Shown: positions 1 through 64,000 of the stretch, in pieces
How the letters are laid out: each line of letters begins with the position of its first letter
How positions within the stretch are numbered: position 1 is the stretch's first letter
Source of the DNA: Halorussus sp. MSC15.2
GTDB taxonomy: Archaea; Halobacteriota; Halobacteria; Halobacteriales; Haladaptataceae
Reading direction: 5' to 3'
Assembly: GCF_010747475.1 (NCBI RefSeq)
Contig: NZ_VSLZ01000001.1
Coordinates: 682,001-746,000, forward strand
DNA: 64,000 bases
Position numbers and translations under genes: made by a program
The notes under the pieces: generated by a model
What the model was told of the DNA's origin: nothing
Database searches by the model: none
The model's input: the letters and a program-made list of their open reading frames with translations, nothing else

Positions 1-35
1 GAGGGGCCGACGAACTACTGCGCATCGACGTCTGA
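1..35 (+). CDS. 3' end of an unidentified gene (partial)
   Basis: From base 3 the plus strand reads GADELLRIDV followed by TGA at 33-35, with no internal stop. Eleven codons cannot identify a family. The acidic, hydrophobic composition suits a haloarchaeal C-terminus, and a downstream gene begins about 50 bases later on the same strand. It could equally be chance open sequence. Confidence 0.3.
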   Translation, partial: GADELLRIDV

Positions 36-84
36 TACTCTCACTCCTGACATTTATTGGTGGTCGATGTGTCGTGCGAACGCA

Positions 85-691
85 ATGTCCGGACCGACCT
101 TCCTCGAAGGCGACCGCGTGACGCTTCGCGTCCCCGACGAGGACGACCTGACCTTCCTGCTCGAACACGAGAACGACCCCGACGTGCGCGCGACCCGGAG
201 CGTCTCCCTTCCCAAGGGTCCCGACGACGTTCGCCGCCGGTTCGGCGGAACGCTCGGTCGGAACGACGACACGCTCGCGCTCGTCGTCCACGCCGACGGC
301 GCGCCCGAGGGCGAGGCGACCGGTTCGCCGGACGACTCCGCCGCCGACAGAGTCGGTCACGTCTACCTCCTCCGCGAGCGACCGAACGACCGGACGTATC
401 GGCGCGCCGAACTCGCGTACTGGGTCGCGCTGACGAGCAGGGGAACGGATACGCCACCGACGCCGCTCGGGCAGTCCTCGACCACGGGTTCGACCGCCTC
501 GGTCTCAACAAGGTGACTGCCGAGCGTTCGCCTCGAACGAGGCGTCCGCTCGGGTGTTGGAGAAACTGGGATTCGCCGAGGAGGGTGTCTTCCGGGAAGA
601 GGCGTTCGTCGGCGGCGAGTTTCGAGACGTGACTCGCTTCGGACTGCTGGCCGACGAGTGGCGCGACACCGAGCGAGATGGCGGGACCTGA
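85..691 (+). pseudogene. GNAT-family N-acetyltransferase, two frameshifts
   Basis: Probable acetyl-CoA-dependent N-acetyltransferase of the RimJ/RimL-like GNAT family. The pieces lie in three frames: 85 to about 430 (start MSGPTFLEGDRVTLR), about 431-522 (DEQGNGYATDAARAVLDHGF, holding the acetyl-CoA-binding Q-x-x-G-x-A/G loop), and about 525-691 (FASNEASARVLEKLGF and onward to the stop). Restoring one base near 430 and one near 525 gives a continuous protein of about 202 residues, normal for the family. The length (607 nt, two short of a multiple of three) agrees with two one-base deletions. I prefer the ATG at 85 to the one at 67 because it begins directly at the family N-terminus. Either a pseudogene or a mis-sequenced gene; other genes here have similar lesions. 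Confidence 0.7.
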
Positions 692-777
692 TGCAGTGCG
701 CTGAGAAGCAGTTCGCGGGACGCCGAAGCGGCCACGCTCGCTCGTCACGTCGCGGAGTTCGGCGTTTCGGTACCTCT

Positions 778-2487
778 CTACTCGTCGCGCTTCACGCCCG
801 GGTTCGTCACCGCACCGTTCGCCGCGGAACCGAACGTCGCGCCGTACTTCGCCAGCACGCCGTTCTGGTAGGACAGTTCCGGCTCCTCGCGGTCGGCGAG
901 GCGCGACTCGATTTCCCCGTCCGAGAGGTCGGCTTCGAGGGTCCGGTCGGGGATGTCGATGGTGACGTGGTCGCCGTCCTCTAACGCGGCGATTGGGCCG
1001 CCGTCGAACGACTCCGGGGCGACGTGGCCAATCATCGGTCCCCGGGTCGCGCCCGAGAACCGTCCGTCGGTCACCATCGCCACGTCGTCCTCGTGGCCCG
1101 CGCCGACCACCGCGGAGGTGACCCCGAGCATCTCGCGCATGCCGGGACCGCCCCGCGGCCCCTCGTTGCGGATGACGATGACGTCGCCCGACTCGATGCG
1201 GCCCTCTTGGACGTACTGCATCGCGTCCTCCTCGGTCTCGAAGACCCGCGCCGGTCCCTCGTGGTGGAAGTCGTCCTCGCCGGTGACCTTCAGAACGCCG
1301 CCGTCGGGCGCGAGGTTGCCGGTGAGAATCTTGATGGCTCCCTCCTCGTGGAAGGGGTCCTCGACCGGGCGGATGAACTCGGCGTCGATGTCGTCGTCGG
1401 CGGGCAGGTCGAGTCGCTCCAACTCCTCGGAAATCGTCCGGCCCGTCACGGTCGCCGTGTCGCCGTCGAACAGGCCCGCTTCGACCAGTCGCCGAATCAC
1501 GACCGGGACGCCGCCCTGCTCGTAGAGGTCGAGCATCGTCTTCTGGCCGCCCGGCTGGAGGTTGGCGATTTTGGGCGTACGTCGGGATATCTCGTCGAAC
1601 TCCTCGATGTCGAGGTCGATACCCGCCTCCGCGGCCAGCGCGAGCAAGTGGAGCACGGCGTTGGTGGACCCACCGATTGCGACCTGCAGCGCGATGGCGT
1701 TCTCGAACGACCGCTTGTCGAGGATGTCGGAGGGGCGGCGCTCGTTCTCGATGGCGTCGAGCGCGAGTTCGCCCGCGCGCTCGGCGACCTCGTAGCGCTC
1801 GTCGGACTCGGCGGGAGCGCCCGCACTCCCGAGCGGCGCGAGACCGAGCGCCTCCGAAATCGACGCCATCGTGTTCGCGGTGAACATCCCGCCGCAGGAC
1901 CCCGCACCGGGGCAGGCGTGGCGCTCCAGTTCGTCCAACTCCTCCTCGCTCATCTCGCCTTCGGCGACGGCACCGACGCCCTCGAAGACGTTCTGGACGG
2001 TGACTTCGCGGCCGTCGTGTTCGCCCGGCATGATGGACCCTCCGTAGAGGAAGACCGAGGGCAGGTCGGTCCGAATCGCGGCCATCATCATCCCCGGCAG
2101 GTTCTTGTCGCACCCGCCGACCGTGACCAGACCGTCCATGCGCTCGCCGAACGCTACCAGTTCCACCGAGTCGGCGATGACCTCCCGCGAAATCAGCGAG
2201 GCCCGCATCCCCTCGGTTCCCATCGAGATGGCGTCGGAGATGGTGATGGTGCCGAACTCGATGGGCATGCCGCCCGCCGAATCGACGCCCTCGTACGCCG
2301 ACGCGGCCACGTCGTCCAGATGGACGTTACACGGCGTGATGTCGGCGGCCGGGTTGGCGATGCCCACCATCGGCGACGAGAGGTCTGCGTCGTCGTACCC
2401 CATCGCTCGGAACATCGCGCGGTGAGGTGCGCGTTCGACTCCTTCGGTGACCTCGTTACTCGGGAGGTCGGCCGGTTTCTCGGACAT
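778..2487 (-). CDS. ilvD: Dihydroxy-acid dehydratase
   Basis: Converts 2,3-dihydroxy-isovalerate and 2,3-dihydroxy-3-methylvalerate to the 2-oxo acids that are the last intermediates before valine and isoleucine; cytosolic Fe-S enzyme. The product is 569 residues, typical for IlvD/Edd. Cysteines expected to bind the cluster are Cys53 (TPCN), Cys126 (GGCDKNLPG) and Cys198 ([14 protein letters not shown]). The ATG at 2487 precedes the conserved N-terminal region and has no better competitor. It is transcribed toward the broken acetyltransferase gene, and no other branched-chain biosynthesis gene lies in the window. Confidence 0.97.
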
Positions 2488-2838
2488 ATCCGGGGGTAGC
2501 CCCGGAGGGGCTTAAGTTCCCCCACTCGAACAAACGTTGCTGTCTGACTCGAACAGGTTCGGCCGCTGAACGACGTTACTGCCGCGAGGGAGGACCGCCG
2601 ACTCGGCGCGGCGACTCTCGACGCGGCACGCTGACCTCTCGGTTGGTCAGACGCTTCGACGACTCGTACTTCGTGTTATATAACAGATACGTAGTGTGGT
2701 CTGTATTACATGTATCGGCTCCTCGTATCGAATACGAACCCGACGCACGCCGGACGACGATTCGAAGCCTAATCCGCACCGAGCCGACGAAATCCTAGAA
2801 TAGGAACATACTTTTCGGGCGGCCGTCGAAGGGACGGC
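2488..2838. other. Intergenic region between divergent genes
   Basis: About 350 bases between ilvD (minus) and the glycosyltransferase gene (plus). I see no convincing gene. A 67-codon minus-strand frame at 2576-2779 has basic, low-complexity composition unlike the acidic proteins around it. An AT-rich stretch near 2665-2715 (around ttatataacagata) is the obvious candidate for promoter elements. Confidence 0.4.
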
Positions 2839-3797
2839 ATGGACCAGACGGTCGCGTCGCCCACTATCCCGAAGGCGCTGGCCACGCGACTCGCATGCTG
2901 GCAGTCGCCCAAGCCTTCGAGGACGCGGGCGCGGAGGTCGTCCTCGCCGGCGGCGGTCCCGGTTCGCGGTTCATCGAACACAACGGGTACGAGGTGTTCC
3001 GGGCCGCGCCGGTGGACTACATCGGCGATTACCAGCAGGGGTCGCTCTATCGCGTCCTCACCCGAAGCCTCCCGTACAGCGCCAAGCGCGTGGTGGACCT
3101 CGTCAGGTGGCTCCGCCGGGAGGACCCCGCGGCGCTGGTGACCGACGACATGTTCGGGGCGATGGCCGCGTCGCTGACCGGGACGCCGCTCTACGTCGTC
3201 ACGCACAACGCGGCTTCGTTCTACGACGCGGCCGTCGAACAGGTGTTCACGTGGCTGCTCAACCGCTATCAGTTGCGCACGGCCGAGTCGTTCCTCTACC
3301 CTGCGGTGTGGCCGCCCGACGAGGGCGACCCGCCGGGCGTGACTCACGTCCCGCCCATCGCGCTCGACCCCGAGGGGTGTCCGCCGCCCGAGAACGACAT
3401 CGAGGTGCTGGTCGTTCCGAGCGTCTACTCGACGAACTTCGACGTCCTCGCCGAGACCCTGCGCACCGAGGGTCACGACGTGACGCTCGTGGGCGACGAC
3501 CGCTGGGAGGCGGTCCCCGCACTCCTGCCGTGGATTCGGGCCGCCGACGTGGTGGTCTGCTCGGGCTACTCCACCGTGATGGAGGCCGCGGTGGGCGGCA
3601 CGTCCTGCGTGGTGTATCCGTTCACCGACGAACAACACGGCGTGACGCGCGTCCTCGAACGCCGGGGCGTCCGCGGATTTCAGGTCGAACACTCGGTCGC
3701 GCACGTGGCCCGTGCGGTCCGACACCCTCCAGAGAACCCCGGCCACGAGAACGGCGTCGAGCGCATCGCGGACCACGTCCTTGCCGACCTGACGTGA
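2839..3797 (+). CDS. MurG-like glycosyltransferase (frameshift near start)
   Basis: Putative GT-B-fold glycosyltransferase of the UDP-GlcNAc-transferase/MurG-like type. The C-terminal half holds the donor-site pattern (CSGYSTVMEAAVGGTSCVVYP followed by DEQ), typical of these enzymes. The conserved N-terminal glycine-rich loop (PEGAGHATRMLA) lies in the same frame as the main ORF, whose first ATG is 2895, but no start codon exists in that frame between the stop at 2796 and 2895. The ATG at 2839 is one frame away. One missing base between 2840 and 2856 would join them into about 319 residues, so this looks like an indel rather than a truncated gene. Acceptor and pathway are unknown. Confidence 0.7.
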
Positions 3798-3856
3798 CCT
3801 GACCAGTTTTTGCCACTGTCGGAACGACGAACCCCCTTCCGCGCGAACTCGCGAGC

Positions 3857-4844
3857 ATGGCTCGGGTCTCGGCCGGAGCGCGACTCCACTTCGGCTTCCA
3901 GAATCTCTCGTTGGCTCACGAGCGTCTCTACGGGTCGCTCGGCGTCGCGCTCGACTCCCCGCGCGTCGCCGTGACCGCCGACCCCGCGGAGACGGTTCGC
4001 TGCGACCACGAGACCGCCCGCGGACACGTCCGACGAGCGGTCGAACTGCTCGGCGTTCCGGGCGCCGACGTGACCGTCGAGCGAACGCTCCCCCGCCACG
4101 TCGGACTCGGGAGCGGGACGCAGTTGGCACTCGGGGTCCTCGCCGCGGTCGCACGCGCCTACGACCGCGACCCGCGGGTCCGCGAGCGCGCCCCGAAACT
4201 CGGCCGCGGCGGGCGGAGCGGCGTCGGAGTCGCCACCTTCGAGTCGGGCGGGTTCGTCTTCGACGCCGGGCATCCGACCGAGCGGTTCACGACGACCGGC
4301 CCCGCGCGGGGAGTGGTCGGTCCCGGAAGTCGTGGCCCGCCACGAGGTCCCCGACGACTGGCGGTTCGTCGTCGTCCTCCCGGACGCCGACCCCGGCCGG
4401 AGCGGCGACGACGAGGACGCGAGCATGCGGTCGGTCGTCGAACGCGCCGACCCGGCTATCGGCGACGAAATCGCCGGCGTCGTCACTCGCCGCGTCCTCC
4501 CGGCCGTCGCGGCGGGCGACGCCGAGGCGTTCGGCGCGGCGGTCGCGGAGGTCGGCCGACTCAACGGCGCGTGGTACGCCGACGAGCAGGGCGGCGTCTA
4601 TCGCCCGCCGGTCGGCGAACTCGTCTCGGAACTCGGCGACTCGGCGGCCGTCGCCGGCGCTGGCCAGTCGTCGTGGGGTCCCGCGGTGTACGCCGTGACC
4701 CGGGAGCGGTCGGCGGCCGCGGCCCGAGACGCGGCCCGCGAGGCGCTCTCCGCGGTCGGTGTCGGCGGCGAGGTGTCGGTCGCCGAACCCCGGAACCGGG
4801 GTGTCCGAATCGAGGCGTCCGATGGCGCAGTCCTCTCGGAGTAG
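3857..4844 (+). CDS. Beta-RFAP synthase-like GHMP-family enzyme (frameshift)
   Basis: Resembles beta-ribofuranosylaminobenzene 5'-phosphate synthase, which condenses PRPP with p-hydroxybenzoate or p-aminobenzoate in (methano)pterin biosynthesis. The N-terminus (ARLHFGFQNL), the GHMP motif PRHVGLGSGTQLAL and the glycine-rich GRGGRSGVGVATFESGGF are in the first frame. The remainder (EVPDDWRFVVVLPD to the stop at 4844) is in another frame. The shift falls at the run of four Gs near 4307-4312: dropping one G gives the continuous reading GEWSVPEVVARHEV and a 328-residue protein. The length (988 nt) is one base over a multiple of three. The window also holds mch (61401-62333), another C1-pterin gene, so the intact gene would make metabolic sense. 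Confidence 0.78.
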
Positions 4845-5120
4845 TCGGACTGGCGGTCGCGGGGTGGGCGGTAGCGCCGCGTCGCGGCACCGCCGCGGTG
4901 ACCGTGCTGACTGACTCGCCAACTATCTGCCCGCAACCGCGCGAAACGTCCAGTCGAGGTTCGTCCCGTCTTCGGCCGTAAACCTTCGCGACGCGAGTCC
5001 TGACGACGCTAGTCACCGACGTACCACCGGACGCGAATTATCCCCGGCGCTCCGAAAAATACCTCGCACCGACTCGCGTACCGAAACCCACTTCGGTACG
5101 AACGGACAACTCCCCCTTGC

Positions 5121-5205
5121 GCGAGGGTTGCCCAGCCTGGCCAACGGCGGCGGGCTTAAGACCCGCTCTCGTAGGAGTCCATGGGTTCGAATCCCATCCC
5201 TCGCA
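5121..5205 (+). tRNA. tRNA-Leu (anticodon UAA)
   Basis: Acceptor strand gcgaggg (5121-5127) pairs with ccctcgc (5198-5204), followed by discriminator A at 5205. The anticodon stem gcggg/cccgc encloses loop cttaaga, with TAA at 5157-5159. A long variable arm (around tctcgtaggagt) marks it as a class II leucine tRNA. The T-loop reads ggttcgaatcc. CCA is not encoded. Confidence 0.96.
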
Positions 5206-5371
5206 TTTCTCTCGGCGCGCGACACTCCGAACGCCTCGTGCGCTCGTTATCTCACTACGCTCGTTCGCTCACGGCGTTTCGTCGTTCACGGACGAGACGA
5301 GTCGGGCGCGATACCGGATGCGCCAGACCCAGTCGAAACCCACATTCCCCCGACCCCCCTACGCACGCCCA

Positions 5372-5932
5372 ATGACCGACGAGCGAGTCGAACGCGCCTT
5401 CCGACAGCATCCGCACTTCGAGCGAACCGGAGACGGCGAGTTCGGGACCCCCGAGAAACCCTTCGAGAACGTCGTCACCGTGGCCGACGCCGACGAGGGG
5501 TCTCACCGCTACGAAGTCGTCGCCCGAACGCCGATGCTCGACGCCGTGGTCGAAGGCGAGACGGTCGCGGACGTCGTGGAAGACGGTTGGTTCGAGACGC
5601 TGGAACTCCGACTGGAGGACGCCCACACCGTCGCCAACGCCGACGCCGCGCCGCCCGAAATCGAACGCGAAGGCGACGAGGTCGTCGCCACGGTCGAGTT
5701 CGAGTCCGCGGACCCCGAGCAGGCCGCCGAGGACGCGCTGGCGATAGCCGAGTTCGTGGAAGGGACGTGGGTGCAGGGAATCATCCCCGGGTACGAGTAT
5801 CGGGAACCGGCCGCGGGCCTGCGCGAGCGCGCCCAGCAGAACTACAACGAGAACGGAGTGGAAGGGGCGGACGGCGCGGGCGGACCCGGTAGCGCGAGTG
5901 GGTCGGGCGACGCGGGCGGACCGCCGCGTTAG
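5372..5932 (+). CDS. DUF5813-like haloarchaeal protein
   Basis: A 186-residue acidic cytosolic protein of unknown function that I recognise, from memory only, as resembling the haloarchaeal DUF5813 family. The start at ATG 5372 (MTDERVERAF) is chosen because the upstream in-frame sequence runs into the tRNA and is not protein-like. The C-terminal 30 residues are Gly/Ser/Ala-rich and probably disordered. Its stop overlaps the stop of the convergent RAM-domain gene by two bases. No catalytic motif is visible. Confidence 0.75.
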   Translation: MTDERVERAFRQHPHFERTGDGEFGTPEKPFENVVTVADADEGSHRYEVVARTPMLDAVVEGETVADVVEDGWFETLELRLEDAHTVANADAAPPEIEREGDEVVATVEFESADPEQAAEDALAIAEFVEGTWVQGIIPGYEYREPAAGLRERAQQNYNENGVEGADGAGGPGSASGSGDAGGPPR

Positions 5933-6159
5933 TCCATCGCGATGTAGGTCTGGGTCCCCTCGACACCCTCGATGCTCTGAATCCCGTTGGCCGCGATTCC
6001 CTTCACGTCGGCGGGCGAGTCCACGTCGAGTTTGGCGATGATGTCCACGTCGCCCGCGACGATGTGGGCGTCTACCACGCCGTCGAGGTCGAGAATCGAG
6101 TTCTTGAGCCTGTCGGCCTCGCCGGTGTTCGCCTTGACCATGACGTACGCGGTGACCAC
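5929..6159 (-). CDS. Stand-alone Lrp/AsnC ligand-binding (RAM) domain protein
   Basis: A 76-residue protein consisting only of the RAM (regulation of amino-acid metabolism) fold of Lrp/AsnC regulators, with no DNA-binding domain. Hallmarks are the N-terminal strand AYVMVKANTG, the central VVDAHIVAGDVDIIAKLDVD and the C-terminal TQTYIAMD. It starts one base after the stop of the upstream TrkA gene, so the two are probably co-transcribed. A paralogue sits on the other side of trkA at 6939. Such domains usually form dimers or octamers that bind small effectors; a role in sensing for the K+ regulator is an inference. Confidence 0.88.
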   Translation of the reverse strand: MVTAYVMVKANTGEADRLKNSILDLDGVVDAHIVAGDVDIIAKLDVDSPADVKGIAANGIQSIEGVEGTQTYIAMD

Positions 6160-6160
6160 G

Positions 6161-6856
6161 TCAGCTCCCCCCTCTCATGGCTTGGGCGCTCGCTCTACTG
6201 GCGTCGCCGACCAGAATCCGGCGCACGTCCTCTAACACGTCGAAGTCGGCCAGCACCGCCACCCGGTCGCCTGCCGCCAACGAGTCGTCCGGGAGCGGAA
6301 TTCCCATCGGTTCGTCGGCCTTCCCGAACGCCAGAATCCGCGAGTCGGCCGGAATCGAGAGTTCGCTGATGGAGTAGCCCTCGACCGGCGAGTCGTCGGT
6401 GATGGTGAGTTCCACCACCTGCAGGTTGTGGGCGATGTCGGCGATGGCGCGGATGTTCCCGCCGAGGAGCGCGTTCTTCGCGCCGATGGCTCCGAGTCGC
6501 TCGGGGTAGACCACCTCGTCCACGTCGCTGGCGAACTTCCGGTAGATGTCCTCGCGGTAGTCCTCGTCGATGCGCAGGACGGTCCGACAGCCGTAGTGCT
6601 TGGCGACCATGCACGCCGCGAAGTTGACGTTGAGGTCGCCCGTGAGCGCACCGACGGCGTCGGCGGACTCGAGGTCGGCCCGATTCAGCGTCTCCTCGCG
6701 GCCGCCGTCGCCCTCGACGACCTCGAAGTCGTCGTTGCGAGCGCGCTCGACCTTGTTGGCGTCGCGCTCGACCAGCGTAACCTCGTGGCCCTCCTCTCGC
6801 AGGACGCGGGCCGTGCGAAGTCCGACCCGCCCCGACCCAATGATAACGAATCGCAT
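6161..6856 (-). CDS. trkA: TrkA-family potassium channel/transporter regulatory protein
   Basis: Cytosolic RCK-type regulator of K+ uptake. The N-terminal TrkA-N Rossmann domain starts with the NAD(H)-binding loop IIGSGRVGLRTA and has the acidic strand-end LVERD. After about residue 140 a TrkA-C domain follows (VVELTITDDSPVEGYSI, RILAFGKAD, GDRVAVLADF). The length of 231 is right for one RCK unit. No Trk/Ktr membrane subunit is in the window, so its partner must be encoded elsewhere. It leads a two-gene unit with the RAM protein at 5929 and is divergent from the RAM paralogue at 6939. Confidence 0.93.
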   Translation of the reverse strand: MRFVIIGSGRVGLRTARVLREEGHEVTLVERDANKVERARNDDFEVVEGDGGREETLNRADLESADAVGALTGDLNVNFAACMVAKHYGCRTVLRIDEDYREDIYRKFASDVDEVVYPERLGAIGAKNALLGGNIRAIADIAHNLQVVELTITDDSPVEGYSISELSIPADSRILAFGKADEPMGIPLPDDSLAAGDRVAVLADFDVLEDVRRILVGDASRASAQAMRGGS

Positions 6857-6938
6857 GGTAACGCTTACGCGGCACTACCTGAATAAGTTTTCTCCACCCC
6901 AAAGGTTTTTCTCGCATGGTACTATATCACACAGTGCG
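6857..6938. promoter_or_regulatory. Divergent promoter region trkA / RAM protein
   Basis: Eighty-two bases between two divergent genes. Reading toward trkA, an AT-rich box around 6878-6886 (ttattcagg on the minus strand) lies about 25 bases before the ATG, which suits leaderless transcription. Reading toward the plus gene, the candidates are the AT-rich stretch 6884-6911 and actatatca at 6921-6929; the latter is too close to the ATG to be a normal TATA box. Shared control of the two genes is an inference. Confidence 0.4.
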
Positions 6939-7169
6939 ATGGTTCACGCGTTTATAATGGTGAAAACGGCCGCTGGACGCTCCGAGGACGTGTTAGAGGC
7001 GGTCCGGAAACTGGACCGCATCACCGAGGCGCACATCGTCGCGGGGGAGTTCGACGTCATCGCGGAGGCCGACGCCGACGAGGTGTACGACGTACTCCAC
7101 GCCGCCTCGTCGGACATCTCGGGGATGGACGGGGCCGCCGACACCAAGACGTACATGGCGCTCGACTGA
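6939..7169 (+). CDS. Stand-alone Lrp/AsnC ligand-binding (RAM) domain protein
   Basis: A 76-residue RAM-only protein, paralogous to the one at 5929-6159. Both share the strand starts AYVMVK/AFIMVK, an identical AHIVAG core and the ending TYxAxD. The start at ATG 6939 gives the canonical family N-terminus (MVHAFIMVK). It has no helix-turn-helix. Divergent from trkA with an 82-base shared spacer, which suggests joint regulation. The ligand is unknown. Confidence 0.88.
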   Translation: MVHAFIMVKTAAGRSEDVLEAVRKLDRITEAHIVAGEFDVIAEADADEVYDVLHAASSDISGMDGAADTKTYMALD

Positions 7170-7198
7170 GCGCCAGCATCGATTCTTCGGACCCGCTG

Positions 7199-8287
7199 TC
7201 AGTGGTCGATTTCCTGCACGTCGTGGTCGGCGAGGAACGAGTCCAGCCACGCCTTCTGCTCGCTGAGTTTCGGCGGGAGGTCCTCGTACACCCGGTCGAA
7301 CACGTCGTGGGGGTCGCCGGGGTCGGCCGACTCCGCGGTCTCGACGGCCTCGTCGAGTTGCGCGTCCACCTCGTCCTCGACTTCCGCGACGAACTCGTCG
7401 TCAAGTACGTCCTGCTCGCGGAGGTACTCCTCGTAGCGTTCGAGGGGGTCGGCGGTCCGCCAGTCGGGCAACTCGCGGGCCGCCTCCTCGTACTGACTCG
7501 GGTCGTCGCTGGTGGTGTGGGCACCCTGCCGGTAGGTCAGGCTCTCGACCAACACGGGGTCGCCGTCGCGCGCCGAGTCGAGCGCCTCGGCGACCGTCTC
7601 TCGGACCGCCAGCGGGTCGTTGCCGTCCACCTGCACGCCCTCGAACCCGTAGGCGTCGGCCTTCTGAGCGATGGTGTCCGAGGCGGTCTGGCGCTCGCGG
7701 GGGAGACTGATGGCCCACTCGTTGTTCTCGCAGAAGAAGACGGTCGGCGCGTCGAAGACGCCCGCGAAGTTCAGGCCCTCGTGGAAGTCGCCCTCGCTGG
7801 TCGCGCCGTCGCCGAAGTAACAGAGGACGGCCGAATCGTCGTCGCCAGCGCCATCGTCGCGTGCGCCGTCTCCCTTGACGCGCTTCTCGTAGTTCATCGC
7901 CATGCCGACGCCCGCGGCGTGGGGAATCTGGGTGGCGATGGGGACCGCCTGCGGGAAGTTTGGCACGTCGTGACCCGAGTGAAACTCGGGCATGCCCCGC
8001 CGGAACAGCAGGATGTCGCTCATCGGCACGTCGCGCGCTATCTGCATCGCGTTCGACCGGTAGGTCGGGAACAACCAGTCGTCGTCGGCCATCGCCAGCG
8101 CGGCCCCGACCTGCGAACCCTCCTGTCCGCGGTAGGGCGGCCAACTGCTCATCCAACCCCTGCGCTGGAGCGCCAGCGCTCGCTCGTCGAACGCCCGCGC
8201 CCGCACCAGTTCGCGGTAGGTCGCTCGCGCGTCGTCGGCGGAGAACGGCGTCTCCGAGAGGTCGCGTTCACCGATGATACGGTTCAT
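7199..8287 (-). CDS. Thiamine-diphosphate 2-oxoacid dehydrogenase, E1 alpha subunit
   Basis: Alpha subunit of a pyruvate/branched-chain 2-oxoacid dehydrogenase E1, which decarboxylates a 2-oxo acid and passes the acyl group to the lipoyl E2. The thiamine-binding motif runs from CYFGDGATSEGDFHE to CENNEWA, matching the GDG-x(about 25)-NN pattern. The phosphorylation-loop region YRQGAHTTSDDPSQY is also present. ATG 8287 (MNRIIGERDL) is chosen; in-frame starts at 8314 and 8419 would add basic residues overlapping the divergent promoter region. No E1 beta or E2 is adjacent, and the E3-family gene at 36275 is 28 kb away, so substrate specificity cannot be assigned. Confidence 0.9.
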   Translation of the reverse strand: MNRIIGERDLSETPFSADDARATYRELVRARAFDERALALQRRGWMSSWPPYRGQEGSQVGAALAMADDDWLFPTYRSNAMQIARDVPMSDILLFRRGMPEFHSGHDVPNFPQAVPIATQIPHAAGVGMAMNYEKRVKGDGARDDGAGDDDSAVLCYFGDGATSEGDFHEGLNFAGVFDAPTVFFCENNEWAISLPRERQTASDTIAQKADAYGFEGVQVDGNDPLAVRETVAEALDSARDGDPVLVESLTYRQGAHTTSDDPSQYEEAARELPDWRTADPLERYEEYLREQDVLDDEFVAEVEDEVDAQLDEAVETAESADPGDPHDVFDRVYEDLPPKLSEQKAWLDSFLADHDVQEIDH

Positions 8288-8427
8288 GCGCCGCGGTTTG
8301 ACCGCCCGTCGCATAGTGGTTGCGGAACGAACGAGTCGGGTGCGAACTCGGGTCGTGCGCCCGGCGAACTCGGGGTCGAAAACCCCCGCCGCAACGACCT
8401 TATCGGTCGCCGGTGACACGCGAGGAC

Positions 8428-9072
8428 ATGAGCGTCATCGCGGAGTTGTCCGTCCCCGTCGAGGAGTTTCCCCTCGGCCGGGCGCTCGCGGCGACGCCCG
8501 ACATGGAGATAGAACTCGACAGAATCGTCCCGACGGGCGACGGTGTCCTGCCCTTCTTCTGGGTCTGGGGCGACGACGTGGAGACGTTCGTCTCGGAGTT
8601 GGCTGACGAGAGCGGCATCGACGAGGTCGCAATGCTGGACCGGGTGAGCGACGGCGCACTCGTGCGCGCGACGTGGACCGACGAACCGGGAATCGTCGAA
8701 GCCATCGTCGAGTCCGAGGCGACGCTGCTGGAGGTGGCCCGCCGCGACGAGGTCTGGAAGTTTCAACTCCGGTCGTCCGACCGGGAGTCGGTCGCGGGCA
8801 TTCAGCGATACGCCGCCGACAACGACATCGACCTCCGACTCGACTGGATTCACACGCTCACGGAGGTCGAAGCGGGCGACCAGTACGGCCTGACCGGCCA
8901 GCAGCGCCGGACCATCGTCGCCGCCTTCGCGGCGGGGTACTTCGACGAACCCCGCGGGACGACGCTCGAAGAACTCTCGGAGGAGTTCGACATCTCCCCG
9001 CGGGCGGTCGCGAAGCGAATGCGTCGGGGCCTTCGGAATCTCGTCGCGGCGACGCTCGTCGGCGAGGAGTAG
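8428..9072 (+). CDS. HTH-10 (bacterio-opsin activator-like) transcriptional regulator
   Basis: A 214-residue regulator. The N-terminal about 150 residues form the sensor-like domain common in haloarchaea (MSVIAELSVPVEEFPLGRAL). The C-terminus is an HTH-10 domain: LTGQQRRTIVAAFAAGYFDE, then TTLEELSEEFDISPRAVAKR and RRGLRNLVAATL. It is divergent from the E1-alpha gene across about 140 bases, so it may regulate that gene; this is an inference from position. A second HTH-10 protein is at 41896. Confidence 0.9.
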   Translation: MSVIAELSVPVEEFPLGRALAATPDMEIELDRIVPTGDGVLPFFWVWGDDVETFVSELADESGIDEVAMLDRVSDGALVRATWTDEPGIVEAIVESEATLLEVARRDEVWKFQLRSSDRESVAGIQRYAADNDIDLRLDWIHTLTEVEAGDQYGLTGQQRRTIVAAFAAGYFDEPRGTTLEELSEEFDISPRAVAKRMRRGLRNLVAATLVGEE

Positions 9073-9182
9073 CCCCCATTTAAAGACGTTCAGAAACGAA
9101 CCAGATAGGGTACCTCCCCGGAGTCCTACCTTCAGGTAGCGAATCCTCCCGGAGAGACGTACTCCGCGAGACCGAGTTATTC

Positions 9183-9476
9183 ATGAGCGAGAACCAATCA
9201 GCGGCACGTCGCGGGACGGTACTGAGTTACGAAGTGAACGAAGACGAACGGACGAGCGAGGGAGTCGTCGCGGCCGTGGCGGCGGCCGCCGACGCCGACC
9301 CGGTGCAGATGGACCCGCTGGCGGCGACCATCGACCCGGACGCGCTGGACGCGCTGTTCGCGAGCCACCACGACGGGACGCCTCGGAACGCCGGGCGCGC
9401 CCAGTTCTCCTTCTTCGGGTACGAGGTCGTCGTGAGCGGCGAGGGGTGCGTTACGGTACTCGACCCGACCTCGTAG
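9183..9476 (+). CDS. HalOD1 output domain protein
   Basis: A 97-residue protein matching the haloarchaeal HalOD1 output domain. The pattern is a short polar N-terminus, then a helix (SEGVVAAVAAAADADP), the DPLAATIDPDALDALF segment, and C-terminal strands FSFFGYEVVVSGEGCVTV. It is proposed to act in two-component or other signalling outputs, but its activity is unknown. No receiver domain or kinase lies beside it. Confidence 0.85.
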   Translation: MSENQSAARRGTVLSYEVNEDERTSEGVVAAVAAAADADPVQMDPLAATIDPDALDALFASHHDGTPRNAGRAQFSFFGYEVVVSGEGCVTVLDPTS

Positions 9477-9548
9477 CCGAACTCCTCTGTCGGCCGCCCG
9501 GTCGCCGGTTCCCCAACGGTTATCGCCTCTCCGACGCACGTCTCGGAC

Positions 9549-11129
9549 ATGACCGCGGCGGCAGACTACATCTTCACGAACGCGGAACTCCACACGCTCG
9601 GCGACCCCGACGAGGTCGCCGAGGCGGTGGCGGTTCGGGACGGCGAAATCGTACGAGTGGCCGACGCCTACGAGGTCGAATTTCTGGAAGGCACCGAGAC
9701 CGAGGTGGTGGACCTCGGTGGACGGGTCCTCCTGCCTGGTTTCATCGACGCCCACACCCACCTCCAGCACCTCGGGCGCTCGCTGGTGTACGCCGACCTC
9801 GCCGAGGCCGACTCGCCCGCCGACTGCGTGGCCGCGCTCCGGGAGTCCGGGGACGACCGCGACGGACCGTCCGACGAGTGGATTCTGGGCTTCGGCTACG
9901 ACGAGAGTACGTGGGCGGAGTCCCGGTACCTCACCCGCGAGGACCTCGACCAGGTCTCCGAGGAGCGTCCGGTCGCGGCGTTCCGCGAGGACATGCACAT
10001 CGCGGCGGTCAACTCGGTCGCGCTCGACCGACACGCCGCCGAGATGCCCGACGACGACGTGCGGACCGAGGGCGGCGACCCCACCGGCGTCGTCGTCGAG
10101 GAGGCGGTGGACGTAATCTACGAGACCATCGAACCCGACGCCGAGGAGATGCGCGAACTGCTCGACGCCGCCCAGCGCGAGGCCCACCGGAAGGGAGTCA
10201 CCGGCGTCCACGACATGGTTCGCCAGTCGCGCGCCCCGGCGGTCTACCGCCGGATGGAACTCGACGGTGACCTCGCGCTCCGGGTGCGACTCAACTACTG
10301 GTCGGACCACCTCGACGCGCTGGTCGAGACCGGTCTCCGGACCAATCACGGGAGCGAGTTCGTCCGGACCGGCGGCGTCAAGACCTTCACCGACGGGAGT
10401 CTCGGGGGGCGGACCGCGAAGCTCTCGGAACCCTACGCCGACGCCGAGGTCGCGGACGAAGACGGTGCGGGCGACCCCGAGGAGGCGACCGGCCAGTGGG
10501 TCGTCTCGCCCGAGGAACTCCGGGACCTCGTCGCCGAGGCCGACGGCGAGGGCTTCCAGTTGACCGCCCACGCCATCGGCGACGAGGCGGTGGACGAGGT
10601 CCTGTCGGCCTACGAGGCGACCGGCGACCCCGCGAGCGCGCGCCACCGGGTCGAACACGCCGAACTGACCGACGACGAGGGCGTCGAGCGATTCGCCGAG
10701 ACTGGGGTCGTCGCCTCGGTCCAGCCGAACTTCCTCAAGTGGGCGCGGGAGGGCGGTCTCTACGACGACCGACTCGGGACCGAGCGCCGGAAGCGGTCGA
10801 ACCGCTACGCCGACCTGCTGGAGGGGGGCGCGAACCTCGCGTTCGGGAGCGACTGCATGCCGCTGGACCCGCTGTTCGGCGTCCACCAGACGGTCAACGC
10901 GCCCGAGGAGGGCCAGCGCCTCTCCGTGACGGAGGCGCTCCGCGCGTACACCCGCGGCGCGGCCTACGCCGGATTCGACGAGGACCGACTCGGTACGATA
11001 GCGGTCGGGAAGAAGGCGGACTTCACGGTGCTGGAGCGGTCGCCGTGGGACCACTCTGACGACATCGAGAACATCGACGTGGCGCTGACCGTCGTGGACG
11101 GCGACGTGGTGTACGACGGGCGGAACTGA
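9549..11129 (+). CDS. YtcJ-like metal-dependent amidohydrolase
   Basis: A 526-residue amidohydrolase of the YtcJ/Amidohydro_3 group. The N-terminal strand domain contains a typical YxFTNAELHTLG start. The metal site begins at GFIDAHTHLQHLG (HxH). Later motifs are FTDGSLGGRTA, LTAHAIGDEAVDEVL, RVEHAEL and FGSDCMPLDPLFGV, the last with the catalytic Asp. The C-terminus (IAVGKKADFTVLERSP) is the usual amidohydrolase tail. It is probably cytosolic; the substrate cannot be predicted. It has its own poly-T terminator downstream and is not part of the nad operon. Confidence 0.93.
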   Translation: MTAAADYIFTNAELHTLGDPDEVAEAVAVRDGEIVRVADAYEVEFLEGTETEVVDLGGRVLLPGFIDAHTHLQHLGRSLVYADLAEADSPADCVAALRESGDDRDGPSDEWILGFGYDESTWAESRYLTREDLDQVSEERPVAAFREDMHIAAVNSVALDRHAAEMPDDDVRTEGGDPTGVVVEEAVDVIYETIEPDAEEMRELLDAAQREAHRKGVTGVHDMVRQSRAPAVYRRMELDGDLALRVRLNYWSDHLDALVETGLRTNHGSEFVRTGGVKTFTDGSLGGRTAKLSEPYADAEVADEDGAGDPEEATGQWVVSPEELRDLVAEADGEGFQLTAHAIGDEAVDEVLSAYEATGDPASARHRVEHAELTDDEGVERFAETGVVASVQPNFLKWAREGGLYDDRLGTERRKRSNRYADLLEGGANLAFGSDCMPLDPLFGVHQTVNAPEEGQRLSVTEALRAYTRGAAYAGFDEDRLGTIAVGKKADFTVLERSPWDHSDDIENIDVALTVVDGDVVYDGRN

Positions 11130-11176
11130 GCTTTTCGCGCGCTTCGTCTCTCGGATTCTATCCCTTCGGGGCCTGA

Positions 11177-11190
11177 TTTTTGTCTTTTTT
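11177..11190 (+). terminator. Poly-T terminator after the amidohydrolase gene
   Basis: Two T runs (five at 11177-11181, six at 11185-11190) lie about 50 bases after the stop at 11129. Such T tracts are typical intrinsic terminators of archaeal RNA polymerase. A small perfect hairpin (taccac-cca-gtggta, 11194-11208) follows immediately. Confidence 0.6.
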
Positions 11191-11370
11191 ATCTACCACC
11201 CAGTGGTAAATAGAGGATATTCAAATTCGGACGCGTTCTTCATCGGCCAGAATTCACTCACAACCAGGTACAAACGCAAATGAAGTTCACCGAGTGGCTA
11301 TGAAGAGAAAATATTTTCAATACTGTCCGTCGAAGTCTGTGACAACCGCAGGTGGCTTACTGTGCCAAAA

Positions 11371-12495
11371 ATGGAAACGGCGGACATCGAAACCGACCTG
11401 AGCCTCTTCAAGTACGACAACCTCGAACAGTTACCCGAGGCGTACCGGGAACTGGAGGAGGGAGAGCGACGGGACCGAATCGAGGCCGCGAAAGAGGAGT
11501 TGGGCGACGACCTCGTCGTTCTCGGCCACAACTACCAGCGCCGCGAAATCGTGGAACACGCCGACTTCGTCGGCGACTCCTACCAACTCAGCGTCGAGGC
11601 CGCAGAGGCCGACGCGGAGTACGTCGTCTTCGGGGGCGTGACGTTCATGGCCGAGTCCGCGGACATCATCACCGACGACGACCAGACCGTGATTCTGCCC
11701 TCGATGGAGGCGTCGTGTCCGATGGCCGGGATGGCCGAGGCCCTGCAGGTGGACGCCGCGTGGGCCGAAATCACCGAGGCCGCGCCCGACGCTGACATCG
11801 TGCCAATCACGTACATGAACTCGTACGCCGACCTGAAAGCGTTCTGCGCCGAACAGGGCGGGGCGGTCTGCACCTCCTCGAACGCCCACGAGGTGTTCGA
11901 GTGGGCCTTCGAGCGCGGCGACAAGGTGCTGTTCCTCCCCGACAAGCACCTCGGCGAGAACACCGCCCACCGCCTCGGCATGGCCGAGTCCGTCGCCGAG
12001 TGGGACCCGTGGGACCCCGAAGGGAAGGACGCCGCGGAGGTCGCCGAGAGCGACATCATTCTCTGGGACGGCTACTGTCAGGTCCACGAACGATTCGGGA
12101 CCGACCACGTCGAGCAGGTCCGCGCGGAGTACGACGACGCCAACGTCATCGTCCACCCCGAGTGCCGCCGAGAGGTCGTCGAGGCCGCCGACGTGGCCGG
12201 GAGCACCGCGACCATCTGCGAGACAGTCGCGGAGGCCGACCCGGGCGAGACGTGGGCTATCGGCACGGAGATTCACCTCACGAACCACCTCCAGCGGTGG
12301 CACCCCGAAGTGAACGTCGTCCCCCTCTGCGGGGAGGCCTGCATGGACTGCAACGCGATGCGCCAGATAGACCCCAACTACCTGACGTGGGTGCTGGAGG
12401 AACTGGTCGCGGGCCGCGAGCGCAACGTCATCGAGGTCGCGCCCCGCGAGGCCGAACTGGCGAACGTGGCGATGGAGCGCATGCTGGAGATATGA
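11371..12495 (+). CDS. nadA: Quinolinate synthase A
   Basis: Condenses iminoaspartate with dihydroxyacetone phosphate to quinolinate; a 4Fe-4S enzyme, first of three genes for de novo NAD synthesis. Diagnostic segments are LGHNYQRREIVEHADFVGDS, PSMEASCPMAGMA, AVCTSSNA, FLPDKHLGENTA and the C-terminal CGEACMDCNAM. The three cysteine-containing blocks probably supply the cluster ligands. A GTG at 11362 would add MPK and is possible; I prefer the ATG. The last bases overlap the nadB start (ATGA). Confidence 0.96.
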   Translation: METADIETDLSLFKYDNLEQLPEAYRELEEGERRDRIEAAKEELGDDLVVLGHNYQRREIVEHADFVGDSYQLSVEAAEADAEYVVFGGVTFMAESADIITDDDQTVILPSMEASCPMAGMAEALQVDAAWAEITEAAPDADIVPITYMNSYADLKAFCAEQGGAVCTSSNAHEVFEWAFERGDKVLFLPDKHLGENTAHRLGMAESVAEWDPWDPEGKDAAEVAESDIILWDGYCQVHERFGTDHVEQVRAEYDDANVIVHPECRREVVEAADVAGSTATICETVAEADPGETWAIGTEIHLTNHLQRWHPEVNVVPLCGEACMDCNAMRQIDPNYLTWVLEELVAGRERNVIEVAPREAELANVAMERMLEI

Positions 12496-14036
12496 CCGGG
12501 GAGACGGATACCGCGACGGAGACCGACGTGCTCGTCGTCGGGAGCGGCGTCGCCGGTTGCTCGGCCGCGCTCGCGGCGGCCCGAGCGGGCGCGGACGTGT
12601 TGGTCGTGACGAAGGCGACCTGCCCCGAGGAGACGACCTCCCATTGGGCGCAGGGCGGAATCGCCACCACTCGAAGCGACCCCGAGTCGTTCGAGCGCGA
12701 CGTGCTGGCCGCCAGCGCCGACACCGCCGACCACGACGCGGTCGAGGTGCTGGTCGAGGAGTCGCGCGACGCGGTCGAGGACGTGCTGGTCGAGACTCTC
12801 GACGTGCCCTTCGACCGCGAGGGCGGGGAGTTGGACTACGGCCGGGAGGCCGCCCACTCCGAACCCCGAATCCTCCACGTGGACGCCAGTACCGGCAAGC
12901 ACGTCCTCGGCCCGTTCCTGAACTACCTCGACGACCACGAGCGCGTGACGGTTCGGTCCGACACCGCCGCGCTCGACCTGCTCACCGACGAGGGCAGGGT
13001 TCACGGCGCACTCGTAGACGGAGGCGGCGACGGAACCGACCCTGAACCCGTCTTCGCCGGGGCCACCGTTCTCGCCACGGGCGGCATCGGCGCGCTCTAC
13101 GAGAACTCGACCAACCCCGAGACAGCGACCGGAGACGGCATCGCCATGGCCGCGCTCGCGGGGGCCGAAGTCGAGGACATGGCCTACGTGCAGTTCCACC
13201 CCACGGCCTACTCCGGCGACGACCCCTTCCTCGTCAGCGAGGCGGTCCGCGGGGAGGGCGCGATTCTGCTGAACGCGGACGGCGAGCGCTTCATGCCCGA
13301 CTACCACGAGGACGCCGAACTCGCGCCTCGCGACGTGGTCGCCCGCGCGGTTGCCGACGAACGCGAGCGCACCGGCGAAGTCCTGTTGGACGTCTCCCCG
13401 CTCGACTTCGCCGCCGAGTTCCCCGACCTCGCCGAGAAGTGCGAGGCCCGCGGCGTAGACTGGAGCGAGGGGATTCCGGTCGAACCGAGCGAACACTTCC
13501 TCTGCGGCGGTATCGCGGTGGACGACCGCGGCCGGACCGACCTCGACCGCCTGTTCGCGGTCGGCGAGTGCGCCCGGACCGGCGTCCACGGCGCGAACCG
13601 CCTCGCCTCCACGAGTCTGCTGGAGGGACTGGTCTGGGGCCTCCGCGCCGGGGAGACCGCGGCCGGATTCTCGCCCGAGCGCGTCGAGGTCCCGGACCTG
13701 CGCGACAGCGACCCCGACCTCCCCTCGGGGTTCGCCCGCGAGAAGTTCGTCCGCCTGCGCCGAGTGATGGACGAGTACGTCGGCCTGCGCCGGACGCCCG
13801 AGGGACTGAAGCGGGCGACCGCGGTCCTGCGGCGACTCAAGGGCGAGGTGGACGCCTACACCCGGACCCGGACGAGTCGCAGTCTCTACGAACTCCGGAA
13901 CGCCAGCGTGGTCGCCCTGCTGGTGGCCCGCGGAGCGACGGAGGCCGACCCCGTGGGGTGTCACGCGCTGGCTGACGAAGCGCCGGAGACCGACGACGCC
14001 GACTCCGAGGAGGTCGATGCCCGTGCGAGTGACTGA
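12492..14036 (+). CDS. nadB: L-aspartate oxidase
   Basis: Flavoprotein that oxidises L-aspartate to iminoaspartate, the substrate of NadA. The protein is 514 residues. FAD is bound through the N-terminal VLVVGSGVAGCSAALAAARAG; other family motifs are TTSHWAQGGIA, FLCGGIAVDD and GANRLASTSLLEGLVWG. The start ATG at 12492 overlaps the nadA stop by four bases, so translation is probably coupled. The C-terminal part (ELRNASVVALLVA) matches the helical domain of succinate dehydrogenase/fumarate reductase-type flavoproteins. Confidence 0.96.
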   Translation: MTGETDTATETDVLVVGSGVAGCSAALAAARAGADVLVVTKATCPEETTSHWAQGGIATTRSDPESFERDVLAASADTADHDAVEVLVEESRDAVEDVLVETLDVPFDREGGELDYGREAAHSEPRILHVDASTGKHVLGPFLNYLDDHERVTVRSDTAALDLLTDEGRVHGALVDGGGDGTDPEPVFAGATVLATGGIGALYENSTNPETATGDGIAMAALAGAEVEDMAYVQFHPTAYSGDDPFLVSEAVRGEGAILLNADGERFMPDYHEDAELAPRDVVARAVADERERTGEVLLDVSPLDFAAEFPDLAEKCEARGVDWSEGIPVEPSEHFLCGGIAVDDRGRTDLDRLFAVGECARTGVHGANRLASTSLLEGLVWGLRAGETAAGFSPERVEVPDLRDSDPDLPSGFAREKFVRLRRVMDEYVGLRRTPEGLKRATAVLRRLKGEVDAYTRTRTSRSLYELRNASVVALLVARGATEADPVGCHALADEAPETDDADSEEVDARASD

Positions 14037-14835
14037 CCGGAAAGTCGAAGAGTGGCTTCGGGAGGACGTGGGCCACCGCGACGTGACCAACCACGTCCCC
14101 GGCGAGACGACGGGGCGACTCGTCGCCAAGCAGTCGGGCGTCGCCGCCGGACTCGACGCCGCGACGGCCGTCTTCGACTATCTCGACGTGGGGTGCGAGG
14201 CGACCGTCGCGGCGGGCGACCGAATCGAACCGGGCGACGTCCTCCTCGAAGTCGAGGGGGCCGCGGAGTCGGTCCTCCGGGGCGAGCGCGTCGCGGTCAA
14301 CGTCACCGGCCACGCTTCGGGCGTCGCGACGAAGACCCGGCGGGCGGTCGATGCGGCCCGCGAAGTCAGCGACGACGTGGCGATAGCCGGGACGCGGAAG
14401 ACCACGCCGGGCCTGCGCGGGGTCGAGAAGCGCGCCGTCGCCGCGGGCGGCGGCGACACCCACCGCCTGACGCTCTCGGGGATGGTGATGGTCAAGGACA
14501 ACCACGTCGCCGAGATGGGACTGGAGAGTGCGGTCCGCCGCTTCCGCGCGGAGAAGTCGTTCGCGACGAAAATCGAGGTCGAAGTCGAGCGCCCGGCAGA
14601 CGGGGTTCGCGCCGCGGAGGCCGGGGCCGACATCGTCCTGCTCGACAACATGCCCCCCGACGAGGTCCGAGAGAGCGTCGAGATGCTCCCGGACGGCGTG
14701 CTGGCGGAGGCCAGCGGTGGCATCGAAATCGAAGACGTGCCGGCGTACGCCGCGACCGGCGTGGACGTGATTTCGATGGGGTCGCTGACCCACTCGGCCG
14801 ACGCGCTCGACCTCTCGTTCCGGACCGGCGAGTAG
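14017..14835 (+). CDS. nadC: Nicotinate-nucleotide pyrophosphorylase (carboxylating)
   Basis: Quinolinate phosphoribosyltransferase: quinolinate plus PRPP gives nicotinate mononucleotide, CO2 and PPi, completing the nadABC pathway. The 272-residue protein has the family signature around GTRKTTPGLRGVEKRAVAAG and the HRLTLSGMVMVKDNHV block with the active-site Lys and Asp. The barrel end (DVISMGSLTHSADALDLSF) is intact. It begins 20 bases before the end of nadB. Confidence 0.97.
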   Translation: MPVRVTDRKVEEWLREDVGHRDVTNHVPGETTGRLVAKQSGVAAGLDAATAVFDYLDVGCEATVAAGDRIEPGDVLLEVEGAAESVLRGERVAVNVTGHASGVATKTRRAVDAAREVSDDVAIAGTRKTTPGLRGVEKRAVAAGGGDTHRLTLSGMVMVKDNHVAEMGLESAVRRFRAEKSFATKIEVEVERPADGVRAAEAGADIVLLDNMPPDEVRESVEMLPDGVLAEASGGIEIEDVPAYAATGVDVISMGSLTHSADALDLSFRTGE

Positions 14836-14837
14836 AA

Positions 14838-14999
14838 CTACTCGGCGTCTTCGTCCGGCCGGTGTAGGTCGGTCTCGGGTGGGTCCTCGGCCGAGCGATA
14901 GAGGTTGACGCCGAGACCGACGACGAACGCCAGCAGTCCGGTGACGACTATCCAGAGCAGGTTGGGATGCCCGAAACCGACGTGAAGCGGCGGGAACAT
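14838..14999 (-). CDS. Small single-pass membrane protein (53 aa)
   Basis: A short ORF of 53 codons on the minus strand, read from ATG 14999 to the stop at 14838. It has a polar start MFPPLHVGFGHPN, one hydrophobic segment (residues 14-30, LLWIVVTGLLAFVVGLG), then NLYRS and an acidic tail DLHRPDEDAE, a typical haloarchaeal small membrane protein with a cytosolic acidic tail. The upstream in-frame codons also look protein-like but contain no start. It is downstream of gpmI on the same strand and convergent with nadC. Function unknown. Confidence 0.55.
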   Translation of the reverse strand: MFPPLHVGFGHPNLLWIVVTGLLAFVVGLGVNLYRSAEDPPETDLHRPDEDAE

Positions 15000-15075
15000 A
15001 CCGCGTTCTTCGAAGTCGATGACCCAAATGCGTTCGGACTCGGACCGGGGGCTGTCGCGCCGCCGACGCGTTCGA

Positions 15076-16593
<1,518 letters not shown>

Positions 16594-16764
16594 GGGCGAA
16601 CGGAAGGCGTCTTGTCGTAACTACTCTTCGCTTGGCGAGAAATCGGCCGGTCGGTCCGAGGGTTCGGCCGGCCAGTCGTCGTCTCGGACGGGCGGCACGT
16701 GACAGGAGACGGACAGCCGGAGCGTTCAACAAGACCTTTGGCCGACCGCGGTGAACGCTGTGGT

Positions 16765-18150
16765 ATGAAAGGTGTCGTCGGTGGGGGAATCGCGGGTCTC
16801 GCGGCCGCCTACCGCCTCCAGCAACACGGTCACGACGTGCAGGTCTTCGAAGCCAGCGACCAAATCGGCGGTCTCGCCGCGGTGTACGAGACGAAGGGCG
16901 ACCCGATAGAGAAGTTCTACCACCACCTCTCGGCGACCGAGGAGACCATCGTGGACCTCATCGAAGAGTTGGAACTGGAAGACGACCTCCAGTGGCCCAT
17001 CGGGAAGAACGCCTACTACACGGACGGAACGGTCTATCCCATGGACAAGCCGTGGGAGATTCTGGCGTTCCCGCCGCTGAGCGTCTACGACAAGTTCCGA
17101 CTCGGGATGCTCACGCTCGACGTGGACGTGCGCGGCGGCGTCCCGAAGTTCGACACGTACGAGAGTCTGGAGACGTTCGACGACCAGTCGGTCAAGGAGT
17201 TCGCCATCGACCACACGACCCGGAACGTCTACGAGAGCTTCTTCGACCCCCTCCTCGACGGAAAGTTCGGCGACCGCAAGGAGGACGTGAGCGCGGCGTG
17301 GTTGCTCGGCCGCATCAAGTTCCGCGGCGAGCGCGACATCCTCAGAGGCGAACCGCTGGGCTACCTCGAAGGCGGGTTCGGCCGCTTGCTCGACGCGCTG
17401 GTGGAAGCGGTCGGCGAGGAGAATATCACCACGAACGCCCGCGTGACCGACCTCGACCTCGAGGACGGGGCGGTCAGCGAGATGACCGTGGACGTCGCGG
17501 ACGCTCCGGCCGCCGCGGAAGGGCCGGAGGCCGAAGCGGAGGCCGACGGCGGAGCCACCACCGAGACCCACGATGTGGACGACGTGGTGGTCGCTGCGAT
17601 GCCCAACGTCCTCGAAGACCTCTGTGGCTACGAGTGTGACATCGACTTTCAGGGCGCGGTCTGCGCGCTGATAACGATGGACGAACCGCTCACCGACACG
17701 TACTGGCTCAACATCGGCGACGACGCGCCCTTCGGCGCGCTCGTCGAGCACACCAACTACATGCCGCCCGAGAACTACGGCGGGGACCACCTGCTGTACG
17801 TCGCCAGCTACATTCAGGACTACGAGGAGGACCTCTGGCAGATGGACGAGGACGAAGTCGAGGACCTGTGGCTCGGCCACGTCGAGGAGATGTTCCCCGA
17901 GTGGGACCGCTCGCACGTGAAGGAGTTCCGCCTCGCGAAGAACCCACGCGCCGCGCCCATCTACGAGCGGGGATACCTCGACATGGTGATTCCCTACGAC
18001 CTCTCGGCGGACGTCGCGGACGGTCTCTACTACGCCGGGATGGCGAGTAGAGCGCAGTACCCCGAACGGAGCCTGAACGGCGGTATCGTCGCGGGCTACG
18101 AGTGCGCCGACCGCATCGCGGGCCGCAAGGAAGTCGTTCGGCCAGAGTAG
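16765..18150 (+). CDS. FAD-dependent amine-oxidase/protoporphyrinogen-oxidase-like oxidoreductase
   Basis: A 461-residue flavoprotein of the NAD(P)-binding_8/amino-oxidase superfamily. The dinucleotide loop VVGGGIAGLAAAYRLQ is at the extreme N-terminus, followed by FEASDQIGGLAA and IEKFYHHL. The latter is characteristic of a family near UDP-galactopyranose mutase/protoporphyrinogen oxidase that often works with cell-surface carbohydrate genes. A Glu/Ala-rich insertion (around residues 250-270) looks like a halophilic linker. The C-terminal flavin-contact block is RAQYPERSLNGGIVAGYECA. The substrate is unknown. Confidence 0.88.
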   Translation: MKGVVGGGIAGLAAAYRLQQHGHDVQVFEASDQIGGLAAVYETKGDPIEKFYHHLSATEETIVDLIEELELEDDLQWPIGKNAYYTDGTVYPMDKPWEILAFPPLSVYDKFRLGMLTLDVDVRGGVPKFDTYESLETFDDQSVKEFAIDHTTRNVYESFFDPLLDGKFGDRKEDVSAAWLLGRIKFRGERDILRGEPLGYLEGGFGRLLDALVEAVGEENITTNARVTDLDLEDGAVSEMTVDVADAPAAAEGPEAEAEADGGATTETHDVDDVVVAAMPNVLEDLCGYECDIDFQGAVCALITMDEPLTDTYWLNIGDDAPFGALVEHTNYMPPENYGGDHLLYVASYIQDYEEDLWQMDEDEVEDLWLGHVEEMFPEWDRSHVKEFRLAKNPRAAPIYERGYLDMVIPYDLSADVADGLYYAGMASRAQYPERSLNGGIVAGYECADRIAGRKEVVRPE

Positions 18151-18231
18151 ACCCCCGAGTGGGCCGACCCGGTCGGTCGTCGGAGACGGCGTGGCAATCA
18201 GCGTTATGCCCGTCCCGGCCGACGATTCGAT

Positions 18232-18981
18232 ATGGCACACGTCACTGTCGAGAAGCCAGGACTCTCGTTAGACGCGCCGACGCTCGTCGACGGGTTGCCC
18301 GGCGAAGGGTTAATCGGGAAACTCGTGACCGACCGTCTCGTCAGTGAGTTCGAGATGGAGTACTACGCGGGCGCCTACTGCGAGGGCGTGCCCCCAGTCG
18401 CCGCCTACCGGGCGGGCGACTCGGAGGTCCGTCCCGGGATACAACTGTACGCCGACGTCGACCGCGACCTGCTGGTACTCGTCAGCGACATCCCGGTTTC
18501 GACCTCCAGCGCCCCGGCGTTCGCGGGGTGTCTCACCGACTGGCTCCGCGACAACGACGTGACCCCGATTTACATCAGCGGTCTCTCGAACGCAGGGACG
18601 GACGACGAGGACGGGTCGAGAGCGCTATACGGACTCTCGATAGGAGACGGCGACCGACTGCTCGACGAGGCCGACGTCGCCGAACCGGAACACGCTGGCA
18701 TGGTCACGGGACCGACGGGCGCGCTCCTCAATCGAACCAGCGACGAGGACATGGACGGGGTGGGACTGCTCGTCGAGACCGACGGCTCGTTGCCCGACTA
18801 CGACGCCGCACAGGTCGTCCTCGAACGCGGTATCGAACCGATAGTTGGAATCGACGTCGATACGGAGGCGTTCAGCGCCGACGCCCACGAACTGTCGGCG
18901 GTCGCCCAGTCGGCGCTCCAACAGCTCGGCGGCGACGGCGACGGGAACTCCCGCGCGCAGCCGACTCCGACGTTCTACTAA
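18232..18981 (+). CDS. PAC2-family protein (proteasome assembly chaperone-like)
   Basis: A 249-residue PAC2-domain protein, homologous to the archaeal/eukaryotic proteasome-assembly chaperone 2 family. Hallmarks are DGLPGEGLIGKLVTDRLV near residue 20, IYISGLSNAG mid-protein and MVTGPTGALLN. Biochemical function in archaea is not settled. A TATA-like gttatg at 18203-18208 lies 24-29 bases before the ATG, suggesting a leaderless transcript and supporting this start. The C-terminal 15 residues are polar and probably disordered. Confidence 0.88.
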   Translation: MAHVTVEKPGLSLDAPTLVDGLPGEGLIGKLVTDRLVSEFEMEYYAGAYCEGVPPVAAYRAGDSEVRPGIQLYADVDRDLLVLVSDIPVSTSSAPAFAGCLTDWLRDNDVTPIYISGLSNAGTDDEDGSRALYGLSIGDGDRLLDEADVAEPEHAGMVTGPTGALLNRTSDEDMDGVGLLVETDGSLPDYDAAQVVLERGIEPIVGIDVDTEAFSADAHELSAVAQSALQQLGGDGDGNSRAQPTPTFY

Positions 18982-19162
18982 CGGAAGACGGAACTGACGA
19001 AACGGCAGAAAACGGGCGACTATCGGGGCGGTCCGGCCGAGCGTGCGGTGACTGAATCGGCGCGAATCTCGGAGTCGGAATCGGCCGAGCGGAACCGCCA
19101 CGCCGCCGAAAAGGCCCAGAATACTTTTCCGCGATTTTCACGTATCTTCGCTGGGGAGAACC

Positions 19163-19954
19163 ATGAGTAGTATTCTGTCACAGGAGTCGCAGGAAGGGGG
19201 AACGAAACGAACCGGCAGCAGCGGGAGCAGTTCGCTGATGGACGCGTTCGAGGTGAAGATGGAAGAGCCAACCGGACACTCGTCCGGGTCGGGCGGGAAC
19301 GGCACGGTCGGCCCGTACTTGGTCGTGGACCTCCGTGCGTTACTCGGTCGGATAACCGGGAGCGGCGGCGGCGGCAGTAGCGGAATGAAAGGGACCGTCG
19401 AGAGTGCCGCCGAGGAGACGCTCGAAACGGCGGCGAAAGACGCCGTGAAGAAGACCGTCGGAAGTAGCGGCGGCGGTGGAAGCGAGAGCGGTGGCGGCCG
19501 AAGTAAAAGGAGCAAAAGCGGAAAGAGTAGCGACGGTGGCGGAAGCGGTATCCTCACGAAACTGTTCCTCGTCGGCGCAGTCGTCGGCCTCGGCTACGTA
19601 CTGCGAAAGCGGTCGGGGTCGGTCGAAAAGGCAGTCACCGAAGCGACCGACCGCGCCCGCGACGTCGCCGACGAAACGCAGATGCGTTCGGGCGAGGTCG
19701 CACAGCAGACCGAGTCGGCCACCGGAGAGGTCGCCGACCAGATTCAGGAGACCGGTGAGACGGTCGCCGACGAGGCCGCCGAGCGAGTGCGCGAGAGCGG
19801 GGAGATGGCCGCCGACCGCGTTCAGGAGGGCGGCGAGAAGGCGGCCGAGGAAATCGAGGAGACCGCCGAGACCGCCGAGGAGAAGGCAGAGGAATCCTCG
19901 GACGGGTCGAACGAGGGCGGCGAAAATCAGGGGAGCGAGCAGAGCGGACAGTGA
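19163..19954 (+). CDS. Gly/Ser-rich protein with one membrane segment and LEA-like repeats
   Basis: Unrecognised 263-residue protein with a modular layout. The N-terminus is low-complexity Ser/Gly (residues 1-100, several GSGGGGSS runs), followed by a basic Arg/Lys/Ser stretch. A hydrophobic segment (ILTKLFLVGAVVGLGYVL, about 132-149) is followed by about 95 residues of amphipathic helix repeats of the type TESATGEVADQIQETGETVA, resembling late-embryogenesis-abundant or apolipoprotein helices. The tail is acidic and Gln-rich. A membrane-anchored, partly disordered protein is the best description; a stress or envelope role is speculation. Confidence 0.65.
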   Translation: MSSILSQESQEGGTKRTGSSGSSSLMDAFEVKMEEPTGHSSGSGGNGTVGPYLVVDLRALLGRITGSGGGGSSGMKGTVESAAEETLETAAKDAVKKTVGSSGGGGSESGGGRSKRSKSGKSSDGGGSGILTKLFLVGAVVGLGYVLRKRSGSVEKAVTEATDRARDVADETQMRSGEVAQQTESATGEVADQIQETGETVADEAAERVRESGEMAADRVQEGGEKAAEEIEETAETAEEKAEESSDGSNEGGENQGSEQSGQ

Positions 19955-20044
19955 CGGTCGTCCCGTCCCGGTAATCGAGGCGAACCGGATTTCACCGACC
20001 CGACCACGGTTCGGTCGAAGCGACGCTCGTCCGAGTAGCGTCGA

Positions 20045-20638
20045 TTACGCCTCGGCGTCCTCGTCGCTGACGCCCGGCGCGTCCGTGACGTTCACGTCCG
20101 TGGGTTCGTCCTGACCGCCGACGTGGACGTTACCCTCCTCGTCCTCGACGTACACGTCGTCGGCGAACCCGCCTTCCGCGTACGGGTGCTCGGGTTCCTC
20201 CAGTTTCTCCGGCGTCGAGGGCGCGGCCGGGAGACCGGCGGGCGGTCCGAACTCCCCGAGCGGGTCGTCGATGGTGATGCCGTGGCGCTCGAAGAAGGTC
20301 TCGTAGCGGTCGTAGTGGTCGCCGAGTTCGTCCACGGGGAACTCCATCATCTCGGTCCAGCCGTGGTTGTAGAAGTCGAAGTTGGCTTGGACGTGCGTTA
20401 TCTCGCGGGCCTCGGCCTCGGGCGCGCCCTGCTGGAGCGCCGCGAGGTAGGTGTCCATCGTCGCATCGAAGAAGGCGTCGAGGTGTTCCCGGCGCTCCTC
20501 GCGGTGGTCGGGGTCGGCCTTCCCGAGGAAGATGCGGGTGTGCATGTCCACGAGTTTGTTCTTGACGAGGTCCGAGACCACCGGCAGTTCCAGCGCCTTC
20601 CGGGACGCGAAGTGGCGGACGTTCTGTTTTATCTTCAT
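20045..20638 (-). CDS. DUF6149-like haloarchaeal protein
   Basis: A 197-residue protein starting MKIKQNVRHFASRKAL, resembling (from memory) the haloarchaeal DUF6149 family. ATG 20638 is preferred to 20695 because the extra 19 residues (MGAIHERTGFW...) overlap the divergent promoter of the next gene. The first 140 residues are mixed helical (TMDTYLAALQQG, ANFDFYNHGWTEMMEFPVDELG); the last 60 are acidic with Pro/Gly and probably disordered. No catalytic motif seen. Confidence 0.7.
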   Translation of the reverse strand: MKIKQNVRHFASRKALELPVVSDLVKNKLVDMHTRIFLGKADPDHREERREHLDAFFDATMDTYLAALQQGAPEAEAREITHVQANFDFYNHGWTEMMEFPVDELGDHYDRYETFFERHGITIDDPLGEFGPPAGLPAAPSTPEKLEEPEHPYAEGGFADDVYVEDEEGNVHVGGQDEPTDVNVTDAPGVSDEDAEA

Positions 20639-20743
20639 CGTGAAGGGATTGGGACGCGACGCCCAAAAGCCCGTCCGTTCGTGAATCGCACCCACGATTT
20701 ACAGATAGCAACCCACTTTAACCCCGAAGATGAAGTTCCGGTT

Positions 20744-21985
20744 ATGAGCGAGTCGTACGTGATAATCGGTGACGGGGTTGCGGGCAGTTCCGCCGCGGAG
20801 ACCATCCGCGAGGAGGACCCGGAAGCCGACGTATCCGTCATCACAGACGAAGGTGAGGCGCTGTACAACCGCATCCTCATCAAAGAATTCGCCAAAGGAA
20901 AACTCCCCGAAGCGCCGATTTCCATCCACGAAGAGGACTGGTACGCCGAGCGGGACATCGACCTCGAACTCAACACGTTCGTCACGGACGTAGACCCGGA
21001 CGCTCACGAGGTTCACACCCACGACAGCGGCACGTTCGAGTACGACAAGCTGCTCGTCGCCACGGGTGGCACGCCGACTCAGCTTCCGGTGGACAACAGC
21101 GACGCCGAGGGCATCCATCACTTCTGGACGTTTCAGGACGCCCGCAAGATTCAGGAGCACGCGGACGAGGCCGACACCGGCGTCGTCGTCGGCGCGGGCC
21201 TGCTCGGCATCGACCTCGCGGCGGTCTGTGCCGCACAGGGCGTCGATGCGAAGTACATCATGCGGGGCAACCGCTGGTGGCGCTACGGCCTGAGCCTCGA
21301 CGGCGCGGAGATTATCCACGACGCGCTCGAAGAGAAGGGCGTCGAACCGGTCCTCGAGAGCGGCGTCGAAGGCTTCGAGACCGACGACGACGGTCACGTC
21401 GTCTCGACCATCGACGCCAACGGCGAGGAGTACGAGAGCGACTTCGTGGGCGTCGCCATCGGCCTGAACTTCAACACCGAGTACCTCCAAGGCACGGGCA
21501 TCGAGGAGGACAGCGGCATCGTCGTCGACGAGTACATGCAGACCAACGTCGAGGACATCTACGCGGCCGGTGACATCACCCGGTACTACGACACCATCCT
21601 CGACCAGTACGCGCAGAACGGGTCGTGGGGCAGTGCCAAAGAACAGGGCCAAATCGCCGCGAAGAACATGGTCGCCGACGGCGAGGAAGAGGAGTTCCGT
21701 TGGGTCTCCTCGTACTCCATCACCCACTTCGACTTCCCGTTCCTCAGCTTCGGCTTCCCGACGCTGGGCGACGACGAGTGCGAGCGCAAGTACAGCGACA
21801 CCGAGTGGCGTCGCCTCGCGTTCAAGGACGGTAAACTCGTCGGCGGCGTCCTCATCGGCGACATCGCGCCGCAGGGCCGGTACAAGGACCTCATCCGGAA
21901 GGAGGCCGAGGTCGCCGACCAGAAGGAGGTCCTGCTGGAGAAGGATTTCGACCCCGACGAACTGGCGATTCCGCAGGAACAGTAG
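20744..21985 (+). CDS. NAD(P)/FAD-dependent oxidoreductase (nitrite/rubredoxin reductase-like)
   Basis: A 413-residue two-dinucleotide-binding flavoprotein. The FAD loop is VIIGDGVAGSSAAETIREE at the N-terminus and the NAD(P)H loop is GVVVGAGLLGIDLAA near residue 145. The FAD-closing motif is NVEDIYAAGDITRYY. The C-terminal domain (SFGFPTLGDDECERKYSDTEW) matches the NirB N-terminal/assimilatory reductase group. Electron acceptor unknown. ATG 20744 is chosen because the longer upstream frame overlaps the opposite-strand gene. A run of six Ts follows the stop. Confidence 0.92.
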   Translation: MSESYVIIGDGVAGSSAAETIREEDPEADVSVITDEGEALYNRILIKEFAKGKLPEAPISIHEEDWYAERDIDLELNTFVTDVDPDAHEVHTHDSGTFEYDKLLVATGGTPTQLPVDNSDAEGIHHFWTFQDARKIQEHADEADTGVVVGAGLLGIDLAAVCAAQGVDAKYIMRGNRWWRYGLSLDGAEIIHDALEEKGVEPVLESGVEGFETDDDGHVVSTIDANGEEYESDFVGVAIGLNFNTEYLQGTGIEEDSGIVVDEYMQTNVEDIYAAGDITRYYDTILDQYAQNGSWGSAKEQGQIAAKNMVADGEEEEFRWVSSYSITHFDFPFLSFGFPTLGDDECERKYSDTEWRRLAFKDGKLVGGVLIGDIAPQGRYKDLIRKEAEVADQKEVLLEKDFDPDELAIPQEQ

Positions 21986-22004
21986 GTCGTCCGATACCGC
22001 CTCG

Positions 22005-22010
22005 TTTTTT
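22005..22010. terminator. T-tract between convergent genes
   Basis: Six Ts follow the flavoprotein stop (21985) by 19 bases and precede the convergent PQQ-propeller stop at 22019. It would serve as terminator for the plus-strand gene. Confidence 0.5.
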
Positions 22011-22018
22011 CGACGTGC

Positions 22019-23365
22019 TCAGTCGCCCCTTAGCGTCGTGACTCCGCCACCGTCGGCCACCACTACCGTCTCGTCGGCGAGAACGGGTCCAGAAGCGCCG
22101 TGTTCACCGATGTCGTGCGCACCGAGTCGTTCGCCGGTCTTCAGGTCGAACCGGAGCAGTCGGGTCGAACCCCGCACTCGCTGGTACTCACAGACGTACG
22201 CCTTCTGTCCGGCTATCGTCGGTAGCGACAGGGAGAGCAGTTCCGGCGAAGTCGGTTCGAACCGCCAGCGCGTCGCTCCGGTCTCCGTGTCGATGGCCCA
22301 CATCGCGTCCGCGTTTTCGAGGTGTCTGGACTCTATCGCCAGCAGGACGCCGTCGCTCAGTGCGCCGGCGGTGAACCACGCTGGGGCGTGAGTGCGTCCG
22401 TCCCGTTCGACCAGCGCGGTCCGACTCGACGTCGTCGTCCACTGGACGTCGCCCGACGCCGCGTCGAGCGCGAGCAGTCGTCCGCCGAAGGTCGTGACCA
22501 GCACGCGGTCGGCGTCCGCGACTATCCGCCCGCGGACGGCGTCGGTAATTGCCGAGTCGGGAGCGTCGTTGTTCGGATGGAAGTACTCGGACACGTCGCC
22601 TCTCCACGCCTCCGCGCCGGTTCGGGCGTCGAGGGCCAGCAGTTCGCCTTCGGTGCCGACGTTGTAGACGAGGCGGCCGCCCGTCACCGCGGGGTCTCCC
22701 CGGACAGACCGGGAGAGCGTTCTCTCCCAGCACCGTTCCCCGGTCGCGGCGTCGAGAGCGTAGACGCGCTCCCCGTCGTGGCCGACGTACTCGGTCAGGT
22801 GGACTAACCCGGCCGCAATGGTCGGGTTCTCGCGCTCGCCGACCGCGCGGGTCCAGCGTTCGCTCCCGTCGGCCGCGGCGAGCGCGGTGACGACCGTTCC
22901 CGACTCCTCGGTGGTCGTCGCGTGAAACACGGAGTCGCCCATCGCCACGGGACTGGTCGAGCGCTCGTCGTTGCGAAATCGGACCTCCCAGTCAGAGCGC
23001 CCGTCTCGGATATCGTACGCCCGGACGAACTCGACTTCTGCCGCCCGGTTTCCGGTCGCGAGGAAGACCCGGCCGTTCGCCACCACCGGGCGGGCATCCT
23101 CTCGAATCTCGAACGCTCGGTGCCAGCGTTCCACGAGCGGGCCTGTCGGCGCACTCGCGGCGGGGACCGACCGGGTGTTGCCACGGTCGGAGTGGGGCGA
23201 CGGCCACTCGGTCGGAGCGGCGGTCAGCGGTGTGGGGTCGCAGTCGCCACCGTTCGAGAAGCGCCCGTAGAGGCGACCGCCTGCGAGTCCAAGTCCGGTC
23301 GCTCCGCCCCAAAGCGCCAGTAACCGTCGACGCGATAGTTCGACGGTCGAATCTCCGGAGGGCAT
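22019..23365 (-). CDS. Tat-exported PQQ-like beta-propeller protein
   Basis: A 448-residue secreted protein. The N-terminus carries a Tat signal (ELSRRRLLALWGGATGLGLAGG). The mature part has repeated propeller blades with the W/Y-containing pattern seen in BamB/PQQ-quinoprotein proteins, such as LALDARTGAEAWRG, LALDAASGDVQWT and WAIDTETGATRWRF. The conserved enzyme residues of true quinoprotein dehydrogenases cannot be confirmed, so a scaffolding or binding role is as likely. A second member, with visibly lower GC, is at 62456. Confidence 0.88.
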   Translation of the reverse strand: MPSGDSTVELSRRRLLALWGGATGLGLAGGRLYGRFSNGGDCDPTPLTAAPTEWPSPHSDRGNTRSVPAASAPTGPLVERWHRAFEIREDARPVVANGRVFLATGNRAAEVEFVRAYDIRDGRSDWEVRFRNDERSTSPVAMGDSVFHATTTEESGTVVTALAAADGSERWTRAVGERENPTIAAGLVHLTEYVGHDGERVYALDAATGERCWERTLSRSVRGDPAVTGGRLVYNVGTEGELLALDARTGAEAWRGDVSEYFHPNNDAPDSAITDAVRGRIVADADRVLVTTFGGRLLALDAASGDVQWTTTSSRTALVERDGRTHAPAWFTAGALSDGVLLAIESRHLENADAMWAIDTETGATRWRFEPTSPELLSLSLPTIAGQKAYVCEYQRVRGSTRLLRFDLKTGERLGAHDIGEHGASGPVLADETVVVADGGGVTTLRGD

Positions 23366-23439
23366 CGGTTTCCCGCACTAACGTCAGGAGGATAAGTATT
23401 TCTCTGTCGTCGTTTCGGCGAGGACTTCCGACTCCGATT

Positions 23440-23724
23440 CTATCGCGCGAACCACGAATCGTCCGGAATGTCGTACCCCTCTCTCTCGCAGATGTCGCGG
23501 CCGAGCGACCGCACCGACTGCTCCTGCGGGAGGGTCTCGGACTTGCGTATCGACCGCTTCAGGTCGTCCGCGAATCGGTCCACCGCCGACTCCCCGCCGA
23601 GCGCGCGCATCGCCTCCAACGCCGCTCGGTACTCGTGGTCCTCGGGCGAGGACCCCGAGCGCTCGTCGAGTTTCTCGTCCGCGAGTGCGGCGATACGCCG
23701 GAGATGAGTGTCTACGCTGGCCAT
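23440..23724 (-). CDS. Small helical haloarchaeal protein, function unknown
   Basis: A 94-residue acidic, probably all-helical protein (MASVDTHLRRIAALADEKLD). ATG 23724 is chosen over 23751 because the extra codons (MGVRDVCRR) extend toward the promoter region of the neighbouring gene. No cysteine motif, membrane segment or known domain is visible. Confidence 0.6.
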   Translation of the reverse strand: MASVDTHLRRIAALADEKLDERSGSSPEDHEYRAALEAMRALGGESAVDRFADDLKRSIRKSETLPQEQSVRSLGRDICEREGYDIPDDSWFAR

Positions 23725-23830
23725 GCGTCGGCAGACGTCCCGGACGCCCAAATCCTTGGTCGCCGCGCGGTATCGGAAGAGACGGGATAGTCCCCAACGT
23801 TGTTGTAGGTGGAACCGTTACCCGACGTAC

Positions 23831-24067
23831 ATGCCCCAACTCGAAATCGCCCTGTCGGACGACGTAGACATGCAGATTGACCAACTCGTCTCTCAGGAGG
23901 AGTTCGTGGACCGTCAGGAGGCCCTCGAGGAGATACTCTCGCTCGGCATCAAGGAGTACCAGACCACGATGGAGACCGACACCCGCGACGAGATGGAGTT
24001 CGCCGACGAGATGATGGAGACTACCGAGCGCTCGCTGGGCGACGAAGACGACGCCTATCGCTTCTGA
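23831..24067 (+). CDS. Small CopG/RHH-like acidic protein
   Basis: A 78-residue protein: MPQLEIALSDDVDMQIDQL, then a helix pair QEEFVDRQEALEEILSLGI. This strand-helix-helix layout is that of ribbon-helix-helix DNA-binding proteins, but the strand is acidic (LSDD) rather than basic and the C-terminus is very acidic, so DNA binding is doubtful. It sits divergent from the small gene at 23440. Confidence 0.65.
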   Translation: MPQLEIALSDDVDMQIDQLVSQEEFVDRQEALEEILSLGIKEYQTTMETDTRDEMEFADEMMETTERSLGDEDDAYRF

Positions 24068-24205
24068 CTCTCCGTTTCGACGTTCTCTTCGGACCGATTC
24101 GTTTCTGATGCCCGCGTTCGGGAGGTACATCTATCGACGGCGCCGGTTGGTTCCGCTCGCCAGAAGGTTTAAGATTCTGTGAGTCATTTGGTACCGTGTA
24201 GCATA

Positions 24206-24448
24206 ATGTCCTCGAACACGACTTCCGGAGCAGAGGGTGACGGGCGAACCCTCCACCTCCGCCCGACGACGACCGTCCCGCCCGGCGCGCCCGTCCGACA
24301 CTTCGACGAGTTACCCGAGACCGCCAAGCAGTTGGTAGCCGAGTACGACGACCGAACGACCGTCACGGTGACGCCCGAACTCGCCACCGAGTTCGCGGAC
24401 GAACCGGTAGTCGTGTTCTCCGAGTATCTGCGGGTCGAACTCGCCTGA
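24206..24448 (+). CDS. Conserved-looking haloarchaeal small protein
   Basis: An 80-residue protein without a recognised domain, with balanced strand/helix content (DELPETAKQLVAEYDDRTTV, PVVVFSEYLRVEL). ATG 24206 is preferred to a GTG at 24179 because it follows a short spacer with cleaner context. Codon use is typical of neighbouring genes, which supports it being real. Confidence 0.6.
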   Translation: MSSNTTSGAEGDGRTLHLRPTTTVPPGAPVRHFDELPETAKQLVAEYDDRTTVTVTPELATEFADEPVVVFSEYLRVELA

Positions 24449-24609
24449 GTCCGGACCCCGTCTGATTTCGGTTTCGTCCGCGTCAGAACTCACCCGAGAG
24501 TCGCCAGCGGCGGCGACGCAGGTCGGCCCAGACCGAACACGCCACTCCGATTCGAGGTGGTTGACTCCGGACCGAAGGCGTTTTGGCCGCCACGGGCCGA
24601 GAAAGGGAT

Positions 24610-25023
24610 ATGAACGGAAGCGGCGAGATGACTCTCGCCTTCGAACTCTCGGCGCTGGAGGAGTTGGCCGAACCCGGCACGGTGTTCGACGACGCACGCA
24701 GGTGGAGCAAGTACGTCGGCGTCGTCTCGGACAAGCCCACCTACGTCGTGACCAACTTCACCCGGAAGAACCGCATCCGACAGGACTTCTTCTCCGGGCC
24801 GAAGGGGAAAGGCGAGAGCCTCGAGAGTGTCCGCGAACAGTTCGACACCGACCGCCACGTCTTCGTCGGGACGACCGATGCGGACCGAGACCTCGCCGAG
24901 GACCACGAGTGGGAGTTCCTCGACGTGAGCGAGGCCGCCGAGGCCGCCGACTGGCAACTCGCCGAGGAGACCGACGACGAAAGTGCCGCGGTCGAAGAAG
25001 ACCAGCGCGACGACTGGCCTTGA
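24610..25023 (+). CDS. Conserved haloarchaeal protein, function unknown
   Basis: A 137-residue acidic protein. The N-terminal 105 residues look folded (MTLAFELSALEELAEP, WSKYVGVVSDKPTYVV, NRIRQDFFSGPKGKGESL, HVFVGTTDADRDLAE); the last 30 are a Glu/Asp tail ending DDWP. I recall similar proteins across haloarchaea but no function. No nucleotide-binding or catalytic motif is evident. Confidence 0.7.
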   Translation: MNGSGEMTLAFELSALEELAEPGTVFDDARRWSKYVGVVSDKPTYVVTNFTRKNRIRQDFFSGPKGKGESLESVREQFDTDRHVFVGTTDADRDLAEDHEWEFLDVSEAAEAADWQLAEETDDESAAVEEDQRDDWP

Positions 25024-25219
25024 ACCGGCGACGGTCTCGGGAGTAAACGCCGATTACGATTCCTCGGGACGGGTCCGACTCCGAGATGGTCGCACACCGA
25101 CCGAGTGCTTTAGTTTCGAACCGGGACGTTCTCACGTAATCGTTCGGTAACTTTCGAACGGTTCGAACGACTGCTGTTGCTTATCCGTCTGACACGACTA
25201 CGTCGAGTCGGAGTGACCC

Positions 25220-25744
25220 ATGGTAGACAACGACCCGTACGACGGTGACCACGACGAGGACGAAGTCGGTTTCGAAGACGAGGATGCAGAGTACGACGAC
25301 ACGGAGTACGTCGAAACGCTCGACGAGAACCCCGAAGAAGAGGGGAAGTGGACGGCGGGACTCAACGTCCTGCTGGGACTCTGGCTGATAGCCGCGCCGT
25401 TCGTGTGGGACGCAATCGTCGCCGGAGAGATATGGGCCGACGGTGCACTCGACGGTGTACTCGCCGCGAACCCGTGGAACGGCATGATAGTCGGCGCGGC
25501 GATAGCGGTCCTCGCGGCGTACAACTACTACGAGGCCGCCAACGAGGAGGCCATCAGCGTCGGCGTGGCGTCGCTGGTCGCACTGCTCGGTCTCTGGATG
25601 ATAGTCGCCGCGTTCTTCTTCGAGACGGTCAGCGTGCTGAGTTTCTGGAACGACGTCATCGTCGGAGCGCTGGTCGCCGCGCTCGCGGGCTACAACATTT
25701 ACACTGCCCGCGACGTCGAGACGACCACGACGACCGAGACGTGA
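25220..25744 (+). CDS. SPW-repeat membrane protein
   Basis: A 174-residue integral membrane protein. The first 45 residues are highly acidic and cytosolic. Two SPW-type units follow, each with two membrane helices: LNVLLGLWLIAAPFVW, then WNGMIVGAAIAVLAAYNYY; and LVALLGLWMIVAAFFF, then WNDVIVGALVAALAGYNIY. The internal W-N-x-x-(I/V)-V-G repeat shows that the protein arose by duplication. Function of the SPW family is unknown. Confidence 0.85.
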   Translation: MVDNDPYDGDHDEDEVGFEDEDAEYDDTEYVETLDENPEEEGKWTAGLNVLLGLWLIAAPFVWDAIVAGEIWADGALDGVLAANPWNGMIVGAAIAVLAAYNYYEAANEEAISVGVASLVALLGLWMIVAAFFFETVSVLSFWNDVIVGALVAALAGYNIYTARDVETTTTTET

Positions 25745-25853
25745 GGTCGGTCTCGTCCGCTGCCGTCTTCTTCAGTTGCGTTCGGTACCCGCGTCCGAGT
25801 CACCGGTAGCGGTAGTCGCGGCCTTTAAACACCCGAGAGCCTAAGCGCCTCGC

Positions 25854-26387
25854 ATGGCAGAACCGCGCGTTCCGGGTGGTCGGGGGGCCGAAATCGACCT
25901 CCCCTGTGGTGAGTCAGTACACGTTCACGACCTCGACATGGGCATGCGCGAGTACGAGTGCGCGTGCGGCGAGAGCCACGCGGTCGTGACCGACGTACAC
26001 CCGCCGTCCCGGTTCGTCCCCGAGTTCCTCGTGGACGTTCTCCGGGCGACTATCGACACCGACGACGATTTGGGCGAGTTCGGCACGCCCCACGTCATGG
26101 GCGTCGTGTTGGAGGAGTTCCCCGAGGAGGTCGTCAGCGAGAACGTCGAGGAGGACCAAGACGTGGGCTACACGCTCGTGTGGGTGACCGACTTCGACTC
26201 GCGTCGCCTCCACGAAATCGTAGTCGAACTCCTCGTGGAACTGATGGAACACGCCGTCAGTCACGCCGACGACGACAGTGCGATGGCCCAGTTCGAAGAC
26301 GACATGCTCGACTTCGACGTGACGGAGTTCGTCGAGCAGTACCGGCGCGAACGCGACTTCTCCGGGCCGCACGACCAAGCGGTCTGA
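25854..26387 (+). CDS. DUF5815-like haloarchaeal protein
   Basis: A 177-residue acidic protein resembling (from memory) DUF5815. The N-terminal segment LPCGESVHVHDLDMGMREYECACGESH has Cys and His spaced like a degenerate zinc ribbon. The middle (FVPEFLVDVLRATID, LVWVTDFDSRRLHEIVVELLVEL) is mainly helical. A single-gene unit with no informative neighbour. Confidence 0.72.
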   Translation: MAEPRVPGGRGAEIDLPCGESVHVHDLDMGMREYECACGESHAVVTDVHPPSRFVPEFLVDVLRATIDTDDDLGEFGTPHVMGVVLEEFPEEVVSENVEEDQDVGYTLVWVTDFDSRRLHEIVVELLVELMEHAVSHADDDSAMAQFEDDMLDFDVTEFVEQYRRERDFSGPHDQAV

Positions 26388-26494
26388 GACCGGTGGTCGC
26401 CGAATTGTATCAGACTATTCAATCCTCGAATAATCGTCTGACGCTCGTCTGACTGAAGATTAAGTGGTAATCACTCGCATACCGGAACGGACGC

Positions 26495-26716
26495 ATGGCC
26501 CACTGCGCGAGGGAATACGACCGGATTCGAACCGTCCTCGCCGAAGCCGACGCCGACGAACCGTTGACCGCGCGCGAAATCCTCCAGTTGCTCGAGGCTC
26601 ACGGCGAATCGTTCGAGAGTGCCCACAGCGTCGCCACCATCCTCGGACGGCGCGCCCGCGACGGCGACGTGACAGTCATTCGGTCGTCGCCGTATCGGTA
26701 TCGGTTGGAGGCGTAG
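26495..26716 (+). CDS. Small winged-helix-like protein
   Basis: A 73-residue protein whose layout fits a winged helix: REYDRIRTVLAEADADEPLT, TAREILQLLEAHGESFESAH, SVATILGRRARDGDVTV and wing strands IRSSPYRYRLE. It could be a compact DNA-binding regulator. It contains a single Cys and no other domain. Target unknown. Confidence 0.6.
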   Translation: MAHCAREYDRIRTVLAEADADEPLTAREILQLLEAHGESFESAHSVATILGRRARDGDVTVIRSSPYRYRLEA

Positions 26717-26934
26717 CGCGAACGACTGCCGAGATAAGCGTCGGTTACCCTCCTCCGAGTCACGTCTGGATTTGGTGACGACCTCGGAGTCGTCTCCGGG
26801 AGGTTAGTTTCGGAGAAATTTACGTACGTACTACACGAATTATCATAAAATTTCGTCTTCGTTTCGGGAGTCGAGCTCGAGTAGCCGCTGATTAACTAAC
26901 TCTAACCGAGACAATTCTCAAATCGGTCTACACC

Positions 26935-28746
26935 ATGAGACAAACTACGGGAGACGACGCTTCGGACTCGAACCGAAACGACCGCTTGTCGATGGACCGC
27001 CGCCGACTGCTACAGGCCGCTGGCGTCGGAATCGGTGGACTGTCGCTCGCCGGATTCGCCGGCGAAGTGGCGACCGCTCAGACCGACTGCGCCGACGGTC
27101 CCTTCGAGCGGACGTACACCGGCGCGACGGTGAACCTCGGACAGATTCGGTCCGAGCAGGCACGCGGGGAGACGCCCGGTTCGGTCGCCGCGTCGAGTCC
27201 GGGCGGCGACGAGGCCGCGACCGACCTCCGTCGGGCCGCCAGCGACGCAGAGGGACGACAACCGCCCCGGAAGGCCGCCCAAGAGTCGAACGTCGAGGAC
27301 CCCGGTCCGCTGGGCGTCAGGGCCGAGTACGACGGGGTGAACGCCGGCGAGACGCGGGGCGGCGTCCCCTCGGACTCGCAGGTCGCCGCGGGCGACGGGA
27401 AGGTCCTCCACGCCCTCAACCGGCAGGTCGCCATCTTCAACAAGCAGGCCGGGCGACGCGAACACCAGTTCCCGCTCGAACGGCTCTGGGAACCGGTCAT
27501 CACGGAACCCGAAGGCGGGTTCGTCTACGGCGCACCGTTCGTGTTCGACCCGCGGGCGCGCTACGACCGGGAGTCAGACCGATTCGTCGTGGCCGCGACA
27601 CAGTACGAACCCGGTCTGACGACCGACGGCGAGATTATCGACCGCGAGGAACTCGAAGAGGGCGAGTTGGAGGACGAACAGGTGAGTCGGCCACCCCGGG
27701 GCTGGTGGATGGTCGCGGTATCGGCCACCAGTAACCCGAACGGCGACTGGTACGTCTACCGAATCCCGCCGATTCGCAACGAGGGGCTGGTCGATTATCC
27801 GACGCTCGGACTCGACCGCGACGCCGTCTACCTCGCCCAGAACTTCTTCGGCGACGTGTTCGAGGTGACGATGGTCGCGCTGGACAAGGCCGCGATGTAC
27901 GCGGGCGAGGACGTGACCGGGAACCACTTCACCGGGATGAGCGACCCGAACGCCGACGGCCAGACCTTCACGGTGCAACCGGCGCTCCAACCGTCCTCGG
28001 GCGGGAGTTCGGGGACGTACTACCTCGTGAACAGCGACTTCCCCACGCCGAGTTCCGGAACGCTCACGCTCTGGGAACTGACCGACCCGGTCGGCGACCC
28101 GACGCTGGAGTGTTTCACCCTCGACGTGGACCCCTACAGCTATCCGCCCGCGGCCCGCCAGAAGGGCGGCGACGAGACGGACTACGTGGACACGCTCGGC
28201 ACGCGCCTGATGAACGCCGACTTCGACGACGGGTCGCTGTGGACCGCACACACCATCCAGTACGACTGGGACGGCGACGGGCGGGCGGTCGCGGCGATTC
28301 GGTGGTACGAAATCGACGTGGCCTCGCGGTCGGTCGTCCAGAGCGGCGTCTACGGCGAACCGGGCACCTCCTACTACATCCCGACGGTCGGGGCCGACGA
28401 CGGTACGGCGGTCATCGCGCACAACGTGAGCGGTCCCGACACCTACATTCAGTCGGTCGTCGCGGGCCGGACCGAGGACTTCCCGGCGGGGCAACTGGAG
28501 GACGCGCTGGTCGTCCAAGAGGGCGCGTCGAACTACGACTTCGGCGAGGGCTTCGGCACCGTGGAGAACCCCCTGCGGTGGGGCGACTACAACGGCGTCT
28601 CGGTGGACCCGCAGTCAGGCCGGTTCTGGACCGTCAGCCAGTACTCGCCCGAGACCGAGATTCCGTCGGAGGCCGAGGAACGCGACCCCTATAACACCCG
28701 CATCGCCGAGGTGAGCTTCGACGCCAGTTCGAACAGCGGTAACTGA
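26935..28746 (+). CDS. Tat-exported protein of a bacterial-like surface-propeller family
   Basis: A 603-residue exported protein. The Tat signal is at residues 20-50 (MDRRRLLQAAGVGIGGLSLA, ending GEVATAQTD). Residues 100-330 follow the pattern GVPSDSQVAAGDGKVLHALN, RQVAIFNKQAG, FDPRARYDRESDRFVVAAT, AVSATSNPNGDWYVYRI, YPTLGLDRDAVYLAQNFF. That order matches large bacterial extracellular proteins that read 'sample viewed, object moves in, date stamped' segments of unknown function, often propellers. No catalytic residues are identifiable. An alternative start at ATG 26992 would begin directly at the RR motif. The gene stands alone, with a T-tract downstream. Confidence 0.75.
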   Translation: MRQTTGDDASDSNRNDRLSMDRRRLLQAAGVGIGGLSLAGFAGEVATAQTDCADGPFERTYTGATVNLGQIRSEQARGETPGSVAASSPGGDEAATDLRRAASDAEGRQPPRKAAQESNVEDPGPLGVRAEYDGVNAGETRGGVPSDSQVAAGDGKVLHALNRQVAIFNKQAGRREHQFPLERLWEPVITEPEGGFVYGAPFVFDPRARYDRESDRFVVAATQYEPGLTTDGEIIDREELEEGELEDEQVSRPPRGWWMVAVSATSNPNGDWYVYRIPPIRNEGLVDYPTLGLDRDAVYLAQNFFGDVFEVTMVALDKAAMYAGEDVTGNHFTGMSDPNADGQTFTVQPALQPSSGGSSGTYYLVNSDFPTPSSGTLTLWELTDPVGDPTLECFTLDVDPYSYPPAARQKGGDETDYVDTLGTRLMNADFDDGSLWTAHTIQYDWDGDGRAVAAIRWYEIDVASRSVVQSGVYGEPGTSYYIPTVGADDGTAVIAHNVSGPDTYIQSVVAGRTEDFPAGQLEDALVVQEGASNYDFGEGFGTVENPLRWGDYNGVSVDPQSGRFWTVSQYSPETEIPSEAEERDPYNTRIAEVSFDASSNSGN

Positions 28747-28786
28747 GGACCGTCGAATCCGCCGACGCTCGACTTCGAATCGCTCG

Positions 28787-28791
28787 TTTTT
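28787..28791 (+). terminator. T-tract downstream of the exported-protein gene
   Basis: Five Ts about 40 bases after the stop at 28746, inside a region that otherwise holds no gene on the plus strand; a plausible archaeal terminator. Confidence 0.4.
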
Positions 28792-28869
28792 CGGCCCGTG
28801 AAACCGCAGCGGTCGAGAGGCTTCGCCGGTTGGTCGCGCGCGGATTCTCCCCGTTCACCCGGCGCGTGC

Positions 28870-28892
28870 GGGCGCGGTCTCGTGCCGCGCCC
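28870..28892. repeat. Perfect 8-bp GC hairpin
   Basis: gggcgcgg (28870-28877) pairs exactly with ccgcgccc (28885-28892) across a 7-base loop. In the convergent spacer it could terminate or stabilise a 3' end, though GC-rich sequence makes chance hairpins common. Confidence 0.4.
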
Positions 28893-29013
28893 GTCCGCGC
28901 GAGGGACGAGCGAGCGACGCGAGCGAGGAGGTTGGGGAGGTACGAGGCCGCGGTTGCGGTGCGTACGCGGCGGTGAGGTAACTCCGTTGCTCAAGCGTGT
29001 AGCTAGCTTCTTT

Positions 29014-29075
29014 CGTCCGACCACATCCGCCTGACCGAATCGTTCGTCTGACCACATCTCTCGTCTGACCACACA
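29014..29075. repeat. Four degenerate ~16-bp tandem repeats (CGYCTGACC core)
   Basis: Units cgtccgaccacatc (29014), cgcctgaccgaat (29029), cgtctgaccacatc (29045) and cgtctgaccacaca (29062) recur at 15, 16 and 17 bases. The core cg(t/c)c(t/c)gacc is present in all four. They lie downstream of lrp in a convergent spacer, where promoter operators are not expected. Confidence 0.55.
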
Positions 29076-29141
29076 CCTTCGAACTTCCGATACGTTCGCG
29101 GAGCTACGAACTACGCCCTACGAGACGGACAGACGACGAAC

Positions 29142-29555
29142 CTATCCGAGTTTCTCGTCCAGAATCAGTCGCGTCTTCGTGTTCACTACTTCCTCCAGTT
29201 CGCGCGCCTTCGTGATGAGTTGGTTCACGCTCTGGGTGTCGGCCGCGTCCACGACCAGCACGATGTCCTCCTCGCCAGAGACCTGCCAGACGAAGTCCAC
29301 CTGCTCCCAGTCGGCCACGCGCTCGCCGAGGTCGGAGGTGTTGACGTCCACCGCCACGTCGAGTTCTATCATCGCCTTCACGTTGCCGGTCTGGGTAGCG
29401 ATGGTGAATCGCTCGATGACTCCCTCGTCGGTCATGCGCTCGACGCGATTGCGAACCGTTCCCTCGCTGGTCCCGACCTGCTCGGCGATTTCGGTGTACG
29501 GTTTTCGGGCGTCTCGACGTAAGATGCTCAAGATTTCGCGGTCCAGTTCGTCCAT
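29142..29555 (-). CDS. lrp: Lrp/AsnC-family transcriptional regulator
   Basis: A 137-residue full-length Lrp/AsnC regulator: HTH at residues 1-60 (MDELDREILSILRRDARKPY, EIAEQVGTSEGTVRNRVERM) and RAM effector domain from about 63 (IATQTGNVKAMIELDV, ELEEVVNTKTRLIL). Divergent from carA over a 102-base spacer containing a perfect palindrome, which suggests that it controls carA and itself. In other haloarchaea Lrp proteins respond to amino acids or glutamine; here that is inferred. Confidence 0.95.
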   Translation of the reverse strand: MDELDREILSILRRDARKPYTEIAEQVGTSEGTVRNRVERMTDEGVIERFTIATQTGNVKAMIELDVAVDVNTSDLGERVADWEQVDFVWQVSGEEDIVLVVDAADTQSVNQLITKARELEEVVNTKTRLILDEKLG

Positions 29556-29590
29556 CGAGATGCGTAGATAGACGGGGACCCCACTTGACG

Positions 29591-29607
29591 ATTACGAAAT
29601 TCGTAAT
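29591..29607. promoter_or_regulatory. Perfect inverted repeat, probable Lrp operator
   Basis: attacgaaattcgtaat has 8-bp arms (attacgaa/ttcgtaat) around one central A. It lies 36 bases upstream of the lrp ATG and about 19-35 bases before the carA TATA box. Half-sites ctacgaaa (29612-29619) and ttcgta/tcgtaat (29641-29660) recur nearby, as expected for cooperative Lrp binding. Confidence 0.7.
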
Positions 29608-29625
29608 CTCGCTACGAAAGCAAGG

Positions 29626-29631
29626 TTTATA
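29626..29631 (+). promoter_or_regulatory. TATA box of carA
   Basis: tttata is 27-32 bases before the ATG at 29658, the usual archaeal TATA-to-start distance for a leaderless mRNA. This favours 29658 over the in-frame GTG 29637 and ATG 29646. Confidence 0.6.
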
Positions 29632-29657
29632 CTCCCGTGTTTCGTATGAATCTCGTA

Positions 29658-30728
29658 ATGGTGGCCGCATACGTCGCACTGGAGGGTGGCAGTGTCGTGG
29701 AGGCACGCTGTCGCGCTCCGGGCACGTCCCACGGCGAACTGGTATTCACGACCGCGTACACGGGTTACGAGGAGAGTCTGACCGACCCCTCTTACGAGGA
29801 GCAGGTCCTGACGTTCTCGTACCCCCTCATCGGGAACTACGGCGTTCGTCCCGAGCGATTCGAGGACGAACGAGTTCACCCCCGTGCGGTCGTCGCGCGC
29901 GAACTCACCGACGACGTGGCCGATTGGCTCACCGAAGAGGGCGTCCCCGCGGTGGACAAACTCGACACGCGCGACCTCGTGGGCCAGATTCGGGAGGGCG
30001 GAGCGATGAAGTGCGGCATCTCGGCCGGACCCGACGCCTCGCCCGAGGCGGCCAAGGAGGCGCTGGCGGACTGTCCCGGCATGAGCGACCACACCGACAT
30101 CGGCGCGCAGGTCAGCGTCTCCCAGCGCGAGACCTTCGAGGGCGGGGACGGTCCCGACGTGGCGCTCGTGGACTGCGGCGCGAAGGGGAGCATCACCGAC
30201 TCGCTGCTCGACCGCGGCGCGACGGTCCACGTCCTGCCGTACGACGTCTCGCCGGGCGAAGTCGCCGACCTCGACCCCGACGTGCTGTTCGTCTCGAACG
30301 GACCGGGCGACCCCGCGAACTTCGAGACCGCCCAGTCGCTGGTCGAGGAGTTCGTCGGCGAGATTCCGCTCGCGGGCATCTGTCTCGGCCAGCAGATTGT
30401 CGCCCGCGCGCTCGGCGGCACCACCGAGAAGATGGACTTCGGCCACCGCGGCGTCAACCAACCGGTCCGTGACCTCCGGACCGACAGGGTCGTGATGACC
30501 ACCCAGAACCACGGCTACACCGTCGCCGAACCCGGCCCGAAGCTCGACGTGACGCAGGTCAACGTCAACGACGACACCGCCGAGGGACTAGAGAGCGACG
30601 ACCTGAACGTCATCACCCGCCAGTACCACCCCGAGGCCAACCCCGGTCCGCACGACAGCCTCGACTTCTTCGACGACGTGCTGGCGATGGCCGGCGACGA
30701 GCGTCGAACCCCCGTCGCCGCGGACTGA
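29658..30728 (+). CDS. carA: Carbamoyl-phosphate synthase small (glutaminase) subunit
   Basis: Releases ammonia from glutamine for carbamoyl phosphate synthesis (arginine and pyrimidine pathways), working with CarB, which is not in this window. The 356-residue protein has the CPSase_sm_chain domain (TAYTGYEESLTDPSYEEQVL, SYPLIGNYGV) and a class I glutamine amidotransferase domain with the nucleophile Cys in AGICLGQQI and the catalytic His/Glu in QYHPEANPGP. The start follows the leaderless-promoter argument and gives an N-terminus (MVAAYVALEGG) that suits the family. Confidence 0.95.
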   Translation: MVAAYVALEGGSVVEARCRAPGTSHGELVFTTAYTGYEESLTDPSYEEQVLTFSYPLIGNYGVRPERFEDERVHPRAVVARELTDDVADWLTEEGVPAVDKLDTRDLVGQIREGGAMKCGISAGPDASPEAAKEALADCPGMSDHTDIGAQVSVSQRETFEGGDGPDVALVDCGAKGSITDSLLDRGATVHVLPYDVSPGEVADLDPDVLFVSNGPGDPANFETAQSLVEEFVGEIPLAGICLGQQIVARALGGTTEKMDFGHRGVNQPVRDLRTDRVVMTTQNHGYTVAEPGPKLDVTQVNVNDDTAEGLESDDLNVITRQYHPEANPGPHDSLDFFDDVLAMAGDERRTPVAAD

Positions 30729-30809
30729 CTCGGGCGACTGCGGCCCGCTTCTGATATTTTCGACGCTTCGAGCGATAGCTTTACCGTCGTGATGCGACGA
30801 ACCGCGGGT

Positions 30810-31052
30810 ATGATAGAGTTCCTCCTCGGCTTTCTGGTCCTCGTCGCCGGTTCCTACGTCGGCACGATGCTCGCGCTCAGGGCGTTCTTCGGCCGGGACC
30901 GGTACGACCCGCCAGCGCGCAACGAGTCGAACGGTCGGTCGGGACCCGGCGACTCGTCGAAGCCAAACGATGCGCAGAGAACGGACGGCGCACAGAGACC
31001 GGACGACGTGCCCAGAGCCAACGACGCGACGGACGACACCGAAGACCGGTGA
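30810..31052 (+). CDS. Small membrane-anchored protein with a polar tail
   Basis: An 80-residue protein with one N-terminal hydrophobic segment (MIEFLLGFLVLVAGSYVGTM) and a long hydrophilic Asn/Asp/Arg/Gly tail. ATG 30810 is preferred; GTG 30789 and ATG 30792 would prepend MRRTAG. It follows carA by about 80 bases and could be on the same transcript. Function unknown. Confidence 0.6.
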   Translation: MIEFLLGFLVLVAGSYVGTMLALRAFFGRDRYDPPARNESNGRSGPGDSSKPNDAQRTDGAQRPDDVPRANDATDDTEDR

Positions 31053-31151
31053 ACGGGAGCGCCGAGAGCGGGTGAAGGACACCGCCGTCAACGAGTGCGA
31101 ACCCCCATCGCCACGGCCGCCTTTTTCACCGTTCGCGTGGTGTGTAGTCGC

Positions 31152-32138
31152 ATGCCGACCGACCTGTTGCTTCCGCAGACGGCCGACCGGGACACCACCG
31201 AACTCGGCGTTCGGGCCGAGGAACTGGGCTACGACGGTCTCTGGCTCGGCGAACTCTGGGGGACGAGCGCCGTCGTCCGCCTCACCGACATCGCCGCCCG
31301 CACCGACGAGGTGAAGCTGGGGACGGCCATCGTCAACGTCTTCTCGCGCACGCCCGCCGTGCTGGCGATGACCGCCGCCACGCTCGACCGGGTCTCGGAC
31401 GGCCGATTCCGTCTCGGAGTCGGCACGTCCACGAGGAAGGCCGTCGAGGACCTCCACGGCGCGGAGTGGGAGGACCCGAACCCTGTCCGGCGCGCCCACG
31501 AGACCATCGAACTCGTACGGGCCTTCCTCGGCGACGAGGGTCGGGTGAACTACGAGGGCGAGATATTCGAGGTACGGGACTTCCCCTCGCTGGACGCCGA
31601 CGTGCCCGTCTACCACGCGGCGCTCGGGGAGGCGAACCGGCGCGTGGTCGCGCGTCTGTGCGACGGATGGATTCCGCACAACGTCCCGTTCCCCGACCTC
31701 GACGAGAATTTCGCGTACATCCGCGAGAAGATGGAGACGGCCGGGCGGGACGCGACCGTAGACGTCGCGCCGTACGTCCCCGCCGCCGTCAGCGACGACC
31801 CAGAAGGGGCGAGAGACGTCATCCGGGGCCACGTCGCGTACTACGTCGGGAACGGCCGGGGGTACCAGCGCGCGGTCGGCCAGCGGTTCCCCGACGCCGC
31901 GGACGCGGTCGCCGAGGCGTGGCGGGAGGGCGACCGGGACGCCGCCGCGGCGAGCGTCACCGACGAGATGGTCGCGGCGCTCGGGGTCGCGGGCACGCCC
32001 GACCGAGCGCGCGAGCAGTTCGCGGCCGTCGCCGACATCGACTGCGTGACGCGACCGATGGTGACGATTCCGAGCAACGCCCCCGCCGAGATGGCCGAGC
32101 GAACGATAGAAGAGTTGGCACCCTCGAATCGGGACTAG
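31152..32138 (+). CDS. LLM-class (F420/FMN-dependent) oxidoreductase
   Basis: A 328-residue TIM-barrel protein of the luciferase-like monooxygenase superfamily; in haloarchaea most use coenzyme F420. Motifs: PQTADRDTTELGVRAEELGY, DGLWLGELWG, VKLGTAIVNVFSRTPAVLAM, GRFRLGVGTS. The substrate cannot be inferred. ATG 31152 is chosen; the extra 19 residues from 31095 are not family-like. Confidence 0.9.
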   Translation: MPTDLLLPQTADRDTTELGVRAEELGYDGLWLGELWGTSAVVRLTDIAARTDEVKLGTAIVNVFSRTPAVLAMTAATLDRVSDGRFRLGVGTSTRKAVEDLHGAEWEDPNPVRRAHETIELVRAFLGDEGRVNYEGEIFEVRDFPSLDADVPVYHAALGEANRRVVARLCDGWIPHNVPFPDLDENFAYIREKMETAGRDATVDVAPYVPAAVSDDPEGARDVIRGHVAYYVGNGRGYQRAVGQRFPDAADAVAEAWREGDRDAAAASVTDEMVAALGVAGTPDRAREQFAAVADIDCVTRPMVTIPSNAPAEMAERTIEELAPSNRD

Positions 32139-32166
32139 TCGGCCGGGCGTAGTCGGCCGACGAACC

Positions 32167-33231
32167 CTATCGTTCGTCCACCAGCGGCAGGTCCGACAGT
32201 TGGGTCTCGACCATCTCGCAGATGTCCGCGCTCCGCTCGGAGTGGTTCTCGGCGAGTTCGCGGGCCTCCTCGACCCCCGTCTCGTCGGCCACGGGAACCA
32301 GCCGAAGCGTCGTGCCCGCCGGTCCGACCTCGGCGAGGACGTACGCCTGCGGGAACGACGAGAGCGCGGGACAGACCAGTCCTCGCACATCGCCCCCTCG
32401 CTGGTCTCGTCCGTTCGCAGTTCCGGACGTCGCCGCCCCGCTAACGGCGGCGGGCAGGTGGACGTGACCCGAGAGGTGGAGCGCGTCGTGGCCCGCGAGT
32501 GCGTCCACGAACGCGGGCGCGTCGCCGACCGGCGGGTGGGGCGCGTAGCCCTCCTCGCCGACGCACGAGTCGAGTCCCGGTAGGTTGTGGTGGCTCACGA
32601 CCAGCGCGGCGTCGGTCTCGGGGAGCGTCGATTCGAGCCACGCCAGTTGGTCCTCGGAGACGGCACCGTCGTGGGTGGCGTCGAGTTCGCCGTCGGGCGC
32701 GGACGCCGAGTTCAGACCCAACACGTCCACGCCGCCGAACCGCTTGCGGAACGGGAACTCGTCGGGCGCGAAGCGCTCGGCGAACTCCTCGACCGGCGGC
32801 GTGTCGTGGCTCTTGAACGACTTCGGCACGTCGTGGTTGCCCGGCACCGCGACGAACGGCGCGTCGAGGTCGGCCAGCGCGTCGGCCGCGCCGTCGAAGT
32901 CCGCGGGGCGGCCGTCCTCGGTCAGGTCGCCCGCGACCACGACGCCGTCCACGTCGCGGTCGTTGGCGTCGGCGACCGCGGCCCGGAGGCGGTCCTCGGT
33001 CCGGTGGTAGGCCTTCCACGTCCCCTCCTTGTCGGTCGAGAGGTGCGGGTCGGCGAACACCGCCAGCGCGGTCTCGGTGTCTGCGCTGGGAGCGGCGAAC
33101 CGAGCGAGCGTGACCGGTTCCCCCGGCGAACTCCACTCGGCCCAGTCGCCGATTTCGGCGTCCTCTCGTACCGTCTCGTCGGATTTCGATGCGCGACCAC
33201 GGGACCGCCGAACCCCACTTCCCTCTGTCAT
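32167..33231 (-). CDS. Metallophosphoesterase (calcineurin-like)
   Basis: A 354-residue calcineurin-fold phosphoesterase. Metal-binding motifs in order: FADPHLS (D-x-H), VVAGDLTEDG, VPGNHDVPK, VVSHHNLPG and LSGHVHLP. The first 45 residues are a polar linker (MTEGSGVRRSRGRAS). The open frame continues upstream of ATG 33231, but that part is the antisense of the next gene. Divergent from the Vms1-like gene through an AT-rich spacer. The substrate is undefined: nucleic acid, cyclic nucleotide or phosphoester. Confidence 0.9.
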   Translation of the reverse strand: MTEGSGVRRSRGRASKSDETVREDAEIGDWAEWSSPGEPVTLARFAAPSADTETALAVFADPHLSTDKEGTWKAYHRTEDRLRAAVADANDRDVDGVVVAGDLTEDGRPADFDGAADALADLDAPFVAVPGNHDVPKSFKSHDTPPVEEFAERFAPDEFPFRKRFGGVDVLGLNSASAPDGELDATHDGAVSEDQLAWLESTLPETDAALVVSHHNLPGLDSCVGEEGYAPHPPVGDAPAFVDALAGHDALHLSGHVHLPAAVSGAATSGTANGRDQRGGDVRGLVCPALSSFPQAYVLAEVGPAGTTLRLVPVADETGVEEARELAENHSERSADICEMVETQLSDLPLVDER

Positions 33232-33322
33232 TGGTTGGTCGAGCGTAACCGCCTGAAGCCCATAAACGTAGCGCAGAAAGTATATATTTGACACCCAAAA
33301 ATATATAGATATTGCGGGACCG
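33232..33322. promoter_or_regulatory. Bidirectional AT-rich promoter region
   Basis: A 91-base spacer between two divergent genes. On the minus side, a TATA-like tttatg (33261-33266) is 30-35 bases before ATG 33231. On the plus side, tatatattt (33281-33289) and atatatagatat (33301-33312) are both possible; the first fits a short 5' leader for ATG 33323. Confidence 0.5.
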
Positions 33323-34348
33323 ATGCGTTTTGCGCCACTGCCCGACCCCAAGCAGAAGCTACAAGACACCTCCGCCCGCTGTTTCCGCCGAATGCTCGAC
33401 CAGTTGCTCGGGCGCGCGGCGTTGAAAGACCGCATCGCCGACCTCGAAGACGAGAAGCGCCACCTCGAACGCCAACTGGAGGCCGAGGAGGAGCGCCGCG
33501 CCGAGGCCACTACCGCCCGGCAGGAGGCCGAACAGCGAGTCAACCGGTTGGAGGACCGCGTGACCGAGTTGGAAGACCGGGTCGAACGAACCGAGTCGGG
33601 GGACGGCGACCCCGACCTCGACTTCCGTGGCGTCGGCGGGCCGCGCCGGTCCACCGCGGAGTCGGCCTCGCCCGGCGTCGAGACCGTCCGCGGCGACCGA
33701 CTCGCGGAGGTCCTCTCGCGCCTCGAATCCGTCGAGACAGACTCCGAGGGCGCGCTGACCACGATGGTCGGCGACGACGGCGACCTCCCCGAAGCAGTCG
33801 AAACCGCGTTCGGCGACCACGCCGCGCTGGTCGGCCGGGCCGCTCCCTGCCTCGCGGTCACCGACGACGCGGGTCTCGTGAGCGCGGCGCTCGCCCCTCC
33901 CGTCGCGCCCGACCCCTTCGCGGAGTGGAGCGACGGCTTTCGCCTCGACCGCGAGTGGTTCCTGCCGACCGGGTCGTTCGCGCTGGCGCTGGTCCGGTCG
34001 GACCTGTTCGCGCTCGGCGTCTACGAGGGCCGCGAACGCCGCGACTTCGAGGGATTCGAGAGCGACGTGAAGTCAGACCACTCGAAGGGCGGGTTCTCGC
34101 AGGGGCGGTTCGAGCGCCGCCGCGACGCCCAGATAGACGAACACCTCGACGAGTGCGAGGCGGCTATCGAGGCGGCGCTGGCGGACTCGGCCGCCGACCG
34201 CCTCTACGTCGTCGGCCAGCGCACCCTCTTGGGGGAGTTCGAGGAGCGCGCCGACGCGACCAGCGCCGTGGACGCGACCGGCGACCCGAGAGACGCCCTC
34301 GACGACGCCTTCCACGAGTTCTGGACGACGCGACTCTACCGGATTTAG
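33323..34348 (+). CDS. Vms1/Ankzf1 (VLRF1)-family peptidyl-tRNA hydrolase-like protein
   Basis: A 341-residue protein with an N-terminal coiled coil (residues 35-95, DRIADLEDEKRHLERQL) and a C-terminal VLRF1 fold. The key motif SDHSKGGFSQGRFERRRDAQ contains the GGxSQxRFxR signature with the catalytic Gln of Vms1/aeRF1-like tRNA hydrolases, which release nascent chains from stalled ribosomes. Assignment as an archaeal ribosome-rescue factor follows from family knowledge; activity is not shown here. Confidence 0.82.
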   Translation: MRFAPLPDPKQKLQDTSARCFRRMLDQLLGRAALKDRIADLEDEKRHLERQLEAEEERRAEATTARQEAEQRVNRLEDRVTELEDRVERTESGDGDPDLDFRGVGGPRRSTAESASPGVETVRGDRLAEVLSRLESVETDSEGALTTMVGDDGDLPEAVETAFGDHAALVGRAAPCLAVTDDAGLVSAALAPPVAPDPFAEWSDGFRLDREWFLPTGSFALALVRSDLFALGVYEGRERRDFEGFESDVKSDHSKGGFSQGRFERRRDAQIDEHLDECEAAIEAALADSAADRLYVVGQRTLLGEFEERADATSAVDATGDPRDALDDAFHEFWTTRLYRI

Positions 34349-34414
34349 GCCCGGCGCGCCAGCGCCGTTTCTCTCCTTCCTGTCTTCGGGTTACCGCTCG
34401 CGCCGACCCGCGAT

Positions 34415-36067
34415 TCAGGGTCGAACCGCCGAGACGCTCCACCGGCGCGCGACTCGGGCCGCCCGAGTCACGTCGCCGACCGTGCGCCGGGCGACCCCGC
34501 GAACGTCGGCGTCGATGGCGAGCAGGACGGTTCCGTACGTCACGAGTCCCGCCGCGGCCAGTCCGGCGAGTCCGTACCACGCGGTCGTCGCCACTGGAAC
34601 CGCGGTCCGGACTGCCAACACCGCGACGACCAGCGTCGCCCCGGCCGCGAACTGCGAGCGGACCTGCGTCGGCACCCGCGAGACGGTCGCGCCCTCGGCC
34701 GCCAGCACGCGGTGGAGGAGCACCCAGCGCACGAGTTCGGCCGCGATGGTGGCCGCCACCGCGCCGAGCGCCGACCCGTACCAGACCAGCGGAACGCCGA
34801 CGACGATATTGACCGCGAGCGCGATTACGCTCACCCGGAACGTGGCGTCCGGGCGGTCCAGCGCCTTCGCGGCGTCGTTGAGGGGTTCGCGCTGGGTCTG
34901 GACGACCCGATAGACGCCGAGACCGGCCACGAACCCGGCGGCGCTCGCGTACTCCGGACCGTAGACCGCGGTGACCGCGGGCCGAGCGAGTGCGAGCGCC
35001 AACCCGCAGACGGGAACCGCCAGCAGACTGCTGTAGGCCAGTCCTCGCGTAATCTCCGGCCCGACGTCGCGGTCTAAGCTGGCGAGGTTGCTGACCCGCG
35101 CGAGCAGACCGTCGAGGATGACGTTCGAGAGTATGGTCGCGGGCACCGTGAGTTCGAGCGCGACTTCGTAGCCGCCGACCACGCTCGCCGACACGAGCGC
35201 GCCGATGAGGAACACGTCGAACCGGGTGTAGGCCTTGCCGGTGAGATTCGTCAGGATGTTCCACCGGGCGTGAGACCACACCGAGGCGGCGGTCTCGCGC
35301 GACGGCCACTCCGGCCGGACGCCCAGACAGTAGAGCGTGGCGGGCACGCAGACCGCTGTCGCGGCTATCAGACCGCCAGCCATCCCGGCCGCGCCGAATC
35401 CCAGCGCGACCAGCGTCAACTGGAGCGGAAGCCGAACCGCGGTTCGGCCGAGGTCTATCCAGTTGGTCACGCCGACTCTGCCGGTGCCCGCCAGCAGGAA
35501 CTGCATCGGGACGAACGTCGAGATGGCGACGAACAGCGCCACCGCGAGCAGGGGCGCGTCGGCGACGCCGGTGTACTCCCGGAGCGGTCCGGCGAACGCC
35601 GCGGCCCCGACCGCGACGACCGCGCTGTTCAGGCCTATCGTGCCGAGGGTCAGGCCGAGAATCTCGCCGTTTGGGGTGTCGGTCTCGGCGAGTCGCTTCT
35701 GGCTGGCACCCGCGAAGCCGTGGGTGAACCGGGCCGCGAACTGCGCCAGCGACAGCAGGAGGTAGAACCCGCCGTACACCGCGGGACCGACCGCCCGCGC
35801 CATGTACATCGACCCCGCGAGACCGACGACGAACATCAGGAACTTCGCGGTCGCGCCCTTCAGTACCTCGACCCGGAACGACACCTCGCTGGCGTCCGGG
35901 CCGGTCGCGGGGTCCGAGTCCGTCGGGGGGTCCGCGTTCGAGGCACTCGCCGAGTCCGGGCCGGTTCCGCTGTCCGTGCTCGGACCGGTGACGTCGGACT
36001 TCGAACCGTCGGCTGTTCGGTCGCTCGATTCGTCGGCCGAGTCGGGTGGGGAGGGTTTCTCGCTCAT
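34415..36067 (-). CDS. Polysaccharide/lipid-linked sugar flippase (MOP superfamily)
   Basis: A 550-residue integral membrane protein of the Wzx/MATE-like oligosaccharide flippase group, with about 12-14 membrane helices from residue 68 (FLMFVVGLAGSMYMARA) onward. The first 60 residues are a highly acidic, Ser/Asp/Pro-rich cytosolic tail. Likely moves dolichol-linked glycans for S-layer glycosylation. No glycosyltransferase is adjacent; the MurG-like gene is 31 kb away. Confidence 0.87.
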   Translation of the reverse strand: MSEKPSPPDSADESSDRTADGSKSDVTGPSTDSGTGPDSASASNADPPTDSDPATGPDASEVSFRVEVLKGATAKFLMFVVGLAGSMYMARAVGPAVYGGFYLLLSLAQFAARFTHGFAGASQKRLAETDTPNGEILGLTLGTIGLNSAVVAVGAAAFAGPLREYTGVADAPLLAVALFVAISTFVPMQFLLAGTGRVGVTNWIDLGRTAVRLPLQLTLVALGFGAAGMAGGLIAATAVCVPATLYCLGVRPEWPSRETAASVWSHARWNILTNLTGKAYTRFDVFLIGALVSASVVGGYEVALELTVPATILSNVILDGLLARVSNLASLDRDVGPEITRGLAYSSLLAVPVCGLALALARPAVTAVYGPEYASAAGFVAGLGVYRVVQTQREPLNDAAKALDRPDATFRVSVIALAVNIVVGVPLVWYGSALGAVAATIAAELVRWVLLHRVLAAEGATVSRVPTQVRSQFAAGATLVVAVLAVRTAVPVATTAWYGLAGLAAAGLVTYGTVLLAIDADVRGVARRTVGDVTRAARVARRWSVSAVRP

Positions 36068-36274
36068 GGGGACGGGGACGCCGCCCGCCCGCGGTCGGGT
36101 CCGCCGCGCGTCTCCGAGACGCGCGGCTACCGACCCCTGTAAACCCGGAGAACGGGCGGGAACGGGCGGGAGAGCGGGCGGCGTCCGGAACTCGTCCGGC
36201 GCGTTTCGATACCACCGAGAAAAGAGTACCGTTCACCGTCGGCGGTGGGGCCGGGTGACACGCCGCGTCTCTCC

Positions 36275-37744
36275 TCAGATGCCGGTCGGCGGGTGGCCCC
36301 GAACCTCCCGGAACGCGCCCTGCACGACCTCCGAGAGCGCGGGGTGGACGTGAATCGCCTCCGCGATGGCGTCGGCGTCGCCCCCGGCGGCGACCGCGGT
36401 GGCGACCTCGTGGACCAGCATCGAAGCGTGAGGGCCGACGACGTGGAAGCCCAGCACCTCACCGTCGGGGGCCGCGATGGCCTTGGCGAACCCGTCCTCG
36501 GCGAGCGCCGACCCGAGCGCGGTGTCGTCGTACTCGAAGGTCCCCACCTCGTAGTCGTCGCGGTCGAGTTCCTCCTCGGTCTTCCCCAGACTCCCGACCT
36601 GCGGCGACCCGAAGATGGCGTGGGCCATGCCGGGGTACTCGACCGCCGCGTGCTCGCCGCGGACCGCGTTCCGGACCGCGTACTCGGCCTCCTTGTCGCC
36701 CGAGTGCTTGAACATGTAGTTGCCCGCGGTGTTGCCGGACGACGTCCGGCCGCCAGCCAAGCTTTGCTTGGCGATGTCGCCGATGGCCCAGACGCCGTTG
36801 GCCGACGTCCGGAGGTACTCGTCGGTCTCCACGAACCCCTTCTCGTCGGTGTCGATGCCCGCCGCCTCGACGTTCCACGAGTCGGAGTTGGGCCCGCGGC
36901 CGGTCGCTATCAGCACCTCGTCGCCCCGGAGTTCGATTTCGTCGCCGTCCTCGGACTCGGCCCGGACGAGTTTCGATTCGGTCCCGTCGCCCGCCTCGCC
37001 GTCCTCGGCGAGTTCGGTCACCTCGTAGCCGGTGTGGACCTCGTGGCGCTCGGCGTAGGCGTCGGTCACGAACTCGGCCACGTCGCGGTCCTCCCGGTCT
37101 ACCAAGCGGTCGGCGTGGCCCACGACGACCACGTCGGTCCCCATCGCGCCGAAGAAGTGGCCCATCTCGGCCGCGATGTACCCGCCGCCGACGACCACGA
37201 GGCGGTCCGGGCGCTCCCGGAGCGCGAGGGCGTCCGCGCTCGTCAGAAACCCGACCTCGTCGGTCCCGTCGATTGAGTCCGGAATCCGCGGTCGGGACCC
37301 GCCCGCGAGGACGACGCGCTCGGCGGTGAGTTCCTCGGTGTCGCCGGACTCGGTCTCGCTCCCATCCCCGCCATCGACCTCGACGGTCCGTTCGTCTACG
37401 AATCGGCCCTCAGTCTGATAGAAGGTGATGCGGTCGTTCTCGCGGGCGCGCTCGGCCTTCGACTCGGCCGTCGCGGTCACCGCGGCGTTCACCTCGTCCA
37501 CGATGTCGGCGAACGCGACACTCTCGACGCTAGCCTCGACGCCGAGCGACCCCGCGGTCCGGACGGTCTCGGCCACGTCGGCCCGGTGAATCAGCTTCTT
37601 CGAGGGGTTACAGCCCCGGTTGAGACAGGTTCCCCCGAGTCGCCCGCGCTCGACCAGCGCCACGTCGAGTCCCTCTTCGGCCGCGGCCGACGCCACGATG
37701 TTGCCGGTTCCCCCGCCCAAGACGATGATGTCGAACTCGGTCAC
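36275..37744 (-). CDS. Dihydrolipoamide-dehydrogenase-family disulfide reductase
   Basis: A 489-residue FAD/NAD(P) disulfide oxidoreductase. The redox pair is in GGTCLNRGCNPSKKLI (C-x4-C). FAD loop: IIVLGGGTGNIVASAAAEEG. NAD(P)H loop: VVVGGGYIAAEMGHFFGAMG. The catalytic His is in HVHPALSEVVQGAF. A start GTG 37744 (VTEFDIIVLG) is used because no ATG is suitable. The Asn/Arg pair around the disulfide is also seen in mycothione-reductase-like enzymes, so it may reduce a thiol such as bis-gamma-glutamylcystine rather than lipoamide. Not adjacent to E1 or E2 genes. Confidence 0.88.
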   Translation of the reverse strand: MTEFDIIVLGGGTGNIVASAAAEEGLDVALVERGRLGGTCLNRGCNPSKKLIHRADVAETVRTAGSLGVEASVESVAFADIVDEVNAAVTATAESKAERARENDRITFYQTEGRFVDERTVEVDGGDGSETESGDTEELTAERVVLAGGSRPRIPDSIDGTDEVGFLTSADALALRERPDRLVVVGGGYIAAEMGHFFGAMGTDVVVVGHADRLVDREDRDVAEFVTDAYAERHEVHTGYEVTELAEDGEAGDGTESKLVRAESEDGDEIELRGDEVLIATGRGPNSDSWNVEAAGIDTDEKGFVETDEYLRTSANGVWAIGDIAKQSLAGGRTSSGNTAGNYMFKHSGDKEAEYAVRNAVRGEHAAVEYPGMAHAIFGSPQVGSLGKTEEELDRDDYEVGTFEYDDTALGSALAEDGFAKAIAAPDGEVLGFHVVGPHASMLVHEVATAVAAGGDADAIAEAIHVHPALSEVVQGAFREVRGHPPTGI

Positions 37745-37806
37745 GCACGTACCGACGCGAGCGAGAGCAAAGAAACTCCCCGCCGGGAGCGCGTCGCGTT
37801 CGGTCG

Positions 37807-38079
37807 CTACTCGTCGAGCAACCGCTCGGCGTCGGACTGCAGCGACTCGTCGAGTCCGCCGTCCTCGGCGAGTGCAGAGAGGACGTCGGCACACTCCGCC
37901 CGCCCCATCGCGTTCAGCGCGCGCCGGCGAAGCGGTCCGTCGAGTCCGCTCATCTGGGCGAGGACGGCCAGTTTGTCGCACTCGCCGTCGTCTGCGAGCG
38001 CGTCGATGGCGTCCTCGCGCTCGTCTCGGTTCAGGTTCTTGCTGACCGCGGTCTGGAAGTTCTGGCTCGGGGAACTCAT
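37807..38079 (-). CDS. Small HEAT-like helical protein (paralogue of 39094-39393)
   Basis: A 90-residue all-helical protein with a two-repeat pattern (REDAIDALADDGECDKLAVL, RRRALNAMGRAECADVL), similar in layout and sequence to the protein at 39094. Both share ECD(K/R)LAxLA and a closing SL-x(2)-A-E-x-LL-x-(D/E). Likely a protein-protein interaction module. Codon context and paralogy support it. Confidence 0.75.
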   Translation of the reverse strand: MSSPSQNFQTAVSKNLNRDEREDAIDALADDGECDKLAVLAQMSGLDGPLRRRALNAMGRAECADVLSALAEDGGLDESLQSDAERLLDE

Positions 38080-38175
38080 CGCGCCACCGATACGGCGTCG
38101 CCGCGGATAAGCGTTCGACGTACGGAATCGGACCGTTTCGGACGGCGGACGTGACCCTGCTCCCGAGCAAACACG

Positions 38176-38180
38176 TTTAT
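38176..38180 (+). promoter_or_regulatory. TATA-like box of the HpcH/HpaI aldolase gene
   Basis: tttat 26-30 bases before ATG 38206, consistent with a leaderless transcript and supporting that start. Confidence 0.45.
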
Positions 38181-38205
38181 TCGACTCCCTGCCGTCGGCT
38201 TCCCC

Positions 38206-38991
38206 ATGGCCGAATCACCGCGAACGAATCGCCTCCGCCGTCTCCTCGACGGCGACGACGTGGCGCTCGGCGTCCTCGACAACACGTACAGTCCGACGCT
38301 CGTGGAGTTCTACGGCGAACTCGGTCTCGACTTCGTCTGGACCGACCTCGAACACGCCGGGCCGAGTCCGTGGGACGGCGAGCGACTCGACGACCTGCTC
38401 CGGGCCGCCGACGCGACGGACATCGAACTGCTGGTGCGGATTCCGTCGCCCGACCCCGCGCTCGTGCGGAAGGCCCTCGACGCCGGCGTCCGCAACCTCT
38501 TCGTCTCGCGGGTCGAGACGGCCGAGGAGGTCCGGCGAGCGGTCCGCGCCTCCCGGTTCCGGTACGACGGCGACGCGGGCGACCGGGGGTTCGCCAACCC
38601 GCGCGCGAGTCGCTGGGGGACTGCCGACGACTACGTCCGGACCGAGGACGAGGAGACGCTCGTCGGCGTGACGATAGAGAACCGGACTGCGCTCGACAAC
38701 CTCGACGAGATTCTCGACGTGCCCGAACTCGGCTTCGCGTTCGTCGGCCCGCTCGACCTCGCGGTGTCGTTCGGCCACCCCGGCGAACCGAACCATCAGG
38801 AGGTTCAGGACGCCGTGGCGGAGATAGAGCGGGCGAGCATCGACGCCGGAGTCCCGCTCGGCGGACTCGGGTTCGGAATGGCGGACGTGAACGAGAAGGC
38901 CGACTCGGGGTACCAAATACTGAACCTCGGTAGTACGACGGGAGCGGTCAAGCAAGTGGTCACGTCGTGGCTCGACGACTACGACGGGTGA
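38206..38991 (+). CDS. HpcH/HpaI aldolase/citrate lyase family protein
   Basis: A 261-residue class II pyruvate aldolase-like barrel. Motifs: LGVLDNTYSPTLVEFYGELG, DFVWTDLEHAG (the D-x-E-H-(G/A) core), LLVRIPSPD, FVSRVETAEE, FVGPLDLAVSFGHPGEP. Metal-binding Glu and Asp residues appear kept, but the E-H-A variant differs from the usual E-H-G. Cleaves or forms 4-hydroxy-2-oxoacid-type bonds; the natural substrate is unknown. Flanked by two paralogous small helical genes. Confidence 0.88.
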   Translation: MAESPRTNRLRRLLDGDDVALGVLDNTYSPTLVEFYGELGLDFVWTDLEHAGPSPWDGERLDDLLRAADATDIELLVRIPSPDPALVRKALDAGVRNLFVSRVETAEEVRRAVRASRFRYDGDAGDRGFANPRASRWGTADDYVRTEDEETLVGVTIENRTALDNLDEILDVPELGFAFVGPLDLAVSFGHPGEPNHQEVQDAVAEIERASIDAGVPLGGLGFGMADVNEKADSGYQILNLGSTTGAVKQVVTSWLDDYDG

Positions 38992-39093
38992 GAGCGCGGC
39001 CACCACGCGGACGTCGACGGTGAATTTAGCAGTCGGCGACCACCGTCGGCCCGCAGGAATATTGGGTTCGATGTCCAACAGCCGTTGTCCCAT

Positions 39094-39393
39094 ATGAGTA
39101 CACCAGCAGACCACTTCGAGACCGCACTCGACGAGTCGAGCGACGCGGCGGCCCGCGAACGAGCTATCGGCGAACTCGAAACCGCCAACGAGTGCGACAG
39201 ACTCGCGGACCTCGCCCGCGAGGACGACCTCGACGAGACGTATCGAGAACAGGCGCTCTCCGGTCTCGCACATCCCCAGTGCAAGTCGATGTTGCGCCAA
39301 GTCGCCGAAGACGGAGACCTCCCGGAGTCGCTGCGCGACCGGGCCGAGACGCTCCTCGAAGACACGCCGGACGACTCCGGGGCGGGTCCGTAG
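39094..39393 (+). CDS. Small HEAT-like helical protein (paralogue of 37807-38079)
   Basis: A 99-residue helical protein: MSTPADHFETALDESSDAAA, RERAIGELETANECDRLADL, REQALSGLAHPQCKSML, SLRDRAETLLED. The matching ECDRLADLA and SL-x(2)-A-E-TLL segments show common ancestry with the protein on the other side of the aldolase gene. The gene follows the aldolase by about 100 bases on the same strand. Confidence 0.75.
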   Translation: MSTPADHFETALDESSDAAARERAIGELETANECDRLADLAREDDLDETYREQALSGLAHPQCKSMLRQVAEDGDLPESLRDRAETLLEDTPDDSGAGP

Positions 39394-39499
39394 CGGTTTC
39401 TCTGCCGACTGTTTCGGACGACGTACTGAAACGTCGGTACCGGAGTCGTGAATCGTCGCGCGAAAAAGGGAAGAGCGTTCGTTACTTCTGAGACCGGAG

Positions 39500-40969
39500 C
39501 TATCCGAACATCTCGCGCATCATCGGGTGCATCTCCATCAACTGCTCTTCGGCAATCTCCTCGTAGAGCTTGTACGTGATGGAGACCGTCAGCAGCAGGC
39601 CCGTTCCGGAGACGCCGCCGATGGTGCCGAGCATGTTCGCCAGCACGGCCAGCAGGCCAACGAGCGCACCGCCGATGACGGTGACCTGCGGGATGTAGCG
39701 CTCCATGACCTTCTCGATGACGCCGGTGTTCTGGCGGAAGCCGGGAATCTGCATCCCGGAGTTCTGAATCTGCTTGGCGGTCGCCTCCGGTCCCATGTCG
39801 GTGGTCTCCACCCAGAAGACCGCGAAGATGGCACCGCCGACGACCATGAACGTCAGGTCGATGAGGACCCGGAGGATGACCTGCCACGGCTCCTGCCCGA
39901 TGGTCCCGGCCCACCACATCCATTGGCTCGGTTTCTGAATCGGTGCGAGGTAGTAGAACAGCCCGCCGGTGGGCGTCCCCTGCGAGTACGTCCCGAGCCA
40001 GTTGGGCATCCCGCTCGCGCCGAGCTGGTTGTAGAGGATGCGGCCGAGGAACTGGAGGTTGGCCTGGAGCGCCCGGACGAGAATCATCGGCAGGACGCTG
40101 GCGTAGATGAGCTTCACGGGGAAGCGACCCCGAGCGCCCTTGACGCGGGCGTGGCTCAGGGGAATCTCGACCCGGACGCTCTCGGCGTACACGACGACGG
40201 CGAAGATGAGGACCGTCGTGACGAGCGCGATGACGTCACCGTCGCCGATGAGCAGGTACTGAATCCCGCTCGCTGTCAACAGCGACGGTACGTTCTGAGC
40301 GCTTCCGGTAATCAGCCCTATCCACGTCGGGATGAGACCAGTGCGTCCCGGGAGGCTCGGCCACGCGAACAGACCGCCGAGGAGCTTCTGGCTGACCCCG
40401 GCGATGATGAATAGACCGATACCACTCCCGACACCCCACTTGCTGATTATCTCGTCCATGAACAGGACGAGGATGCCGCCGACCGCGATTTGGGCGAAGA
40501 TGAGCCACTTGACGCCCATCGTACCGAACGGGAGACTCTGGGCGACCTGCGGGTCCACCTGCAGGAAGCCGCCGGCGAACACCATCGGCAGGCCCGTCAG
40601 GAAAATCATCGCGACCACCAGCACCTTCTGGAGACCCTGATAGAGCACTTGGTCCCGGGGGTCGTCAGTGTCGAGTCCGAGCAGGTCCGCGCCGCCAAGC
40701 AACTGGAGGACGATGGATGCGGTGACGATTGGACCGATGCCCAGTTGGAGGACAGTACCCTGATTGCCTGCCAGAATCGAACGGAACTGACCGAAGGCGT
40801 CCGGACCTCCGATGTTGACCCCGTACAGGAAGACGTTCGTGAGGAAGAAATACAGAACCAACACGCCCGCGGTCCATCCAAGCTTCCGCTTGAACGGAAC
40901 GTGGCCCTCCGGACGCCTCACGGATGGCATCCGGGTGAGTACTGGTTCTGCTGCTTCTTTCCAACTCAT
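39500..40969 (-). CDS. secY: Preprotein translocase subunit SecY
   Basis: Central 489-residue channel subunit of the archaeal Sec translocon, with ten membrane helices. The N-terminal MSWKEAAEPVLTRMPSVRRP and the PFKRKLGWTAGVLVLYF helix match haloarchaeal SecY; internal landmarks are GSGIGLFIIAGVSQKLLGGL, AVVVYAESVRVEIPLSHARV and the C-terminal YKLYEEIAEEQLMEMHPMM. In related genomes secY directly follows rpl15; here about 3.2 kb and four genes separate them. ATG 40969 is used in preference to 40978 (MRY). Confidence 0.97.
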   Translation of the reverse strand: MSWKEAAEPVLTRMPSVRRPEGHVPFKRKLGWTAGVLVLYFFLTNVFLYGVNIGGPDAFGQFRSILAGNQGTVLQLGIGPIVTASIVLQLLGGADLLGLDTDDPRDQVLYQGLQKVLVVAMIFLTGLPMVFAGGFLQVDPQVAQSLPFGTMGVKWLIFAQIAVGGILVLFMDEIISKWGVGSGIGLFIIAGVSQKLLGGLFAWPSLPGRTGLIPTWIGLITGSAQNVPSLLTASGIQYLLIGDGDVIALVTTVLIFAVVVYAESVRVEIPLSHARVKGARGRFPVKLIYASVLPMILVRALQANLQFLGRILYNQLGASGMPNWLGTYSQGTPTGGLFYYLAPIQKPSQWMWWAGTIGQEPWQVILRVLIDLTFMVVGGAIFAVFWVETTDMGPEATAKQIQNSGMQIPGFRQNTGVIEKVMERYIPQVTVIGGALVGLLAVLANMLGTIGGVSGTGLLLTVSITYKLYEEIAEEQLMEMHPMMREMFG

Positions 40970-41137
40970 ATATCGCAATACATCGGACGGGGGCTTGTAT
41001 GTGCTTCGCTTTGAACCACGGCACGAGCGTGACGAAATACCACGGCCGTCCGACGGACGAGGGCGTTTGGCACGCCGTCGGTTCGACCGGATATCGGATG
41101 CGAGTGCTTTTCCCGTTCACCGGACCTACCCGAGTTC

Positions 41138-41839
41138 GTGAACGACATCTGGGACTCGGACGACGACCGAACCGCGGACGACTCGACCGGCGACGGCGAG
41201 GACAGGTCCGCCGAGGACGCGGCGACTTCGGAAGACGGTCGGGCCACCGACGACGAACGGAGCTACCGCGTACTGGACGCCCCCGAAGACGGCGGGGTTC
41301 GACTGCTTGACCGCCAGACCTTCGAACCGGTCGTCACCGCCGAGACGGGCCACGACGCGCCGGTCGAAGACCTCCGGCCGGGATACCTCGTCGATGCCGA
41401 CCTCGACTGGACGAGACCGGAGCCGACGGTCCAGTCGCTCTCGGTGCGACGCCCGACGCTGTACGTCTTCGCCGACGGCGTCGAACCGATGTTCGAGGCG
41501 GCCCGCGAGACGTGGACCGACGCGCGCGCCGCCGGCGACTCCATGAACAGCCGCGTGACCAGAAATACCGACAACGAGGTCAACGGCGTCCTCTACGTGT
41601 TCGCCGAGGACCCGACTAACGGTACGTTCGAGGCGTTCCGAGACGGGACGCGACCGCTCGAACCGCTGGTCGATAGGGTGAACGAGCGCGAGGGCGCTAC
41701 GTCACGGGAAGTGTTCGTGCTTCGACCCGAAGGCGGGGAGTTCGTCGTCGTCACCATCGCGCTCCAGAAGGGCGGGCAGTTCGCCGACACGCTCCGGGAG
41801 ACGTACGACGCGTCGCGGCCGTCCGAACCGCTCGAATAG
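41138..41839 (+). CDS. Haloarchaeal DUF6663-like protein
   Basis: A 233-residue acidic protein. Residues 1-40 are disordered and Asp-rich, then SYRVLDAPEDGGVRLLDRQT, LRPGYLVDADLDWT, ADGVEPMFEAARETW, NGVLYVFAEDPTNGTFEAFR. From memory it resembles DUF6663. The start is GTG 41138, as no closer ATG precedes the conserved region. First of the genes that interrupt rpl15 and secY. Confidence 0.65.
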   Translation: MNDIWDSDDDRTADDSTGDGEDRSAEDAATSEDGRATDDERSYRVLDAPEDGGVRLLDRQTFEPVVTAETGHDAPVEDLRPGYLVDADLDWTRPEPTVQSLSVRRPTLYVFADGVEPMFEAARETWTDARAAGDSMNSRVTRNTDNEVNGVLYVFAEDPTNGTFEAFRDGTRPLEPLVDRVNEREGATSREVFVLRPEGGEFVVVTIALQKGGQFADTLRETYDASRPSEPLE

Positions 41840-41895
41840 CCGTGGACTGCTCTCGTGACGCCGTGGCTCCACGTCTGGGTCTCGCGCTCCCGCCA

Positions 41896-42546
41896 TCAGT
41901 CGTTCCCGAGGAGGACCGCTCCGAGAACCCGACGCTCGCCGCGGCGCAGTATTTCGCTCGCGGTGGACTTGTCGATTTCCAGCGTCTCCGCGAGGTCGGC
42001 CAGCGTACACTCGCGAGGCACCTCGAAGTAACCCTCGCGGAGCGCCGCGTTGAGACACTCTCGCTGGCGGTCGGTCAACAGGCCGCCGTGACCGGTTAGC
42101 CCGCCCTCGCGGTCGGTCCGACTGTCCGTCTCGTCGCCGGTCTCGACCACTGACAGGAGGTCGTAGTCGAAGGCGCTCTCGTCCAGCGCGGTTCCGACCG
42201 CTTCGAACTGCTCGCGGGTCGCGGTCAGGTCGAACTCGAAGCGCCCGTCGGTGACGACGACGGGGAACTCCGGCGGGAGTGACGACCGGCCCAGAAAGTC
42301 GTAGAGTCGCTGGTCGGTCACTTCGTACTGGGCGAGCGTGCGCTCGTCGGCGGTGTAGAGCAGGTCGTACGCGACGACGTCTGGGTGGGACCGAATCGCC
42401 TCGCTCGCCGACACCGCCTCGTCGCCGACGATTTCGCCCAGTTCCATCGCTCGGTCGTCGACCGGAACGCCGGTGAGCAGTCGAAACGTCGCGTCCGGGA
42501 ACGACCGCGAGACCGTCGAAATCCAAGAGTCCTCGGGGAGCGCCAT
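41896..42546 (-). CDS. HTH-10 (bacterio-opsin activator-like) transcriptional regulator
   Basis: A 216-residue regulator. N-terminal sensor region MALPEDSWISTVSRSFPDAT; C-terminal HTH-10: LTDRQRECLNAALREGYFEV, RECTLADLAETLEIDKSTAS, EILRRGERRVLGAVL. ATG 42546 is chosen over 42627, because the extra 27 residues are basic and lie in the divergent spacer. Neighbours are the convergent DUF6663-like gene and the divergent DUF4188 gene, a plausible target. Confidence 0.9.
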   Translation of the reverse strand: MALPEDSWISTVSRSFPDATFRLLTGVPVDDRAMELGEIVGDEAVSASEAIRSHPDVVAYDLLYTADERTLAQYEVTDQRLYDFLGRSSLPPEFPVVVTDGRFEFDLTATREQFEAVGTALDESAFDYDLLSVVETGDETDSRTDREGGLTGHGGLLTDRQRECLNAALREGYFEVPRECTLADLAETLEIDKSTASEILRRGERRVLGAVLLGND

Positions 42547-42659
42547 CCGGAACCGCCCTCGAATCACGGCGACTCTCCGCTCGTCGTCGCGTCGTTTCGT
42601 CGCGCCGCCCCCAACATGTTGGTGCAAGCTCTATCGACCAGCGGCATAAATCCCCGTGT

Positions 42660-43217
42660 ATGACCGATTCGTCTCACGGGACGCCCGACGAGGGCCGAAT
42701 TCACACCGAGCGAACGACTGCGCAACTGGACGGCGAGTTCGTCGTGTTCGTCATCGGGATGCGGCTCAACCGTCTGTGGAAGGTCCACAAGTGGCTCCCG
42801 GTGGCGGCGGCGATGCCTCGGATGCTCCGGGAACTCGACGCCGACCCGGAGTCCGGTCTCCTACACCACGAGAGCCTGTTCGGATGGCGACTCCTCGTCT
42901 CGGTGCAGTACTGGGACTCCTTCGAGGAGCTTCGAGCCTACGCGCGGGACCTCGACCGGGAACACGTCCCGGCGTGGGCGTCGTACAACGAGTCGAGCGC
43001 CGGCACCGGCGACGTCGGCATCTTCCACGAGACGTACGTGGTCGAGGGCGACGACTACGAGAGCCTCTACAGCGACATGCCGCAGTTCGGTCTCGGGGCG
43101 GCCGGACGGCTCCGCTGGGCCGACGACGAGGCCGAAACCGCGGGCAAGCGACTCGGGGTAGCCGACGACGACCTGCTGGTCGGCGACGACGGACGCGTCG
43201 GCCAACGCGACCGATAG
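42660..43217 (+). CDS. DUF4188 (monooxygenase-like) protein
   Basis: A 185-residue DUF4188 protein, a dimeric alpha/beta-barrel-like fold related to heme-degrading or antibiotic-monooxygenase families. Landmarks: FVVFVIGMRLNRLWKVHKWL, QYWDSFEELRAYARDLDREH, VPAWASYNE, VGIFHETYVV. The C-terminal 40 residues are acidic. It is divergent from the HTH-10 regulator across about 110 bases. Not clearly part of the ribosomal gene set. Confidence 0.85.
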   Translation: MTDSSHGTPDEGRIHTERTTAQLDGEFVVFVIGMRLNRLWKVHKWLPVAAAMPRMLRELDADPESGLLHHESLFGWRLLVSVQYWDSFEELRAYARDLDREHVPAWASYNESSAGTGDVGIFHETYVVEGDDYESLYSDMPQFGLGAAGRLRWADDEAETAGKRLGVADDDLLVGDDGRVGQRDR

Positions 43218-43284
43218 CTCTCGGCGAGCGAGGTCGGCGACGAGGCTCAGGCGCTACAGACTCTGTGGAGGTCGTCCAGACACT

Positions 43285-43905
43285 CTATCTCCCACGTGGC
43301 CAGACGTTGAGTTCCCAGTCGCGGCGGTGGGGTCGTCGGATGAACGCGGAGTCGATGCCCGCGTTCTCGGCGGCCCGGATGTCGGACTCGTTGTCGCCGA
43401 CGAACAGCGCCGAGTCGGCGTCCAAGTCCGACAGCGCCCGGTCGATGTAGTGGGAGTTGGGCTTCCGGCGGTCGAGGCTCTTGATGGTCGCCTCGCGGCC
43501 GTACGCTGTCTCGAACATGTGCGAGACGTCGAAGTGGTCGAGGAGGAAGTCGACCGTCTCCTGCTGGTTCGAACTCACGATGCCCATCGAGGCGTCGAGG
43601 TCACCCAGCGTGTGGATGTCGTCGTAGGGCGTCTTGCGCCCCTCGCGGGCCTCCATCTGCTGGGCGCGCGAGGCGGTGCTGTCGAGGGCCTTCCAGAACG
43701 TCTTCGGCGCGAGGTCGTACTCGTTACAAATTTCGTCGACTCTGCCGGGGGTCGCTCCCACGGTCATGTCGTCGACGTGGTCGGGGTCCGGGTCGGTCAC
43801 GTCGAACTTGGCGAACGTCTCCAGGGTGGCGTCCCGGAGAACATCGAAGCTCGTGCGACCGACGAGGACACCGTCGTTGTCGAAGACGACGGTATCGTAG
43901 GTCAT
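43285..43905 (-). CDS. HAD-family hydrolase (phosphoglycolate phosphatase-like)
   Basis: A 206-residue haloacid-dehalogenase hydrolase. Motif I: VVFDNDGVLVG (Asp nucleophile, D-N-D). Motif II: MGIVSSNQQETVDFL. Motif III Lys in IKSLDRRKPNSHY. Motif IV: LFVGDNESDIRAAENAG. A cap domain occupies about residues 20-90. Likely a phosphatase on a small phospho-compound. It lies between rpl15 and the DUF4188 gene, on the ribosomal strand. Confidence 0.92.
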   Translation of the reverse strand: MTYDTVVFDNDGVLVGRTSFDVLRDATLETFAKFDVTDPDPDHVDDMTVGATPGRVDEICNEYDLAPKTFWKALDSTASRAQQMEAREGRKTPYDDIHTLGDLDASMGIVSSNQQETVDFLLDHFDVSHMFETAYGREATIKSLDRRKPNSHYIDRALSDLDADSALFVGDNESDIRAAENAGIDSAFIRRPHRRDWELNVWPRGR

Positions 43906-44152
43906 AGTTGTTGATAGGGGGGCGGAGTGATAAGTGTTTCAGTCACACCCCAAGTCAGAACGACGCCAACGCCACGCCTCAGGCGGCGAGGGGCGCGTTG
44001 CCGGTCGGTTCCCGTCCGACGTACGTCGTCCCGAATCGGAAGAAACCGAGGTCTCCCCTCCGAATGTCGAGATTATCTGATTTCCGTCGGCACATGGACC
44101 CGACGCTGTCCGGTCGGAGAACGGAAAAGAACCGCAAAACCGCAGACCGCGA
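43906..44152. other. Intergenic region, no gene recognised
   Basis: About 250 bases upstream of the HAD gene and downstream of rpl15. The open frames here are shadows without acidic composition. The AT-rich part near 43908-43935 (ggggcggagtgataagtgttt) is the likely HAD promoter; the rest may be the 3' untranslated end of the ribosomal operon. Confidence 0.4.
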
Positions 44153-44638
44153 TTACTCGTCGTCGTCCGAGTCGGCTTCTTCCTCGTCGGCCTCTTCGGC
44201 GCGGTCGCTGAGGACGGCGTCGCCGCCTTCCTCCTCGATGAGTTCGACCGCACTCGCCGAGAACGCGTCGGCGGTCACTTCGAGCTGGTTGCGGACCTGA
44301 CCGTCGCCGAGAACCTTCACGGCGTCGGCCTCCCAGCCGTCCTCGACCACGTCGCGGGCATCGACGCGGTAGCCGAAGTCGGTCTCCTCGGCGACGCCGT
44401 CGGCGGCCAGCAGGGCCGCGTCCTCGTCGAGCTTCTGGACGGTGACGGTCAGAATCTCGTCCTTGACCTTCTCCGGTCGGGAGAAGCCGTGTTTGCCGAG
44501 CGGTTCGTAGTTGTGGAACTCGTGTTTGGCGCGACCCGCGCGTCCGCGTCCGCCGCGGTGACCGGCACCGCGCCGGTTCTTGTGACTACCGCCGCCGTGC
44601 GTGCGGGAGCCGCGTTGTCGTCGTTTCTTGTCGGTCAT
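44153..44638 (-). CDS. rpl15: 50S ribosomal protein L15
   Basis: L15p, 161 residues, large-subunit protein linking several 23S rRNA domains. The Gly/Arg-rich N-terminus (KKRRQRGSRTHGGGSHKNRR) and GAGHRGGRGRAGRAKHEFHN are typical; the C-terminal acidic tail (about 15 residues) is halophilic. Last gene of the ribosomal block, two bases after rpl30. In other haloarchaea secY follows here. Confidence 0.96.
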   Translation of the reverse strand: MTDKKRRQRGSRTHGGGSHKNRRGAGHRGGRGRAGRAKHEFHNYEPLGKHGFSRPEKVKDEILTVTVQKLDEDAALLAADGVAEETDFGYRVDARDVVEDGWEADAVKVLGDGQVRNQLEVTADAFSASAVELIEEEGGDAVLSDRAEEADEEEADSDDDE

Positions 44639-44640
44639 GG

Positions 44641-45105
44641 TTATCGCATCGCCTTCAGGAGCGAATCGATTTCCTCGGTGTCGTGCTTGCCGAGTTGGCC
44701 ACCCTCCTTGGTGGGGTGCTTGAGTCCGTCGTGGCCGCCCCGCGGCGGGTGAAGACGGAGAACCGGGGAGAGACCCTGCTCGCGCAGCGTCGTCTCTTCG
44801 TCCAACAGCGCCGCCGCGAGGTCGGCTACGTCGTCGTAGTCGGTCTCGTCGGCGACCCACTCGTCGTCGATGTCCGCGGAGCCTTCGAGCGGTTCGGCGC
44901 GGCGTTCGATGAGCGTCTCCAGGACGTCCTGGCTCGGCTCACCGTACGCGGTGTAGTCGTTGACCTTGGTAATCATCCCGCGGTAGGCGTCGGTGTCCTG
45001 AACGAGCGTGGCGTGGTTCACGCGGTGGAGGTTCAGCATCTCCAGCGTGTCCTGCGTATCGCCGCTCATGTCCACCTCACCGCGAATCTGGACGACAGCC
45101 TTCAT
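44641..45105 (-). CDS. rpl30: 50S ribosomal protein L30
   Basis: L30p, 154 residues, the long archaeal/eukaryotic form ([31 protein letters not shown]). The C-terminal extension LRLHPPRGGHDGLKHPTKEG is characteristic of archaeal L30. Its ATG overlaps the rps5 stop by one base. Confidence 0.97.
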   Translation of the reverse strand: MKAVVQIRGEVDMSGDTQDTLEMLNLHRVNHATLVQDTDAYRGMITKVNDYTAYGEPSQDVLETLIERRAEPLEGSADIDDEWVADETDYDDVADLAAALLDEETTLREQGLSPVLRLHPPRGGHDGLKHPTKEGGQLGKHDTEEIDSLLKAMR

Positions 45106-45749
45106 TACTCGGCCACCTCCTCGAAGTCGGACGTCTGGCCTCGCGGGCCGCGCGACTCGGCGGCGTTCTCGAGGGCGTTGTAGGTCGCCTTGGCGAGGTT
45201 GAGCGTGGTCCGGGTGTTGCCGTGACTCTTGGTCCAAGCGTTCTCGACGCCGCCCAGTTCCAGAATCTTCCGGACGGTGTCGGTCGCCGCGAGTCCGAGT
45301 CCGGTCGGGGCCGGAATCAGTTCGACCTCGACGCTCCCCGCCTTGCCCTTCGTTCGGCGGGCCAGCGAGTGCGGTCGTTCGCTTCGGTCTTCCCACGACC
45401 CCGCGCCGCGGTTGACGTGAATCAGATTCAGCTTGGCGATGTCGATGGCCTTCTGGATGGCACCGCCGACCTGGTCGTCGCGGCCCTCGGCGTAGCCGAC
45501 GTAACCGTCGCGGTTGCCGATGGCGACGACGCAGCGGAACTTCACGCGGCGACCGGAGTCGGTCATGCGCTGGACCATGTTGATGTCCAGCACCTCGTCT
45601 TCCAGTCCCGGCAGCAGCTGGTCGACCAGCTCGGACTCCTTCAGCGGGAGTCCGGAGTTGAGGGCTTCCTCCATCGTGTCGATGTCGCCCTCGGCGACTT
45701 TGCGGCCGAGACGGGTCTGGGGTTCCCAGCCGTCGTGGTTAGCACACAT
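45105..45749 (-). CDS. rps5: 30S ribosomal protein S5
   Basis: S5p (S2 in eukaryotes), 214 residues, decoding-site accuracy protein. Landmarks: [20 protein letters not shown], the double-stranded-RNA-binding fold with [20 protein letters not shown], and the loop [20 protein letters not shown]. Spaced three bases from rpl18. Confidence 0.97.
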
Positions 45750-45752
45750 ACG

Positions 45753-46304
45753 TTAGTCCTCCATGATGGTTTCTCGCACTTCGTCGAAGTGCTCGGGTAG
45801 TTCGGTGGCGTCGAAGTCCCCGCTGTAGAGCGGTTCGTCCAACTGCTCGGCGTACTCGGCGATGTGTTCGCCGCGGTTACGCGACCAGTCGGCCAGCACG
45901 CTGTCGTTGTGGGGGACGTCGAGTCCTGCGTCGATAGCGCCTTCCTGCACTGCGAATACTTTACCTCCGGGTGTTGCGGTGTTGAGACCGATGTCGAGGA
46001 CTGCCTCCTCGAGTCCGGCGTCGAGCGCTCGCTTCCCGGCCAGCAGCCCCGTGAGGTACGCACTGGGGAGGTTGCCCGTGGGGGCTTCCCAGCCGTACTC
46101 CTCGAGGTCGCCGGAGAAGGCGCTCGCAACAGTCTCGTCGCCGTCGGGACCCATCGTGACCAGCTGCGCCCTGATGTGCTGGTTGCTCTTACGAGCGACC
46201 AGCCGGGGCTTGCCCGATTTCAACAGGCGCAACCTCTGATGGTAGTCAGTCCGGACCTCGCGGCGGCGGCGCATCGGCACCGTGTATCGTGGTCCTGTTG
46301 CCAT
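45753..46304 (-). CDS. rpl18: 50S ribosomal protein L18
   Basis: L18p (L5 family in eukaryotes), 183 residues; binds 5S rRNA. Landmarks: MATGPRYTVPMRRRREVRTD, YHQRLRLLKSGKPRLVARKS, NLPSAYLTGLLAGKRAL, GKVFAVQEGAIDAGL. The length is the archaeal form. Confidence 0.97.
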   Translation of the reverse strand: MATGPRYTVPMRRRREVRTDYHQRLRLLKSGKPRLVARKSNQHIRAQLVTMGPDGDETVASAFSGDLEEYGWEAPTGNLPSAYLTGLLAGKRALDAGLEEAVLDIGLNTATPGGKVFAVQEGAIDAGLDVPHNDSVLADWSRNRGEHIAEYAEQLDEPLYSGDFDATELPEHFDEVRETIMED

Positions 46305-46306
46305 TG

Positions 46307-46747
46307 TTAGTAGTTACTCTCGATGTAGTTCAGCAGGTACTGGACGCTACGGAACTCCCCGCCTTTCGCCTTGTCGTAGAGGTCGCGATACTGCGACTGG
46401 GTAATCTCACCCTCGGCGCGGAGTTCGCGGAGCTTCGTTCGCTGCGCGCGAATCGTCTGCTGCCACTGTTCCTTTCGCTGTTGGCGGCCGCCCGACTTCC
46501 CCTTGCGGGTGCCAGCGCCGGTCTGGTGACCGTAGTCGCGCTTGGCCTTGCGTTTGCGGGCACGGCCGCGGGAGTTGCCTTTCTTCTCTTCGGCTCGAAT
46601 CGAGCCGTCGTCGACGAGTTCGCGGATGTCCTCGCGGGTAATCGCCTCCGCGATGGCTCCCTGCGCGTCCGGGTCGAACCAGACGCGGCTCTCGCCGACG
46701 TCGAGGACGTCCGACGCGAGTCGCTTCTGTGCGCTCAGGTCAGTCAT
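46307..46747 (-). CDS. rpl19e: 50S ribosomal protein L19e
   Basis: L19e, 146 residues, present only in archaea and eukaryotes. Landmarks: [55 protein letters not shown], and a long basic helix with REQWQ-like spacing near the C-terminus. Start overlaps the rpl32e stop by four bases. Confidence 0.97.
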
Positions 46748-47451
46748 TCTTCGACCTCCACTTCGACGTAGGTCGGGTTGAGGACGCGAATCCCGTTCTC
46801 TTCGGCCTGTTCCTCGATGCGCTCGCGCTTGCGGGCACCGACCTTCGAGGCGATGCGGACCGCTTCGCGGTCGCCGTCGACGCCTTCGAGGTCGTCGGTG
46901 TTGTGAACGCGGACTTCCTCGAAGCCGCTGGGGTGCTTGCCGCGCACCGCTTTCGGCGTTCGGAAGCCGGCCTCGACCGTGTCGCCCTTGCCCTTGACGC
47001 CGCGGCGCTGCTTCGAGAGCGTCCCCTTGGGACGTCGCCACGACTTCGGCGTGCGCTTCTTCTTGTGGTAGTCCTGCCGGTTGAACTGCGGCTTACCGAC
47101 GCGCTTGCGCTGCGTGAGGAGTTCCTCTTCGCGCTCGGTGAGGTCGGGGGTCTTGTTGACCAGCCCTCGGGGCTGGAGTTCCGTCTCGACCTCCGTCTCG
47201 TCTTCCGCAGCCTCTTCCGGTTCCTCCTCCTCGATTTCGGCCTCGGTCTCCTCTTCGACTTCGAGACCGCCGACGTCGGCCTTGATGCGGGCCGCGAGGG
47301 CGTTCCCGATGCCTTCGACCTCGGCGAGATCGTCTTGACTCGCGGCCTTCACGTCCTCGACGGACGAGAGACCGGCGTCGCGGAGTGCGTCGGCTTTGCT
47401 CGCGCCGACACCGCTGATGTCTTCGAGTTCTTGGGGTTCGTCGTCTGCCAT
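46744..47451 (-). CDS. rpl32e: 50S ribosomal protein L32e with helix-hairpin-helix N-terminus
   Basis: L32e, 235 residues, longer than most because of an N-terminal extension. Residues 1-65 look like helix-hairpin-helix repeats ([40 protein letters not shown]), followed by a 30-residue Glu-rich linker and then the L32e core from about residue 115 ([46 protein letters not shown]). Fusion to HhH is known in haloarchaea. Confidence 0.96.
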
Positions 47452-47454
47452 CCG

Positions 47455-47991
47455 TTAGACACCTCCAGTCTGGGGCTTCTCGGTGATGTAGACGCCGTCC
47501 TGGAAGACGCGAGTGTCCTTGCCCTGCACGCGAGTCAACTGCTCGATGTCCGCGGCCGTCTGGCCAACGTCCTCGATGCTCGGTCCGCGCAGGTGGAGAA
47601 CTTCGTCGTCCACTTCGACCGTCGTATCGCCGTGAATGTTCGTTCGTCGCGGGGCCTTCTCACCGAGGAAGTTCTCGATGACGACCTCGCCGTCGTCGGT
47701 ACGGACCTGCATCGGGAAGTGAGAGTAGAACACCTCCATGGTGTACTCCCACCCGTCGGTCACGCCGTGGAACATGTTGCGAACGTGGCTCTCGAACGTG
47801 CCCACGGTCGCGTTAGTCTTGGCGTCCTCGACGTCGCTCTCGATGACAACGGTTCCGTCGTCCACTTCGACCGATACGTCGGGGTACCAGAGGCGTCGCG
47901 TAACGGACCCTTCGGGACCCTCGACGCTGAGTTCGAGGTGGTCCTTCTCTGCGGTCACGTCGTCCGGAATTTCGAGTTCTGTTCGTGCCAT
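47455..47991 (-). CDS. rpl6: 50S ribosomal protein L6
   Basis: L6p, 178 residues, two homologous alpha/beta domains near the factor-binding site. Landmarks: MARTELEIPDDVTAEKDHLE, LWYPDVSVEVDDGTVVI, VTDGWEYTMEVFYSHFPM, NFLGEKAPRRTNIHGDTTVE. Two bases from rps8. Confidence 0.97.
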   Translation of the reverse strand: MARTELEIPDDVTAEKDHLELSVEGPEGSVTRRLWYPDVSVEVDDGTVVIESDVEDAKTNATVGTFESHVRNMFHGVTDGWEYTMEVFYSHFPMQVRTDDGEVVIENFLGEKAPRRTNIHGDTTVEVDDEVLHLRGPSIEDVGQTAADIEQLTRVQGKDTRVFQDGVYITEKPQTGGV

Positions 47992-47993
47992 TG

Positions 47994-48386
47994 TTAGTAG
48001 ACGTACGCGATGACCTGACCACCGACGCCCTTCTCGCGGGCCTCGTAGTGGCTCATGACGCCGCGGCTGGTCGTGACGACGAGTGCCCCGTAGTCGCGGG
48101 CGGGGAGGAATCGCTTCTCCCACTTCTCGAACTCGTCTGCTCCGGCCGAGTACCGGGGCTTGACCGAACCGCACTCGTTTATCGCGCCTTTCAGTTCGAC
48201 CTCGAACGTCCCGGCTTTACCGTCGTCGACGAACTCGAAGCCGTCGATGTACCCGCGGTCGTAGAAGACCTCGAGTACGCTGCCGATTTCGTTAGAGGCG
48301 GGCTGTACCGTATGGTCGAGATGACCCACGCTCTCGGCGTTGTCGATGCCGGAGAGCGCATTGGCCAGCGGATCGTTTCCTGCCAT
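47994..48386 (-). CDS. rps8: 30S ribosomal protein S8
   Basis: S8p, 130 residues, central 16S rRNA binder. Landmarks: [73 protein letters not shown] at the C-terminus. Length and ending are canonical for archaea. Confidence 0.97.
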
Positions 48387-48389
48387 GAT

Positions 48390-48572
48390 TTATCGATACT
48401 TCTTGAAGCCCATGCTCCGGGCGACTTCGCGGAAACACTGCCGACACAGGTAGATGTCGTACTTGCCGACGAGACCCTGCTTTCGACCGCAGCGCTGGCA
48501 CTCTTCGATTTGGCCGGTGCGCTTGGCCGCGTGTTCTCCGGTCGCTTCGGAGTCGGTTTCGCTTTCACTCAT
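48390..48572 (-). CDS. rps14: 30S ribosomal protein S14 (zinc form)
   Basis: S14p, 60 residues, short gene read from ATG 48572. Two Cys pairs, ECQRCG and LCRQCF, form the zinc ribbon; C-terminus SMGFKKYR is invariant. An 18-residue acidic N-terminal extension ([18 protein letters not shown]) is a halophile feature. Overlaps rpl5 by four bases. Confidence 0.97.
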
Positions 48573-49093
48573 TGTTCGACCTCCACGTCGAAGTTCGATT
48601 CGAGGTACGCGATGGCGTCCTCGGCGGTCAACTGGTGCCCCGAGGGAATCGACCGAGTCAGCTTGTCGCGCTTGCTGACGCGGTAGCCCGGTCGCACGAG
48701 GTTGACCGTCACGTCGAGTCCGTAGATACCGATGTTCGGATCGTACTCCTGACTCGGGAACTCGGTGTGTTCTTCGATACCGAAGCTGAAGTTTCCGGTC
48801 TCGTCGAACTGCCGAGCCGAGATGTCGGCCAGCGGAAGCGCCTTCTCGATGAACGTCACCGCCTCGTCGTCGCGGAGGGTGACCTTCGCACCGATGGGGT
48901 CGCCCTGCCGGATACCGAACTCGGGCTTGGTGGACTTGGCCAGCGTCCGCACGCTCTGCTGACCGGTCACGTCCTCGAGAATCTCCTCGGCGTCCGCGAG
49001 TTCGCGGCCGCCTTCGCCGACGCCCATGTGGACGACGACCTTCTCGACGGTCGGCTCTCGCATCTCGTGGAAGTCGGCGTCCGCTTCGCTCAT
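48569..49093 (-). CDS. rpl5: 50S ribosomal protein L5
   Basis: L5p, 174 residues, binds 5S rRNA and P-site tRNA. Landmarks: [73 protein letters not shown]. Four-base overlap with rps4e. Confidence 0.97.
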
Positions 49094-49797
49094 TCGCCGT
49101 CACCTCCCACGAAGTTCTCGTCGATGACGACGACGTACTCTTCGACCGTCTCGAAGGTACCGCCGTCGTCGATGCGCTCGACCACGACGTTGTTCGAACC
49201 GCTACCGGGAGTCACCTGAATTTCGGTAATCTCACCGATGTCGCCCGCGTGCGCGCCTCGAACTGCGGTCACGAGACTGCCTTCCTCGTACGGGAAGTGG
49301 GCGACGATTTCGTTGTCGTCGTTGTCGGTGACGATGGAGTCACCGGAGCTGTACTCGTCGTCCTCGACGAGGATGTTCTTCCCGTCGTGGAGGTTGAGCT
49401 GCGTCCGGCCGCCGGCGACCTTCGTCTTGTCTTCGATTTTGCCCAGCTTGCTACCGGCGGCGTCCGCGTCGATTTCGGTCAGCGTGAGCCGACCGCCCTC
49501 GTCGGGGAACACCCGGTAGTACTCCTCGCGCTCGGTGAACGCGACGATGTCGAACATGCCGATGGGTCGGTCCTCGGCGACACCCTCGTCGCCGTTGACC
49601 AGCACGCTGCCCTGGTCGAGGGCGTAGCGGGCTTCCTTCCGCGAACCGACGTAGCCCAGCACGTCCCGCAGCAGGATGAGGAGGGGTACGCCGTCCTCGC
49701 CGTGCGGGCCGGAGTCGGCCTTCACGGTGAAGGTTTCGGTCTTGCGCTCGACCGGCCAGGACTTCGGAACTGAGAGTCGCTTCTGATGCTTGGTCAT
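49090..49797 (-). CDS. rps4e: 30S ribosomal protein S4e
   Basis: S4e, 235 residues, archaeal/eukaryotic only. It has an S4-like N-terminus ([20 protein letters not shown]), [20 protein letters not shown] in the S4 RNA-binding domain, and a C-terminal KOW-like part ([20 protein letters not shown]). Confidence 0.97.
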
Positions 49798-50150
49798 TCG
49801 TTCTCACCTCGGAGGCGCGCCTCGCGCACGTCGTCCTCGAGGTCGAGGTCGGTCACGCGGAGGTTGCTCGCGTCGAGCGGCCGCGGGACTTCCTCGCCGT
49901 CTGCCTTCTCGAGAGTCACGTCCTCGACGTGGACGACTGCGTCGCGCAGGTCTACGTCGACGACTTCGCCTTCTTCGCCGGCGAAGTCTCCGCGCATAAC
50001 CTCGACGGTGTCGCCCGCGTTGACGCGGACGCTGCGGACGTCGAACTCCTCGCGGAGGTCGTCGGCGAGCGTCGCCTTGACCTGCTCGTGTCGCTCGTGG
50101 AGCGAGGCACGCTCGGTCTGATTTCGCTGTTTGCGTGGTTGCTTACTCAT
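49794..50150 (-). CDS. rpl24: 50S ribosomal protein L24
   Basis: L24p, 118 residues; assembly-initiator protein with a KOW motif ([20 protein letters not shown]). The N-terminus [20 protein letters not shown] is archaeal. Ends with an acidic [13 protein letters not shown] segment. Overlaps rpl14 by four bases. Confidence 0.97.
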
Positions 50151-50543
50151 ACTATCATCGTAGCAGTACTCGCGATACTTCCGAACCGCTCTGCGACTTC
50201 CCGCGCGATGGGACCCTTAATCTCGGTCCCGCGCGGTTCCTCGACGTCGTCGATGATGACGGCGGCGTTGTCCTCGAACTTGACGCGAGTGCCGTCCGGA
50301 CGACGGATGGGTTTTCGCTGGCGGACGATGACGGCTTCGAGTACCTGCCGACGCATTTCGGGGGTACCCTTGGTGACCGAGACGGTCACCTTGTCGCCGA
50401 TTCCCGCCTTGGGGTGGCGGTTCTTCGCTCCGGAGTAGCCGGAAACACTGATGACTTTGACCTCACGGCGCCGTGTTGTCGGCGCACGTCAGCAGGGAAC
50501 CTTTCTCGAGACCCTGCGTCACGTCGGCCTTCAGCGCTTCCAT
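50147..50543 (-). CDS. rpl14: 50S ribosomal protein L14 (frameshift in this sequence)
   Basis: L14p, expected 132 residues. Translation from ATG 50543 gives [20 protein letters not shown] and CADNT, then a premature stop. The rest ([12 protein letters not shown] onward, through [18 protein letters not shown] to the end) is in another frame. The expected N-T-G-A-R-E stretch is coded by bases that lack two nucleotides near 50467-50473, where a ggc-gcc-cgt run reads gcgccgt on the coding strand. L14 is indispensable, so this is most likely a sequence error. Starts one base inside the rps17 stop. Confidence 0.9.
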
Positions 50544-50950
50544 TACTCGTCACCTCCTTCCGGAACGACGCCGGTCGATTCCTCGCCCGACGAGTCACTG
50601 TGTTCGGTGCCGCCCGCTGCGAAGCTCCGCGTCGTCTCGAACTTCTCGACGACGACGTGGCTCTTCGTTTTCGAAAGCGGTCGGGTCTCTGCGATACGAA
50701 CCGTGTCGCCGACTTCCAGTTCCATGCAGTCCGGGTGGTGTGCCGGAACGCGGGACCGGCGCTTCATGTGCCGGTCGTACTTCGGAACCGGAACGTCGTA
50801 CTCTCGCTCGACGATCACGGTTTTGTCCATGTCTGTGGAGGCGACCTCTCCTTCGAGCGTCTGACCGCGCACGGAAAGCGTTCCGTGGAACGGGCAGTCC
50901 TCGTCGGAGCAGGTCCCCTCCGGCTCTGATACGTTCAGTCCTATTGCCAT
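50543..50950 (-). CDS. rps17: 30S ribosomal protein S17
   Basis: S17p, 135 residues. OB-fold RNA-binding core with KTVIVEREYDVPVPKYDRHM, HPDCMELEVGDTVRIAETRP and SHVVVEKF. N-terminal CSDEDCPFHGTLSVRGQ is typical of archaeal S17. Acidic C-terminal tail (SDSSGEESTG) is halophilic. Overlaps the rnp1 end by ten bases. Confidence 0.97.
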   Translation of the reverse strand: MAIGLNVSEPEGTCSDEDCPFHGTLSVRGQTLEGEVASTDMDKTVIVEREYDVPVPKYDRHMKRRSRVPAHHPDCMELEVGDTVRIAETRPLSKTKSHVVVEKFETTRSFAAGGTEHSDSSGEESTGVVPEGGDE

Positions 50951-51324
50951 TGAGAGTCACCTGCCTTCTCGGTGCGCAATTCGGGTCGTGAGAGCAGCCG
51001 CGCGCCATCCACCGTAACGTAGGCCACGCCCTCGCACGGACCAGACTGACCGGAGCGACCTCCGGCAGTTTCCGACCCACGTTTGGACGCGGTCCCCGAC
51101 CCCTTCGCGAGGTCGGCGGATTCATCTGTGAGCGCGAACTCGAACGTCGTACCCTGCTTTGGCACCTGCCGCACCCGGTCGGCGGACGCGACGCTCACGG
51201 TCCCCTGCGTCTCGGCGACGACCCGACCCTCGATTCCTACGAGGTCGGCGTTCGCCGCGTCGGCGACGCGGACGGGGAGTCCGTTGAGTTCGTGTCGCGT
51301 CAGCGTCTCGGGTGTGAGTGGCAT
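50941..51324 (-). CDS. rnp1: Ribonuclease P protein component 1
   Basis: Archaeal Rnp1 (Pop4/Rpp29 homologue), 127 residues; binds RNase P RNA, which processes the 5' end of tRNAs. Landmarks: TRHELNGLPVRVADAANADL, VGIEGRVVAETQGTVSVA (Sm-like core), VPKQGTTFEFAL. Position between rpl29 and rps17 is the classical archaeal arrangement. ATG 51324 is used; the longer frame to 51444 adds a basic, non-family extension. Confidence 0.93.
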   Translation of the reverse strand: MPLTPETLTRHELNGLPVRVADAANADLVGIEGRVVAETQGTVSVASADRVRQVPKQGTTFEFALTDESADLAKGSGTASKRGSETAGGRSGQSGPCEGVAYVTVDGARLLSRPELRTEKAGDSQWQ

Positions 51325-51331
51325 GGTTCGA

Positions 51332-51556
51332 TTATTCGGCTGCTGCTTCTTCTTCGAGGTCGCCTTCTTCGCGCTGAACCGTCTTGATTCGCGCGATAGT
51401 CCGGCGAAGTTCCTTGAATCGGCCGGGGTCCTCCGGTGCGCCACCGGCGGCCTTCACGGCCTTCGCGTTGAGGAGTTCGGTTTCGAGGTCCTCCAGTTCG
51501 GCCTCGCGCTCTGCGGGCGTCATGTCGCGGATTTCATCGACGTGAAGGATGGCCAT
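51332..51556 (-). CDS. rpl29: 50S ribosomal protein L29
   Basis: L29p, 74 residues, a two-helix protein at the tunnel exit. Landmarks: [20 protein letters not shown] and LRRTIARIKTVQREEG. Overlaps the rps3 stop by one base. Confidence 0.96.
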   Translation of the reverse strand: MAILHVDEIRDMTPAEREAELEDLETELLNAKAVKAAGGAPEDPGRFKELRRTIARIKTVQREEGDLEEEAAAE

Positions 51557-52494
51557 TATTCGTCACCCTCCTCGGAGTTGGGTTCCTCGTCTTCCATCTC
51601 GTCCATGAGGTCCTCGGCTTCCTGCTCGACTTCGTCTTCGAGTTCGTCGAGTTCCTCTTCGACCGACTGCTCGGACTCGGTCTCCTCGGCCGACTCCTCG
51701 CTCTCGGTCTCGTCTTCGATGACCTCTTCGACGATTTCCTCGTCGATTTCCTCTTCGCCGATGTCCGCAGGCTCTTCGTCTACGTCTTCTTCCTCGCGGA
51801 GTTCTTCGAGTTCTTCGTCGGTCGGCTCTTCGAGGAGTTCCTCGACGCCTGCCTGCTCGTTGGCCTCGACGGCCTCGGGGACGACCTCTTCGGGACTCGC
51901 GCCCTCCTGAATCTCGAAGTCGTCAGGCAGGTTGGCTCCCGGCGGGATTATCTTCACGTCCACGCCGATGGTGCCGAGCTTGAGGACCGCGACGCCTTGG
52001 CCGTGGTCCACGATGTCCTCTGCGGGTTCACCGTTGTGCTTGATGTAGCCACGGTTGAACTTCTCGACGCGCGAACGCGCACCGGTGACCTTACCGGAGA
52101 GGACGATTTCGGCGCCGAGTGCGCCGGCGTCCATGATGCGGTCGATGGTGGTGTGACCGGCCTTCCGGAAGTACCAGCCGCGTTCGAGCGCGTTGGCGAG
52201 TCGGTCCGCGACGATGCGGGCGTTGAGGTCCGGCTCGTCAACTTCCTGCACGTCGATTTGCGGGTCTTCGAGGTCGAACCGCTCTTCGAGCTGGGTCGTA
52301 ATCTTCCGGATGTTCTTCCCGCCCTTCCCGATGACCATACCGGGCTTCTCGGCCTTGAGAACAATCTGAGTTCCCATGGGGGTCTTGGCGACTTCCATGC
52401 CGCCGTAGCCCGCGCGGCCGAGTTCGTCGGCGAAGAACTCGTCGATTTGGGACCGCTGAAGTCCGTCGTGAATGAACTGTTGTTCGTCTGCCAT
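51556..52494 (-). CDS. rps3: 30S ribosomal protein S3 with long acidic tail
   Basis: S3p, 312 residues. The KH domain ([20 protein letters not shown]) and the S3 C-terminal domain ([20 protein letters not shown]) are complete by about residue 200. The last 100 residues are almost entirely Glu/Asp with a few hydrophobics ([20 protein letters not shown] and similar), an unusually long halophilic tail. ATG 52494 is preferred to 52548 because [20 protein letters not shown] is the known haloarchaeal start. Confidence 0.95.
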
Positions 52495-52955
52495 TATTCC
52501 TGCACCTCTTTGAGTACGAGTTCGACGTCTACTTCCGGCGTGTTCCACGCGCTGGCTCGCCCCATCGCTCGGGGCTTGCGGCCCTGCACTTCGCCGATTT
52601 TGTGGGCGGCGACGTGCATGATTTCCATCGACTCGCCGTCGAAGCCTTGCTGGTCGGCGTTGTTGACGACGTTCTCGATGAGCGTGAGGAAAGCCTCGCT
52701 GGCCTTCTCGGGGTAGCGACCGGCGTCCCAGCCGTCGATGTCGCTTCGGTGGCCGACGCCGCTGTTGTGGGACTTGAACGGAACCGACCGTTCGCCGTCG
52801 ATGACCTTCTGGAGGTACTCGCTGGCCTCCGCCGCGGTCATGCCCTTGATTTCGCGGGCGATGGCTTTGCTGTGCTTGTGGCTCATGTGCCGCTCCCGGA
52901 GCATCCCCTTGGCGGTGGTGTCCGGGTCGGTCTCGACACTGTAACTGATTCCCAT
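52494..52955 (-). CDS. rpl22: 50S ribosomal protein L22
   Basis: L22p, 153 residues, lines the nascent-peptide tunnel. Landmarks: [77 protein letters not shown]. Length matches the archaeal form. Confidence 0.97.
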
Positions 52956-52958
52956 GGT

Positions 52959-53384
52959 TTACTTGAGTGGCACGAACTTCGAGGAGCGGGTCGCGCCGAT
53001 ACCGGCCTGTCCGTGTTCGACCGTGGATCGGGTCAGCTGGAACTCGCCGAGGTAGTGGCCGAGCATCTCCGGTTCCACGTACACGCGCTCGAAGCTCTGG
53101 CCAGTGTACACCGCGAACGTCTTGCCGACGAACTCCGGCAGGACCGGCATGTTCCGCAAGTGCGTCCGGATGGGGTCGTTAGCCGACCCTTCCTCGGTGG
53201 CCTCGCGGGCTTCCTCCACCAGCTTCTCCTGCTGGGTGGACAGGCCGCGCTCGATGGTTCGCCGCTGACGTGCGGGAAGCAGTTCCGCGACTTCGTCCAG
53301 ACTCATGTCCTGCAACTCGTCGAGGTCGTACCCGCGGAAGGTGAACTCACCTTCGCGGCCGGTTCGGTATTCGCCTTCGCTCAT
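52959..53384 (-). CDS. rps19: 30S ribosomal protein S19
   Basis: S19p, 141 residues. Landmarks: [55 protein letters not shown] and [21 protein letters not shown]-terminus KFVPLK. Acidic insertions are typical for haloarchaea. Confidence 0.97.
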
Positions 53385-53387
53385 GGC

Positions 53388-54107
53388 TCAGTTACCTCCC
53401 CGTCCCGTTCGTCGGGACGAGATGTCCCCGACCTTCCGTCCGGGCGGAGCGTTCCGCGAGACGGACTTGGGTTTGCCGGGGTGCTGGCGGCCACCGCCAC
53501 CGAACGGGTGGTCCACGGCGTTCATCGCCACGCCACGGACGTTCGGCCACTTGGTGCCGCGCGCCTTCATCTTGTGATACTTGTTACCCGCTTTGACGTG
53601 GGGCTTCTCGGTCCGGCCGCCGCCTGCGACCACGCCGATAGTCGCCCGACAGTCGGGCGAGAGGCGCTTGACCTCACCGCTCGGCAGTTCCACGACCGCC
53701 GCGTTTCGGTCGTGCGTGACGAGGTTCGCGCTCACGCCGGAGGCGCGAGCGAACTTGCCACCGTCACCGGGACTACTCTCGACGTTACACACCGGGACTC
53801 CTTCCGGAATCTCGGCGAGCGGCAGCGTGTTGCCCTGCTTGATTTCGGCGGTGACGCCGACCTGGATGGTCTCGCCGACGCCGACGCCCTCGGGCACGAG
53901 GACGAGTCGCTGGTCGCCGTCCTCGAACTCGATGGCGGCGACCGGCGCGCTCCGTGCAGGGTCGTGTTCGATGTCCACGACCGTTCCGGAGACTGCGTCC
54001 GCTTCTTCGGGTTTCTTGTGTGTGAGATCCGCCTTGTATCGGTGCGAGGGGGCGCGGAACGTCGGTCCGCCCCGACCTCGTCGCTGTCCTTGAATTCGTC
54101 GTCCCAT
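53388..54107 (-). CDS. rpl2: 50S ribosomal protein L2
   Basis: L2p (L8 family in eukaryotes), 239 residues; needed for subunit association and peptidyl transfer. Landmarks: MGRRIQGQRRGRGGPTFRAP, VVDIEHDPARSAPVAAIEFE, GKFARASGVSANLVTHDRNA, GVAMNAVDHPFGGGGRQHPG. The last segment has the conserved His near the peptidyl-transferase centre. Confidence 0.98.
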   Translation of the reverse strand: MGRRIQGQRRGRGGPTFRAPSHRYKADLTHKKPEEADAVSGTVVDIEHDPARSAPVAAIEFEDGDQRLVLVPEGVGVGETIQVGVTAEIKQGNTLPLAEIPEGVPVCNVESSPGDGGKFARASGVSANLVTHDRNAAVVELPSGEVKRLSPDCRATIGVVAGGGRTEKPHVKAGNKYHKMKARGTKWPNVRGVAMNAVDHPFGGGGRQHPGKPKSVSRNAPPGRKVGDISSRRTGRGGN

Positions 54108-54109
54108 TA

Positions 54110-54361
54110 TCAGAACACCCCGATTCTGGAGGCGACTTCCTGCGCATCGTCGTCCTCCGAGAGTGTCACCGTGGCCTTCTTGTCACCGTTCATGGTGACC
54201 ATCGTGTTCACCTTCTGGATGGTGACGTCGTACTGCGCTTCAATCTCGTCGCGGATTTCCGGCTTGTCGGCGTCGAGGTCCACGATGAACTGGAGTTTGT
54301 TCTCAAAGTCCATCTCGTTCATCGCCTTCTCGGTGACCCACGGGTACTCGATGACGCTCAT
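54110..54361 (-). CDS. rpl23: 50S ribosomal protein L23
   Basis: L23p, 83 residues, at the tunnel exit where SRP binds. Landmarks: MSVIEYPWVTEKAMNEMDFE, NKLQFIVDLDADKPEIRDEI, YDVTIQKVNTMVTMNGDKKA. Overlaps rpl4 by four bases. Confidence 0.97.
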   Translation of the reverse strand: MSVIEYPWVTEKAMNEMDFENKLQFIVDLDADKPEIRDEIEAQYDVTIQKVNTMVTMNGDKKATVTLSEDDDAQEVASRIGVF

Positions 54362-55104
54362 CGGTCCGCCACCTCCTCGACTGCGCTCTCGGTCCAGACG
54401 GTGAGTCGGCCGGGATGCGTACCGGGCGCGAGGTCCTCTGCGTTGACCTCCTGCGCGGTCGCCACGTCTGCGCCCGCGAGGTTGCGGGCGGCCTTCGAGG
54501 GTTCGTCGCTGGTCACGAACAGGACCGACTTGGGGGTCTTGTACTTGCGACCACGCGTCGTACCCTTCCCGGCACGAACCGTCTTGTTCTCCTCGGCACG
54601 CTCGATGTCGGCGTCCACGCCGACGGCTTCGAGGAACGAGACGACTTCCTGCGTCTTCAACAGGTCCTCGAACTCGTCGCTCACGACGAGCGGAAGGTCG
54701 AGGTCCTCGTCGAACTGGTGGCCGCGCTCGGCCACGAGGTCGGCGTCGGCCGTCGCCGCGACGGCGCTGCGGATGGCCTTCTTTCGCTCCTTCGTGTTGA
54801 TGTCGAGCGTGCGGTCTTTCTCTTCTTTCGGCGGGTGGGCCTTGCGACCCCCGACGGTCTGGGGCACTCGCGCGCCCTGTCCGTTCGTCCGGGGGACGTG
54901 AGCCATCCCGCGACCACTGCCCGGCGACTCCGCCGAGGTTCGCATCCCGGCGTAGTCGTCGGCACCGTAGTCCTGCTTGCGGTTTGCCTGCGCGGCGAGG
55001 ACGGCTCGCTTGATGAGGTCCGGCCGGACAGTCTTCGAGAAGACGTCCGGCAGGTCCACGGAGCCGGCTTCCTCGCCGTCGAGGTTGCGGATTGTAGCCT
55101 GCAT
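54358..55104 (-). CDS. rpl4: 50S ribosomal protein L4
   Basis: L4p (L4e family), 248 residues. Landmarks: MQATIRNLDGEEAGSVDLPD, KRAVLAAQANRKQDYGADDY, SPGSGRGMAHVPRTNGQGAR, and AGKGTTRGRKYKTPKSVLFV, a basic loop lining the tunnel. The length is standard for haloarchaea. Confidence 0.97.
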   Translation of the reverse strand: MQATIRNLDGEEAGSVDLPDVFSKTVRPDLIKRAVLAAQANRKQDYGADDYAGMRTSAESPGSGRGMAHVPRTNGQGARVPQTVGGRKAHPPKEEKDRTLDINTKERKKAIRSAVAATADADLVAERGHQFDEDLDLPLVVSDEFEDLLKTQEVVSFLEAVGVDADIERAEENKTVRAGKGTTRGRKYKTPKSVLFVTSDEPSKAARNLAGADVATAQEVNAEDLAPGTHPGRLTVWTESAVEEVADR

Positions 55105-55107
55105 AGT

Positions 55108-56123
55108 TTATCCTTGGTTCGATTCGGTGCTTACGTACCGCACCTCGGGGTCGAGGCGCGGCTGGTCTTTCGGCCGGATGGCCGGGCGGAAACGCAGGAG
55201 GCGCTTGTTCGGACCGGGAACCGAACCCTTGACCAACGCGTAGGAACCGTCGACTTCGCCGTAGTTGACGAAGCCGCCGTCGACGTTGATGTCGTCGCCC
55301 TCACCGAGGTCGATGAGGCGCTTGTTGAGTTCGGTTCGCTGGTGGTAGCCGGTCTGGCCCTGCTGGGGAACCGTCGAGCGGACGCGGGACGGGTTCCACG
55401 GACCGAGGTTACCGATTCGGCGTCGCCATCCCTGCCGGGCGTGCTTGCCCTTCCGCTTCTGGACGCCCCATCGCTTGACGGGACCCTGCGTACCTTTGCC
55501 TTTCGTGACGCCGCTCACGTCCATGTACTCACCCGCGCGAACACGTCGTTCATGTCGTGTTCCCCGCCGTCGGTGAGGAGGTCCAGCGCGAAGTCGACGC
55601 GGTCGTCGAGCGACCCGCCGCCGACGCGACTCTCCATCACGTCGGGCTTCTTCTTCGGGACGCTGGGTATCTCGTCCGGAACGGTGTGGGTGACGACACG
55701 GAGGTCGGCGACGTCGCCGTTCGAGACTGCTTCGCGCAGCTCGTCCTCGGCGGCGTCGGCGTCGTACTCCTCGGGCACGTCGAGCGTGCGCGAGAGGTCG
55801 TCGTGGAATTCGTCGCCCCACACTTCCGTCAGCGGCTTCTTGCCGTACGGCGTGTCTTCGTAGGCTCGCAGAGCGACTGCCCGCATCGGCGGCGTCTCCA
55901 CGATGGTGACGGGAACGGTCTCCTCCATCCCCTCGCGCGGGGAGTCGGATTCGTCGTTCACCATCACCACGTGGGTCATGCCGACCTTGTAACCCGCGAA
56001 GCCTTGGAGAGACGGACTGCCGTCTCCGTCGGGCCACGAGTTGAAACGTGGAACCTCGCTGGTTGCACGCGTGCGGGGGCCGAACCCTAGCGAACCTTTG
56101 CGTGGTCTGCTTATATCTGACAT
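55108..56123 (-). CDS. rpl3: 50S ribosomal protein L3 (frameshift in this sequence)
   Basis: L3p, expected 338 residues and essential for the peptidyl-transferase centre. The first frame runs from ATG 56123 (MSDISRPRKGSLGFGPRTRA) through NDVFAR, then stops near 55517. The C-terminal part, GEYMDVSGVTKGKGTQGPVK through RWGVQKRKGKHARQGWRRRI and on to 55108, is in the other frame. The coding strand lacks one C near 55537-55543, where F-R-A-G-E-Y is expected. Length 1016 nt is one short of a multiple of three. Since L3 cannot be absent, sequence error is the likely cause. Confidence 0.92.
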
Positions 56124-56127
56124 CGTA

Positions 56128-57019
56128 TCACTTCTCTCTGAGGTTCAGGCAGCCGAGAGCGGCGAACATCGCTTCTTCCGTTCGCACGACCTCGCTACCT
56201 TGATTCGGAACCGCGTTCAGCCAGAGGTCAAACCGGCCGGGTGCGCCCGATTCGACTCCGGACTCCGCGTCCGCCTCGTCCTCCCCGTCGTCGCTCGGCC
56301 AGTCGTGGGCGAGCGGTTCGGTGGGGAGGTCGAGCATCTCCGGCAGGCCGCGACCCGGTGAACCGAACACGACGGTCATACCGTCGCGCTCGGTCCGGCC
56401 GACCACGTCGGTCAGCCGCCGGGTCGTCAACTCGACCCCGTGACGGGACGTTGCGATTCGAACGCCCGCGTCGTCGCGGTCGAGCGCCGCCGGAAGGTCC
56501 GTGCGCGTCACCGACAAACCCGAGAGGGGTTCGTCTACGAGCTTCGCACGGACCGGACTTCGCGAAGAGATCCTGACGGTAACGCGCTCCCCCTCGCCGA
56601 CCTCCATTTCTGGCGGTACGACGAGTGAGATCGGGTGTTGCAGTCCGCAATTGACCCGAACGCGCCCTTCAGGTCCGACCTCGGTCACGATTCCCTGTCT
56701 TAACGACCCCGAACCCTCGGATTCGGAGCCGGTCAGTGAGGGGGCGCGGAGCGGCGGCAGGACGCCCGCGTACTCCAGTTCGTCCCGCTTGCCGAATACC
56801 TCCTTTCGGAGGTAGGGCGGCGTCGCGGCGTAGTTCAGTACGGTGCTTACGAACCCGCCACCCCACTTCTCCTCCCCCCCCGGGGTCGGGAAAGACCCCG
56901 AGGCGGTCGGCCCGGAACACCGTCGCCGCGCGGGCGACGTAGCCGATTTTGCGAGTCGCCTCGCGCTTGTCTTCGGCCTCCCGGACGAGGGATGACGGAA
57001 CGAGTACGCTGACAGTCAT
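56128..57019 (-). CDS. SPOUT-type RNA methyltransferase, DUF171-like (frameshift at a C8 run)
   Basis: A predicted 296-residue SPOUT-fold methyltransferase, related to the archaeal putative RNA uridine N3-methyltransferase group, at the head of the ribosomal operon five bases before rpl3. The N-terminus MTVSVLVPSSLVREAEDKRE and ATRKIGYVARAATVFRADRL are in one frame. The rest (KWGGGFVSTVLNYAATPPYL onward, with the SAM-binding knot TVVFGSPGRGLPEML) is in another. The switch lies in a run of eight Cs (56873-56881), where one C too many explains the break. An OB-like insertion (VRVNCGLQHPISLVVPPEME) sits mid-protein. Confidence 0.85.
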
Positions 57020-57232
57020 ACCGTGACGCTTCGACGCCCCGTCACTAGACTGTAGCGAATCGTACCGGCTTGGTTCCTAAAAGGGTGCCGCTTCTGTTCC
57101 GGGGATGGGAGGCCGTCACAAAGCTCCTGCCGCCGGAAATCGGTGGTTGAAACGTGTCACCGTCTGCCGATTCGCCTCCGTTTCGGAAGCCTTATTTAGT
57201 GACCCGGCATTACATGGAAATGCACTCGCAGG

Positions 57233-57303
57233 GCGCTGGTAGTGTAGTGGTATCACGTGACCTTGCCATGGTCGCAACCGGGGTTCAAATCCCCGCCAGC
57301 GCA
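57233..57303 (+). tRNA. tRNA-Gly (anticodon GCC)
   Basis: Acceptor gcgctgg (57233-57239) pairs with ccagcgc (57296-57302), discriminator A at 57303. Anticodon loop ttgccat with GCC at 57265-57267. The T-arm reads ggggttcaaatcccc. A TATA-like ttattta lies about 35 bases upstream (57192-57198). Its last 21 bases plus five more are repeated perfectly at 57446. Confidence 0.96.
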
Positions 57304-57308
57304 CTTCT
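57283..57308 (+). repeat. 26-bp direct repeat, copy 1 (tRNA-Gly 3' end)
   Basis: The sequence starting gttcaaatcc and ending gcgcacttct covers the T-loop half, acceptor strand and five bases beyond the tRNA. An identical copy is at 57446-57471. This is the usual form of a tRNA-encoded att site. Confidence 0.75.
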
Positions 57309-57312
57309 CTCA

Positions 57313-57357
57313 GACGCCAACCGTCGAGCGATGCTTGTATCGCTCGACCGTGGCGTC
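57313..57357. repeat. Strong hairpin between the two att-like repeats
   Basis: gacgcca (57313-57319) pairs with tggcgtc (57351-57357) and gtcgagcgat (57323-57332) pairs with atcgctcgac (57339-57348): 17 base pairs around a six-base loop, with a small internal bulge. It could be a terminator of the tRNA transcript, a structured RNA, or a recombination-site arm. Confidence 0.6.
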
Positions 57358-57445
57358 GTGTGAATGCTTTTCGCGAGGATTTGAGTCTTGCCAGTCGCAC
57401 GCCCGGACGCGCAACGGAGTGAGCATCCCGGAACGTCTTGCTCCA

Positions 57446-57471
57446 GTTCAAATCCCCGCCAGCGCACTTCT
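57446..57471 (+). repeat. 26-bp direct repeat, copy 2 (tRNA-Gly fragment)
   Basis: Identical to 57283-57308 over 26 bases. Flanking bases differ on both sides, so only the tRNA 3' part was duplicated. The tRNA 5' part is missing here, so it is not a second tRNA gene. The intervening 137 bases hold no gene. Confidence 0.75.
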
Positions 57472-57620
57472 TCCGTTCACAACATTTCTACTGGAGTCTC
57501 CGTTTTCGAACTGCTCTGGGTCCCGAGGATATCGTTACACGACGTGTGAACGACTGGGTACGTCACATCGGATAGCATTCGGTGGGCCGGTTCGGAGCGT
57601 GCCAGATAGCGAACAGCGTT

Positions 57621-58241
57621 CTATCGGAGCGACGAGTCCGACCGCAGCCGTTCGATGGTGGCTGTGAGAACGGGCGACTGTCCCAGAAACGCACCGAGCG
57701 ACCCGAAGACGAGTGGCGTGAGGACGACGAAAAGGAGCCACCTGCCACCGGGGTAATTGCCGGGGAACAGCACTCTTGCAGATGCAGTCACGGGACCGAC
57801 TGTGCCTGCGAACACGACCGTGGAAAGCAGCATAGTGAACAGATACCCGGGGGCCATATAGGCTCCCACACCCATCGAGACGGGCGACGAGCGATTCGTT
57901 GCGGACACTGCCACCCCGACCAGTAGACACGCTACTATCGGGACGAGTCCGAGCCACCCGGGGAGTATGCCGAGCCACATCCCCCCGTCGGAGACGAAGT
58001 TTCCGGTGTCTCGCACGGCGGCGATGTCGATGGAAACGCCGTGGGCGTTCAGCGTGAACCAGCCGACGGCCTGCCACAGCGGACTCCCGGCCGAGTGGTA
58101 CACGTCGAGGACGGTGACGGCGTCGTCCGAGGCGCGGACCAGATACTGGCCGAGTCGGGGGACGGTCACCAGTCCTATCAGGACGTACGAGACGACGTAG
58201 GCGAGCGCACCCGACGCGATGCGATGGAGGGCAGTTCGCAT
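57621..58241 (-). CDS. Multi-pass membrane protein of unknown function
   Basis: A 206-residue protein with about five membrane helices (GALAYVVSYVLIGLVTV, LVPIVACLLVGVAVSA, GYLFTMLLSTVVFAGTVG, WLLFVVLTPLVFGSLGAFL) and polar loops. No transporter motif is recognised. ATG 58241 is chosen because MRTALHRIASGALAY begins the first hydrophobic domain; the longer frame to 58301 adds a polar peptide in the promoter region. Confidence 0.7.
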   Translation of the reverse strand: MRTALHRIASGALAYVVSYVLIGLVTVPRLGQYLVRASDDAVTVLDVYHSAGSPLWQAVGWFTLNAHGVSIDIAAVRDTGNFVSDGGMWLGILPGWLGLVPIVACLLVGVAVSATNRSSPVSMGVGAYMAPGYLFTMLLSTVVFAGTVGPVTASARVLFPGNYPGGRWLLFVVLTPLVFGSLGAFLGQSPVLTATIERLRSDSSLR

Positions 58242-58372
58242 AGTAAAACGGTCTCCCCGATATTCGTATATGTCTTTTGACGCTGGGAACGATGGTATCA
58301 CTCGAACACTCCCCAGTAACGACGTATTTCTGACACCAAAGCGCTTAGTGGCGGGTACTTGTTGTCGTCGCT

Positions 58373-58834
58373 ATGGAGAAGACGGTGTTCAGACGGGAGA
58401 ATCGCGGCGACGACGCGGTCGCCGCGACGGCGGTCAGAACGCGACACGCGGACCACGACCGGGTGCAGTTGGACGGCGTCGTCGGTCCTGGTGAGACTCC
58501 CAGAGAGCAGGCCGACAGCGTGCTCTCCTTCGCCGACAAGTTCCTCCGCGAGTACTGCGACGGGCGACTCGCCGACGTTACGATGATACGCCACTACGTC
58601 CGAGCGGACCTGCTTCCCGAGGCCGAGACGGAAATCGGAGAGGCCTGCCGGGACCACTTCGACCCGCCGGAACTACCGGGGACCGCGATGGTCGGCGTGA
58701 GCGACGTGGTCGGCGGTGACCGCGCCGTGAAGATAGAGATGGAGGCGACGATTCCCCACGACCGAACCGAGGTGGAAGTCGTGGAACTGCCGCCGCCACC
58801 GGGGTACGTCACCAGCGAGGACCGGACCGAGTGA
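58373..58834 (+). CDS. Rid (YjgF/L-PSP)-like protein
   Basis: A 153-residue protein with the Rid fold layout: SVLSFADKFLREYCDGRLAD, VTMIRHYVRADLLPEAETEI, DHFDPPELPGTAMVGVSDVV and the final strand VKIEMEATIPHD. The Arg that binds the substrate carboxylate in RidA (normally in a P-x-R-(S/T) context) is not apparent, being replaced by G-T-A-M. A function other than enamine deamination is likely. The stop overlaps a possible GTG start (58831) of the next gene. Confidence 0.65.
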   Translation: MEKTVFRRENRGDDAVAATAVRTRHADHDRVQLDGVVGPGETPREQADSVLSFADKFLREYCDGRLADVTMIRHYVRADLLPEAETEIGEACRDHFDPPELPGTAMVGVSDVVGGDRAVKIEMEATIPHDRTEVEVVELPPPPGYVTSEDRTE

Positions 58835-58917
58835 GAGAACCGACGAGTTCGTCGCCGAACCCCGTTCAGACGAAAGACCCAAGCACCACCGCCGAGACCA
58901 ACCGAAACGAACCGTCC

Positions 58918-59754
58918 ATGGACCGAGTTCCGTTCGGAGTCTCCCGACTCGACGACATCATCGGCGGCGGTGCCCCGCCCGGAAGCGTCGTGTTGCTCGC
59001 GGGCGAGGCCGGGGCCGGTGCCCGCGAGTTCTGCTACACCGCCGCGACCATCAACGGACTGGCCCACACCGACCCGGACCAGTTCGGACTCCACTACGGC
59101 GAGGTGTCCGACCGGGCCGCCGTGCCCGAGGGCATCCACTACGTCTCGTTCACCGCCAGCGGCGACGAACTCCGGCGGGAAATCGAGTTCACGATGAGCG
59201 AGCGACTGGTCCGCGCGGGCGTCGAAGCCGTGGAGTTCGCCGACTTCAGTCAGGAGTACTTCCAGCTCTCGGCGATTCCCCGGGAGTGGTACACCCGCAA
59301 GACGCAGACGATTACCGACCTCGGACAGGGGAGCGACCGCCGGGGCGTGCTGGAGGCGCTGGGCGAGTACCTCAACGAGAACGCCACGGGCAACCTCGTC
59401 GTGGTCGATTCGCTGACGGACCTCGCCCGCGCGCCGAACGAACACCTCGACTGGAGCGACATCACCTTGCTCGTCAAGGGACTCCAGAAGGCCTCCCGAG
59501 CGTGGGACGGCCTGATTCTCGTGCTGGTCAATCAGGACGCGCTGACCGACACCCAGATGGGGAGTCTCATGGGCGCGGCCGACGGCACCATCGCGTTCGA
59601 GTGGGAGACCGGCGGGAACGAGCGCGACCGGGTGATGTTCGTCCGGGAGTTCCGAGGCGTGTTGTCGCGGTTGGAGGCCGAGGACATCATCCGATTCGAG
59701 ACCGAGATTCACGACGGCGGGTTCGACGTGAGTAACGTCCGGAAGATTCGATAA
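58918..59754 (+). CDS. RAD55/KaiC-like P-loop protein with degenerate Walker A
   Basis: A 278-residue RecA/KaiC-superfamily protein as read from ATG 58918 (MDRVPFGVSRLDDIIGGG). The P-loop equivalent is LLAGEAGAGAREF (residues 26-38): the invariant Lys and Thr/Ser of G-x-x-x-x-G-K-(S/T) are replaced by Ala and Arg, so ATP hydrolysis should be lost. The Walker B strand NLVVVDSLTDLA is kept. A GTG at 58831 would add 29 polar residues and overlap the upstream gene by four bases, suggesting coupled translation. Role: probably a regulatory or scaffold RadA-like protein. Confidence 0.85.
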   Translation: MDRVPFGVSRLDDIIGGGAPPGSVVLLAGEAGAGAREFCYTAATINGLAHTDPDQFGLHYGEVSDRAAVPEGIHYVSFTASGDELRREIEFTMSERLVRAGVEAVEFADFSQEYFQLSAIPREWYTRKTQTITDLGQGSDRRGVLEALGEYLNENATGNLVVVDSLTDLARAPNEHLDWSDITLLVKGLQKASRAWDGLILVLVNQDALTDTQMGSLMGAADGTIAFEWETGGNERDRVMFVREFRGVLSRLEAEDIIRFETEIHDGGFDVSNVRKIR

Positions 59755-59856
59755 CCTGACTCGCGGGCGTCTGTTCCACTCTCTCGTAGTATTTTGTACG
59801 CCGTTCGAGACCGCACGGCGCGAAAAACGAAAAGGTACGCGGGCGAGGAGTTCGTG

Positions 59857-60582
59857 TTATGCCGTTTCGGTCGTGGTTTCGTTCGCAGCAGTCGTCGTTC
59901 CGACCGCGCCGCCGTCCTCGACCCGGACGAACGCCGTGCCCGCTATCGGTTCGTCACCGGGGTCCTGCGTGTACGCCGCGTCGACCTGCTCGGCGGCCGG
60001 AGTCGTCGTCGCGTCGGCGGTCTGCGCGGGCGTCGTCTCCACAGTCTCGGTTCGCTCCAGCGCCGGGTCGAACTGCTGGTTACCGTTCGTGTCCCGGTGG
60101 AGGACCGCGATTAACGTCTGACTCTCCGTGACTGGCCGGTCGAGTCGAATCGTCACGTTCTCGTTGAGACCGGGTTCGAGGTACGTGGAGTTGCCGACGC
60201 GTTGGCCGATTTTCTCTGAATCGACAATCGTCGTGAAGTTGCCCGTCACGTTCTGAGCGAGGTGAACCGTGACGAACCCTCCCTCGGGAAGCACCGCCTG
60301 CGTGACGTTGACCACCGTCCCGTTCGACGTCTGGTTGTCGAAGGTGATGTCCGCATCGTCGAGGTTCACGAAGTCCGTCGTGGTCTCCCCACCGGCCGCG
60401 GTCGTTTCGGTCGCCGTCGTGGTTTCGTTCTCCTCCTGTACGGCGACTGCGTCCCCCTCGGTCGCGCTCCCGACGGTGTCGGCACCTGTCGCGCTGGTTG
60501 CGGCTAGGACGACCGACCCGCAACTACCGACGACGAACAACGCAACCACTACCGTCACCGCGTTCGCCCGTTTCGATGTCAT
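59857..60582 (-). CDS. Secreted DUF7282-like protein
   Basis: A 241-residue exported protein: a hydrophobic signal at 8-31 (AVTVVVALFVVGSCGSVVLA), a Thr/Glu-rich linker, then a beta-rich domain (ITFDNQTSNGTVVNVTQAVL, GGFVTVHLAQNVTGNFTTIV, LIAVLHRDTNGNQQFD), matching from memory the DUF7282 domain of haloarchaeal surface proteins. The tail is Thr/Ala-rich with no PGF-CTERM or membrane segment visible. Several N-x-(S/T) glycosylation sites occur. Convergent with the RAD55-like gene. Confidence 0.75.
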   Translation of the reverse strand: MTSKRANAVTVVVALFVVGSCGSVVLAATSATGADTVGSATEGDAVAVQEENETTTATETTAAGGETTTDFVNLDDADITFDNQTSNGTVVNVTQAVLPEGGFVTVHLAQNVTGNFTTIVDSEKIGQRVGNSTYLEPGLNENVTIRLDRPVTESQTLIAVLHRDTNGNQQFDPALERTETVETTPAQTADATTTPAAEQVDAAYTQDPGDEPIAGTAFVRVEDGGAVGTTTAANETTTETA

Positions 60583-60877
60583 TCGTAATCCCCCGTCCGA
60601 GTAGCCGACGAGAGTCAATAAACGCCGACGTCCGTTCGCCCGAGTTCTGGAACTGTCACGTCGGTAATATCGCATACGCTCCTTCCGTCGGGAGTAAACG
60701 CTCGCTGTCGGTAAAGGGGCCGACGGGAATCACGAAAGTGGCCTTTTCAACTCGAGATGGAAGTCGTAACACGTCCGGCAGTGTCGGTCCAGAGACGAGG
60801 GTCGGACCGACAACGGCAACCGTCGATACGTATCGAGGGCGTTGCCGACGCCGAGTCGCCAGAGCAGTGTAGTCGGG
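60583..60877. other. Intergenic region, no gene seen
   Basis: About 295 bases between two minus-strand genes. No acidic ORF is present. It has an A/T-richer stretch near 60605-60625 (gagagtcaataaacgccg) upstream of the DUF7282-like gene, the probable promoter. Confidence 0.4.
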
Positions 60878-61366
60878 TTACTCGACCGCGTACGCTCCGT
60901 CCACTTCCGCTACCAGTTCCAACAGCACGCACCAGTCCAGTAGATACGCCACGCGTTCGCTCCAGATTTCCTCCCACGAGTTCGGATTCTTGTGGTGCTC
61001 CCACGTCGGTACCTCGTCGCGGAACTGCTCGAACACCTCGTCGGCCGAGAGCGGTTCCGCCGCGTCGGCCAGAATCGCCAGCACCGCCGGGACGCCGAAG
61101 ACGTTCTCGCGGAACTGCTCGCGAAGGAACTCGGCGTCCGGGTCCTGTCGCGTCCGCGTGAATCCCGACGATTGCTCCTCGGCGAGACCGAGCGCGCGGA
61201 GGAAGGTCAGCCACGTCCGGGCCGCGTCGCGACTCGTCAGGTCGGTCCGGTCGAGCATCCGGGCGCAGCAGTCGTCCTCGCTACCGGGAACCAGCGGGAC
61301 CGCTCGCTGGGCGTCGGCCACGAAGTCGAGGTCGGCGGGCGGTTCGGGAACCAGTTTGAATTGCAT
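60878..61366 (-). CDS. Conserved haloarchaeal protein, function unknown
   Basis: A 162-residue acidic, mainly helical protein (MQFKLVPEPPADLDFVADAQ, MLDRTDLTSRDAARTWLTFL, DEVFEQFRDEVPTWEHHKNP, WSERVAYLLDWCVLLELVAE). A winged-helix-like C-terminus is possible. It follows mch by 34 bases on the same strand, so the two may be co-transcribed. Confidence 0.7.
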   Translation of the reverse strand: MQFKLVPEPPADLDFVADAQRAVPLVPGSEDDCCARMLDRTDLTSRDAARTWLTFLRALGLAEEQSSGFTRTRQDPDAEFLREQFRENVFGVPAVLAILADAAEPLSADEVFEQFRDEVPTWEHHKNPNSWEEIWSERVAYLLDWCVLLELVAEVDGAYAVE

Positions 61367-61400
61367 CGATTGTCACCTCCGGTCTCGTTCTCGCGCGGTC

Positions 61401-62333
61401 TCAGATGTCGAAGCTCTCGGCCAGCAGGTCCTCGTCGCGTTCGCCGACGACGTAGGTGTCGCCCCCGACGACGTTGATGGTCGCCTGCGCGGGCGCGAAG
61501 ACGCTCTCTTCGACCTCGTAGAAGTCCCAGTCGACCGACTCGAAGATGTCGGCGAAGTGGGTGCCGTACTCGTCGTTCGCTGTCGAGACGATTTCGTCGA
61601 AGCGGTCGAACTCCTCGCGGACGGTCAGGTGGACCTGTCCGCCGTAGGCCAGCGCGTCGTTGGTCCGGGCGATGGCGGTCTCCTCGTCTCCGGCCACGGG
61701 CGCGACGGGCGCGGACCCCGTGGCGGTCACCACGTCGAGGGGGTCGTAGCCGAGTTCCGAGAGTCGGAAGACCGCCATCTCGGCGGCGCGGGAGGCCACG
61801 CTGACGCTCCCGGCCACGCTCGCGGTGGGGACCGAGGGGAGGAAGACGCTGCTCGGTTCGACGCCGGTGAGGTCCGCGACGTGTTCGGCGACCGACTCGG
61901 TGGGATAGTCGTCGCTCTCGACGGCCAGCACCGCGAACTCCGACACGTCCTCGTACCCGACGCGGGCGAACTCCTCTTCTTCGGCGACGAGCGCGCGGGC
62001 CGGGCCGCTGCCCAGACCCTCGAAGTCGTCGGTCGTGACCTCCCACCCGGCCTTCTGCGAGCAGAGCAGGGCCAGCGCTGGGTGGTCGCTCGTCAGTTCC
62101 ACGTACTGGAAGGGCGCACCGGCCACCTCGTCCATCCGGGTCTGGACGGTGGCGAGTCCGGCGGTTTGCATCTCGGCGAGCAGGAGTCCGGCCTCGACGC
62201 CGCCGTCGAACTCGTGACCGAAGTCGATGACGGTCGCGCCGTTGTCGAGTTCTCGCGCTCCGATGTCCAACTCCTCGGCGAAGTCGAGGGCCTCGTCGGC
62301 CAACTCCAAGGCGTTCCGATTGAGACTGTCCAT
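61401..62333 (-). CDS. mch: Methenyltetrahydromethanopterin cyclohydrolase
   Basis: Hydrolyses methenyl-H4MPT (or the methenyl-H4-folate-type carrier of haloarchaea) to the formyl form, linking C1 units to biosynthesis. The 310-residue protein matches the family throughout: LNRNALELADEALDFAEELD, VIDFGHEFDGGVEAGLLLAE, QYVELTSDHPALALLCSQKA, GSGPARALVAEEEEFARVGY, SSVFLPSVPTASVAGSVSVA. Its presence in a non-methanogen is normal for haloarchaea. The RFAP-synthase-like gene at 3857 would belong to the same cofactor pathway. Confidence 0.95.
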   Translation of the reverse strand: MDSLNRNALELADEALDFAEELDIGARELDNGATVIDFGHEFDGGVEAGLLLAEMQTAGLATVQTRMDEVAGAPFQYVELTSDHPALALLCSQKAGWEVTTDDFEGLGSGPARALVAEEEEFARVGYEDVSEFAVLAVESDDYPTESVAEHVADLTGVEPSSVFLPSVPTASVAGSVSVASRAAEMAVFRLSELGYDPLDVVTATGSAPVAPVAGDEETAIARTNDALAYGGQVHLTVREEFDRFDEIVSTANDEYGTHFADIFESVDWDFYEVEESVFAPAQATINVVGGDTYVVGERDEDLLAESFDI

Positions 62334-62422
62334 GCGCGTCGATTGGGCGTCCCCTCGTAAACCCTTTATCAGTTTCCACAGCTTCTCCGATACTCCACCT
62401 ATATAAAATATAGGTAGAAAAT

Positions 62423-62430
62423 TATTTATA
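62423..62430 (+). promoter_or_regulatory. TATA box of the AT-rich PQQ-propeller gene
   Basis: tatttata lies 26-33 bases before the GTG at 62456, the normal archaeal spacing for a leaderless transcript. It supports the non-ATG start of this gene. Confidence 0.6.
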
Positions 62431-62455
62431 CATTCGATTAATTAAGACATTTGAA

Positions 62456-63787
62456 GTGAGGAAATTGAATAACAGAAGGAATGTATTAAAGTCAGTGGCA
62501 GCTGCTGGAGCGGCGTTCAGTATACCGAAATTCGGATCTATTCCAGTCGAAGCGACGAGGGAGACGATGGTAACCAACGCGTTGTCAACAAACGCTTCGC
62601 GTACCGCCAACTGTACTCCCCGCCTCGAGTCGAAAAACTCCGAGGCGACGGTATCGAACGGTCGATTTGGCCCTTCTCAATCTGGATACGCTCCAAGTAT
62701 TGAGGGGCCGTCCGGAGAGAACGTTGGTCGAAAGTGGACGTTAGACGCCAATTCGAGCAAGCTCTCATCACCGGTCGTCGGTAACGGCGTCGCGTTCTCG
62801 GTAGCGTACCACCCGCAAGCTGAACTCGTTGCCGTGAACCTTCAAACCGGTAACGAACTCTGGACTACTAAGCCCAAAAGCAACGGCCAGTCGGTCGTGG
62901 CGAATGCACCACCTACAGTTAGAGGTGCGAACGTCATCGCCGGATTCTCGAACGGAAGCTTACATGCGAACGAGACTCAAACCCAATCTAACGGTCAGAC
63001 GGTGACGGAGTTATCCGGGCGTGTTACTGCGCTTCGGACCGCGGGTGAGGCAACCATCGCCGGTACGAGTGGGAAGACGACGTCCATCGTCGTCATGAAC
63101 CGGGCTGGAACAGTCTGTCAGGAGTATCGGCTGAAAAATCCAATAACGAAAGTGACTGGTCTCGCGGTCGCGGACGGTAAGGTGTTCTACTCTGCAGCCG
63201 GACAGACCGAAGGCCACCCGACGTTCGGCTCCGTTGGCGCTATTGACGTTGAAACAGGTGATGTTTTGTGGGACGTAATGACGAAGGGACAGGCACGAGG
63301 CGTCTCAGTTGCGGGCAAGTCGGCGTTTGTTCGAACTACCGACTACACGCTCACTCTAAATGCGCAAACCGGTGAGCACCGCTGGCACGTCGATACCCAC
63401 GGTGGAAGTTGGGTTCCTCCGACCGTGGCCGACGGGACTGTCTACTTCGGCGGACACTACGAAGTAGCCGCTATCGACGCGGCGACGGGGAGTGTTGAAT
63501 GGCGTCACGAGATGCAGGCCATAAACCCTCGCCCAATCGTCGCAGGAGATGCGGTCTTTGTGGCAGCGGACGCTATCGCAGGTCGTCCCGGTATCGTTAC
63601 CTCGTTGTCCCCTTCGACCGGGGAGACCAAATGGACGGAAGAGATTCCGAAGCGGAACTTGAGCACGCCGATGGTGACCGACGGTACGCTTCTCGTCTCG
63701 GCGTATCGGGCAGCGCAGGGTGCACCGGGAACCGAGCAGTATCAACCAAGTACTGGCGAACTTATCGCACTGGAGGGACGGAAATGA
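62456..63787 (+). CDS. Tat-exported PQQ-like beta-propeller protein, AT-richer
   Basis: A 443-residue exported propeller protein. N-terminus: RKLNNRRNVLKSVAAAGAAF, a Tat-like RR signal. Blades repeat motifs such as LVAVNLQTGNELWTTKPK, GAIDVETGDVLWDVMT, TLNAQTGEHRWHVDT, AIDAATGSVEWRHEM. The GTG start is used because the TATA spacing fits. Codons (tta, gta, aag, agt, ata) and flanks are visibly AT-richer than the rest of the window, suggesting acquisition by transfer. Differs in length and sequence from the related gene at 22019. Confidence 0.82.
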   Translation: MRKLNNRRNVLKSVAAAGAAFSIPKFGSIPVEATRETMVTNALSTNASRTANCTPRLESKNSEATVSNGRFGPSQSGYAPSIEGPSGENVGRKWTLDANSSKLSSPVVGNGVAFSVAYHPQAELVAVNLQTGNELWTTKPKSNGQSVVANAPPTVRGANVIAGFSNGSLHANETQTQSNGQTVTELSGRVTALRTAGEATIAGTSGKTTSIVVMNRAGTVCQEYRLKNPITKVTGLAVADGKVFYSAAGQTEGHPTFGSVGAIDVETGDVLWDVMTKGQARGVSVAGKSAFVRTTDYTLTLNAQTGEHRWHVDTHGGSWVPPTVADGTVYFGGHYEVAAIDAATGSVEWRHEMQAINPRPIVAGDAVFVAADAIAGRPGIVTSLSPSTGETKWTEEIPKRNLSTPMVTDGTLLVSAYRAAQGAPGTEQYQPSTGELIALEGRK

Positions 63788-64000
63788 GCTACACGTACAT
63801 GGGTACTACAAGTTCCGGAGCGACGGATAAGAACTGTACACTCGTAGTGTATCTCCTTCAGGCAAGTAGTGGTTACAGCTCAGACATGACGACTGCGCGA
63901 GACGCGCTGAGCGAAAGTCTGGCCGACGCGTACAGTTCCGGGTTCATTAGTGGATATCAGATTCACGAGTACGACACGGACGGGACGCTCACGATAGACC
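63784..64000 (+). CDS. Unidentified protein, 3' end beyond window
   Basis: Starts at ATG 63784, overlapping the propeller gene stop by four bases, and stays open to the window end (72 codons). The start reads MSYTYMGTTSSGATDKNCTL, then VVYLLQASSGYSSDMTTARD and ALSESLADAYSSGFISGYQI. It has no signal peptide and no recognised domain; it may be a secreted-protein partner encoded in the same transcript. AT-richer like its neighbour. Confidence 0.6.
   Translation, partial: MSYTYMGTTSSGATDKNCTLVVYLLQASSGYSSDMTTARDALSESLADAYSSGFISGYQIHEYDTDGTLTID

Follow-up and report, generated by a model that had tools for sequence, protein, structure and literature searches.

A phased multi-site array as the predicted operator of a Trh3-type Lrp regulator at the lrp, carA and carB promoters of haloarchaea

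The closest described counterpart of the locus studied here is the circuit of Trh3 (VNG1816G) in Halobacterium salinarum NRC-1, an Lrp-family regulator encoded beside carA and divergently from it, whose binding at trh3, carA and carB was reported from ChIP by Ashworth and colleagues (PMC4177876, accessible part of the article), and whose signal has been predicted to be arginine, lysine or glutamine (PMC4236453). Archaeal Lrp sites are imperfect inverted repeats of 13-17 bp with an AT-rich centre, occurring in clusters, and the dimers bound to them usually stand two or three helical turns apart, centre to centre, and can join and wrap the DNA (PMC2995911). BarR of Sulfolobus, also of the Lrp family, likewise has semi-palindromic sites evenly repeated in a divergent intergenic region common with its target, but that target is of the aminotransferase type and the site sequence is another (PMC6801745), while work on H. 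salinarum Lrp/LrpA1 (PMC2894021) and on H. volcanii HVO_A0307 (PMC6801745) concerns other loci. The lrp-carA/carB circuit as such is already known from H. salinarum Trh3, as the accessible part of PMC4177876 describes it. What we offer are refinements of that published circuit, without claiming priority for them: a phased three-site array common to carA/lrp and carB, and two natural experiments that link the array to this Lrp. In the accessible text of PMC4177876, figures aside, we found no mention of 0/+20/+51 phasing, of operator copying or of co-loss with lrp.

The window, by which we mean the whole 64-kb stretch of DNA analysed, carries lrp on the minus strand (29142-29555), encoding a Lrp/AsnC-family regulator of 137 aa with an N-terminal AsnC-type HTH domain (PF13404, 64.8 bits) and a C-terminal RAM ligand domain (PF01037, 47.1 bits), both above cut-off. 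Its relatives in the PDB include LrpA (1i1g) and PH1519, it is 100% identical at the protein level to the Lrp of Halorussus aquaticus, and orthologues were found in 389 of the 391 haloarchaeal genomes sampled. By profile score the nearest named family is LysM (NF040947) of Saccharolobus (Sulfolobus) solfataricus, which is likewise a regulator of amino acid biosynthesis but has other target genes, and the window protein, at 116.5 bits, falls under the curated equivalog cut-off of 180 bits. Judged by gene order beside carA and by the published description, it is probably the orthologue of Halobacterium Trh3; eight further Lrp-like stretches occur in the same genome. As in the H. salinarum circuit, at least in what is accessible of its description (PMC4177876), lrp diverges from carA with a common promoter region, and conserved, related sites lie there and at a separate carB promoter. 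The two cases differ in genus (Halorussus-like here), in the two conserved signals reported for Trh3, and in kind of evidence, since ChIP binding and carA-carB co-expression have been published for H. salinarum (same part of PMC4177876), whereas the present circuit is predicted from sequence. Elsewhere in the window, on the plus strand at 26935-28746, a 603-aa protein with a twin-arginine-like N-terminus had no match in Pfam or NCBIfam.

On the other side of the gap, carA occupies 29658-30728 on the plus strand, with its ATG at 29658, and encodes the small subunit of glutamine-dependent carbamoyl-phosphate synthase (PF00988, PF00117 and TIGR01368 all above cut-off); its transcript is probably leaderless. 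The two genes diverge around a gap of 102 bases, whose G+C content is 46% versus 66% in the window, and the original prediction had placed a perfect palindrome in it. This proved right, the repeat being one base longer on each side than described: site 0, at 29590-29608, is a perfect 19-bp palindrome, GATTACGAA-A-TTCGTAATC, consisting of the arms ATTACGAA (29591-29598) and TTCGTAAT (29600-29607) around the A at 29599 plus one more paired base at either end, and is a predicted Lrp-dimer operator. It abuts a TATA-like element at 29583-29588 (TCAAGT on the minus strand, ACTTGA on the plus strand), which, judged by its location some 30 nt away from where lrp starts, is probably part of the lrp promoter, and whose CTTR is conserved in 71-78 of 80 related loci.

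Half-sites about 20 bp apart and overlapping the carA TATA box and start had also been predicted. Counting offsets from the first TACG (29593), there is indeed a half-site at +20 (CTACGAA, 29612-29618), beside the likely carA BRE, but it lies just upstream of the TATA box and not over it; that box (TTTATA, 29626-29631, plus strand) stands between the sites at +20 and +52. The next related element runs up to the carA start codon, lies 52 bp on and is an imperfect full site, not a half-site: TATGAATCTCGTA at 29645-29657, of the form TATG-AATCT-CGTA, which a search of the window for the palindrome recovered with three mismatches and which extends over the probable transcription start. Both the +20 and the +52 site of carA are imperfect in the window.

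Palindromy by itself was rejected as evidence. Perfect inverted repeats with arms of at least 9 number six in the window (two of them overlapping) versus about 4.3 in shuffled windows, so that their mere presence in 64 kb says little, and the chance of such a repeat falling inside the 102-base intergenic region is 0.003. Across the 4.4-Mb genome no other copy of the palindrome was found with zero to two mismatches, and the strict core TWCGAANTTCGWA occurs only in the lrp-carA gap and in the carB promoter, with none for a reversed-pattern control. A degenerate two-site pattern gave, without mismatch, the window site and one further position (474964 on contig C3); with two mismatches allowed it gave 209 forward and 222 reverse hits genome-wide, and was discarded as too loose for naming more targets.

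Conservation was followed in 80 related lrp loci collected by protein similarity. In every one carA diverges from lrp, three of them (L047, L057 and L064) having 0.2-3 kb of inserted DNA between the genes. The original prediction had proposed looking for the palindrome in relatives that keep the lrp-carA pair, and there the full site 0 is kept in 80/80, as is TWCGAA at exactly +20. The TTA(T) of the carA TATA box, at +34 to +37, shows little or no variation among these loci, and a full TNCG-N5-CGNA is present at +51/+52 in 58 of them, the remaining 22 being one base short, as the window is too. A strict palindrome plus half-site pattern was found in 222 of 292 genomes, with no reversed control among the matches listed; it misses lineages such as Haloarcula, where the right arm reads TTCGAAAC. 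Sites at 0, +20 and +51/52 agree with the layout of multi-site archaeal Lrp operators (PMC2995911), and the reading of the region as such an operator is supported by the 80/80 conservation and the fixed spacing.

Neither the exact 0/+20/+51-52 phasing nor a second target, carB, was part of the original prediction. The carB copy of the strict core TWCGAANTTCGWA, roughly 120 kb away from the lrp-carA site, precedes the carB start by about 70 bp and lies within an array at 4480-4600 of locus L096 (591660-591780 of contig C1). When 70 carB promoters from the whole class were anchored on the conserved TTATTACGAT, 68 had the full TNCG-N5-CGNA at 0, 63 had it at +20 and 64 at +51; no other offset had more than 13 (reached at +58), against a background of 0.0009 per position across these upstream regions. 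The position of the TATA box within the array differs, being about +47 to +51 in carB and +33 to +38 in carA. The anchor TTATTACGAT itself shows no variation among the 70 haloarchaeal carB promoters, which is unusually strict for a promoter core.

Two natural experiments bear on the identity of the binding protein. The first is offered by relatives in Halorubrum/Haloparvum, where lrp and carA have come apart, by inserts or by lying on different contigs (G171), and where the palindrome is kept at both promoters wherever both sides are readable. Ten lrp-side copies have mean pairwise identities of 93.6% at site 0, 100% at the half-site and 93.7% at the +51 site (TGCGATSTTCGYAG), while the spacer drops to 57% identity at constant length, and the carA TATA box and start codon are absent; these copies are related and may share one duplication, so they do not count as ten independent events. 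An eleventh lrp-side copy, in locus L242 of another member of the Halorubrum group (G311), reads TGCGAATATCGTAGC and looks degraded, with no carA start within the stretch fetched; it is possible that decay of the array is under way there. A separate observation comes from a small-genome haloarchaeon (G021, L140:900-1135), in which a diverged lrp (60% identity) has a palindrome upstream, with TTCGAACTTCGAA lying roughly 150 bp beyond it; no carA was found in the 2 kb of sequence fetched there.

The second experiment is the loss of the regulator. Only two genomes in the sample lack lrp, G129 (a single contig) and G220, and both retain other Lrp paralogues. Neither has the palindrome or the half-site at carA, and neither has the array at carB, though this is a separate locus, so that the array has gone with the regulator at four of four promoters, in what is a small sample of two genomes. 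In G220 the core of the carB promoter, TTTCGCCGGGCTTATTACGATG, persists, and so does, at carA, a remnant resembling the third site (GTACGAATCCGGTAATG), as expected of a sequence that also serves the transcription start. This co-loss, together with the retention of the array at both separated promoters, supports this Lrp as the putative binder of the array. Along with ChIP in H. salinarum (accessible part of PMC4177876), the same observations favour the original proposal that the neighbouring Lrp regulates carA and its own gene.

Our reading is that the region is very probably a multi-site operator for the adjacent Trh3-type Lrp, through which lrp, carA and carB would be controlled. It could be argued that the conserved sequences are merely the core elements, namely BRE, TATA box and start region, of a pair of divergent promoters, since site 0 adjoins the TATA-like element of lrp, the half-site is next to the carA BRE and site +52 runs up to the carA start. 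We consider this highly improbable: the lrp-side copies retain the +51 site where the carA promoter and its TATA box are missing, G220, which lacks lrp, has lost sites 0 and +20 but kept its promoter cores, and the spacing recurs at unlinked carB with the TATA box elsewhere in the array, which promoter geometry alone does not explain. That a different regulator, either one of the other Lrp paralogues or a repressor of the arginine/pyrimidine kind, binds the array and that the neighbouring lrp is merely one of its targets is also improbable, if slightly less so. The genome does hold eight other Lrp-like stretches, and the Lrp proteins of H. salinarum have many bound promoters in common (PMC4236453), but both lrp-less genomes keep Lrp paralogues and have nevertheless lost the sites at carA and carB, the array stays with lrp after lrp has left carA, and ChIP of Trh3 itself has been published (PMC4177876, in its accessible part).

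Under the preferred reading of an operator for the adjacent Lrp, dimers would line up along one face of the DNA, on TWCG-N5-CGWA sites at 0, +20 and +51/52, the steps of 20 and 31-32 bp fitting two and three helical turns, and might join into a larger assembly in which some 65-70 bp of DNA is bent or perhaps wrapped. Site 0, abutting the lrp core promoter, would provide autoregulation; sites 0, +20 and +52 would frame the carA promoter with its BRE, TATA box and start, and the third carB site would sit on the carB TATA box, by which the two unlinked subunit genes of carbamoyl-phosphate synthetase could be held in step. Most probably, liganded Lrp would repress lrp, carA and carB under an abundant supply of the signalling amino acid (arginine, lysine or glutamine), and, with sites bracketing the carA promoter and covering the carB TATA box, blocked promoter assembly would be likeliest when all of them are filled. 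Repression seems the likelier direction of control. The same operator might instead allow Lrp to activate carA and carB from its BRE-adjacent sites, as Ptr2, LysM and Ss-LrpB are held to do from a site that precedes the BRE by a few bases (PMC2995911), but we regard this as rather unlikely, the site at +51/52, at the carA start and over the carB TATA box, having a position that appears suited to blocking.

It is also somewhat probable that the array behaves as a transferable operator module, with three dimer sites locked at 0/+20/+51-52 in three promoters whose TATA boxes are differently placed, and that it was duplicated in full as lrp and carA parted in the Halorubrum/Haloparvum lineage. If true, the class as a whole would share an Lrp operator whose defining trait is its geometry and which serves a single enzyme together with its own regulator. 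In archaea, Lrp sites tend to be degenerate and are difficult to predict, while this regulator appears to have very few strong targets and a sharp site definition. With natural deletions and duplications available across hundreds of genomes, the haloarchaeal circuit may offer a clean system for studying Lrp assemblies on phased sites at archaeal promoters, and also how unlinked subunit genes can be kept in balance without an operon.
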